DNA of 35,067 nucleotides, taken from the NCBI GenBank assembly GCA_947089145.1, contig CAMUJH010000042.1, forward strand, positions 1-35,067. The letters are read 5' to 3'. Below, piece by piece: positions 1-35,067 of the stretch. This DNA comes from an uncultured Hungatella sp. (GTDB lineage: Bacteria; Bacillota; Clostridia; Lachnospirales; Lachnospiraceae). The position numbers were made by a program, and so were the translations under genes. A model generated the notes under the pieces. That model was not told the origin of the DNA. It ran no database searches and worked only from the letters and a program-made list of their open reading frames with translations. Position 1 is the first letter of the stretch. Each line of letters begins with the position of its first letter.

Positions 1-269
1 TAATGCATGACTTCTCCTGCACAGACGCAGCGGATATGTATTATGGGACACTGGCGGACAGGGTGAGATTTTTCAAAGAGAGCAAGGAGGGAATCGAGAT
101 TATGTGCCAGGCTATGGAAGATATGAGGAATCAGACATTGAAAGAGGGAGCAATCAATTCCGCAAAGAGAATGTTGGCAGATGGGATTTTGACACTTGAA
201 AAAATTGCGGAATATGCAGGACTTCCTCTTGACGAAGTGAAAAAACTGAAAGCAGAACGGACAGCATAG
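1..269 (+). CDS. Rpn family recombination-promoting nuclease / putative transposase, C-terminal end (partial)
   Basis: Only the last 88 or so residues are in the window; the frame is open to the left edge, so the gene begins outside it. The visible part has the charged helical tail I associate with the PD-(D/E)XK Rpn/PDDEXK_2 proteins: a YY-x-LADRVRFFKE segment, then MCQAMEDMRN, then a basic helix and an EIAEYAGLPLDEVKKL segment resembling a small helix-turn-helix. The catalytic nuclease core would be upstream and is not visible. Rpn proteins are DNA endonucleases that promote RecA-independent recombination in E. coli and are multicopy in many Lachnospiraceae. A strong terminator follows 10 bases after the stop, so it ends its transcript. 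The family call rests on the tail only and is moderate. Confidence 0.6.
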   Translation, partial: MHDFSCTDAADMYYGTLADRVRFFKESKEGIEIMCQAMEDMRNQTLKEGAINSAKRMLADGILTLEKIAEYAGLPLDEVKKLKAERTA

Positions 270-279
270 TAAAACCGCA

Positions 280-320
280 GGCCGAGAATCTAAAAAACAA
301 GTTCCCGGCCTTATTTTTTT
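280..320 (+). terminator. Rho-independent terminator after the Rpn-like gene
   Basis: Arms 280-288 (GGCCGAGAA) and 302-310 (TTCCCGGCC) form a 9-bp stem with one A-C mismatch, followed directly by TTATTTTTTT at 311-320. The 5' arm context GCAGGCCGAGAATC nearly matches the one used by the terminator at 1945-1980. Confidence 0.85.
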
Positions 321-505
321 GCCCTGAAATGTAAATTTTCTGTAAATTAAAAGATCCCTTTACAAAATGCCGCTGGATACCCGATACAATGTGAAAGGAT
401 GGAAACCGATCGCTTCTTCCTGTCCGGTTCCAACCCATATTTGTGGAATAGTACTGATGAATGTATGCAACACAAAAACAAATGTAGTTTCTTTGCGGAA
501 AACAG
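321..505. other. Intergenic stretch before the asd promoter, no gene seen
   Basis: The stretch is AT-rich and holds no convincing ORF. One small hairpin can be drawn (401-408 with 425-431, a bulged A in the 5' arm) without a T-tract. A TTTACA at 359-364 and TACAAT at 385-390 look like promoter hexamers, but the 20-nt spacer is too long to trust. Confidence 0.4.
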
Positions 506-534
506 TTGATTTTTTCAGCGTTATGTTGTAGGAT
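506..534 (+). promoter_or_regulatory. Putative sigma-A promoter of asd
   Basis: TTGATT at 506-511 and TAGGAT at 529-534 are separated by exactly 17 nt. The start point would be near 541, leaving an mRNA leader of about 105 nt before asd. Confidence 0.55.
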
Positions 535-540
535 ATACAG

Positions 541-645
541 GAATATAAGAGCCGGTCAGCTGTGACAGGGATTTAAGTCCCCACTGCTGCAAAGGCATCG
601 GCCCTTATGACAAGGGCTGCAATAATATGATTAGGAGAATGCAAG
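541..645 (+). promoter_or_regulatory. Structured 5' leader of asd, unclassified
   Basis: The predicted leader is rich in short helices: GTCA/TGAC around 546-557, an outer CAGC/GCTG pair enclosing GGGA/TCCC around 553-590, and a perfect GCCCTT/AAGGGC hairpin at 601-617 enclosed by TGCA/TGCA. It ends in the ribosome binding site AGGAGA at 633-638. I do not recognise the lysine riboswitch core, a T-box or a SAM box. It may be regulatory, but no terminator was found in it, so any control would act on translation or on RNA stability. Confidence 0.3.
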
Positions 646-1743
646 ATGGACAGGAGATTGGACAGGAAATTAAAAGTTGGCATTTTGGGAGCTACAGGCA
701 TGGTGGGGCAGAGATTCATCTCCCTTCTGGAAAACCATCCATGGTATGAGGTGGTGACAGTGGCAGCAAGCCCACGGTCTGCAGGGAAGACGTATGAGGA
801 CGCGGTGGGGGATCGGTGGAAGATGACCACTGCCATGCCGGAGGCAGTAAAGAACCTGATGGTTATGAATGTAAACGAGGTGGAAAAGGTAGCTTTGGGG
901 GTGGACTTTGTGTTCAGCGCCGTGGACATGGGCAAAGATGAGATCAAGGCTATTGAGGAAGCTTACGCAAAGACGGAAACTCCTGTGGTTTCCAACAACA
1001 GCGCCCACCGCTGGACCATGGACGTGCCTATGGTGGTGCCGGAGATCAATCCGGAACATTTCCAGGTGATTGAGTTTCAGAAAAAGCGGCTGGGAACGAA
1101 GAGAGGGTTTATTGCGGTAAAGCCCAACTGCTCCATTCAGAGTTATGCCCCTGCCTTGACGGCGTGGAGGGAGTTTGAACCCTACGAGGTGGTTGCCACC
1201 ACTTACCAGGCGATTTCCGGCGCAGGAAAGACGTTTAAAGACTGGCCGGAGATGGAAGGAAATATTATTCCTTACATAGGCGGGGAAGAAGAGAAAAGCG
1301 AGCAGGAACCATTGAAACTGTGGGGGAAGATTGAGGACGGGGTAATCGTAAAGGCCAAGGAGCCGGTGATCACCTGCCAGTGCATCAGGGTTCCGGTTCT
1401 CAACGGCCATACGGCGGCTGCTTTTGTGAAATTCAGGAAGAAGCCGGAGAAGGAACTGCTGATAGAGAAACTTCGGCGGTTTAAGGGGCTTCCACAGGAG
1501 ATGAACCTGCCCAGCGCGCCGAAGCAGTTTATCCAGTATCTGGAGGAGGACAACCGGCCTCAGGTAAGCCTGGATGTGGATTTTGAAAACGGCATGGGGA
1601 TTTCCCTGGGACGGCTGAGAGAGGATACGGTTTACGACTATAAATTTGTGGGCCTTTCCCACAATACGCTGCGGGGAGCGGCAGGAGGAGCGCTGCTGTG
1701 CGCCGAACTTCTGACGGCACAGGGGTATATCCAGGCGAAATAA
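646..1743 (+). CDS. asd: Aspartate-semialdehyde dehydrogenase
   Basis: This enzyme reduces aspartyl phosphate to aspartate semialdehyde with NADPH, the branch point to lysine/diaminopimelate, threonine and methionine, in the cytoplasm. The 365-residue protein has the nucleotide-binding GATGMVG loop at residues 15-21, the catalytic cysteine in PNCSIQ at residue 162, the substrate-binding QAISGAGK segment and a PVLNGHT segment with the conserved histidine. The EIN/YIGGEEEK features and the length place it in the archaeal/yeast-like class rather than the E. coli class. The start is set by AGGAGA at 633-638, seven bases upstream. It seems to be transcribed alone, from the promoter at 506-534 to the terminator at 1945-1980. 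Confidence is very high. Confidence 0.96.
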   Translation: MDRRLDRKLKVGILGATGMVGQRFISLLENHPWYEVVTVAASPRSAGKTYEDAVGDRWKMTTAMPEAVKNLMVMNVNEVEKVALGVDFVFSAVDMGKDEIKAIEEAYAKTETPVVSNNSAHRWTMDVPMVVPEINPEHFQVIEFQKKRLGTKRGFIAVKPNCSIQSYAPALTAWREFEPYEVVATTYQAISGAGKTFKDWPEMEGNIIPYIGGEEEKSEQEPLKLWGKIEDGVIVKAKEPVITCQCIRVPVLNGHTAAAFVKFRKKPEKELLIEKLRRFKGLPQEMNLPSAPKQFIQYLEEDNRPQVSLDVDFENGMGISLGRLREDTVYDYKFVGLSHNTLRGAAGGALLCAELLTAQGYIQAK

Positions 1744-1807
1744 GCCATAGGGGTACAATTTATAGGCAGCAATGTCCGGCATGGGCCTGCCAGAAGACGA
1801 AAAGGCT

Positions 1808-1930
1808 GAGGAAAGAGCGGTTCAGGCGGTAAGAGGAAAGAATGGCTCAAAGGCATGAGGAAAGAACAGCTCAAGGCTAAGCGGAAGAAACAACTTAGGT
1901 GGCAAGAGGAAAGAATGGCTTAAGGGCACA
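1808..1930 (+). repeat. Degenerate tandem repeat, five copies of a 24-25 nt unit
   Basis: Copies start at 1808, 1833, 1857, 1881 and 1906, with consensus near GAGGAAAGAANGGCTCAAGG plus four or five variable bases. It lies in the asd 3' region, upstream of the terminator. One frame from 1834 to 1923 reads an octad-like basic peptide (RKEWLKGM, RKEQLKAK, RKKQLRWQ), but a stop at 1807-1809 and the lack of a start argue against a gene. The copies differ at many positions, so the array is old or under weak constraint. Confidence 0.7.
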
Positions 1931-1944
1931 AGGATATGACTGCA

Positions 1945-1980
1945 GGCCGGGAATCACAGCATTGGCTCCCGGCCGTTTTT
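1945..1980 (+). terminator. Rho-independent terminator downstream of asd
   Basis: The perfect 8-bp stem GGCCGGGA (1945-1952) / TCCCGGCC (1967-1974) has a 14-nt loop and is followed by GTTTTT. The rest of the 1744-2134 gap holds the tandem repeat and no recognisable gene or promoter with both hexamers. Confidence 0.85.
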
Positions 1981-2134
1981 GCGCATAACCCCCAACATGC
2001 CGGTGCAGATGCCCTTACATGACAGCCCTTAGGATACATGCCCTTAAAAAAGTAGCTTGTGTACCATGTCCAACTGTAGTAAAATAATGGAAAGATGGCA
2101 GAGCCAGAGAAAACTATGCAGGAGGATGCAGACT

Positions 2135-3196
2135 ATGGGATACACGAAGACAGATTTTGGAACCATGAAAGACGGCAGGGCGGTATACCGCTATACGCTG
2201 ACCAATGAAAACGGGGTATCAGCCTCATTTACGGATCTTGGAGGCACCTGGCTTACCATGGTAGTTCCGGACCGGGACGGAAAGATGGCTGACGTGGTTC
2301 TGGGCTATGACACGGTAGAAACCATTCTGGGCGGCACCGGCCATATCGGAGAGGTGGTAGGGAGAAACGCCAACCGGATCGGAGGGGCAAAATTTACGTT
2401 AAACGGCAAGACCTATGAGCTGGAGAAAAACTCTTCCGGAAGAAACAACCTTCACAGCGGCCTGAATTTTTACAGGGACCGCATATGGGATGCCCAGGCA
2501 GAGGAGACAGACCTTGGAACCTGCATCCGGTTTTCCCTGGCGAGTCCTGACGGGGACCAGGGATATCCGGGCAATGCCAAGGTGACAGTCAGCTATACTC
2601 TTACAGGCGACAACAGCCTCAGGCTGGACTACCATATGGTATGCGATGCGGATACCATCGCAAACTTTACAAACCACGCCTATTTTAACCTGGCAGGCCA
2701 CAATTCCGGATGCGCCATGAACCAGAAAGTATGGATGGACGCAGATTACTTTACCATTACGGATGCAGAGTCCATCCCTACGGGAGAGCTGGTTTCTGTA
2801 AAAGGGACCCCCATGGATTTCACAGTGATGAAGCCCCTGGGGCAGGATATCGAGGCGGATTACGAGCCGCTTAAGTTCGGCAACGGCTACGATCACAACT
2901 GGTGCTTAAACCATGCGCCAGGGGAATTGTCCCTGTGCATCAGGGCCTGCGACGAGGCCAGCGGACGGGTGATGGAGGTTTACACGGATCTTCCCGGCGT
3001 ACAGCTGTATACAGGCAACAGCTTAAGGCCGGTATGCACGGCAAAGGACGGGGCCCGCTACGAGGCAAGGGCCGGGTACTGCTTTGAAACCCAGAACTAT
3101 CCAGATGCAATAAATAAGGAAAATTTCCCTTCGGCCGTGTTAAAGGCAGGGGAGGAATATAAGACTACCACCATTTATAAGTTTTTGGCCCAGTAG
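2135..3196 (+). CDS. galM: Galactose mutarotase (aldose 1-epimerase)
   Basis: The protein interconverts alpha and beta anomers of galactose/glucose, feeding the Leloir pathway in the cytoplasm. It is 353 residues, usual for GalM. Landmarks in order are GRNANRIGG, NNLHSG (conserved His), NFTNHAYFNLAGH (catalytic His), YDHNW (conserved Asp) and GYCFETQNYPDA carrying the catalytic Glu near the C-terminus. The frame opens earlier, at 2057, but the ATG at 2135 follows GGAGG at 2121-2125 by nine bases, and MGYTKTDFG is where GalM homology should begin. No other gal gene is adjacent. A hairpin follows the stop. Function is secure; sugar preference cannot be told from the sequence. Confidence 0.93.
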   Translation: MGYTKTDFGTMKDGRAVYRYTLTNENGVSASFTDLGGTWLTMVVPDRDGKMADVVLGYDTVETILGGTGHIGEVVGRNANRIGGAKFTLNGKTYELEKNSSGRNNLHSGLNFYRDRIWDAQAEETDLGTCIRFSLASPDGDQGYPGNAKVTVSYTLTGDNSLRLDYHMVCDADTIANFTNHAYFNLAGHNSGCAMNQKVWMDADYFTITDAESIPTGELVSVKGTPMDFTVMKPLGQDIEADYEPLKFGNGYDHNWCLNHAPGELSLCIRACDEASGRVMEVYTDLPGVQLYTGNSLRPVCTAKDGARYEARAGYCFETQNYPDAINKENFPSAVLKAGEEYKTTTIYKFLAQ

Positions 3197-3211
3197 TAAC
3201 AGGACGCAGCA

Positions 3212-3257
3212 AAATGCCGGCCTTAAGTCAGCCATCTGAACAGACAGGCCGGGCATT
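3212..3257 (+). terminator. Terminator-like hairpin after galM
   Basis: Arms 3212-3223 (AAATGCCGGCCT) and 3246-3257 (AGGCCGGGCATT) pair over about 11 bp with one bulged C and a 22-nt loop. There is no proper U-tract after it, so it may protect mRNA ends rather than terminate. Confidence 0.45.
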
Positions 3258-3322
3258 TGCGCCGAAAGGCTCTCCTATTGGGCCGCTGACAAACCATAAC
3301 AAAAAAGCAAGCGGGGTAAGGA

Positions 3323-5434
3323 ATGACGAAATCTTTATATATTGCTGAAAAACCCAGCGTGGCCCAGGAGTTTGCCAATGCGCTGAAAAAAAATTGGCGG
3401 CGCGGCGACGGGTTTATGGAGGCGGATGATTCCATTGTGACCTGGTGCGTCGGACATCTGGTAACCATGAGCTATCCGGAGGCCTATGATCCCAAATATA
3501 AGCGCTGGAGCCTGGAGACTTTGCCATTTTTACCCAGGGAATTTAAGTATCAGGTTATTGACAACGTGAGCAGGCAGTTTCAGACTGTCAGCAGGCTTTT
3601 GAACCGGCAGGACGTGGACACGATCTATATCTGCACCGATTCCGGGAGGGAGGGGGAGTACATCTACCGCCTGGTGGATCAGATGGCAGGCGTTTCTGGC
3701 AAAACCAGGAAGCGGGTGTGGATTGACTCCCAGACAGAAGAGGAGATTCTGCGCGGCATCCGAAACGCCAAGGACTGGAGCGCCTATGACAATCTTTCGG
3801 CATCCGCCTATCTGCGGGCCAAGGAAGATTATCTGATGGGCATTAATTTTTCCAGGCTGCTGACATTAAAATACGGCAATGCCATTTCCAGCTATCTGCG
3901 CACGGACAGAACCGTTCTGTCTGTCGGGCGGGTTATGACCTGTGTGCTGGGGATGGTGGTGCGCAGGGAGCGGGAGATCCGCAGCTTTGTAAAGACGCCT
4001 TTTTACCGGGTTCTGGGAACTTTCCTAAGCCCCGGGCAGGCGGGAGGCAAAAACCAGGGCGGTGACAGTCCGGCTCTGTCCATGAACTTTGAAGGCGAGT
4101 GGCGCAGCGCGGAGGGATCAAAATATTTCGGGACGCCTTTCCTTTACAAAGAAAACGGATTTAAGGAGAAAAAGCACGCTCAGGAGCTGATTGACTTTCT
4201 CTCAAAAGAACCTCCCCTTACAGCGCAGGTGGCAAAGATTGAGAAAAAGAAAGAAACCAAAAATCCTCCGCTTCTCTACAACCTGGCGGAGCTCCAGAAT
4301 GATTGTTCCAAAATGTTTAAAATAAGCCCGGATGAAACCTTGAAGATCGTCCAGGAGCTTTATGAAAAAAAGCTGGTGACCTACCCCAGAACCGATGCCA
4401 GAGTGCTTTCCACGGCCGTGGCCAAGGAGATCCACAAAAATATCGGCGGCCTGAAAAACTTCGAACCCCTGGGCGCATTTGCGTCGGAAGTTCTGGATGC
4501 AGGCAGCTATAAAGGGATCGGAAAGACCAGGTATGTAAATGACAAGCAGATTACAGACCACTATGCCATTATCCCTACGGGACAGGGGCTTTTTGCCCTC
4601 AACCGCCTGCCGCCTCTGCACCTGAAGGTTTATGAAGTTGTTGCAAGACGGTTTCTGAGCATTTTCTATCCCCCGGCTGTTTATCAGAAATACAGCCTGG
4701 ACCTGGTGCGGATGCAGGAGCATTTTTTTGCCGGATTCCGGGTGCTTCTGGACAAAGGGTATCTGAAAGTGGCGGACGTGTCCCAGGGGAAAAAGAGTGA
4801 CAGGCAGGATAAAGACGCTGCAAAGAGTCAGACAGGTGAAGAGGGCAAAAAAGAAAGTCCAAAAGAGGGTGACGGCTTAGAGCAGTTTCAGAAAAACGTG
4901 GATAACCCAGAGTTTATCAGGATGCTGGGAAGCCTGAAAAAGGGAATGGTTTTGGAAATCAGCGGATTTGCCATAAAAGAAGGGGAGACTTCGCCACCGA
5001 AACGTTATACCTCCGGCTCCATGATCCTTGCCATGGAAAATGCAGGCCAGCTTATTGAGGACGAGGAGCTGAGGGCCCAGATCAAGGGCAGCGGCATCGG
5101 CACCAGCGCTACCAGGGCGGAGATCCTGAAGAAGCTGGTGAATATTAAATACCTGGCGCTAAACGGAAAGACCCAGGTGATCACGCCTGCTCTTTTGGGG
5201 GAACTGATCTATGAGGTGGTCCATGCTTCCATCCGGCAGCTTTTGAACCCGGATCTGACGGCCAGCTGGGAGAAAGGCCTGACCTATGTGGCGGAAGGCA
5301 GCATTACCAGCCAGGAGTATATGGAGAAACTGGAGCGGTTTGTGGCAGGAAGGACAAAAAATGTGCTGCGGCTGAATAATCAGTATCAGCTGAGGGAATA
5401 TTTTGACGCGGCGGCGCAGTATTATAAAAAGTAG
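3323..5434 (+). CDS. topB: DNA topoisomerase III (type IA)
   Basis: This is an ATP-independent type IA topoisomerase that passes single strands and decatenates replication or recombination intermediates. The 703-residue protein begins with the Toprim motif YIAEKPSVAQ; the acidic motif TDSGREGEY follows, with Asp106. The active-site tyrosine is Tyr354 in VTYPRTDARVLS, then DHYAIIPTG, and GIGTSATRAEIL in the returning domain. The TDxGREGE form, with Gly where E. coli-type enzymes have the second Asp, is usual for Firmicute TopB. A lysine/glutamate/glutamine-rich linker of about 40 residues sits near residues 488-530. There are no C-terminal zinc ribbons. The ribosome binding site (GCGGGGTAAGGA) is only fair. 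A chromosomal copy is more likely than an element-borne one, since no conjugation genes surround it. Confidence 0.93.
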   Translation: MTKSLYIAEKPSVAQEFANALKKNWRRGDGFMEADDSIVTWCVGHLVTMSYPEAYDPKYKRWSLETLPFLPREFKYQVIDNVSRQFQTVSRLLNRQDVDTIYICTDSGREGEYIYRLVDQMAGVSGKTRKRVWIDSQTEEEILRGIRNAKDWSAYDNLSASAYLRAKEDYLMGINFSRLLTLKYGNAISSYLRTDRTVLSVGRVMTCVLGMVVRREREIRSFVKTPFYRVLGTFLSPGQAGGKNQGGDSPALSMNFEGEWRSAEGSKYFGTPFLYKENGFKEKKHAQELIDFLSKEPPLTAQVAKIEKKKETKNPPLLYNLAELQNDCSKMFKISPDETLKIVQELYEKKLVTYPRTDARVLSTAVAKEIHKNIGGLKNFEPLGAFASEVLDAGSYKGIGKTRYVNDKQITDHYAIIPTGQGLFALNRLPPLHLKVYEVVARRFLSIFYPPAVYQKYSLDLVRMQEHFFAGFRVLLDKGYLKVADVSQGKKSDRQDKDAAKSQTGEEGKKESPKEGDGLEQFQKNVDNPEFIRMLGSLKKGMVLEISGFAIKEGETSPPKRYTSGSMILAMENAGQLIEDEELRAQIKGSGIGTSATRAEILKKLVNIKYLALNGKTQVITPALLGELIYEVVHASIRQLLNPDLTASWEKGLTYVAEGSITSQEYMEKLERFVAGRTKNVLRLNNQYQLREYFDAAAQYYKK

Positions 5435-5491
5435 CGGCTGCAGGTACGGCTGCAAGAGTACGCAATAATTGTAATTGTGGAGGAGTATGAT

Positions 5492-6169
5492 ATGAAAAAA
5501 GAGCAGATGACCATTAAGGAACTGTATGATACCACCAAGACCATTGCCGGAAAGTATCTTGACGGGTATACCTACCCGTGGGAGGTATTTCCCCATATCG
5601 GTGAGATTGTAAAAGAGCTGGGCAGCAAACTGCCTGAAGAGGAATATAACCGATTGGGCGAGGATGTGTGGGTTCACAAAAGCGTCACGGTACCGCCTAC
5701 GGCAACACTGAAGGGCCCCGCCATTTTCTGCCAAAATGTGGAGATCCGTCCCGGGGCATTTGTCCGGGGCAATGTGCTGGTGGGAGAGGGGGCCGTGGTG
5801 GGCAATTCCACGGAGCTGAAAAACGTGATCCTTTTTGACGGCGTCCAGGTGCCCCATTACAATTATGTGGGAGATTCCATTCTGGGGTATAAATCCCATA
5901 TGGGCGCAAGTTCCCTTACCTCCAATGTAAAGTCGGATAAGACACTGGTAAAGGTTCACGGGGAGGACGGTGACATAGAGACAGGGCTTAAGAAGTTCGG
6001 CGCTGCCATCGGCGACTTTGTGGAAGTGGGCTGCGGCTCCGTGCTGAATCCCGGAACCGTGGTTGGCTCCCACAGTAATATCTATCCCCTGTCCAGCGTA
6101 AGAGAATGCGTAAATAAAAACTCCATTTACAAGAAGGACGGTGTCATTGTGGAGAAGGAGGAGCGCTAA
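5492..6169 (+). CDS. Left-handed beta-helix (hexapeptide repeat) protein, GlmU C-terminal-like, putative acyl/nucleotidyltransferase-related
   Basis: The 225-residue protein has an N-terminal helical part (residues 1-50), then hexapeptide-repeat strands typical of a left-handed beta-helix from about residue 60 to 205 (VWVHKSV, VPPTATLKGP, IFCQNVEIRPGAFVRGNVLVGEGAVVGNS). The segment HYNYVGDSILG resembles the acetyltransferase region of GlmU and related sugar-nucleotide proteins, and databases often label this group UDP-N-acetylglucosamine pyrophosphorylase-like. The N-terminal Rossmann nucleotidyltransferase domain of true GlmU is absent, so it cannot be a complete GlmU. ATG 5492 is chosen because GGAGG (5479-5483) lies eight bases upstream; the GTG at 5477 overlaps that site. 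Substrate unknown. It sits 57 bases after topB and may be co-transcribed with it. Confidence 0.75.
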   Translation: MKKEQMTIKELYDTTKTIAGKYLDGYTYPWEVFPHIGEIVKELGSKLPEEEYNRLGEDVWVHKSVTVPPTATLKGPAIFCQNVEIRPGAFVRGNVLVGEGAVVGNSTELKNVILFDGVQVPHYNYVGDSILGYKSHMGASSLTSNVKSDKTLVKVHGEDGDIETGLKKFGAAIGDFVEVGCGSVLNPGTVVGSHSNIYPLSSVRECVNKNSIYKKDGVIVEKEER

Positions 6170-6199
6170 CTGCAAAAAAGCCCCTTTTCGGATAAAAAG

Positions 6200-6265
6200 A
6201 AAAGCCTTTTCGGCCAGATTGGGAAGACAGGCATGAGTTTTCCAATCTGGCCGGAGAGGCTTTTT
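6200..6265. terminator. Bidirectional terminator between convergent genes
   Basis: A long stem pairs AAAGCCT/AGGCTTT (6201-6207 with 6257-6263) and CGGCCAGATTGG/CCAATCTGGCCG (6211-6222 with 6242-6253), with a small internal loop. A T-run follows on the plus strand (6260-6265), and the minus strand has CTTTTCTTTTTAT after its arm. It serves both the beta-helix protein gene and upp. Confidence 0.9.
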
Positions 6266-6282
6266 GCTGCGTCTCTTATGGG

Positions 6283-6912
6283 CTACCTGGTGCCGAAGAT
6301 CCGATCCCCCGCATCCCCAAGGCCGGGGCAGATATAGGCGTCCTGGTTAAGACAGCGATCCAAATGCCCTACATAGATATGGATGTCAGGGTGAGCCTGG
6401 TGAAGCCGCTTTAACCCTTCCGGCGCGGCGATAATGGACATGAATTTTATATGTTTCCCGCCATGCTGCTTGATAAAGTCCACAGCTGCCGCACCGGAGC
6501 CTCCCGTGGCCAGCATGGGGTCAGTGACAACAATAGTCCGCTGCTCAATGGGGCTTGGCAGCTTGCAGTAATATTCGTGAGGCTCATGGGTTTCTTCATC
6601 TCGGTACAGGCCGATATGTCCGACTTTTGCAGAAGGGACCAGGGCAAGTATGCCGTTAACCATGCCCAGGCCAGCCCGGAGAATGGGGACCACAGCCAGC
6701 TTCTTGCCGGCCAGCATAGGAGTCATGCAGGTTTCAATGGGGGTTTCCACCTCCACGTCTTCTAATGGCAGATCACGCAATGCCTCATAGCCCATAAGCA
6801 TGGCGATCTCCTCAATCAGGGCCCGGAATTCATTGGTTCCCGTATTTTTATCACGGAGCTTTGAGATCTTGTGCTGAATCAGCGGATGTTCAAAAATGGT
6901 TACATTTTCCAT
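6283..6912 (-). CDS. upp: Uracil phosphoribosyltransferase
   Basis: The enzyme makes UMP from uracil and PRPP (pyrimidine salvage, cytoplasm). It is 209 residues, exactly the family length. It shows [10 protein letters not shown] (residues 75-84), the PRPP-binding loop [13 protein letters not shown] (128-140), and the C-terminal uracil-binding [11 protein letters not shown], where most homologs end in Lys. It is transcribed from the minus strand, probably alone, from the promoter at 6934-6961 to the shared terminator at 6200-6265. The ribosome binding site is a modest AAAGGA. The identification is secure. Confidence 0.97.
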
Positions 6913-6933
6913 GGAAAGCTGTCCTTTCTTTAT

Positions 6934-6961
6934 ATTATAATTTTAAGACGGGTACTGCGAA
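6934..6961 (-). promoter_or_regulatory. Putative promoter of upp
   Basis: On the minus strand TTCGCA (6956-6961) and a perfect TATAAT (6934-6939) are spaced by 16 nt. The leader would be about 15 nt, too short for the PyrR-type attenuators known from pyrimidine genes. Confidence 0.45.
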
Positions 6962-7003
6962 AGGGCCAATCCTTTAAATAGGACAGTGCACAGGCGCAGA
7001 AGG

Positions 7004-7837
7004 TTATTTGCCGTCCATATTAAAAGTGACGATGGCATAATCGCCCAGCGCATGGGGCACCGGGATGGAGAAATACAGTACGCCCTCATGGGTGTAGCTG
7101 AAGGATTCCGGGAATGAGGCATCTTCGGATGTGCTGAGAGGGAAATCGGCCTGCTCAAACATCTGGGTGTACTGTTCTATTGACATGGCGGAACGGTGCT
7201 CCAAAAGCAGACGGACCAGATCCGATCCTGCCTGGTAGAATTGGACATCATCAGACATTACATACCCTGCCATGGTGTAGGCATCCGAGTAGTCATTGAA
7301 TCCCAGGCTTTTTATCTGCTTTAAATCCACGGTGTTGGTGTAGAACACCTGGGTGGGATATGGGCCGTCCTGAATCTGGCAGGTGCCCTTGTAGACAGCC
7401 GTAAGGCGGCTGCGGTCCACGGCTACTACCTTGCAGGTAATGTCAAGGGTTACCGTCTCGTCGTCTCGAAAAGTCTCGGCAATGGAAACAGCATTGGAAA
7501 AGAGCAGCTCATTGACAGCCTTCTGGGTATCGGCGTCGCTTAAATTGGAAACAACAGGGTACTGGATGGAGACAGAACCCTTTGAGGTATCTTTGTAGGT
7601 TTCCACCGCAGCCGAAACGTTGGCGGCGGAACCAACAGGATTATGGGAGTTTGAGGCAGTTTCCGCCGCAGTGGTCGCTGGCTCAGACGTGGCTGCCACG
7701 GTGGAAGAGGACATAGTCTCTCTGGCGGCCGATGTGTGGATGCCGGATAAGTCAACCTCCTCATGTTTTCTGGTACAGCCGGATACGGCGACGGCAGAGG
7801 TAAGGAATAATATGGGTAACAGGTGTCCGTGTTTCAT
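7004..7837 (-). CDS. Secreted lipoprotein with RsiV-like (DUF4163/DUF3298-type) domain
   Basis: The 277-residue precursor starts with a signal peptide and lipobox (AVAVSGC, Cys21), so it should be lipid-anchored on the outer face of the membrane. Residues 25-80 are a low-complexity Ser/Thr/Ala linker. From about residue 88 (SVSIQYPVVSNLSD) to the end, the strand pattern and the YTNTVDLKQIKSLGF and YTHEGVLYFSIPVPHALGDYAIV segments resemble DUF4163/DUF3298 domains, as in anti-sigma factor RsiV and related lipoproteins. No sigma-factor gene is adjacent, so a role in signalling is not supported here. It is divergent from the MFS gene, with its own promoter. Function is not established. Confidence 0.65.
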   Translation of the reverse strand: MKHGHLLPILFLTSAVAVSGCTRKHEEVDLSGIHTSAARETMSSSTVAATSEPATTAAETASNSHNPVGSAANVSAAVETYKDTSKGSVSIQYPVVSNLSDADTQKAVNELLFSNAVSIAETFRDDETVTLDITCKVVAVDRSRLTAVYKGTCQIQDGPYPTQVFYTNTVDLKQIKSLGFNDYSDAYTMAGYVMSDDVQFYQAGSDLVRLLLEHRSAMSIEQYTQMFEQADFPLSTSEDASFPESFSYTHEGVLYFSIPVPHALGDYAIVTFNMDGK

Positions 7838-7902
7838 AAAAAGTCTCCTTTGTAAGTTTTAGTAAGTTTTATTTACAGCGTATAAGGGATAGTTTCCCAA
7901 TT

Positions 7903-7931
7903 ATTGTATCATAGAAGAAACGATTTTGAAA
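7903..7931 (-). promoter_or_regulatory. Putative promoter of the lipoprotein gene
   Basis: On the minus strand TTTCAA (7926-7931) and TACAAT (7903-7908) are spaced by 17 nt, with an extended -10 TG at 7910-7911. It reads toward the lipoprotein gene and leaves a leader of about 60 nt. Confidence 0.5.
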
Positions 7932-7952
7932 GATCAGGTTTTTTATTTCAGC

Positions 7953-7979
7953 TTGCAGTAAAGAAAATACTGTTATATA
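7953..7979 (+). promoter_or_regulatory. Possible promoter of the MFS gene
   Basis: TTGCAG (7953-7958) and an extended -10 TGTTATATA (7971-7979) have a short 15-nt spacer. It is the best plus-strand candidate in the divergent region, but weak. Confidence 0.3.
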
Positions 7980-8048
7980 CTTGTCGGCGTAAGTAATCAC
8001 ATACCATCATAAAAGAAAACAATCGAAACACATACAGGGGGATGAAAC

Positions 8049-9209
8049 ATGGAACATGGCGGCATAAGACAGCGGAATACAGGTTTGGCGGTATTTTTTA
8101 TCAGCGGCATCTGCGTCATCAGCGGCGGGGTGGTGGTCAGCATCCTGCAGGAGAAGCATGGGTTTGCCTACGGCATGACGGGAACCCTGCTTTCGCTGAT
8201 GAGCATCGGCAATCTGCTGGCAGGCCTGGCGGCAGGAATTCTGCCGGGAAAAATAGGAATGAAAAAAACCATGCTGATCCTTACCAGCGGATACGCATTG
8301 GGGTATGGGGCCATGGCGGTTTCCGGGTGGATTCCTGTCCTGATGGCTGCCTTCTTTCTTGTGGGCATTGCCAAAGGCAGCACCCTGAACTGCTGTACGA
8401 TTTTGGTAGGAGATAATTCAGAAAACAGAACCAGGGGCATGAATATTATGCACAGCTGTTATGCTTTCGGAGCCCTGCTCTGCCCGTTTATCATAGGGGC
8501 GGCCCTTTGGGGCGGGGACTGGCTTCCCATGGCAGCCCTGGCAGGGTGCGGGCTTCTAAGCTGGTTTGCTTTTCTGGCGGTTCCCCTGGAGAAAAAAGAG
8601 GGCGCCGGAAAAGAAAAGACCGACTGGGGATTTCTTAAAAGCAAAATGTTCTGGCTGCTGACAGGCCTTTTATTCTGCCAGAATGCGGCAGAAACCAGCG
8701 TTACCGGGTGGATGGTGACTTATTTTAAGGGAAGCGGGATCATTTCCGGAACCTTGAGCACCTACACGGTTACCGTCATGTGGAGCGCTACCCTGATTGC
8801 CAGGATGCTTATCGCTTTTGTGCTTCCCCTGAAAAATGCCTATACGGCAATGATAAAAATGGGGATTTTCTGTATCATTTTTTATGTGGGGCTGATGACG
8901 GCCCAGAGCCAGGCCGCTGCCATTGCGCTGCTGTTTGCATTTGCGTTTGCCATGGCGGGAATGAACCCTACGGCGGTTGCCAGCGCAGGGAAAATGACCA
9001 GCGTGGCCAGCATGGGAATCATGCTGCCAACAGCCAGCAGCGGCGCCATCCTGATGCCATGGATCATCGGCATAATAGCCGAGAAATTCGGCATCGCGGC
9101 GGGCATGGCGTCCAATATTGCGCCCTGCGCAGGAATGTTTTTATTCAGCCTGGCAGTATGGCGGCTGTCGGGGAAAGCGGCAGGGAAAACAGGGTTTATT
9201 GACAAATAA
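8049..9209 (+). CDS. Major facilitator superfamily transporter
   Basis: The 386-residue integral membrane protein has about 12 hydrophobic segments split by a cytoplasmic loop near residues 180-200 (PLEKKEGAGKEKTDWGFLKSKMF). The loop between TM2 and TM3, LPGKIGMKKTM, matches the MFS signature position, and the overall pattern resembles the YbjJ/fucose-permease branch. The start ATG follows an AGGGGGATGAAAC stretch, a usable ribosome binding site. The divergent gene is a lipoprotein of unknown role, and the downstream gene is dus with its own promoter overlapping the 3' end of this gene, so the context gives no clue to substrate. The general class is certain; the substrate is unknown. Confidence 0.85.
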   Translation: MEHGGIRQRNTGLAVFFISGICVISGGVVVSILQEKHGFAYGMTGTLLSLMSIGNLLAGLAAGILPGKIGMKKTMLILTSGYALGYGAMAVSGWIPVLMAAFFLVGIAKGSTLNCCTILVGDNSENRTRGMNIMHSCYAFGALLCPFIIGAALWGGDWLPMAALAGCGLLSWFAFLAVPLEKKEGAGKEKTDWGFLKSKMFWLLTGLLFCQNAAETSVTGWMVTYFKGSGIISGTLSTYTVTVMWSATLIARMLIAFVLPLKNAYTAMIKMGIFCIIFYVGLMTAQSQAAAIALLFAFAFAMAGMNPTAVASAGKMTSVASMGIMLPTASSGAILMPWIIGIIAEKFGIAAGMASNIAPCAGMFLFSLAVWRLSGKAAGKTGFIDK

Positions 9210-9226
9210 AAAAAATACGATAAAAT
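9199..9226 (+). promoter_or_regulatory. Promoter of dus, inside the 3' end of the MFS gene
   Basis: A consensus TTGACA (9199-9204) and TAAAAT (9221-9226) are spaced by 16 nt. The -35 box lies in the last codons of the MFS gene, which stops at 9209. Confidence 0.7.
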
Positions 9227-9292
9227 AGACCATGGTGAGAAAATTCGCTGCAGAGAGGCTTTAGTACATACACAGATAAAGGATGGAAAAGG

Positions 9293-9328
9293 ATGAACAA
9301 GACGGCAGATCTGCCGGTGAAGCCATGA
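9293..9328 (+). CDS. Possible 11-codon upstream ORF overlapping the dus start
   Basis: ATG 9293 follows AAAGGA (9278-9283) by nine bases and reads MNKTADLPVKP, then a TGA that overlaps ATG 9325 as ATGA. The start of Dus homology (MKRYLAPMEGITG) is at that ATG, which lacks its own good ribosome binding site. Translational coupling is a plausible reading. The alternative is that dus starts at 9283 and this frame is accidental. Confidence 0.3.
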   Translation: MNKTADLPVKP

Positions 9329-10359
9329 AGCGCTATCTGGCGCCTATGGAAGGCATTACCGGCTATGTGTTCCGCAATGTGTACCATGCCTGCTTCGGAG
9401 GCATGGATAAATACTTTACCCCGTTCCTTTCACCCAACCAGACCGGCAGGCTGGGGCCAAGGGAGTCAAGGGACGTGAACCCTGAAAACAATCAGGGGAT
9501 GTGCGTGGTTCCCCAGATTCTTACCAACAGCGCCGAGGATTTTATACGGACGGCGAAAACCCTGAAATCCTTGGGATACCAGGAGGTTAACCTGAATCTG
9601 GGCTGTCCGTCGCAGACCGTGTTTTCCAAAAAAAGAGGGGCCGGATTTCTGGCATATCCCCAGGAGGTGAATCAATGCCTTTATGAGATCTTTGCAGGGC
9701 TTGACATGAAGATTTCTGTAAAGACCAGGCTGGGCGTCAAAGATCCTGAGGAGTTTTGCAGGCTTTTGGACGTTTACAACAGCTATAAGATGGAAGAATT
9801 GATTATCCACCCAAGGGTCAGAGAAGATTACTATAGGAATACGCCCCGCATGGATGCGTTTGAAAGGGCCTTTGCCCACAGTAAAAATCCGGTATGCTAT
9901 AACGGCGACATATTCCGGATGAGAGATATAGACAGTCTGGGACAGAAGTTCCCCCGGCTGCCGGCAGTGATGCTGGGAAGGGGAATCCTGGCATATCCGG
10001 GGCTTTTGTCTGATGATGCAGGCAAAAGCCCCGGGGCCGGCCCCGCAGGGAAACCTGACAGTGGGAGGCTTACGGGAACAGAAGGGGAGAACCCGGTTCA
10101 TAAGGAGCGCCTGCAGGCATTTCACCACTGCCTGTATCAGGCTAATCTAAGGACCTATCTGAAAGAGGCAGGGCCAAAAGTGGTTCTGTTTAAAATGAAA
10201 GAGGTCTGGTGCTATCTGGCCTATGCTTTTAAGGACAGCAAAAAACAGGCAAAAAAGATAAAAAAGGCCCAGAGGCTGGAAGATTACGAGGCGGCTGTGG
10301 CAGAGATGTTCAGCCAGTGCGAGGTAATCTGCGGCGGAGGGTATCGGGGGACGCCGTAG
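9325..10359 (+). CDS. dus: tRNA-dihydrouridine synthase
   Basis: This flavoenzyme reduces uridines in tRNA D-loops. Landmarks are LAPMEGITGYVFRN at the start of the FMN-binding TIM barrel, NLNLGCPSQTVFSKKRGAG containing the catalytic cysteine, VKTRLGV, IHPRVREDYY, NGDIF and MLGRGILAYPGL. A Gly/Pro/Lys/Ser-rich insertion (about residues 230-260, DDAGKSPGAGPAGKPDSGRL) separates the barrel from the C-terminal helical domain and is longer than I expect for the family. I chose ATG 9325 because typical Dus proteins begin at MKxYLAPMEG; an in-frame ATG at 9283 would add 14 residues but has almost no spacing from its AAAGG. The promoter lies at 9199-9226. Which D position it modifies cannot be read. 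Confidence 0.9.
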   Translation: MKRYLAPMEGITGYVFRNVYHACFGGMDKYFTPFLSPNQTGRLGPRESRDVNPENNQGMCVVPQILTNSAEDFIRTAKTLKSLGYQEVNLNLGCPSQTVFSKKRGAGFLAYPQEVNQCLYEIFAGLDMKISVKTRLGVKDPEEFCRLLDVYNSYKMEELIIHPRVREDYYRNTPRMDAFERAFAHSKNPVCYNGDIFRMRDIDSLGQKFPRLPAVMLGRGILAYPGLLSDDAGKSPGAGPAGKPDSGRLTGTEGENPVHKERLQAFHHCLYQANLRTYLKEAGPKVVLFKMKEVWCYLAYAFKDSKKQAKKIKKAQRLEDYEAAVAEMFSQCEVICGGGYRGTP

Positions 10360-10438
10360 ATCAGGGCGCGACTGATAAAAAGCCGGGAGATCAGGAAAGA
10401 TTCCGGGACTACATGATTACAGAAAAGGGGAGAAATTT

Positions 10439-11167
10439 ATGCAGCTGTATCCGGCAATTGATATGAAGGATGGAAAATGCGTCCGTCTTACCCAGGGATT
10501 ATTTGACAATGTAAAGGTGTATTCTGACAGCCCCAGCCATATGGCAAAGCTGTGGGTTTCAAAAGGGGCTTCCTTTCTTCATGTGGTTGATCTGGACGGA
10601 GCCTTGGCGGGAGAGCCGGTTAACCGGGAGGCAATACGCAGCATTGTCAGGGCAGTGGACGTTCCGGTGCAGATCGGCGGCGGAATCCGAAGCAGAGAAG
10701 CGGTAAAGAGGATGCTTGACCTTGGGGTAAACCGGGTAATCATAGGCACTAAGGCGGTACAGGAGCCGACATTTGTCCAGGAGATGGTGGAAAGTTTCGG
10801 ACCGGACCGGATCGTGGTTGGGATTGACGCCAGGGACGGCCTGGTGGCAGTGGAAGGCTGGGGGCAGGTAAGCGCCAGAAAAGCCGCTGATTTGTGCATG
10901 GAGATGCAAAAAGCCGGCATCCGCCATGTGGTGTACACAGACATTTCCAGGGACGGAATGCTGTCAGGCCCCAATGTGGAGGCCACGAAAAAGCTTACTG
11001 AGGCAACGGGGATGGATATTATTGCTTCCGGAGGGGTATCCTCCATAGAAGACCTGGCCAGTCTTTATGACCAGGGCATATGCGGGGCAATCATTGGAAA
11101 GGCGCTATACGAAAAGCGGATTGACCTGCAGGAGGCAGTCAGGCGGTTTGAGAAAAGCGGCGTTTAG
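10439..11167 (+). CDS. hisA: Phosphoribosylformimino-5-aminoimidazole carboxamide ribotide isomerase (HisA)
   Basis: HisA performs the Amadori isomerisation of ProFAR to PRFAR, the fourth step of histidine synthesis. The 242-residue (beta/alpha)8 barrel has the catalytic acid/base aspartates in [10 protein letters not shown] (Asp8) and in [11 protein letters not shown], the phosphate-binding QIGGGIRS and IASGGVSS segments, and GIDARDG. The ribosome binding site is AGGGGAG ahead of ATG 10439. It is followed after 47 bases by hisIE, so the two form a partial his operon; the other his genes are not in this window. A gap of 79 bases separates it from dus, with no clear terminator, so read-through from the dus promoter is possible. 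Confidence 0.95.
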
Positions 11168-11214
11168 ACGGCAGATGCCATAGAGAAAGGCAGACAGGGA
11201 GGAGCAAAGGGAAC

Positions 11215-12528
11215 ATGACATATAAAAAACTGATTCCCAGTTTTGGGTGCAAAGACAAAAAGGCAGTATGCTTAGATGGCAGCGGGGAATGCTTCCGTGA
11301 CGATATCGTAACATTAAGCCGCCACTACAGCGACAATGGGGCTGATGAAATTTTGATCTGCGATATGTCGGAAAGCGATTCGGACCACGAGAGCACCATT
11401 CTGCTCATAAAGGAAGTGGCCAGGACTGTGGACGTCCCGGTAATTGCCGGAGGAAGGGTAAAGCGGCTGGAAGATATTAAAAAATACCTGTATGCAGGGG
11501 CAAAGGCAGTATTCCTTAATGGGGCTGATGAGGAGAATGTGGATCTGATCAAAGAGGGTTCCAGCCGTTTTGGCAGCGAGAAGATTTATGTATGGCTGCC
11601 GGGGGTAAAATACCTTGGCCGCATGGAAGAATTCTGCCAGCTGGGAGCCTCCATGGCGATCCTGCATCGGGACGAAAGCCGCAGCCCCCTTTCCCGGAGT
11701 GATGAATTGTGCCGGATTTTATCGGCCCCCGCCTGCATGCCGGTTCTTGTGACCTGCCTTAAGAACACTCCGGAGGAAGCGGCGGCGTTTCTGAGGATTC
11801 CTTCGGCAGACGGCGTGGTCATGCCGGTTTTAAGGGGGCATCAGGGAAATTGCATGGATTTTAAGCATGAGCTGAAGAAGCGGGGCATTGCGGCGGATAC
11901 CTTTGAAAGCGAGATACCGTGGGAGGAGTTTAAGCTGAACCCCCAGGGGCTGATTCCGGTGGTGGTTCAGGATTACAAGACATCCCAGGTGCTGATGGTG
12001 GCATACATGAACCGGGAAGCCTATGAAAATACGCTGCGGACAGGAAAAATGACCTATTACAGCCGCAGCCGGCAGAGCCTTTGGCTGAAGGGGGAAACCT
12101 CTGGCCATTGCCAGTATGTAAAGTCCTTAAGCCTAGACTGCGACAATGACACGATTCTGGCAAAAGTCAGACAGGTGGGCGCAGCCTGCCATACCGGGGC
12201 CAGATCCTGCTTTTTTAAGACTCTGGCAAAGCGGGAGTATAAAGAAAGCAATCCCCTGAAAGTGTTTGAAGAAGTGTTTCAGGTGATTCTGGATAGGAAG
12301 GAAAACCCAAAGGAAGGATCTTATACCAACTATCTGTTTGACAAAGGCCTGGACAAGATCTTAAAGAAACTGGGGGAGGAGGCTACTGAGATCGTCATAG
12401 CAGCCAAAAATCCCAATGCCGAGGAGATAAAGTACGAGATTGCCGATTTCCTTTACCATATGATGGTGCTGATGGCGGACAGGGGAATCGGATGGGAAGA
12501 GATTATGGAGGAGCTGGCCAACCGATAA
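11215..12528 (+). CDS. hisIE: Fusion: degenerate HisF-like barrel + phosphoribosyl-AMP cyclohydrolase / phosphoribosyl-ATP pyrophosphatase
   Basis: The 437-residue protein has three parts. Residues 1-215 resemble the HisF/HisA barrel ([44 protein letters not shown]), but the HisF catalytic aspartates are missing: the CLDV position reads SFGC, and the strand with the second Asp reads IYVWLPG. Residues 235-345 are HisI, with the metal-binding CDND and [17 protein letters not shown] cysteines/histidine. Residues 348-437 are HisE ([28 protein letters not shown]). The C-terminal parts should hydrolyse PR-ATP and open the ring of PR-AMP (steps 2 and 3 of histidine synthesis). The N-terminal part is probably structural or regulatory. 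GGGAGGAG precedes the start. It is downstream of hisA in one transcript. Confidence 0.93.
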
Positions 12529-12563
12529 GGCTGAATACAAACATATTTTGGAGGATGAAAGCA

Positions 12564-13808
12564 ATGGAAACAACCGTGTTACAGCGTTTTCTCAGGTATA
12601 TTGCCGTGGACACCATGTCAAAACCTGAGGCAGAGGCCATTCCCAGCACTGAGAAGCAGAGAAAACTTGCGGTCATGCTGGCAGAGGAATTGAAGGACAT
12701 GGGAGCTGCAGACGTGAAATTAGATGAGCACGCCTATGTTTACGGAACCATTCCTGCTACATGCGGGGAGAAGAATGGACCGGTTCTGGGCTTTATCGCC
12801 CACATGGATACGGCGCCGGCTTTTTCCGGCACCGATGTAAAGCCCCGGTTCGTATATGATTATGACGGAAAAACCATTGTCCTCAACGAGAAATTGGGGA
12901 TTTCCATGGGGCAGGAGCAGTATCCGGAACTTTTAAACTATGTGGGGCAGGATCTGATTACCTCGGACGGAACCACGCTTTTAGGGGCGGATGACAAGGC
13001 GGGAATTGCGGAAATCATGACCATGGCAGAGTATCTGCTGAACCATCCGGAGGTTCCCCACGGCACCATTAAGATCGGATTTACCCCGGACGAGGAAGTG
13101 GGACGGGGAGCGGAGCTGTTTGACGTGGAGGGATTCGGCGCTGACGCGGCGTACACCGTAGACGGGGGCGGCCTGGGGGAACTGGAATATGAGACGTTTA
13201 ATGCGGCCGGAGCCAAGGTGATTGTCCACGGGTTCAGCATCCACCCCGGTTCGGCCAAGGGAAAAATGAAAAATTCCATTCTCATGGCCGCAGAGTTCCA
13301 GAACCTGCTTCCTGCGTTTGAAACCCCGGCTTACACGGAAGGGTATGAGGGATTTTTCCATTTGGATTCCATCTCCGGGGATGTGGAGCGTACCGTAATG
13401 AATTATATTATCAGGGATCACGATATGGAGAAATTTCAGGAAAAGAAGGCTTACATGAAGCGGGCGGCTGACTTTTTAAACCGGAAATACGGAGAAAACA
13501 CCATTGAGCTGGTGATGAGGGATTCCTACTATAATATGAAAGAAAAATTAAAGGATCACATGTATCTGATCGATATTGCAAGAGAGACAATGGCGGACTT
13601 GGGGATTGAAGCGGTAATCGAGCCTGTCCGGGGCGGCACGGACGGTGCGGTGCTTTCGTACAAGGGCCTTCCCTGTCCCAACCTTTGCGCCGGGGGCCAT
13701 AATTTCCACGGAAAATTTGAGTATATTCCTGTGCAGTCCATGGAGAAGATCACCGAAATCCTGATTGGAATAGCCAGAAGGTTTGGGGCTGCCGCCTTAA
13801 CGGAATAA
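12564..13808 (+). CDS. pepT: Peptidase T (tripeptide aminopeptidase, M20B)
   Basis: This cytoplasmic two-zinc exopeptidase cleaves the N-terminal residue from tripeptides. The 414-residue product shows zinc ligand motifs in order: [25 protein letters not shown] with the catalytic/ligand glutamates, [13 protein letters not shown] of the lid domain, and [32 protein letters not shown] with the last histidine ligand. The reading frame opens at 12492, inside hisIE, but GGAGG at 12550-12554 lies nine bases before ATG 12564, and [17 protein letters not shown] is the usual N-terminus. A second ATG at 12555 is too close to that site. It may be read through from hisIE, which ends 35 bases upstream. Confidence 0.95.
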
Positions 13809-13874
13809 GATCCGGGGCCAAGCCGTAACAGAAGCTGGCGGCCTGAGAAAAAATTCCTCTAAGCATTTACCTGG

Positions 13875-13903
13875 TTGTCAAATCCCCAATCACGTATTAT
13901 AAT
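13875..13903 (+). promoter_or_regulatory. Strong sigma-A promoter of the phosphoesterase / RpiR-like unit
   Basis: TTGTCA (13875-13880) and perfect TATAAT (13898-13903) are spaced by 17 nt. Start point near 13910. Confidence 0.75.
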
Positions 13904-13906
13904 ATA

Positions 13907-13937
13907 ATAAGATAATCTTATATGGTCTGAAAAGACC
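13907..13937 (+). promoter_or_regulatory. Palindrome over the start point and 5' GAAA-capped hairpin
   Basis: ATAAGAT-A-ATCTTAT (13907-13921) is a perfect 7-1-7 palindrome starting three bases after the -10 box, a classic operator position. It is followed at once by GGTCT-GAAA-AGACC (13924-13937), a 5-bp hairpin with a GNRA tetraloop that would sit at the mRNA 5' end. Confidence 0.5.
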
Positions 13938-13987
13938 ACGAGTTAGCTGTGCCGGCAGGCAAAAACGGCGCAGGAAGGGGAAGATTT

Positions 13988-14743
13988 ATGACTGGAAAGG
14001 TGTATGCGCTGTCAGACCTTCACGGACACTATGAGGCATTGCTGGCGATGCTGAAAAAGATCCGCTTTTCTGACAGCGACAGGCTGTATATCCTGGGGGA
14101 CTGCAATGACAGGGGAGAAAAAGCCATGGAAATCTACCATTTCATTCAGCAGCATCAGGATAATATATTCCTGCTGAAAGGCAACCATGAGCTGATGATG
14201 AGGGATTTTCTCATTAAGGAGGACTGGGAATGCCCCCAGGGGAGGATCTGGCAGTGCAACGGCGGCGACAAGACCATGAAGCAGATGGATCATTTTCTGA
14301 AGAAGGACTGCGGGAGCAAGAAAGATTTTCAGTGCAGAAGAAAGGAATTCATGCACTGGCTTATTGAGTATGTGGATTCCCTGCCCAGCTATATTGAAGT
14401 GAACGTGGGAGGACAGGCACTGGTTCTGATTCATGCGGGGATCGATCCGGAGAAGCCTCTTCACCAGCAGGACGAGGAGATCTGCGCCTGGATTCGGGAA
14501 TGGTTCTATATGTCACCGGCTATTAAGGGGAAGACCATTGTGTTCGGCCACACGCCCTTATGCCATTTAAACGGGGGGGAGAATTTTGACGTATGGTTTG
14601 ACCCGTATTATCATGACAAGATCGGCATAGACGGGGGACTTGGCCCCTTTGAGAACGGACAGCTGAACTGTCTTTGCCTGAACGACATGTCAGTGACCGT
14701 AATAAAGAAAAAGGATTTGGCAGGGGAGAGGGAGGCTGTATGA
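13988..14743 (+). CDS. Metallophosphoesterase / PPP-family serine-threonine protein phosphatase-like
   Basis: The 251-residue protein carries the full binuclear-metal signature of the PPP/calcineurin-like family: DLHGH near residue 9, GDCNDRG (about residue 37), GNHE (about 67), a histidine in VLIHAGIDP and FGHTPL. Length and motif spacing are close to bacterial PrpA/PrpB-type phosphatases and to bis(5'-nucleosyl)-tetraphosphatases, so it may remove phosphate from proteins or from dinucleotides. The frame begins at a GTG at 13949, but AGGAAGGGG at 13972-13980 supports ATG 13988. Its stop overlaps the next start (ATGA at 14740), so the two genes are translationally coupled. It lies under the strong promoter at 13875-13903. 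Substrate not determinable. Confidence 0.85.
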   Translation: MTGKVYALSDLHGHYEALLAMLKKIRFSDSDRLYILGDCNDRGEKAMEIYHFIQQHQDNIFLLKGNHELMMRDFLIKEDWECPQGRIWQCNGGDKTMKQMDHFLKKDCGSKKDFQCRRKEFMHWLIEYVDSLPSYIEVNVGGQALVLIHAGIDPEKPLHQQDEEICAWIREWFYMSPAIKGKTIVFGHTPLCHLNGGENFDVWFDPYYHDKIGIDGGLGPFENGQLNCLCLNDMSVTVIKKKDLAGEREAV

Positions 14744-15510
14744 ATATGGATGTGCTGTTGGCGAGGATTCTCAAATACTTAAACGGGGCGCTGTTTTATG
14801 ATGACTACTACAAGTTCTGCACGTATCTGGTGGATCATTACCTGGAGATGGAAACCATGACAAAGGAGCGGATTCTTTCAGAAACGGGAATCTGCGAGGA
14901 GAATATGGATGATTTTGTCAGCCGCCTGGGATGCAGCTTTAAGTGGGAAGATTTTCACACCACGTTTATGCAGCATCACTATACCAGGCTGGATCAGATC
15001 AGGGGACGGATGCTGGGACTGAAGTCTTCGGATCTGGTTAAAAATATGGAGAAGGATGTGTCGGATGAAGAGATGCTGGAGGAACTGTCCATTCTCTGCC
15101 AGCAGATTGAAAAGCATAAGAGGATCATCCTTATCGGAGCCCTGTACCCCATGTCCATTGCGGTGGAATTCCAGACGGATCTGATTACCTTTGGGAAGAA
15201 TGTGATTCAGTTCCACAACTATGACCCGACCCTGAAATTTACAGAGGACGACATGCTGATTTTCATATCTGCCACAGGCAGGGCCATGCAGGGCTTTCTG
15301 AATTTCCGGGGGGATCTGAATCCGGAGAGGGCTGACAGCCTGCTGATCACACAGAACCCTGTGTATACCAGACAAGAGCACAAGATCAGCGACTATGTCC
15401 TGCGGCTGCCGGGAAGGTATGACGGGGTGAACTTCAATTATCAGCTGATGCAGGTTTTTGATCTGCTTCGGATTCAGTACTATCAGCAGTATTATTTGGG
15501 AAACAGTTAA
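14740..15510 (+). CDS. MurR/RpiR-family regulator-like protein with SIS domain
   Basis: The 257-residue protein has an N-terminal helical part (residues 1-80) in the place of the RpiR helix-turn-helix and a C-terminal SIS domain (about 105-240; KRIILIGALYPMSIAVEFQTDL, FISATGRAM). Such proteins usually bind a phosphosugar through SIS and control catabolic genes. The N-terminal HTH is not a clean match to me, and the SIS phosphosugar-binding serines are only partly recognisable, so DNA binding is inferred. ATG 14740 overlaps the stop of the phosphoesterase gene by four bases, with GGGAGG at 14730-14735. The pairing with a phosphatase suggests a shared control circuit, possibly acting at the palindrome 13907-13921. 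Confidence 0.7.
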   Translation: MNMDVLLARILKYLNGALFYDDYYKFCTYLVDHYLEMETMTKERILSETGICEENMDDFVSRLGCSFKWEDFHTTFMQHHYTRLDQIRGRMLGLKSSDLVKNMEKDVSDEEMLEELSILCQQIEKHKRIILIGALYPMSIAVEFQTDLITFGKNVIQFHNYDPTLKFTEDDMLIFISATGRAMQGFLNFRGDLNPERADSLLITQNPVYTRQEHKISDYVLRLPGRYDGVNFNYQLMQVFDLLRIQYYQQYYLGNS

Positions 15511-15584
15511 ATAGGGCATGCAAGAAGGGCAGTTTATTTTCATAGCGGGGAAATAGGCGGCTCTTTTTCAATGGCTTGGGAGTG

Positions 15585-15797
15585 CGCTGTTCACTGGCAA
15601 TATCAGTTAGTTAGCAAGGTTGTCGCAGGCCCCATGGGCGCCATCTCCTGTCAGGGTTCAGAATTGCCAAACGTTCCGAAGAGCCCGAAAAACAGGTCTC
15701 TTCTCCACGGCATTAATTCACCCTGACAGGAGATGGTGCCCATGGGGCAAAAGCAGAATTCGCTTAACTAAGTGACGTTGCCAGGGAACTGCAACTT
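15585..15797. repeat. Large foldback element (inverted repeat with 29-bp near-perfect core arms)
   Basis: Core arms are 15629-15657 and 15720-15748, 29 bp with one G-T wobble; each contains the palindrome CCCATGGG and the segment CCATCTCCTGTCAGGG. Outside them the arms continue imperfectly (CTGGCAA at 15594-15600 with TTGCCAG at 15778-15784, and TTAGTTA pairing inside). The 62-nt loop has smaller nested pairings (GAAGAG/CTCTTC). No ORF is present. It looks like a MITE-like or other foldback element, or a very strong RNA hairpin. No T-tract follows, so it is not a standard terminator. Confidence 0.75.
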
Positions 15798-15839
15798 CGG
15801 AAGATACACGTAATGGCGGCCCCTAAGCGGCGAAGCGTC

Positions 15840-15868
15840 TTTAAAACAGGGTGAGTTTGTGCTATGAT
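15840..15868 (+). promoter_or_regulatory. Possible extended -10 promoter upstream of the Sel1 gene
   Basis: TGCTATGAT (15860-15868) is an extended -10 motif with a weak TTTAAA at 15840-15845, spacer 17 nt. It leaves a leader of about 185 nt in which 15919-15942 can fold into an imperfect hairpin. Nothing else is recognised in 15869-16058. Confidence 0.35.
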
Positions 15869-16058
15869 AAAGCATAACGGCGCTGGAGCTGTAAACCGGG
15901 TGAATCATAGTCTCTCGGAATCTTTTATTGAACAATAGAGGTTCTTAGTCCGCATTTTCTGGAAAAAGTGAAGGAATCCGCAAAATGTGAATCTTGAAAG
16001 GCCCATGGAATGGGGCTTAGAGATTCCCAGAGGCTATAATCGAGAAAGAGAGGAAAAA

Positions 16059-17312
16059 ATGGGAAAATACTTCAGTGACGTGGTGGAGAGAGCGATTGAA
16101 GACCTGTATTACTGCTACGACAACTCCCGGGCAGAGGAGGCGGCAGATGCTTTGGCCTGTGCCGCCACGGACACGGAAGAGGAGGACGGAGACGCCTGCT
16201 ACTTCTTGGCACGGTGCTTTTCACCAAAGTGCAACAGCTGGAAGTACCATCCTTTTCAGGAAAACAGCGGGGCGGTTTACACCATGCTGCGAAAAGGGGT
16301 TTTCCTTGGCAGCGCCGCAGCGGTGCTGGGAGCGCTTCGCATGGATATGCTGACAGAAGAGCTTCGGCAGATTATGCCTTTTTCGGGCATCAGGGATGCA
16401 TGGCAGCTTGTTTTGGAGAAGGCTGAAGACGGATGCGGTTTTTGCCAGTACATGATTGGAAATACATATTATTATCTGGATATTGCAGAGATTGAGGACA
16501 GGAATGAAGGTGACTTTGATACTGCAGACGAATGGGAGCAGTGGAAAAAGGAACAGATTTCCAAAAGCATCCCCTGGTATGAGAAGGCGTTTGAGGGCGG
16601 CATGGGAATGGCAGGACGCAATCTTTACCTGTATTACCATGACGGGCGGGGAGATTTCATTGAGCCTGATCTAAAAAAGGCCATGGAAGTAGTCCAAAAA
16701 GGCGCCAGGCTGGGATACCCGGACTGGATGTTTGACCTTGGCCATGAACTGTATTATGAGAAAAACCAGAAAGAGGAGGGGCTTTTGTGGGTAATTGAGG
16801 CGGCAAAGCAGGGTCATTTAGAGGGATGGGCCATTGCAGGCGACGCTTACCGCTATGGGGAAGGGGCACAGCAGGATCTGCCGTACGCCTTGGAATGTTA
16901 TGAAAAAGCCGCTTCCGCAGGGGATGACCCTTACGCCTTAAGCCGAGCGGGAGAAATGTATTTTAAAGGGCTGGGGGCGGATCAGGATTACGCCAAGGCA
17001 GTGAGATACCTGGAACAGAGTTACGCTCTCCAGAAGGAGAAGGCAGCCAACATGGATATGCTGGGAATATGCTACCTTTTGGGGTACGGCTGCAGCCAGG
17101 ATGCCAGGCAGGGGAAAATGCTTCTGGAACAGAGCCAGGATACGAAATACAAAAATTTCGGCCTGGGGAAAATGTATACCGAGGGCATAGGGGTGGCCGA
17201 GGACATTGAAAGAGGGGTAAGCTATTTAAAGGCCGCAGGAGAGTACGGGCCGGCCAAAGATGCCTTACGGCATTATCGGAAAAAGATTTTCGGAGGATGG
17301 AAAAGGACATAG
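16059..17312 (+). CDS. Sel1-like (SLR/TPR-like) repeat protein
   Basis: The 417-residue protein is mostly Sel1-like repeats: paired helices with the pattern A-x-x-LG-x-x-Y-x-x-G-x-G-x-x-x-D-x-x-KA-x-x-x-x-x-A-A-x-G. Clear units are around residues 165-205 (WYEKAFEGGMGMAG), 205-240, 240-275 (AAKQGHLEGWAIAGDAYRYGEG), 275-312 (CYEKAASAGDDPYALSRAGEMYFKGLG), 312-350 and 350-400. The acidic N-terminal 60 residues lack repeats. There is no signal peptide, so it should be cytoplasmic. Such repeats are protein-interaction scaffolds. ATG 16059 is favoured by GAGAGG just upstream; a GTG at 15987 would add 24 residues without a site. clpS follows after 16 bases, so it may be part of the ClpS-ClpA transcript. 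Partner unknown. Confidence 0.8.
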   Translation: MGKYFSDVVERAIEDLYYCYDNSRAEEAADALACAATDTEEEDGDACYFLARCFSPKCNSWKYHPFQENSGAVYTMLRKGVFLGSAAAVLGALRMDMLTEELRQIMPFSGIRDAWQLVLEKAEDGCGFCQYMIGNTYYYLDIAEIEDRNEGDFDTADEWEQWKKEQISKSIPWYEKAFEGGMGMAGRNLYLYYHDGRGDFIEPDLKKAMEVVQKGARLGYPDWMFDLGHELYYEKNQKEEGLLWVIEAAKQGHLEGWAIAGDAYRYGEGAQQDLPYALECYEKAASAGDDPYALSRAGEMYFKGLGADQDYAKAVRYLEQSYALQKEKAANMDMLGICYLLGYGCSQDARQGKMLLEQSQDTKYKNFGLGKMYTEGIGVAEDIERGVSYLKAAGEYGPAKDALRHYRKKIFGGWKRT

Positions 17313-17328
17313 AGGAGGACAGAATGCC

Positions 17329-17631
17329 ATGGCGGTTAGCGGACAGACAAAAGAACAGGCAAACAACAAGGTAAAGCTGCCAAAACAGTACCAGGTGCTG
17401 ATTTATAATGATGATTTTACTCCCATGGACTTTGTGGTGGAAGTCCTGGTGGAGGTTTTTAATAAGGAAGAGGCGGCGGCAGTCGCCCTGATGATGAGCA
17501 TTCACAAAGGGAATTATGCGGTGGCGGGAGTATACCCAAGGGATATTGCCAGGACCAAGGCGGCGGAGACGGTTCAGTGGGCCAGATCAAAGGGATATCC
17601 GCTGAAGGCGGAGGCAGTGTGCCAGCCATGA
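17329..17631 (+). CDS. clpS: ATP-dependent Clp protease adaptor ClpS
   Basis: ClpS delivers substrates bearing N-degrons (Leu, Phe, Trp, Tyr at the N-terminus) to ClpA. The 100-residue protein begins with a flexible Lys/Gln-rich extension (residues 1-18), then the ClpS core: YQVLIYNDDFTPMDFVVEVL, where the NDD/TPM segment lines the N-degron pocket, the conserved HKGNYAVAGVYPRDIARTK, and a final helix. GAGGAGG at 17312-17318 supports ATG 17329; an earlier in-frame start at 17260 overlaps the Sel1 gene. clpA follows, as in many bacteria, so the pair forms an N-end rule degradation module. It stands among the best supported calls here. Confidence 0.95.
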   Translation: MAVSGQTKEQANNKVKLPKQYQVLIYNDDFTPMDFVVEVLVEVFNKEEAAAVALMMSIHKGNYAVAGVYPRDIARTKAAETVQWARSKGYPLKAEAVCQP

Positions 17632-17728
17632 TCCGGGGCGGACAGGGACGCTGATTCCGGCGTCCAAACGGCCGCAAAAGGCTAAGACAATGCGGCGGCC
17701 GCAATTTGCAGTGACAGGGAGAGAAATG

Positions 17729-20086
17729 ATGGAATTCAGCAGAAATATGCAGAAGGTAATGGAGCGGGCAGTGAAATTGGCAGGTGAGCAAAGGCACCGC
17801 TACTTTATGCCTGAACATGTGATTTACGGAATGACATTTGACCAGGATTTTGCAGGGGAGTATGAGGCTCATGGCGGCGACGTGGAAAAACTGCGGCAGG
17901 ATATTCTGGGATTTTTACAGCAGCAGGCAGGGACGGCCCGGGGGGAAAACGCCGTGCTGACTGCGGACATGGACAGGGTGATTCGGCTTTCAGAAGGGCA
18001 GGCAAGGTCAAGCGGGCGCAATGCCATTGACGTGAGCCACTTCCTGGCGGCGGTGCTGCAGCTGGAGGACTGCTACGGGGCGTACTATCTGGCGGTCCAG
18101 GGGGTGGATCTGCTGGAGGTGGCAGGAGAGATGTCCAGAGAAAGCCTGGCTGACGAGCGGGGATGGGACGGGGAAGAGAGCCAATGGGATGAGGAAGGGG
18201 ACGCAGATTTTCCGGCCCATGACAAAAACGGGGAAAGACAGGACAGAAAGCCCCATGAAGGCAAAACTGACAGGGAGAATCAGAGGCTGGACGTAAGTCA
18301 GAAAGCCCAGGGCCCTCACTCCCAAAAGCGCTGGAGCAGTTATGTGGAGGACATGAACCAGACCTGCATGGCCTCCAACCCTCTTATCGGCAGGGAGGCG
18401 GAGATGGAACGTACCATTCAGATTCTCTGCCGGAAAGACAAAAACAATGTTCTTCATGTGGGGGAGCCGGGAGTCGGGAAGACAGCCTTAGCTTATGGCT
18501 TGGCAAGAAGGATCGTGTCAGGGCAGGTGCCGGGGCCCCTTAAGGAGGCCAGGGTTTACAGTTTGGATCTTGGAGGGCTTTTGGCGGGGACTCAGTACCG
18601 GGGAGATTTTGAGAAACGCCTGAAAGAGATTATGGACGGGCTTTCCCGTGAGAAAAGGCCAATTCTCTATCTTGACGAGATCCACAACATTATAGGAGCA
18701 GGAGCCGTGGGAAACGGCAGCCTGGATGCGGCTAACATGCTGAAGCCGTACCTGGCGGCAGGAACAATCCGCTTTATGGGAGCCACTACCTATGAGGAGT
18801 ATAAGAAGCATTTTTCCACAAGCAAAAGCCTGGTGCGGCGGTTCCAGAAGGTGGACATTAAGGAGCCCACAGAGGAGGAGGCGGTGGAGATCCTGAAGGG
18901 GCTGAAGGCAGGATATGAAAAATTTCACGGGGTAAAGTACGGCTCCGGGGTGCTGGAACATGCGGTTTCCATCAGCAGCCGGTATATAAACGAGAGGTTT
19001 CTGCCGGATAAGGCCATTGATCTGATAGATGAAGCAGGAGCCTGGCGCCGGCTTCACCCTCTGGATCAGAAGCGGCAGACCGTAAACAAGGCCCTTTTAG
19101 ACCAGGTGCTGTCAGATACCTGCAATATTCCGCTTAAGACCCTGGAGAAGGATGACGTGGAGAAGCTGGCTGTGCTGGAAGAGCATCTGCGGGGACAGAT
19201 TTTCGGGCAGGATGAGGCGGTGGGACAGGTGAGCAATGCGGTGAAGTTTTCCAGAGCCGGGCTAAATGAGGAGGGCAAACCCATTGCTTCGTTTTTATTT
19301 GTAGGCGCCACGGGAGTGGGAAAGACGGAGCTGGCAAAGGCCCTTGCCGCGCAGATGGGGATTTCTTTTATACGGTTTGACATGAGCGAGTACTCGGAAA
19401 AACATGCGGTGGCAAAGCTTATCGGCGCGCCGGCCGGCTACGTGGGATATGAGGAGGGAGGCATACTTACGGAGGAGATCCGCCGCCATCCCCACGGAGT
19501 CCTTCTGCTAGACGAGATTGAAAAGGCTCATCCCGATATTTTCAACGTGCTGCTGCAGGTGATGGACTATGCCACCCTGACGGACAACCAGGGAAGAAAA
19601 GCGGATTTCCGCAATATCATCGTGATTATGACTTCCAACGCAGGCGCCAGCCAGGCTGGAAAAAGCCCCATTGGGTTCGGAAGCAGCAGGGTCAATACAG
19701 ACGCCCTTATGGATGCGGTAAAACGGACCTTCCAGCCGGAGTTCCGCAACCGCTTAAGCCGCATTGTGCTGTTTCACGGCATGGACGAGGAAATGGCAGG
19801 AAAAATCACCCGGAAAAAGCTTGGGCAGCTTGCAGGGAAGCTGCTGCAAAAAAAGGTGGAGCTTACCATAACAGAGGCTGCGCAGACATACGTGCAGAAG
19901 GCAGGCATTACCGTGGAATACGGGGCCAGGGAGATTGACCGGGTCATTGAGCGCGAGGTGAAGCCCCTGCTGGCGGAACTTCTTTTGTTCGGAAAACTGA
20001 AGCGGGGCGGCACATGCGTCCTGGACGAGGAAAAGGGGAAGCTGACAGTAAAACCTGCGCCTTATTCCCGGCCCCGCCATGAATAG
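17729..20086 (+). CDS. clpA: ATP-dependent Clp protease ATP-binding subunit ClpA
   Basis: ClpA is a double-ring AAA+ unfoldase that feeds substrates to ClpP. The 785-residue protein has a ClpA-type N-domain (residues 1-140), a long charged linker (about 145-215), AAA-1 with Walker A GEPGVGKT (about 244-252) and Walker B ILYLDEIH, then AAA-2 with GATGVGKT (about 525-533), VLLLDEIEKAHPD and the ClpP-binding loop SPIGFG (about 647-651). The lack of a coiled-coil M domain between the rings separates it from ClpB and ClpC. ATG 17729 follows AGGGAGAG; an ATG at 17726 is too close. It comes 97 bases after clpS. clpP is not in this window. Confidence 0.94.
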   Translation: MEFSRNMQKVMERAVKLAGEQRHRYFMPEHVIYGMTFDQDFAGEYEAHGGDVEKLRQDILGFLQQQAGTARGENAVLTADMDRVIRLSEGQARSSGRNAIDVSHFLAAVLQLEDCYGAYYLAVQGVDLLEVAGEMSRESLADERGWDGEESQWDEEGDADFPAHDKNGERQDRKPHEGKTDRENQRLDVSQKAQGPHSQKRWSSYVEDMNQTCMASNPLIGREAEMERTIQILCRKDKNNVLHVGEPGVGKTALAYGLARRIVSGQVPGPLKEARVYSLDLGGLLAGTQYRGDFEKRLKEIMDGLSREKRPILYLDEIHNIIGAGAVGNGSLDAANMLKPYLAAGTIRFMGATTYEEYKKHFSTSKSLVRRFQKVDIKEPTEEEAVEILKGLKAGYEKFHGVKYGSGVLEHAVSISSRYINERFLPDKAIDLIDEAGAWRRLHPLDQKRQTVNKALLDQVLSDTCNIPLKTLEKDDVEKLAVLEEHLRGQIFGQDEAVGQVSNAVKFSRAGLNEEGKPIASFLFVGATGVGKTELAKALAAQMGISFIRFDMSEYSEKHAVAKLIGAPAGYVGYEEGGILTEEIRRHPHGVLLLDEIEKAHPDIFNVLLQVMDYATLTDNQGRKADFRNIIVIMTSNAGASQAGKSPIGFGSSRVNTDALMDAVKRTFQPEFRNRLSRIVLFHGMDEEMAGKITRKKLGQLAGKLLQKKVELTITEAAQTYVQKAGITVEYGAREIDRVIEREVKPLLAELLLFGKLKRGGTCVLDEEKGKLTVKPAPYSRPRHE

Positions 20087-20130
20087 GGGGGGAGCATAGG
20101 AGACATTCCTTTTTAATATGGAAAAACCAG

Positions 20131-20159
20131 TTGACATATAACGTGTTTTGTCTGATAAT
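20131..20159 (+). promoter_or_regulatory. Strong promoter of ilvE
   Basis: TTGACA (20131-20136) and GATAAT (20154-20159) are spaced by 17 nt. The leader of about 85 nt has no T-box, no Ile/Leu/Val-rich peptide and no terminator. Confidence 0.7.
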
Positions 20160-20251
20160 TGGAGATAAATTTACTGACTTGTATATTGCCCGGACAAAAA
20201 AGGCCCGCAGCCGATATGCAAAAAGCCGGTAGGGGAAAGGAAGAGTAAGCT

Positions 20252-21319
20252 ATGGCAATAAGAATTGAAAAGACGGCCTGTCCCAAGGAGAAGCCCGGAC
20301 AGGATAATCCGCTGGTGTTTGGAACCATTTTTACGGATCATATGTTTGAGATGGACTATGAGGAGGGGAAGGGGTGGTTTGACCCCAGGGTAGTTCCTTA
20401 CCACAAACTGGAGCTGGAGCCTTCCTGCATGGTGTTTCATTACGGCCAGGAGATGTTTGAGGGGCTGAAAGCTTATAAGGCGGAGGACGGAAGAATCCTT
20501 TTATTCCGCCCGGACAAAAATATTGAGCGGGCCAACCGCAGCAACCGCCGCTTATGCATTCCCCAGCTTCCCGAGGATGTGTTCCTGGCAGGGCTTAAGG
20601 CAGTTGTCAGCATGGACAAGGAGTGGATTCCCACAAGGCCGGGCACGTCTTTGTATATCCGTCCCTTTGTCATTGCCACGGACCCGTTTTTGGGAGTAAG
20701 GCCATCCCACACCTATAAATTCATGATAATTTTATCACCTGTGGGGGCTTACTATGCAAGCGGGCTGGACCCGGTGAAGATCTGGATTGAAGACGAGTAT
20801 GTCCGCGCCGTAAAGGGCGGCATCGGCGAGGCGAAGACAGGAGGCAACTATGTGGCTTCCCTGGCTTCCCAGGTAAAAGCCCATGAGGAGGGGTATTCCC
20901 AGGTACTGTGGCTGGACGGCGTTCACCGCAAGTACATCGAGGAAGTGGGCGCCATGAACATTTTCTTTAAGATTAACGGAACCGTTATCACTCCGGAGCT
21001 AAACGGAAGCATTCTTCCCGGCGTTACCAGAGATTCGGTTATTCTTTTGTGCAGGGAATGGGGCATTCCTGTGGAGGAGAGGCGGATCTCCGTGGACCAG
21101 GTGGTTGAGGCGGCCCGGTCAGGCCAGATGGAGGAGTGCTTCGGCACCGGCACGGCGGCGGTTGTCTCACCGGTAGGCGAGCTTCGGTATGAGGAGGAGC
21201 GGATGCCCATCGGCGGAGGGAAGATCGGGGAACTGACCCAGAAGCTTTACGATACCATCACCGGCATTCAGCTTGGAAGGGAACAAGGCCCTGAGGGCTG
21301 GAGCGTGGAAGTAAAGTAG
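20252..21319 (+). CDS. ilvE: Branched-chain amino acid aminotransferase
   Basis: This PLP enzyme of fold type IV makes leucine, isoleucine and valine from their 2-oxo acids with glutamate as amino donor. The 355-residue length fits the eukaryote-like/large BCAT group (BCAT type II). The catalytic lysine is Lys195 in EAKTGGNYVASL. Other landmarks are HYGQEMFEGLKAY, LYIRPF, SGLDPVKIW, EEVGAMNIFF and FGTGTAAVVSPVG, which binds the PLP phosphate. The start ATG 20252 follows GGGGAAAGGAAGAG. It is a single-gene transcript, from the promoter at 20131 to the terminator at 21338-21383. Confidence 0.96.
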   Translation: MAIRIEKTACPKEKPGQDNPLVFGTIFTDHMFEMDYEEGKGWFDPRVVPYHKLELEPSCMVFHYGQEMFEGLKAYKAEDGRILLFRPDKNIERANRSNRRLCIPQLPEDVFLAGLKAVVSMDKEWIPTRPGTSLYIRPFVIATDPFLGVRPSHTYKFMIILSPVGAYYASGLDPVKIWIEDEYVRAVKGGIGEAKTGGNYVASLASQVKAHEEGYSQVLWLDGVHRKYIEEVGAMNIFFKINGTVITPELNGSILPGVTRDSVILLCREWGIPVEERRISVDQVVEAARSGQMEECFGTGTAAVVSPVGELRYEEERMPIGGGKIGELTQKLYDTITGIQLGREQGPEGWSVEVK

Positions 21320-21337
21320 ACTGACAGATGCAGCCAA

Positions 21338-21383
21338 AATAAGGCATCAGAACCTGTAAAAACACTGATGCCTTATTTTTTTT
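21338..21383 (+). terminator. Rho-independent terminator of ilvE
   Basis: A perfect 13-bp stem AATAAGGCATCAG (21338-21350) / CTGATGCCTTATT (21365-21377), with a 14-nt loop, runs into eight T's. Confidence 0.95.
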
Positions 21384-21499
21384 GCTGCTCTTTTAGAAGC
21401 TTAAAGTGCACGAGAAGTACATAATCTAAACAAAATAGGAATAAAATAAATAAATTGGACAAAAGTGTTAATTTTTTGGTTCCCTTTTTCTTCATATTT

Positions 21500-21508
21500 T
21501 GGTACAAT
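21500..21508 (+). promoter_or_regulatory. Extended -10 promoter candidate of the HD-GYP / MCP unit
   Basis: TGGTACAAT (21500-21508) is an extended -10 motif; the -35 region (TTCCCT at 21480-21485 with a 17-nt spacer) is poor. The AT-rich stretch before it, 21384-21499, shows nothing else. The leader is long, about 170 nt. Confidence 0.45.
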
Positions 21509-21603
21509 GTATCTATCATAGTCTGCAGTCAGAAAAGGCCGCTTAAAAAGGAGCAATCCAGGGAGGATGCGGCAGGGATCGTTGCAGCGGAGGAGACAGG
21601 CTT

Positions 21604-21711
21604 ATGAAATTATGTTCAGAAAGACTATCAGATAAGTTATGGCTATGGGGGAAACGGCTGGTAGGAGGAGAAATGGAGGCTATCGTATATGGCACTTGCA
21701 GGAAGTGTTGA
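21604..21711 (+). CDS. Possible small ORF (35 codons) overlapping the HD-GYP gene start
   Basis: ATG 21604 follows GGAGGAGA (21589-21596) by seven bases and reads MKLCSERLSDKLWLWGKRLV and on to a TGA at 21709-21711. An internal ATG at 21673 in the same frame also has a TAGGAGGAG upstream. The ORF overlaps the first 23 bases of the next gene in another frame. I do not recognise the peptide. It could couple translation to the downstream gene or be chance. Confidence 0.3.
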   Translation: MKLCSERLSDKLWLWGKRLVGGEMEAIVYGTCRKC

Positions 21712-24373
21712 TTTTGAAATGGCAGTTAATCAGGCGAAAGTTGAGGTGCTGTCAGCTCTTTCCGATAAAGTTCGAACCCCGATCAGTGTAGTTCTAGGAA
21801 ACACGGAAGTTATTATGCGTGAAACGGGAGAAAGCCATACTGCATCTCATGCAATGAATATCCAGGCGGCAGCAAGGACCATGCTTCTGCTGGTCAACGA
21901 TATTGTGGATTTGACCAATATCCACAATAAGACCCTGAAGCTGGAGGAGGGTTCCTTTTCCGTGCTGTCGCTGCTTCAGGATATAATTGCCTATGCTGAG
22001 TACAGCACGGACGAAAAGCATTTGGAACTGCGGCTGGATATTGATGAGGGACTGCCCCGGGGACTGTGGGGAGACGCTGTAAGGCTGACGCAGATTTTTA
22101 ACAACCTGCTGACCAATGCCATAAAATATACATCCCAGGGGTATGTGGAAGTTATTGTCAGATGGCAGGCTCTGGGCAGCGGAGCCAAGGGAGAATACGG
22201 CATTTTGTCGGTACAGATAAGGGATACCGGCATCGGCATGAAAGAGGAAACCATTAACCGGCTGTTGGGAAAACATACAAAAGCAGACAAAAGCAAAGGG
22301 CCAGAGGCAGGGAAGCCGGATCTGGAACTGGGAATTTATATTGTTGAGAACCTGCTGGAGATGATGGGCAGCAAGCTCCAGATTGAGAGCGAGTACGGAA
22401 AAGGAAGCACCTTTTCCTTCTGCGTGGTTCAGCAGATCGTGGACCCGGCCCTTGTGGGAAAGCCCATGAACAGGGGAAGCCATCAGATGCTGATGCAGAT
22501 GGAGGCGGATCAGCGGATTCTGGCTCCCAGCGCACGGATTCTGGTGGTTGATGACAGCACCATGAACCAGGATCTGATCCGCGGGATATTAAAGGGCACG
22601 AAAATTAAGATCGATACCGCCATCAACGGGGAAGAGGCCATTGAGAAGCTGAGGGAACAGAAGTATCACCTGGTTTTCATGGATCATATGATGCCGGTTA
22701 TGGATGGGATGGAGGCATTAAAAAAGATTAAGGAGGAAAAGCTGTGCCAGAATGTTCCCGTGGTGGTCTTGACGGCCAATGTGGCGCCTGGAGCCAGGGA
22801 ACAGTATCTGGAGGCCGGATTTGACGATTACCTTACAAAGCCTGTGATTCCCCAGATGCTGGAGGCCGCCATTAAGAAGCACCTGCCTAAAAGGCTTATT
22901 AAGGAAAGATGGGATCGGGACCGGGCGGACGATATGGCGGAGGATTCCCAGGAACAGGAGCTGTCGCCGTTTTTACAGCAGTTCTCCTTTTTGGATACGT
23001 CTGTGGGAATGTCCTACTTTGCAAATAACGAGGAATTTTACTGTGATATGATCCGGTGTTATCTGGAGAACAGTTCCTATGATGACATATGCAGATATTA
23101 TGAGGAAGAAGACTGGGAGAATTACCGGATTTTAGTCCATGCATTAAAAAGCACCTCCCTTTCCATCGGCGCGGTTGAGCTTTCCAACCAGGCCAAGGAG
23201 ATGGAGATGGCTGCCAAAGACGGGCGCATCGACGATATCCGCAGAGGCCACAAGGCGATGATAGAAAGGTTCGGAAGCCTTTTGCAGCAGATCAGCCAGG
23301 CCCTGGGCGCTCCGAAAGAGGAGGAGGAAACCGTCTCCGCTCAGGAAGAAGACAAGGCGTGCATCCTGGTGGTGGATGACGACGTGATGAACTTAAGGAT
23401 TGCGGAAAAGATGCTGGAGTCCAAGTTCCATATTGAGTGTGTCAAGTCTGGCCGGGAAGCTTTGGAGTTTGTGGAGCATGTGATTCCCAATCTGATCCTT
23501 TTGGATCTGCATATGCCGGGCATGGACGGATTCCAGGTTATAGAGGCTCTGCGCTCGGAAGAGAAGTACAGGGAGATCCCGGTGATTTTCCTGACTGCGG
23601 ATAATGACAGGGATACGGAGATAAAAGGCTTCAGAGAGGGAGCCCTTGACTTTATTGCCAAACCCTTTATTGCCGACATTGCCATTTCCAGGGTAAACCG
23701 CATTCTGGAGCTGAGCCGGCTGCAGAAGGATCTGCAGAGGGAGGTAAGGAAGCAGACGCGCACCGCAGAGGAGAGGCGCCAGAAAGTGGAGCGCCTGTCC
23801 AGCCAGATCATGGTGACCCTGGCGGGAACCATAGATGCCAAGGATAAATACACCAAGGGACATTCTTCCAGAGTTGCGGAATATGCGGTGAAGATAGCGG
23901 AAAAACTTGGGAAAAGCGAAAAAGAACAGGAGAACATCTATTATCTGGGACTCCTTCATGATATCGGTAAAATCGGCATTCCTGACGGGATTATCAATAA
24001 GACAACCAGGCTGACTGACGAGGAATATGAATTGATAAAGACTCACCCGGTCATCGGAGCGGAGATTCTGGAAAACATTTCAGAATTGCCGGAACTTGTC
24101 ATGGGCGCAAAGTGGCATCATGAGCGGTATGACGGAAAGGGCTACCCTGACGGGCTTAAGGGGGAGGCTATTCCTGAGATGGCCCGGATTATCGGCGTTG
24201 CAGACGCCTACGATGCCATGACCTCCAACCGCAGCTACAGGGACGTGCTTCCCCAGGACGTGGTCAGAGGGGAGATCGAGAAGGGGAAAGGGACTCAGTT
24301 TGACCCGCTTTTTGCGGATAAGATGCTTGAGATGATTGATGAAGACGTTGATTACCAGATGAGGGAAAAGTAA
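21689..24373 (+). CDS. Soluble hybrid kinase-like / REC / Hpt / REC / HD-GYP phosphodiesterase, missing the phospho-acceptor His
   Basis: The 894-residue protein has five parts. Residues 14-255 match a HisKA plus HATPase module ([25 protein letters not shown]), but the H-box that should read SHExRTP reads SDKVRTP, with Asp26 in the histidine position. REC1 (about 283-405) keeps its acceptor Asp332. An Hpt domain has His484 in HALKSTS. REC2 (about 555-675) keeps Asp606. HD-GYP (about 705-885) has HDIGKIG (His757-Asp758) and [14 protein letters not shown], so it should hydrolyse cyclic-di-GMP. There is no membrane segment or sensor domain. GGAGG at 21675-21679 fixes ATG 21689. A chemoreceptor gene follows after four bases. 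The kinase part is probably inactive for autophosphorylation. Confidence 0.9.
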
Positions 24374-24377
24374 TAAG

Positions 24378-26363
24378 ATGAAGAGACGTGGAAAAAGCAT
24401 TCGCGGAAAAATTACCAGATGCCTTATACTGTCGGTTTTGCTGGCAGTGGCTGCGGTGGGAGGCTTCAGCATCATGCTGAACTATACCAGCACCATTGAC
24501 ACCGTGGAACAGATGATGAGCGAGGGCGCAGTCCTGGCGGCTGAACGGGTGGAACAGGAGCTGACGGCTTATAAAAACGTAGCCATGGACACGGGCTGCA
24601 TCTCCCAGCTGGCAGCGGGGACCACATCGGTAGGCAGGAAGCAGGCCATTATAGACCAGAGGGTTAGCATGCACGGATTTCAGCGGGGGAATATTATCGG
24701 ACCCTTTGGCGTAAGCGTTTTTGACGGAAAGGATTACTCTGACCGGGAGTATGTGAAACAGGCCATGGCAGGGAATGTCTATGTGTCTGAGCCTCTTGTC
24801 AGCAAAATTACAGGGGAACTTTCCATTATGGTCGCCGCTCCTTTGTATGCCGGGGGAAGCTATGGCCAGTCCATTGAAGGGGTGGTGTATTTTGTCCCGC
24901 CGGAGACTTTTTTAAATGACATTGTGTCTTCCATTGAGATCAGCGAAAACAGCAGGGCTTATATGATCAACAAGTCAGGCGACACCATTGCGGATGTTAC
25001 TCTGGATACGGTTATGGTTCAGAACATCGAAAGGGAAGCCCAAAGCGATTCCTCCCTGAAGGAGCTGGCGGACATCCATCAGGCCATGCGCCAGGGAGAA
25101 AGCGGGTTCGGAACATACAAAAGCGGCGGGCATCCCATGTTTGTGGCTTATGCTCCTGTGGACGGCACTGACGGCTGGAGCATTGCCATTGCGGCGCCTC
25201 AGTCGGATTATCTGGCGGGCACCATCGGAGGCATCGTCATAAATATCGTGGTGATTGTGGCTTCGGTCATTATTTCCAGCATAGCGGCATTCTGGCTGGC
25301 AGGGTCCATCAGCCAGCCTATGAAGGCATGTGCTGACAGAATGCGGCTTTTGGTGGAGGGAGACTTGGACTCTCCGGTTCCTGTGGTAAAGAGCATGGAT
25401 GAAACAGGGATGCTGGCCCGGTCCACCGAGGAGCTGGTGGAGGGGTTAAGCACCATTATCAATGATATCGGCTACCTGTTAAATGAGATGGCCAATCAAA
25501 ACCTGGATATTCAGTCGAAACACAGGGAAGCCTATGTGGGGAGCTTCCGCAATATCCTGCTTTCCATGCGGAACATGAAGGTGAAACTAAGCGAAACCAT
25601 GCGCCAGATCAACCGCTCGGCGGATCAGGTGTCCTCAGCCAGCGGCCATGTGTCCATAAGCGCCCAGTCCTTAAGCCAGGGGGCGGTGGAGCAGACCAGC
25701 TCCGTGGAGGAACTGGCAGCCCGGATCAATGAGATCTCCGATCAGGCAAAGGATACGGCCCAGGGGGCTTTGGACGCCAGAGAGCAGACGCACCGGGCCG
25801 GGGAGGAGGTTTCCTCATGCAACAGGCAGATGCAGGAGCTTATGGACGCCATGGAGAAGATCCGGGGAAGCTCTGACGAGATCGGGAAGATTATAAAGAC
25901 CATAGAGGATATTGCCTTCCAGACCAATATCCTGGCTTTGAATGCAGCCGTTGAGGCAGCCAGGGCAGGAAGCGCAGGCAAGGGGTTTGCAGTGGTGGCG
26001 GATGAGGTGCGCAACCTTGCCGGCAAGTCGGCGGAGGCGTCTAAGAACACCTCAGAGCTTATTGAGCATTCTGTCAGGGCAGTCAGGACAGGGACGGAAA
26101 TAGCCAGCCACACGGCGGACGCCCTGATGGGAATCGTAGACAGCATGGAATCCGTTGTCAGCTCCATTGACCGGATCGCCGCAGTGTCCGGCGAGCAGTC
26201 CAATGCAGTTGCCCAGGTGACGGAGGGAATCAATCAGATTTCGGATGTGGTTCAGAATAACAGCGCCACGGCGGAGGAAAGCGCGGCTGCCAGCCAGGAG
26301 CTTTCCGCAGAGGCGGAAGGATTGAAGAAGCTGGTGGATCAGTTTACCCTTGCCCGTGACTGA
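24378..26363 (+). CDS. Methyl-accepting chemotaxis protein with dCache-type sensor domain
   Basis: The 661-residue transmembrane receptor has TM1 (about 12-34), an extracellular part of about 240 residues whose [16 protein letters not shown] and [22 protein letters not shown] segments are typical of dCache_1 ligand sensors, TM2 (about 283-307), HAMP (308-360), and a cytoplasmic coiled-coil signalling domain with the conserved tip [22 protein letters not shown] and [14 protein letters not shown]. Canonical C-terminal pentapeptide for CheR/CheB tethering is absent (ends LARD). dCache receptors usually bind amino acids or other small metabolites; the ligand is not readable here. It follows the HD-GYP gene by four bases, so the two are in one operon. 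No che genes are in the window. Confidence 0.93.
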
Positions 26364-26430
26364 CGGGCGGCGGATTTTTAAAAAAGATGCAAAAAGCGGA
26401 TTGATGGGGCAGAAAAGGAGAATAAAGGCA

Positions 26431-26877
26431 ATGAGCAAGATTGATGTGGTACGGGCTGCCATGGTGCAGGCCATGAAAGAGAAGAACAAGGAGCGGAAGG
26501 ACGCTTTGTCCATGCTGCTCAGTGTTCTTAAGAATGCGGAGATTGACAAGCGTTCGCCTCTGACGGAAGAAGAGGAGAATGCGGTGGTGAAAAAGGAGAT
26601 CAAACAGTGCCAGGAGACGTTTGATTCGGCGCCGGCAGACAGGACGGACATACGGGATGAGGCGGCCCTCCGGATTCAGGTGTATAAAGAGTTTGCCCCG
26701 GAGGACATGTCGGCAGAGCAGATTCGGGAAGTAATCGGACAGGTGCTTGGAGAGCTGGGAATCGAGAAGCCGGGGCCTGGGGATAAAGGGAAGATCATGA
26801 AGGTATTAATGCCAAGGGTTAAAGGGAAAGCTGACGGGAAGATGGTAAACGAGATTTTAGGCTGCATGTCAAAGTAA
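26431..26877 (+). CDS. yqeY: GatB/YqeY domain-containing protein
   Basis: The 148-residue protein is all-helical, with an N-terminal helical half (KNKERKDALSMLLSVLKNAEIDKR) and a C-terminal GatB/YqeY-type half (EQIREVIGQVLGELGIEKPGPGDKGKIMKVLMPRVKGKADGKMVNEIL). The length fits YqeY exactly. The domain is the tRNA-recognition tail of GatB, so a role with tRNA is often suggested, but function is not proven. The open frame begins at 26350 inside the MCP gene; AAAGGAG at 26414-26420 supports ATG 26431. The last nine bases (TCAAAGTAA, coding Ser-Lys-stop) belong to a 36-bp sequence repeated downstream at 27031-27066. Confidence 0.9.
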   Translation: MSKIDVVRAAMVQAMKEKNKERKDALSMLLSVLKNAEIDKRSPLTEEEENAVVKKEIKQCQETFDSAPADRTDIRDEAALRIQVYKEFAPEDMSAEQIREVIGQVLGELGIEKPGPGDKGKIMKVLMPRVKGKADGKMVNEILGCMSK

Positions 26878-26904
26878 ACCCCCATGCCGCTTTTTCGGCG
26901 CCAC
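26869..26904 (+). repeat. 36-bp direct repeat, copy 1 (includes the yqeY stop)
   Basis: The sequence 26869-26904 is identical to 27031-27066. It contains TCAAAGTAAACCCCC, then GCCG-CTTTTT-CGGC, a small hairpin. AGTAAACCCC (26873-26882) and CGCTTT (26888-26893) pair with AAAGCGGGGTTTACT (26923-26937), which makes a strong bulged hairpin over the yqeY stop. Confidence 0.85.
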
Positions 26905-27030
26905 CATAAATGAAAGCGGGGTTTACTATGAACCCTCCGGGGGATGCACACAAAATGCCAAAAGCAGGCATTTTGGCGCTGTACGGTCAGCGCAGCATAT
27001 GCGCAGACCTACCGTGAGGATTCGGGACTT
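26905..27030. other. Structured insert between the direct repeats
   Basis: Successive hairpins are: the 3' arm of the yqeY hairpin (26923-26937), CAAAATGCC/GGCATTTTG (26951-26959 with 26967-26975, perfect 9 bp), GCGCTG/CAGCGC (26976-26981 with 26988-26993), and an outer ACGGT/ACCGT pairing (26983-26987 with 27011-27015). There is no ORF. It resembles a REP/BIME-like block more than a gene. Confidence 0.55.
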
Positions 27031-27066
27031 TCAAAGTAAACCCCCATGCCGCTTTTTCGGCGCCAC
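27031..27066 (+). repeat. 36-bp direct repeat, copy 2
   Basis: Perfect match to 26869-26904, ending 21 bases before the dipeptidase start. The partner inverted arm present near copy 1 is absent here. Confidence 0.85.
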
Positions 27067-27087
27067 GGCGAATAAAAGGAGACTATC

Positions 27088-28491
27088 ATGTACAAAAAAG
27101 AGATTGAGAATTATATTGACAGCCATATAAACGAGATGGTGGAAGACATCTGCATTTTATGCCGGATTAACAGTGAGAAAACCCAGGCAATGGAGGGGAT
27201 GCCTTACGGCCAGGGAAACGCCCAGGCGCTTAAAGCAGCCCTGGAGATGGCAAAGGGGTATGGGTTTGAAACCCGCAATTATGATAATTACGTGGGTACG
27301 GCAGACTTAAATGATAAGGAGAGACAGCTGGATATCCTTGCCCATCTGGATGTGGTTCCTGCCGGCGAGGGATGGCAGGCGGTTCAGCCTTATGAGCCGG
27401 CGGTGAAGGACGGCAGGATCTACGGCCGGGGTACGGCTGATGACAAAGGGCCTGCAGTGGCAGCCCTTTATGCCATGCGGGCCGTGAAGGAGCTGGGAAT
27501 ACCTTTGACGAAAAACGTGCGGCTGATTCTGGGCACTGACGAGGAGTGCGGCAGTTCGGATATTGCTTATTACTACAGCATTGAGAAAGAGGCTCCCATG
27601 ACATTCTCACCGGATGCGGAGTTTCCTGTGATCAACGTGGAAAAAGGCAGGCTGGAGGGACATTTTACCGGCAGCTTTGAAAAAAGCGGGGGATCTGCCA
27701 GGCTGGTTTCCCTGAATGCGGGGATCAAGGTCAATGTGGTGCCGGCCAAAGCATTTGCGGTTACAGAAGGCGTGGCTTTGGATGTAATGGGGCAGGCTGC
27801 TGAGAAGGTGGGGAAGGAGACAGGCATTCGCTTTGCCTTCAGCCAGGAAGGAGGCAGCGTCAAGATCACCGCAGAGGGAGTCAATGCCCATGCGGCATAT
27901 CCGGAGGGAGGCAATAATGCCCTTACAGGCCTTCTCGCTTTGATAGCCAGGCTTCCTCTGGCAGACTGCAGCCAGACGGACTGCCTGAAAAAGCTTTTGG
28001 AGCTGATTCCCCACGGAGACCTTTACGGAGAAAGCCTGGGAGTTGCCATGGAGGATGAAATATCCGGAAAACTGACTCTGGTGTTCAGCATGCTTAACGT
28101 GACGGAGGAGGGGCTGGAGGGATATTTTGACAGCCGCTGTCCTATCTGCTCTACAGAAGACAATGTTCTTAAGGTGGTAAAAGAGAAGATGGGCAAAATC
28201 GGCCTGACGCTCCACAATGATTCTATGAAACCGCCCCATCATGTGGACGGCAGCGGCGTTTTTGTGCAGACTCTCCTGAAGGTATACCAGGAGTATACCG
28301 GGAGAAAGGGTGAATGCCTGTACACCGGCGGGGGCACCTATGTACATGAACTGAAGAACGGGGTTGCTTTCGGCGCGGCAATGCCGGGGACGGATAACAA
28401 TATGCACGGGGCCGACGAGTTTGCGGTGCTTGAGGAACTGGCGGCAAGCGCCAAAATATTTGCTCAGGTCATTGTGGATCTGTGCATGTAG
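27088..28491 (+). CDS. Sapep/PepV-type Mn2+-dependent dipeptidase (M20 family)
   Basis: This is a cytoplasmic M20 metallopeptidase of 467 residues, the PepV/Sapep length. Motifs are DILAHLDVVPAGEGW (first His ligand), YGRGTADDKGP (bridging Asp), LILGTDEECGS (catalytic and ligand Glu), GVNAHAAYPEGGNN of the lid, and GGGTYVHELKNGVAFGAAMPG with NNMHGADEF (last His ligand). It would cleave dipeptides, supplying amino acids. AAAAGGAG precedes ATG 27088 by six bases. After the stop lies a CCAATG/CATTGG hairpin (28495-28510) without a T-tract. Specificity is not determinable; the neighbouring methionine uptake operon hints at peptide/amino acid nutrition. Confidence 0.92.
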   Translation: MYKKEIENYIDSHINEMVEDICILCRINSEKTQAMEGMPYGQGNAQALKAALEMAKGYGFETRNYDNYVGTADLNDKERQLDILAHLDVVPAGEGWQAVQPYEPAVKDGRIYGRGTADDKGPAVAALYAMRAVKELGIPLTKNVRLILGTDEECGSSDIAYYYSIEKEAPMTFSPDAEFPVINVEKGRLEGHFTGSFEKSGGSARLVSLNAGIKVNVVPAKAFAVTEGVALDVMGQAAEKVGKETGIRFAFSQEGGSVKITAEGVNAHAAYPEGGNNALTGLLALIARLPLADCSQTDCLKKLLELIPHGDLYGESLGVAMEDEISGKLTLVFSMLNVTEEGLEGYFDSRCPICSTEDNVLKVVKEKMGKIGLTLHNDSMKPPHHVDGSGVFVQTLLKVYQEYTGRKGECLYTGGGTYVHELKNGVAFGAAMPGTDNNMHGADEFAVLEELAASAKIFAQVIVDLCM

Positions 28492-28557
28492 GAGCCAATG
28501 CATCCATTGGGGCAGGCTTCTGTGCTTTAAAATTTTGACAAAGTTCAGCGAAAAAAC

Positions 28558-28586
28558 TTGACAAGACCGCTGTAAGGGAGTAGAAT
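28558..28586 (+). promoter_or_regulatory. Consensus promoter of the metNIQ leader
   Basis: TTGACA (28558-28563) and TAGAAT (28581-28586) are spaced by 17 nt. The start point would be near 28593, just ahead of a 9-bp hairpin (28603-28611 with 28616-28624, tetraloop CAAT, one G-U). Confidence 0.8.
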
Positions 28587-28645
28587 ACCACACATAGAAA
28601 AAGTCTTCTGACAATTCAGAGGACAGGGAAGATGGAGGATCTGCA

Positions 28646-28756
28646 ATGTACAATTCAAAGTCCATGATGATGAATATGTGTATGGCAAACGGCATGATGG
28701 TCATGTGCCGTGTGTTCATGTGCGTACAATCGAAATGGAAGTTGAAGGTCTTGTAG
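28646..28756 (+). CDS. Methionine-rich leader peptide of metNIQ (36 aa)
   Basis: ATG 28646 follows GGAGG (28634-28638) by seven bases, a strong site, and the ORF ends at TAG 28754-28756. The peptide begins MYNSKSMMMNMCMANGMMVM and has ten methionines in 36 codons, with ATG triplets at codons 7-9 and pairs at 17-18, plus three cysteines. It lies after a consensus promoter and before an intrinsic terminator and metN, the methionine transporter ATPase. This is what a ribosome-stalling attenuator peptide for methionine should look like. A Met/Cys-rich functional small protein is the alternative, but the terminator and neighbours favour attenuation. It is too short for routine gene callers. Confidence 0.75.
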   Translation: MYNSKSMMMNMCMANGMMVMCRVFMCVQSKWKLKVL

Positions 28757-28767
28757 GGATGACAGTG

Positions 28768-28839
28768 CTTACAGGGAAAGTATCGCAGAGGAGAAATCCG
28801 GCAGGTGCTTTGTCTGGATGGTAGAGTGTTAGCCGTAAG
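28768..28839 (+). promoter_or_regulatory. Possible antiterminator pairing in the metNIQ leader
   Basis: GCTTACAGG (28767-28775) can pair with CCGTAAGT (28833-28840) with one bulged A, using the 5' arm of the terminator. If it forms while a ribosome stalls on the Met codons, the terminator could not fold. This is drawn by eye and weak on its own. Confidence 0.3.
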
Positions 28840-28861
28840 TCTATAGGACTTACGGCTTTTT
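28831..28861 (+). terminator. Attenuator terminator between the leader peptide and metN
   Basis: A perfect 11-bp stem AGCCGTAAGTC (28831-28841) / GACTTACGGCT (28847-28857), with a 5-nt loop, is followed by TTTTT. It lies 74 bases after the leader stop and 55 bases before metN. Confidence 0.9.
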
Positions 28862-28916
28862 GTGGTTCTGACAGGGAGAGCACTGCTGAAAAAAGGAATG
28901 GAGGACGTGATACGTT

Positions 28917-29930
28917 ATGGAACAGCCGATTATCCAGATCAGTCATCTGGGAAAAGAGTTTCAGACAACAGAAGGAAAGGTCCGGGCCCTGGGTGACATT
29001 AATCTGGAAATCTGTCAGGGCGAAATCTTTGGCATCATAGGGTTAAGCGGGGCAGGAAAAAGCACCCTGGTCCGGTGCATTAATTTTTTGGAGGTCCCTA
29101 CAGAAGGGGAGGTGCTGTTTGAGGGAAGGAGTCTTGGGAAAATGAGTCCCCAGGAGCTGCGCAGCACAAGGCAGTCCATGGGCATGATCTTTCAGCAGTT
29201 TAACCTGCTGGCCCAGAGAAGCGTACTGCGCAACGTGTGTTTTCCCCTGGAGCTGGTAAAAACCCCCAAGGCGGAAAGCAGGGCAAGGGCTATGGAGCTT
29301 TTAAAGACCGTGGGGCTGGAGGATAAGGCGGCTGCCTATCCGGCCCAGCTGTCCGGAGGCCAGAAGCAGAGAGTAGCCATTGCCAGGGCCCTGGCCACCA
29401 ACCCAAAGGTGATTCTGTGCGACGAGGCTACCAGCGCCCTGGACCCTAACACCACCAAGTCGATTCTCGGGCTGTTAAAGGAGATAAACAGAAATCTGGG
29501 AGTGACAGTGATTGTGATCACTCACGAGATGGCAGTAATCGAAGCTATCTGCGACAGGGTGGCCATTATAGATCAGAGCCACATTGCCGAGGTGGGAAAG
29601 GTTTCGGAGATTTTCTCAGAGCCTAAGTCAAAGATCGGGCGCCAGCTGATTCTGGGCGATGCAGCCCGCCAGGTGAAGTTCGGCAATTCCAGGCAGATCC
29701 GGATCATTTTTGACGGGAGGGAATCTACAGAGCCGGTTATCTCCAACATGGTTCTGGCCTGTAAGACGGCGGTAAACATTATGTATGCCCAGACCAGGGA
29801 TGTGGGAGGAATTGCCATGGGGCAGATGATCGTCCAGCTTCCGGATGACGAGGCGGAGGCTAACAGGGCCCTTCACTATTTAGAGACGGTTAAGATTCCA
29901 TATGAGGAGGTAAGCGAACATGACATTTGA
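28917..29930 (+). CDS. metN: Methionine ABC transporter ATP-binding protein
   Basis: MetN powers uptake of D/L-methionine through MetI. The 337-residue protein has Walker [10 protein letters not shown] (residues 42-50), Q-loop MIFQQFNLL, signature LSGGQKQR, Walker [14 protein letters not shown], the switch His in VITHEM, and a C-terminal NIL domain (about 255-337), which in E. coli MetN binds methionine and inhibits transport. GGAGG at 28900-28904 lies 12 bases upstream. The gene overlaps metI by 11 bases. It follows a leader with a methionine-rich peptide and a terminator, so its transcription is likely to be attenuated. Confidence 0.96.
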
Positions 29931-30585
29931 CGCCGCTACGATTCAGATGCTGAAGACAGGGATATGGGAGACTTTTTACATGGTATTTCTGTCCTCTCTG
30001 TTTGCCTATGTTATTGGGCTTCCCCTGGGGATTGTCCTGGTAACTACGGATAACGACGGCATTCATCCCATGCCGGTTTTGCAGAAGGTGCTCGGCACGG
30101 TGATCAACCTGCTGCGCTCGGTGCCTTTTCTGATTCTTTTGTTCATTGTGCTGCCGTTGTCCAAGATGGTTATCGGGACCCGCATCGGCTCTCCGGCCAT
30201 GGTGATCCCGCTGACCATTGCGGCAGGTCCCTACGTGGCCAGGGTGGTGGAGTCCTCCCTTCGGGAGATTGATGGAGGGGTGATTGAGGCGGCAAAGTCC
30301 ATGGGGGCTTCTGACTGGCAGATTATATGGAAAGTGCTGCTGCCGGAATGCAGGCCTTCCCTTCTGGTAGGCGGGGCGCTGGCTGTCACTACCATTTTAA
30401 GCTATTCTGCCATGGCCGGGTTCGTAGGCGGCGGAGGCGTGGGAGCCATTGCCATCAATTACGGATATTACCGGTACGAGGCAGGGCTTATGTGGGTTTC
30501 CGTGGTGCTCCTGGTGGTGATGGTCCAGATTATTCAGGAAGCGGGAATGAGGATGTCCAGAAAAGGAGATAAAAGGATTCGGTAA
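29920..30585 (+). CDS. metI: Methionine ABC transporter permease
   Basis: The 221-residue inner-membrane subunit has five to six hydrophobic segments and the EAA coupling loop VIEAAKSMGASDWQIIWKVLLPE, which contacts MetN. It is typical of MetI in length and in its N-terminal TFYMVFLSSLFAYVIGLPLG. ATG 29920 overlaps the end of metN by 11 bases (ribosome binding site GAGGAGGTAAG at 29905-29913), giving translational coupling. metQ follows after 228 bases. Confidence 0.95.
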   Translation: MTFDAATIQMLKTGIWETFYMVFLSSLFAYVIGLPLGIVLVTTDNDGIHPMPVLQKVLGTVINLLRSVPFLILLFIVLPLSKMVIGTRIGSPAMVIPLTIAAGPYVARVVESSLREIDGGVIEAAKSMGASDWQIIWKVLLPECRPSLLVGGALAVTTILSYSAMAGFVGGGGVGAIAINYGYYRYEAGLMWVSVVLLVVMVQIIQEAGMRMSRKGDKRIR

Positions 30586-30813
30586 AAATGGCTTTGGGAG
30601 ACAAAAAAGGAAGACGCAGATGCAAAGCCAGGACATAGGCAAAAACCAGGCTGCCTGGAAATCAGCGGATTATAGAGGCTTTCATGCCTTTATAATAAAG
30701 CGCAGGCGCGGCAGCGGCCTTGTTATCAGAGGCGGTTGAAGAAAGCGCGCCAAAGCGCACAACACCCATAGGCCTTACGGACTATGGAAAATCAAAAAAG
30801 AGGAGAGATGGTT
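30586..30813. other. metI-metQ spacer
   Basis: The spacer holds short hairpins (TGGCTTTG/CAAAGCCA, 30589-30596 with 30623-30630; CCAGG/CCTGG, 30646-30650 with 30654-30658) and a lone TATAAT at 30691-30696 without a matching -35 box. No terminator or gene is evident. It could partly uncouple metQ expression from metNI, as solute-binding proteins are often made in excess. Confidence 0.4.
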
Positions 30814-31719
30814 ATGAGAAAAACAATATGTGCAATTGCAGCCGCAGCGCTGCTGGCCGGAAGCGTGGCAGGATGTTCAGGCAACAATGAGGCAAAGACC
30901 ACACAAGCAGAGACAACTGCGGCAGGCCAGGAGGAGACAACCAAGGCAGCCGGCGGTGAGCAGGCCGAAACAGAGGCTGCTTCCGGAGAACTGAAGAAGA
31001 TTGTTATCGGCGCAAGCCCGGCGCCTCATGCGGAGATTTTAAGAGCAGCCGCAGACGTTTTGGCGCAGAAGGGGTATGAGCTGGATATTAAGGAATATGT
31101 GGATTACATCCAGCCTAACCTGGCCCTGGAGTCAGGAGACTTAGATGCAAACTATTTCCAGCATCTTCCTTATCTGGAGTCCTTTAACGAGGAAAACGGA
31201 ACCAAGCTGGTATCTGCGGCATCCATACACTATGAACCCTTTGGCATTTATGCAGGGAAGACGAAATCCCTGGAAGAGCTGGGCGACGGTGCGACGGTGG
31301 CAGTTCCCAATGATACCAGCAATGAGGCCAGGGCTCTTCTGCTTCTGGAGGCCCAGGGACTGATCAAGCTGAAAGACGGCGCAGGGCTGACAGCCACGAA
31401 GAATGACATTGTTGAGAATCCTAAGAATATTAAGCTGTACGAGGTGGAGGCAGCTCAGATTCCAAGATCCATCGAGGATGTGGATGTGGCGGTTATCAAC
31501 GGAAACTATGCCATAGATGCAGGATTTAAGGTGTCTGACGCTTTGGCCGTAGAGGATTCCCAGTCCGTTGCCGCCACGACCTACGGCAATGTAATCGCAG
31601 TGCAGGAAGGCAAAGAAAACGACGAGGGCATTCAGGCGCTGATTGAGGCTTTGAAGAGTGACGAGGTTAAGGCTTTCATTGAGAGCACGTATGAGGGCGC
31701 AGTGGTTGCGCTGGATTGA
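30814..31719 (+). CDS. metQ: Methionine-binding lipoprotein (NlpA family)
   Basis: MetQ is the extracytoplasmic substrate-binding subunit of MetNIQ. The 301-residue precursor has a signal peptide with lipobox GSVAGC, then a Thr/Glu/Ala-rich spacer (about residues 25-60) and the NlpA fold: IVIGASPAPHAEIL, DYIQPNLALESGDLDANYFQHLPYLE, SIHYEPFGIYAGKT, VAVPNDTSNEARALLLLE and DVAVINGNYAIDAGF. The frame opens at 30784, but AGGAG at 30801-30805 supports ATG 30814, eight bases on; ATG 30808 is too close. A terminator follows at 31758-31796. The class is certain. Methionine specificity follows from the operon with NIL-bearing metN. Confidence 0.94.
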   Translation: MRKTICAIAAAALLAGSVAGCSGNNEAKTTQAETTAAGQEETTKAAGGEQAETEAASGELKKIVIGASPAPHAEILRAAADVLAQKGYELDIKEYVDYIQPNLALESGDLDANYFQHLPYLESFNEENGTKLVSAASIHYEPFGIYAGKTKSLEELGDGATVAVPNDTSNEARALLLLEAQGLIKLKDGAGLTATKNDIVENPKNIKLYEVEAAQIPRSIEDVDVAVINGNYAIDAGFKVSDALAVEDSQSVAATTYGNVIAVQEGKENDEGIQALIEALKSDEVKAFIESTYEGAVVALD

Positions 31720-31757
31720 TAACAGACAGCAGGCAATGGAATAGGAAATTATAGGGC

Positions 31758-31796
31758 AAAGGGAATCTTTGGTTTACAGAAGATTCCCTTTGTTGT
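31758..31796 (+). terminator. Terminator of metNIQ
   Basis: A perfect 12-bp stem AAAGGGAATCTT (31758-31769) / AAGATTCCCTTT (31780-31791) with a 10-nt loop is followed by GTTGT, a weak U-tract. Confidence 0.75.
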
Positions 31797-31902
31797 ATGA
31801 TGGAGAAAAGGGAATGGCTTTGCACGGCCGCAGGGAGGACGGACAGGCCATTTCTGCGGCTTTGGGGAACCGGAAAGAGGGGCACAAGAGGGAGAGGAAC
31901 AT

Positions 31903-32742
31903 ATGGATGAACGATTAAAAGATAATCAGGCTGCGGAGACAGGCTGTCAGGGGATTCTGGATGAAGGCGGCAGAACCTGGGAGGACAGGCTGTCAGGCGG
32001 GAGGACAGAGCAGTACCAAACCCAGACGCCAAACGCAGCCCAGGGCTTAAATTCAGACCGGGGGACAAGCCTGGCCCAGGGAGGGAATCCGGTTCAGGGA
32101 CAGAATGCAGGCTGGGTACAAAGTGCAGGCCAGGGGGCGAATGCAGGCTGGGGGCAGAATGCAGGCCAGGGGCCGAATGCAGGACGGGGACAGAGTGCAG
32201 ATCAGGGTCAAAATGCAGGACGGGGTCAAAATGCAGATCAGAGTCCAAATGTAGCCTGGGTACAGAGTGCAGGCCAGGGACAAAATGCAGGCTGGGGGCC
32301 GAACGCAGGTCAAGGGCCGAATACAGCCTGGGGACAGAACACAGGCCAGGGACAAAATACAGCCTGGGGGCAGAATGCAGGCTGGGAGCAGAATGCAGGT
32401 GAAGGGCCGAATACAGCCTGGGGACAGAGTGCAGGCCAGGGACAGTATCCGGGAAGGTTTCAAGGCGGGGAACCAAATTGGTATCCGGCTATGGAGAACA
32501 GCGGAATGGTTCAGCCGGAACAGGAAAACCATATGGCGTTGGCATCCATGATAATGGGCATTCTGTCCATAATCTCTGCCTGCTGTTTTTCGGCATCCTT
32601 TATTCTGGGAGGATTGGCAGTGATGTTTGCAGCTCTTTCCAGGGTGGAGGAGAAGATGTCCAGAAAGGGAAAAACAGGGCTGATTACAGGCATTATAGGA
32701 ATTGCGGCAGGACTTGTTTCTGTGGGCATATGGAGTCTTTAA
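31903..32742 (+). CDS. Membrane protein with Gly/Gln/Asn-rich hexapeptide repeats and DUF4190-like C-terminus
   Basis: The 279-residue protein has three parts. Residues 1-65 are polar. Residues 66-185 are twenty tandem hexapeptides near G-Q-N-A-G-(W/Q/R), with W recurring at the sixth place. Residues 211-279 carry two hydrophobic helices (211-245 and 258-279), with the MALASMIMGILSI start and GKTGLITGIIGIAAG end of DUF4190-type domains. There is no signal peptide; the repeat arm may be cytoplasmic, with a hairpin of two helices anchoring it. AGGGAGAGG at 31889-31897 fixes ATG 31903. The next gene, a DUF975-like membrane protein, begins 21 bases on. Function unknown. Confidence 0.8.
   Translation: MDERLKDNQAAETGCQGILDEGGRTWEDRLSGGRTEQYQTQTPNAAQGLNSDRGTSLAQGGNPVQGQNAGWVQSAGQGANAGWGQNAGQGPNAGRGQSADQGQNAGRGQNADQSPNVAWVQSAGQGQNAGWGPNAGQGPNTAWGQNTGQGQNTAWGQNAGWEQNAGEGPNTAWGQSAGQGQYPGRFQGGEPNWYPAMENSGMVQPEQENHMALASMIMGILSIISACCFSASFILGGLAVMFAALSRVEEKMSRKGKTGLITGIIGIAAGLVSVGIWSL
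32098..32457 (+). repeat. Coding minisatellite, twenty 18-bp units
   Basis: The hexapeptide array is coded by 18-bp units close to GGCCAGGGGCCGAATGCA and GGCTGGGGGCAGAATGCA, alternating and often grouped as 36-bp pairs. Because the unit is a multiple of three and lacks stops, long open frames appear on the other strand and in a second frame here; these are by-products. Confidence 0.9.
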
Positions 32743-32763
32743 ATAAACAGGAGGGGTGCTGTC

Positions 32764-33534
32764 ATGAAGACAAGCAGAAAGACATTAAAATACAGAGCCA
32801 GAAAGGCGCTGCTTGGCAGGTATCCTGCAGCAGTGGGGATGGTTTTGATAATAGGCATTGCAAGCGTGCTGCTTGCGGTGCTGGCGGAGATTACCATGAT
32901 GATCTCCGTGATTGCTGCCCAGGGGGCCATGGGGACAAAGGGACTGATTGCCGCTGCTGCAGTGTCTCTGTTTTTCGGCATCCTGCTGCTGGCCATGTTT
33001 TACGGAACGCTGCTGCCCGGAATCATCAGATTCTACCTGAATCTGTGTCTGGGAAGAAAGGCGGGAGTGCTGGACATGCTGTGGGGAATCCAGTATTACG
33101 GCGGGAAATTTTTCGGCATCAGCCTGATAATCGGCCTGGCCCTGGGGGTTTTGGCTCTGCCCGTGTTTGTGCTTTCAGGGGCTGGGGCAGTAACCGGACA
33201 GTGGGAGTTTCCGGCAGCGTTTCTTTTGCTGTACGGCATATTTCTGGAGGCGGCCGGCATCTATGTAAGCCTGACTTACAGCTTGTTTTATCTGATTTTA
33301 GCCGATGAGCCGGAGAAAACCCTGACGCAGGCCCTGAGGGAAAGCAGGCAGCTGATGAAAGGGAACAGAGGGCGTCTGTTTATGCTGTCCTTAAGCTTCC
33401 TGGGGTGGATAGCCATAGCATGGATAACCATGGGATTAGGCTTTTTATGGCTGATACCCTACATGAGCTGTACCTATTGCTGCTTTTACCTGGACTTAAA
33501 AGAAAATGCCGGCAGCCGAAAATACTGGGCATAG
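32764..33534 (+). CDS. DUF975-like integral membrane protein
   Basis: The 256-residue protein has about five or six hydrophobic segments (near residues 22-48, 60-85, 116-142, 150-182, 205-235). The C-terminal pattern (ALRESRQLMKGNRGRLFMLSLSFLGWIAIAWITMGLGFLWLIPYMSCTYCCFYLDL) is the mark of DUF975 proteins: a cytoplasmic helix with MKGNR, a two-helix GWIA/GLGxLWLxPY hairpin and a FYxDL end. Function unknown; such genes are common in Lachnospiraceae. AGGAGGGG precedes ATG 32764. It follows the hexapeptide-repeat membrane protein by 21 bases, probably as one operon. Confidence 0.8.
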   Translation: MKTSRKTLKYRARKALLGRYPAAVGMVLIIGIASVLLAVLAEITMMISVIAAQGAMGTKGLIAAAAVSLFFGILLLAMFYGTLLPGIIRFYLNLCLGRKAGVLDMLWGIQYYGGKFFGISLIIGLALGVLALPVFVLSGAGAVTGQWEFPAAFLLLYGIFLEAAGIYVSLTYSLFYLILADEPEKTLTQALRESRQLMKGNRGRLFMLSLSFLGWIAIAWITMGLGFLWLIPYMSCTYCCFYLDLKENAGSRKYWA

Positions 33535-33585
33535 GACAGGAAAAAAACCGCATAGATTTACATGAAAAGGCGGTAGGAGTTTGCG

Positions 33586-33846
33586 GTGCGGATTTCAGAA
33601 TTAAAGCAGAAGGAAGTCATAAATGCGGAGGATTGCAAGCGGCTGGGTTTTGTAGGCGACGTGGATTTTGACATGAAGAACGGGTGCATGGTGGCCATCA
33701 TCGTGCCTGGGCCGGGAAGTTTCTGCGGCTTTCTGGGCCGGGAGAAGGAATTTGTCATTCCGTTTAAGGATATCTGCCAGGTAGGGGATGACATTATCCT
33801 GGTAGATGTAAAGAAAAAGGACGTGGAAACATCCTGCAAGCTGTAA
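33586..33846 (+). CDS. YlmC/YmxH family sporulation protein (PRC-barrel)
   Basis: The 86-residue protein is a single PRC-barrel-like beta domain: ISELKQKEVINAEDCKRLGFVGDVDFD, then FCGFLGREKEFVIPFKDICQVGDDIILVD. It matches YlmC/YmxH proteins of spore-formers, often found near sigE/sigG or nrdR; molecular role not known. The start is GTG at 33586, with TAGGAG at 33574-33579, six bases upstream. It lies 51 bases after the DUF975 gene and 255 bases before nrdR. The 33847-34021 stretch after it shows no gene and no clear terminator. Confidence 0.85.
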   Translation: MRISELKQKEVINAEDCKRLGFVGDVDFDMKNGCMVAIIVPGPGSFCGFLGREKEFVIPFKDICQVGDDIILVDVKKKDVETSCKL

Positions 33847-34021
33847 GGCTCATTCAGGTGGCGATGCCTCTTGTTACGGCTTTATGCAGGCTGGGGGAAG
33901 GCCATGCTCCGTCAGGATTCAGGTTTGTAAAACATTCCAAAAAGCCGCAAAAGACAGGCCATAGGTGATCGGAACTGCGGAGAAAAATGTAAGAAAAAAG
34001 TAAGAAAATTAAAATATTTTC

Positions 34022-34050
34022 TTGCGGATTTTCAGATAGTGGGGTAAAAT
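34022..34050 (+). promoter_or_regulatory. Promoter of nrdR
   Basis: TTGCGG (34022-34027) and TAAAAT (34045-34050) are spaced by 17 nt. No NrdR-box pair (AC-rich, ATAT centred) is evident. Confidence 0.55.
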
Positions 34051-34101
34051 GGAAAATACTGGAAGAGAATTTGCCAGGAAATAATCCGGGAGGTAATACC
34101 A

Positions 34102-34554
34102 ATGAAATGTCCTTATTGTAATGAAGATGATACGAAAGTAATTGATTCCAGGCCTGCCGATGATAATTGTTCCATACGCAGGAGGCGGCAGTGCGAGAAA
34201 TGCGGAAAGCGGTTTACCACTTATGAGAAGCTGGAAACCATGCCTCTTATGGTGATCAAAAAGGACAATTCCAGGGAAACGTTTGACCGTTCAAAGATTG
34301 AGTCCGGCGTGATCCGCTCCTGCCACAAAAGGCCGGTATCCACTCAGCAGATCGATTCCATGATTGACAATATTGAAAATCAGATCTTTAATATGGAGGA
34401 GCGGGAAGTGTCCACGGCCATTATCGGCGAACTGGTGATGGAGAGCCTGAAGGAATTAGACGAGGTGGCATATGTCAGGTTTGCGTCAGTGTACCGGGAA
34501 TTTAAGGACGTGAACACGTTTATGGAAGAGCTGGGCAAATTATTGAAAAAGTAG
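34102..34554 (+). CDS. nrdR: Transcriptional repressor NrdR
   Basis: NrdR represses ribonucleotide reductase operons in response to ATP/dATP binding. The 150-residue protein has the N-terminal zinc ribbon CPYC-x(n)[12 protein letters not shown] (cysteines at residues 3, 6 and 31, 34) with the RRRRQC DNA-contact segment, and the ATP-cone domain (about 49-139: [36 protein letters not shown]). The length is normal. The start follows GGGAGGTAATACC. The gene is followed by yqeG after eight bases. No ribonucleotide reductase gene lies in the window, so its targets are elsewhere. Confidence 0.97.
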
Positions 34555-34562
34555 GTAATGGT

Positions 34563-35066
34563 ATGTTGAAGCGATTTTACCCCAGACACTATGTAAGTTC
34601 TGCATATATGATTCCATATGAAAAATTGTATGAGAAAGGCATCCGGGGCGTTATCTTTGACGTGGATAACACCCTGGTTCCCCATGACGCGCCTGCTGAC
34701 GACAGGGCAAAAGCCCTGTTTGGCAGGTTTCATCACATGGGCATGGAAACCTGTCTTTTGTCCAACAACAGAGAACCCCGGGTGGCGGCGTTTGCAGAGG
34801 AAGTGGGGACCAAGTATATCTTTAAAGGGAACAAGCCTTCAAGGAAGGGCTATGTAAAAGCCATGAATTTAATGGGGACAACTACGGACAGCACGATTTT
34901 TGTGGGAGATCAGCTGTTTACGGACATCTGGGGAGCAAACCGGGCCGGGATAGAAAGCTATCTGACAAAGCCCATTGATCCCAGGGAGGAGATCCAGATC
35001 GTGCTGAAGCGGGTGCCGGAAAAGGCGGTTCTTTATTTCTATGGGAGGAAGCGGAGGAACAGATGA
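34563..35066 (+). CDS. yqeG: YqeG family HAD IIIA-type phosphatase
   Basis: The 167-residue protein is a compact HAD-superfamily phosphatase. It has motif I GVIFDVDNTLVPHD with the nucleophile Asp and the general-acid Asp two residues on, motif II CLLSNNRE, a Lys in KGNKPSRKGYVKA (motif III), and motif IV FVGDQLFTDIWGANRAG. The N-terminal MLKRFYPRHYVSS is typical of YqeG, and the family is sometimes annotated as phosphatidylglycerophosphatase-like; the substrate in this organism is unknown. The ribosome binding site is weak (TAGGT), and the gene starts eight bases after nrdR, so translation coupling is possible. Confidence 0.93.
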   Translation: MLKRFYPRHYVSSAYMIPYEKLYEKGIRGVIFDVDNTLVPHDAPADDRAKALFGRFHHMGMETCLLSNNREPRVAAFAEEVGTKYIFKGNKPSRKGYVKAMNLMGTTTDSTIFVGDQLFTDIWGANRAGIESYLTKPIDPREEIQIVLKRVPEKAVLYFYGRKRRNR

Positions 35067-35067
35067 A
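35063..35067 (+). CDS. Start of a further gene (partial)
   Basis: The yqeG stop TGA (35064-35066) overlaps an ATG at 35063, with GGAGG at 35053-35057 five bases before it. This suggests a coupled downstream gene that leaves the window. Its identity cannot be read. Confidence 0.4.

Follow-up and report, generated by a model that had tools for sequence, protein, structure and literature searches.

The leader that precedes metNIQ in the window (the whole stretch of 35,067 nucleotides analysed here) is very probably a ribosome-mediated transcription attenuator of the trp/his type, which would read charged elongator Met-tRNA and thereby control the operon. Comparison with related loci supports the anatomy of the leader, its enrichment in Met codons, its tie to metN, two rival RNA pairings and the position of one shared pairing strand, region 3, at the stop codon; the stalling of the ribosome, its cause (uncharged elongator tRNA-Met) and its effect on transcription are what we infer from this arrangement. 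Leader-peptide attenuators are textbook biology, but the only one that we found proposed for methionine is in Streptomyces and has thin evidence behind it. As methionine starts every protein, a Met sensor that relies on the ribosome has to initiate translation when the very residue that it senses is running short. The comparison suggests that the speed of the ribosome through the leader ORF signals whether methionine is scarce.

A methionine-rich ORF and a terminator precede metNIQ

The features of the locus, all on the forward strand, are as follows.

28558..28586, +, sigma-70-type promoter: TTGACA at 28558-28563, 17-nt spacer, TAGAAT at 28581-28586
28634..28638, +, Shine-Dalgarno GGAGG of the leader ORF, seven bases before the ATG at 28646
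28646..28756, +, Met-rich leader peptide ORF, 36 codons
28649..28665, +, region 1, codons 2-7, able to form 14 pairs with region 3
28689..28711, +, hairpin within the ORF, ACGGCAUGA/UCAUGUGCCGU, 94.4% of cells paired
28735..28756, +, region 3, at the stop codon, candidate partner of region 1 and, via CUUGUAG, of the terminator loop
28750..28772, +, candidate antiterminator 5' strand: CUUGUAG at 28750-28756 and GCUUAC at 28767-28772, 13 pairs
28831..28861, +, intrinsic terminator, perfect hairpin AGCCGTAAGTC-TATAG-GACTTACGGCT with a T-run
28835-28847, +, candidate antiterminator 3' strand, the 5' arm and loop of the terminator
28917..29930, +, metN, ABC transporter ATPase; top NCBIfam match TIGR02314 MetN, 348 bits, below the cut-off of 499.7
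29920..30585, +, metI, permease; top NCBIfam match NF008049 MetI, 207.8 bits, short of the cut-off of 212
30784..31719, +, metQ, substrate-binding lipoprotein; top NCBIfam match NF008285 MetQ, 190 bits, below the cut-off of 374

The promoter, the Shine-Dalgarno sequence, the 36-codon ORF with ten Met codons, the perfect hairpin with its T-run and metN are all as the first-pass annotation had described them. The ORF is short and, by its sequence, translatable, with the Shine-Dalgarno sequence directly upstream of it, and a gene for a PepV-type dipeptidase sits upstream of the leader. The encoded peptide, MYNSKSMMMNMCMANGMMVMCRVFMCVQSKWKLKVL, holds ten Met including the start, with a Met triplet at codons 7-9. 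Among the SD-preceded ORFs of 15-60 codons, of which the window has 206 when nested starts are counted separately, this one ranks first with nine internal Met codons, ahead of a runner-up with six. Within 28000-32500 the promoter ranks first among five promoter-like sites (2.8 expected from shuffles) and the terminator first among eight terminator-like sites (3.9 expected). The segment 28593-28865, terminator included, folds far better than its shuffles (z -7.2, 0/200). In the genus, TTGACA and TAGAATAC occur at the same position in all nine loci that reach far enough upstream, GGAGGA is invariant across the 10-row alignment, and an intrinsic terminator stands between ORF and operon as it does in the window. 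The arrangement of promoter, Shine-Dalgarno sequence, Met-rich ORF and terminator before metN-metI-metQ is real and far beyond chance. Further downstream, the ORF after metQ (31903-32742) contains many imperfect GQNAG-like repeats followed by a hydrophobic end.

An Rfam scan of the window gave no match at the gathering score, and so no T-box (RF00230) and no SAM riboswitch at the locus, in agreement with the first-pass annotation; over 28540-28920 and up to E 10 the only match was RF02592, at 21.6 bits against a cut-off of 47. The same genome carries ten T-box matches, five of them above the cut-off, and a SAM riboswitch ahead of what reads as a metK ORF (named by eye). The SAM-I riboswitch resembles the leader in controlling methionine-related genes, but it binds SAM, and none was found before the metN of the window.

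Met-rich leaders recur before metN while their peptides drift

In 120 regions upstream of metN (40 from family genomes and 80 from a second set, with some genomes in both), an SD-preceded ORF with at least five internal Met codons was present in 53. The same rule selected nothing in 600 dinucleotide shuffles, nor in 1244 other 700-nt windows from the loci of the 80-region set. The 67 regions below the five-Met mark include L045, L047 and L052, which are Met-rich by eye but fail the rule, and L120 and L123, which have four internal Met. In records titled Agathobaculum (L120, L121, L123 and L135), metN is preceded by a Met/Cys leader of a type of its own, which is 22 codons long, keeps a MCMMCGFARFSA core and comes with a terminator.

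Among 64 distinct leader peptides, which were picked for Met, this residue makes up 25.4% against 2.9% in the long ORFs of the window. Met codons stay frequent while the peptide drifts, as in MYNSKSMMMNMCMANG..., MNQLKAMQMNMYMMNG..., MTNTYTLQMNMMSLMCG..., MFAAKAMNNSMMMDMMMCG..., MRTSIIIMCNMVIMGG... and MPSTRMNMCMMCGFARFSA... outside the genus, and the terminator and a rival antiterminator recur in many genera of the family. The comparison of metN-upstream regions that had been proposed as a check therefore came out with Met codons and hairpin conserved, the opposite of the outcome named there as refuting, and the original reading, a translation-coupled Met attenuator, is supported. A small 5' UTR hairpin of the UUCCUA...UAGGAA kind recurs between promoter and leader ORF in L015, L016 and L034.

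The tie to metN also appears in searches of whole genomes. A DNA homologue of the leader is carried by 10 of 26 genus genomes, always before metN. A profile of 33 peptides matched 23 of 397 family genomes at E<=0.01, and at 21 of these places, each with E<1e-4, metN follows directly; the other two (G372, E 4.5e-4; G047, E 5.5e-3) have no listed metN beside them. Because the first step of these whole-genome peptide searches is a coarse one, some leaders may escape them, and a narrower profile missed most of those that the 33-peptide profile later caught. Fourteen of the 20 places from that narrower search (E 0.006 to 0.09) were judged to be chance matches, and tblastn found in these 14 loci at most a weak MetN (L024, 22% identity; L026, 35%). 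Class-wide, three of 391 genomes matched at E<=0.02: the genome of the window, G345, where a true leader lies before metN, and G592 (E 0.006), whose locus contains no metN by match. Leaders occur in records titled Hungatella, Enterocloster and Lacrimispora; they are short and easy to test, and these relatives are culturable.

Two rival pairings share the stop-codon region

In the proposed mechanism, region 3 has two possible partners: region 1, lying on the early Met codons or immediately ahead of them, and the terminator, through its 5' arm and loop. When methionine is plentiful, the ribosome would reach the stop codon and cover region 3, so that the terminator would form and metNIQ would be off. 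When it is scarce, the ribosome would stall on the early Met cluster and cover region 1, which would leave region 3 free to pair with the terminator 5' arm; this antiterminator would allow RNA polymerase to continue into metNIQ. Support for mutually exclusive pairings of this kind is strong in many relatives and modest in the window.

Pairing was analysed in 57 leaders, eight of them genus rows, taken from 71 picked ORFs. Left out were L005, L047, L061, L065, L067, L120, L121, L123, L125, L135 and L148, together with L105, whose hairpin string was not found, and the duplicates L085 and L091 (L006 had been lost earlier, at ORF picking); the results hence concern leaders other than the Agathobaculum type and L125. 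Terminator hairpins were assigned for all 57, with 12 picked by hand. A search for partners of the terminator 5' arm and loop, run between ORF codon 16 and the terminator, placed the best one near the leader stop codon in many leaders. In the main class, the motif UGUAUGGAUUGUG pairs with CGCAAGUCUGUGCA, and this would account for the conservation of the terminator loop. The antiterminator duplex had a mean z of -1.78 against shuffles, a value to which the leaders, being related, do not contribute independently; 25 of the 57 were at <=10/200 and 16 at <=2/200, with 32 short of the 10/200 mark. The antiterminator of the window itself is not significant by energy alone (22/200 shuffles as good). 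The duplex found there includes the pairing of 28767-28775 with 28833-28840 that had been guessed at first, which accounts for about half of it; the half formed by 28750-28756 with 28841-28847 had been missed.

The motif UGUAUGGA was compared with the terminator octamer in 33 of the 46 motif-bearing leaders (the eight genus rows, L050, L051, L099, L103 and L107 were excluded, and the motif of L038 was placed by hand). Here 95.0% of cells are paired, against 5-57% in slid versions and 93.0% when whole octamers are swapped, with 1/1000 swaps as high; minus two odd rows, 21/1000 column shuffles and 23/1000 swaps are as high. One cell changed on both sides, the other pairing changes being mostly one-sided and of the G-U kind. 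A terminator-swap energy test was not clear-cut: many leaders pair better with a foreign terminator, because the terminators are alike.

The stop-codon motif can also pair with the early Met codons, CCAUGCAGAUGAA with UUCAUUUGUAUGG and, in the genus, UACAAUUCAAAGUCCAU with AUGGAAGUUGAAGGUCUUGUA. Against shuffles, this pairing of region 1 with region 3 reached <=10/200 in 26 of 57 leaders and <=2/200 in 11. In the main class (31 loci, 29 distinct) 84.1% of cells are paired against 82.8% on row swap (57/1000 as high). The Herbinix-type (MRTS) leaders have the region 1-3 pairing with little antiterminator signal, and the MFAA class gave neither signal.

Within the 10-row genus alignment, the terminator has 99.2% of cells paired, with compensatory changes in three pairs and 4/500 column shuffles as good. 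The region 1-3 pairing has 97.9% of cells paired, with one compensatory change (A-U to C-G), and 48/500 column shuffles pair as well. The 13 pairs of the antiterminator are kept in 97.7% of cells against 27-47% in slid versions, without a single two-sided change, and column shuffles are as good in 435/500 cases. Slid versions of the three pairings taken together are 24-50% paired. The hairpin within the ORF changes from C-G to G-C in two of the ten rows (slid versions 20-67%; 10/500 column shuffles as good). Strong two-sided covariation of the antiterminator was expected and was not found, either in the 33-leader set or in the genus alignment. The support for pairing is complementarity kept under mostly one-sided change.

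A ribosome stalled on early Met codons may favour the antiterminator

We masked the ribosome footprint, simulated the folding of RNA truncated directly behind the terminator loop, and counted the expected antiterminator pairs. The mean was 7.7 when the A site held one of the Met codons among codons 5-13, compared with 4.4 without a ribosome and 2.8 with the ribosome at the stop codon. In 34 of 57 leaders the stalled position gave at least two more pairs than the stop position, the reverse being seen in two, and in 28 of 57 it exceeded ribosome-free RNA by two pairs. L088 behaves as a textbook switch, with 0.0 pairs without a ribosome, 17.1 on Met codons and 0.2 at the stop. The profile of the window is not clean (7.6 without a ribosome, 2.5 stalled and 0.3 at the stop), so its mechanism rests mainly on homology and on the pairs kept in the genus.

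Sister groups within the genus carry a leader or a T-box

The genus has 24 genomes with a metN orthologue: the leader precedes it in 10 and a T-box in 12, one genome has neither and one contig is cut short; leader and T-box were together in none. The T-boxes take the place of the leader before metN in L044 and in 11 of the 13 regions of the L189-L201 set (L189-L191, L193, L194 and L196-L201). In L192, which has neither element, metN starts 17 bases behind the upstream gene, and L195 is the shortened contig. The Met-rich ORF is absent from the 14 other genus regions, which have at most three internal Met (L195 being too short to judge), and Rfam matched none of 20 further leader loci, nine from the genus and 11 from other genera. 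An AUG follows GAAC or GAAG in stem I of all 14 T-boxes inspected (the 12 of the genus, L066 and L087), although L087 and L196 seem to be one contig, so these are perhaps not all distinct; we take this AUG to be the specifier. The genus relatives without a leader mostly have a T-box with this presumed specifier, which points to Met-tRNA as the signal. The Met T-box is like the leader in its place before metN within the same genus and in the AUG at its presumed specifier, but it binds tRNA directly and needs no ORF.

Beyond the leader-bearing loci, T-boxes were found in two of the 40 family-set regions (L044 and L066). Twenty leader-negative loci of the 80-region set include a T-box in L087 and a SAM riboswitch before metN in L129, and a search for known elements found none in the other 18. 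In L049 (461-632), a Clostridiales-1 RNA (RF01699, 121.6 bits) lies between the Met leader and metN.

In a MetN tree, the genus has two sister clades, one leader-bearing (SH-aLRT 99) and one with T-boxes (80-81), which are nested among leader-bearing rows of other genera. The tree is of a quick kind, with several long branches and no inferred root, and we use it only for the nesting of the T-box clade. One exchange, perhaps from leader to T-box, would be the simplest reading of this pattern. The genus is a natural experiment in which one gene, metN, has two unlike sensors in sister groups. We consider it reasonably likely that Clostridia hold a broad family of Met(/Cys) attenuators dedicated to metN, which would have arisen or been remade in several unlike classes, would read the elongator Met-tRNA pool despite their own fMet-tRNA start, and would have been exchanged for a Met T-box within one genus.

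What the leader is likely to sense

Joint sensing of the sulphur amino acids, through Cys-tRNA as well as Met-tRNA, would be in line with the enrichment of Cys in the 64 peptides (9.9% against 1.6% in window ORFs, the picking score having given Cys a small weight) and with the AUG-UGC codon pairs that recur in the main classes. However, codons 2-13 contain 225 of the 538 Met codons and no more than 29 of the 210 Cys codons, and it is at these early positions that a stalled ribosome favours the antiterminator in several leaders (L034, L040, L041 and L088). The T-box that acts as the other sensor within the genus, moreover, has AUG at its presumed specifier. We therefore regard joint sensing as unlikely.

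Tryptophan-dependent arrest by the TnaC nascent chain is the model for another reading, in which free Met or SAM in the exit tunnel would stall the ribosome via the peptide. The main-class core around M.MNM...MC[RGC]M is indeed kept beyond its Met codons, but RNA pairing explains part of this kept sequence, and unlike classes have little in common except Met and Cys. The C-terminus, where arrest would be expected, varies in frame and length within one genus, ending in SGV*, KVL* or V* or reading on to 49 codons, and no conserved C-terminal arrest sequence was found. Such arrest is improbable.

A riboswitch for Met or SAM with an incidental ORF is more doubtful again. In its favour, the RNA folds strongly (z -7.2) and some segments beyond the stop codon are conserved, but these segments are able to pair with the ORF and the terminator, no Rfam family matched, and even where the RNA sequence has given way to another, the ORF with its Shine-Dalgarno sequence and Met codons is still there. 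Least probable of all is a functional Met/Cys-rich micro-protein, for instance a metal-binding one, that merely shares the promoter: a sub-threshold zinc-ribbon match in one of eight peptides (PF10601, 17.9 bits against a cut-off of 23.8) stands against seven peptides with no Pfam match, no NCBIfam match for any of the eight, a terminator between ORF and metN, 21 of 23 whole-genome matches directly before metN, and a varying length and C-terminus.

Relation to known leaders and riboregulators

The trpL, hisL, leuL, thrL and ilvL leader peptides belong to known amino acid attenuators. The Met leader has their layout, in which a promoter, a Shine-Dalgarno sequence, a short ORF rich in one residue, a rival antiterminator and an intrinsic terminator precede the cognate operon. 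It differs from them in its residue, methionine, in its clostridial host and in serving an importer operon; furthermore, its region 1 would pair directly with region 3 at the stop codon.

The first-pass annotation knew of no described Met leader-peptide attenuator. This holds for Firmicutes, where our search of openly licensed PubMed Central papers, seen in part, returned none, but not in general, as a Met leader before metNIQ has been proposed once before to the extent that these sources reach, on thin evidence, in Streptomyces lividans. That leader, metL, is a short Met-containing ORF, MSTTSDRTPATEATTTPGARCMCRRMCAF, placed before the same operon (PMC8079986). According to the available part of the paper, it has two internal Met, is leaderless, comes from one genome and, in its authors' words, lacks a typical Rho-independent terminator, and no comparative test appears there (PMC8079986). 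For the Actinobacteria that it studied, another paper reports no conserved RNA element before methionine operons (PMC1262725).

The met T-box of Staphylococcus aureus is reported to prefer initiator tRNA (PMC3771891). A leader with internal AUG codons would read the elongator tRNA. Histidine leader peptides have been described in bacilli, within Firmicutes, in the excerpted text of a further study (PMC2965389). These are likewise Firmicute leader-peptide attenuators that stand where relatives have a T-box, and they differ from the Met leader in sensing histidine, in the genes served (hisS/hisZ) and in their bacillar hosts (PMC2965389).
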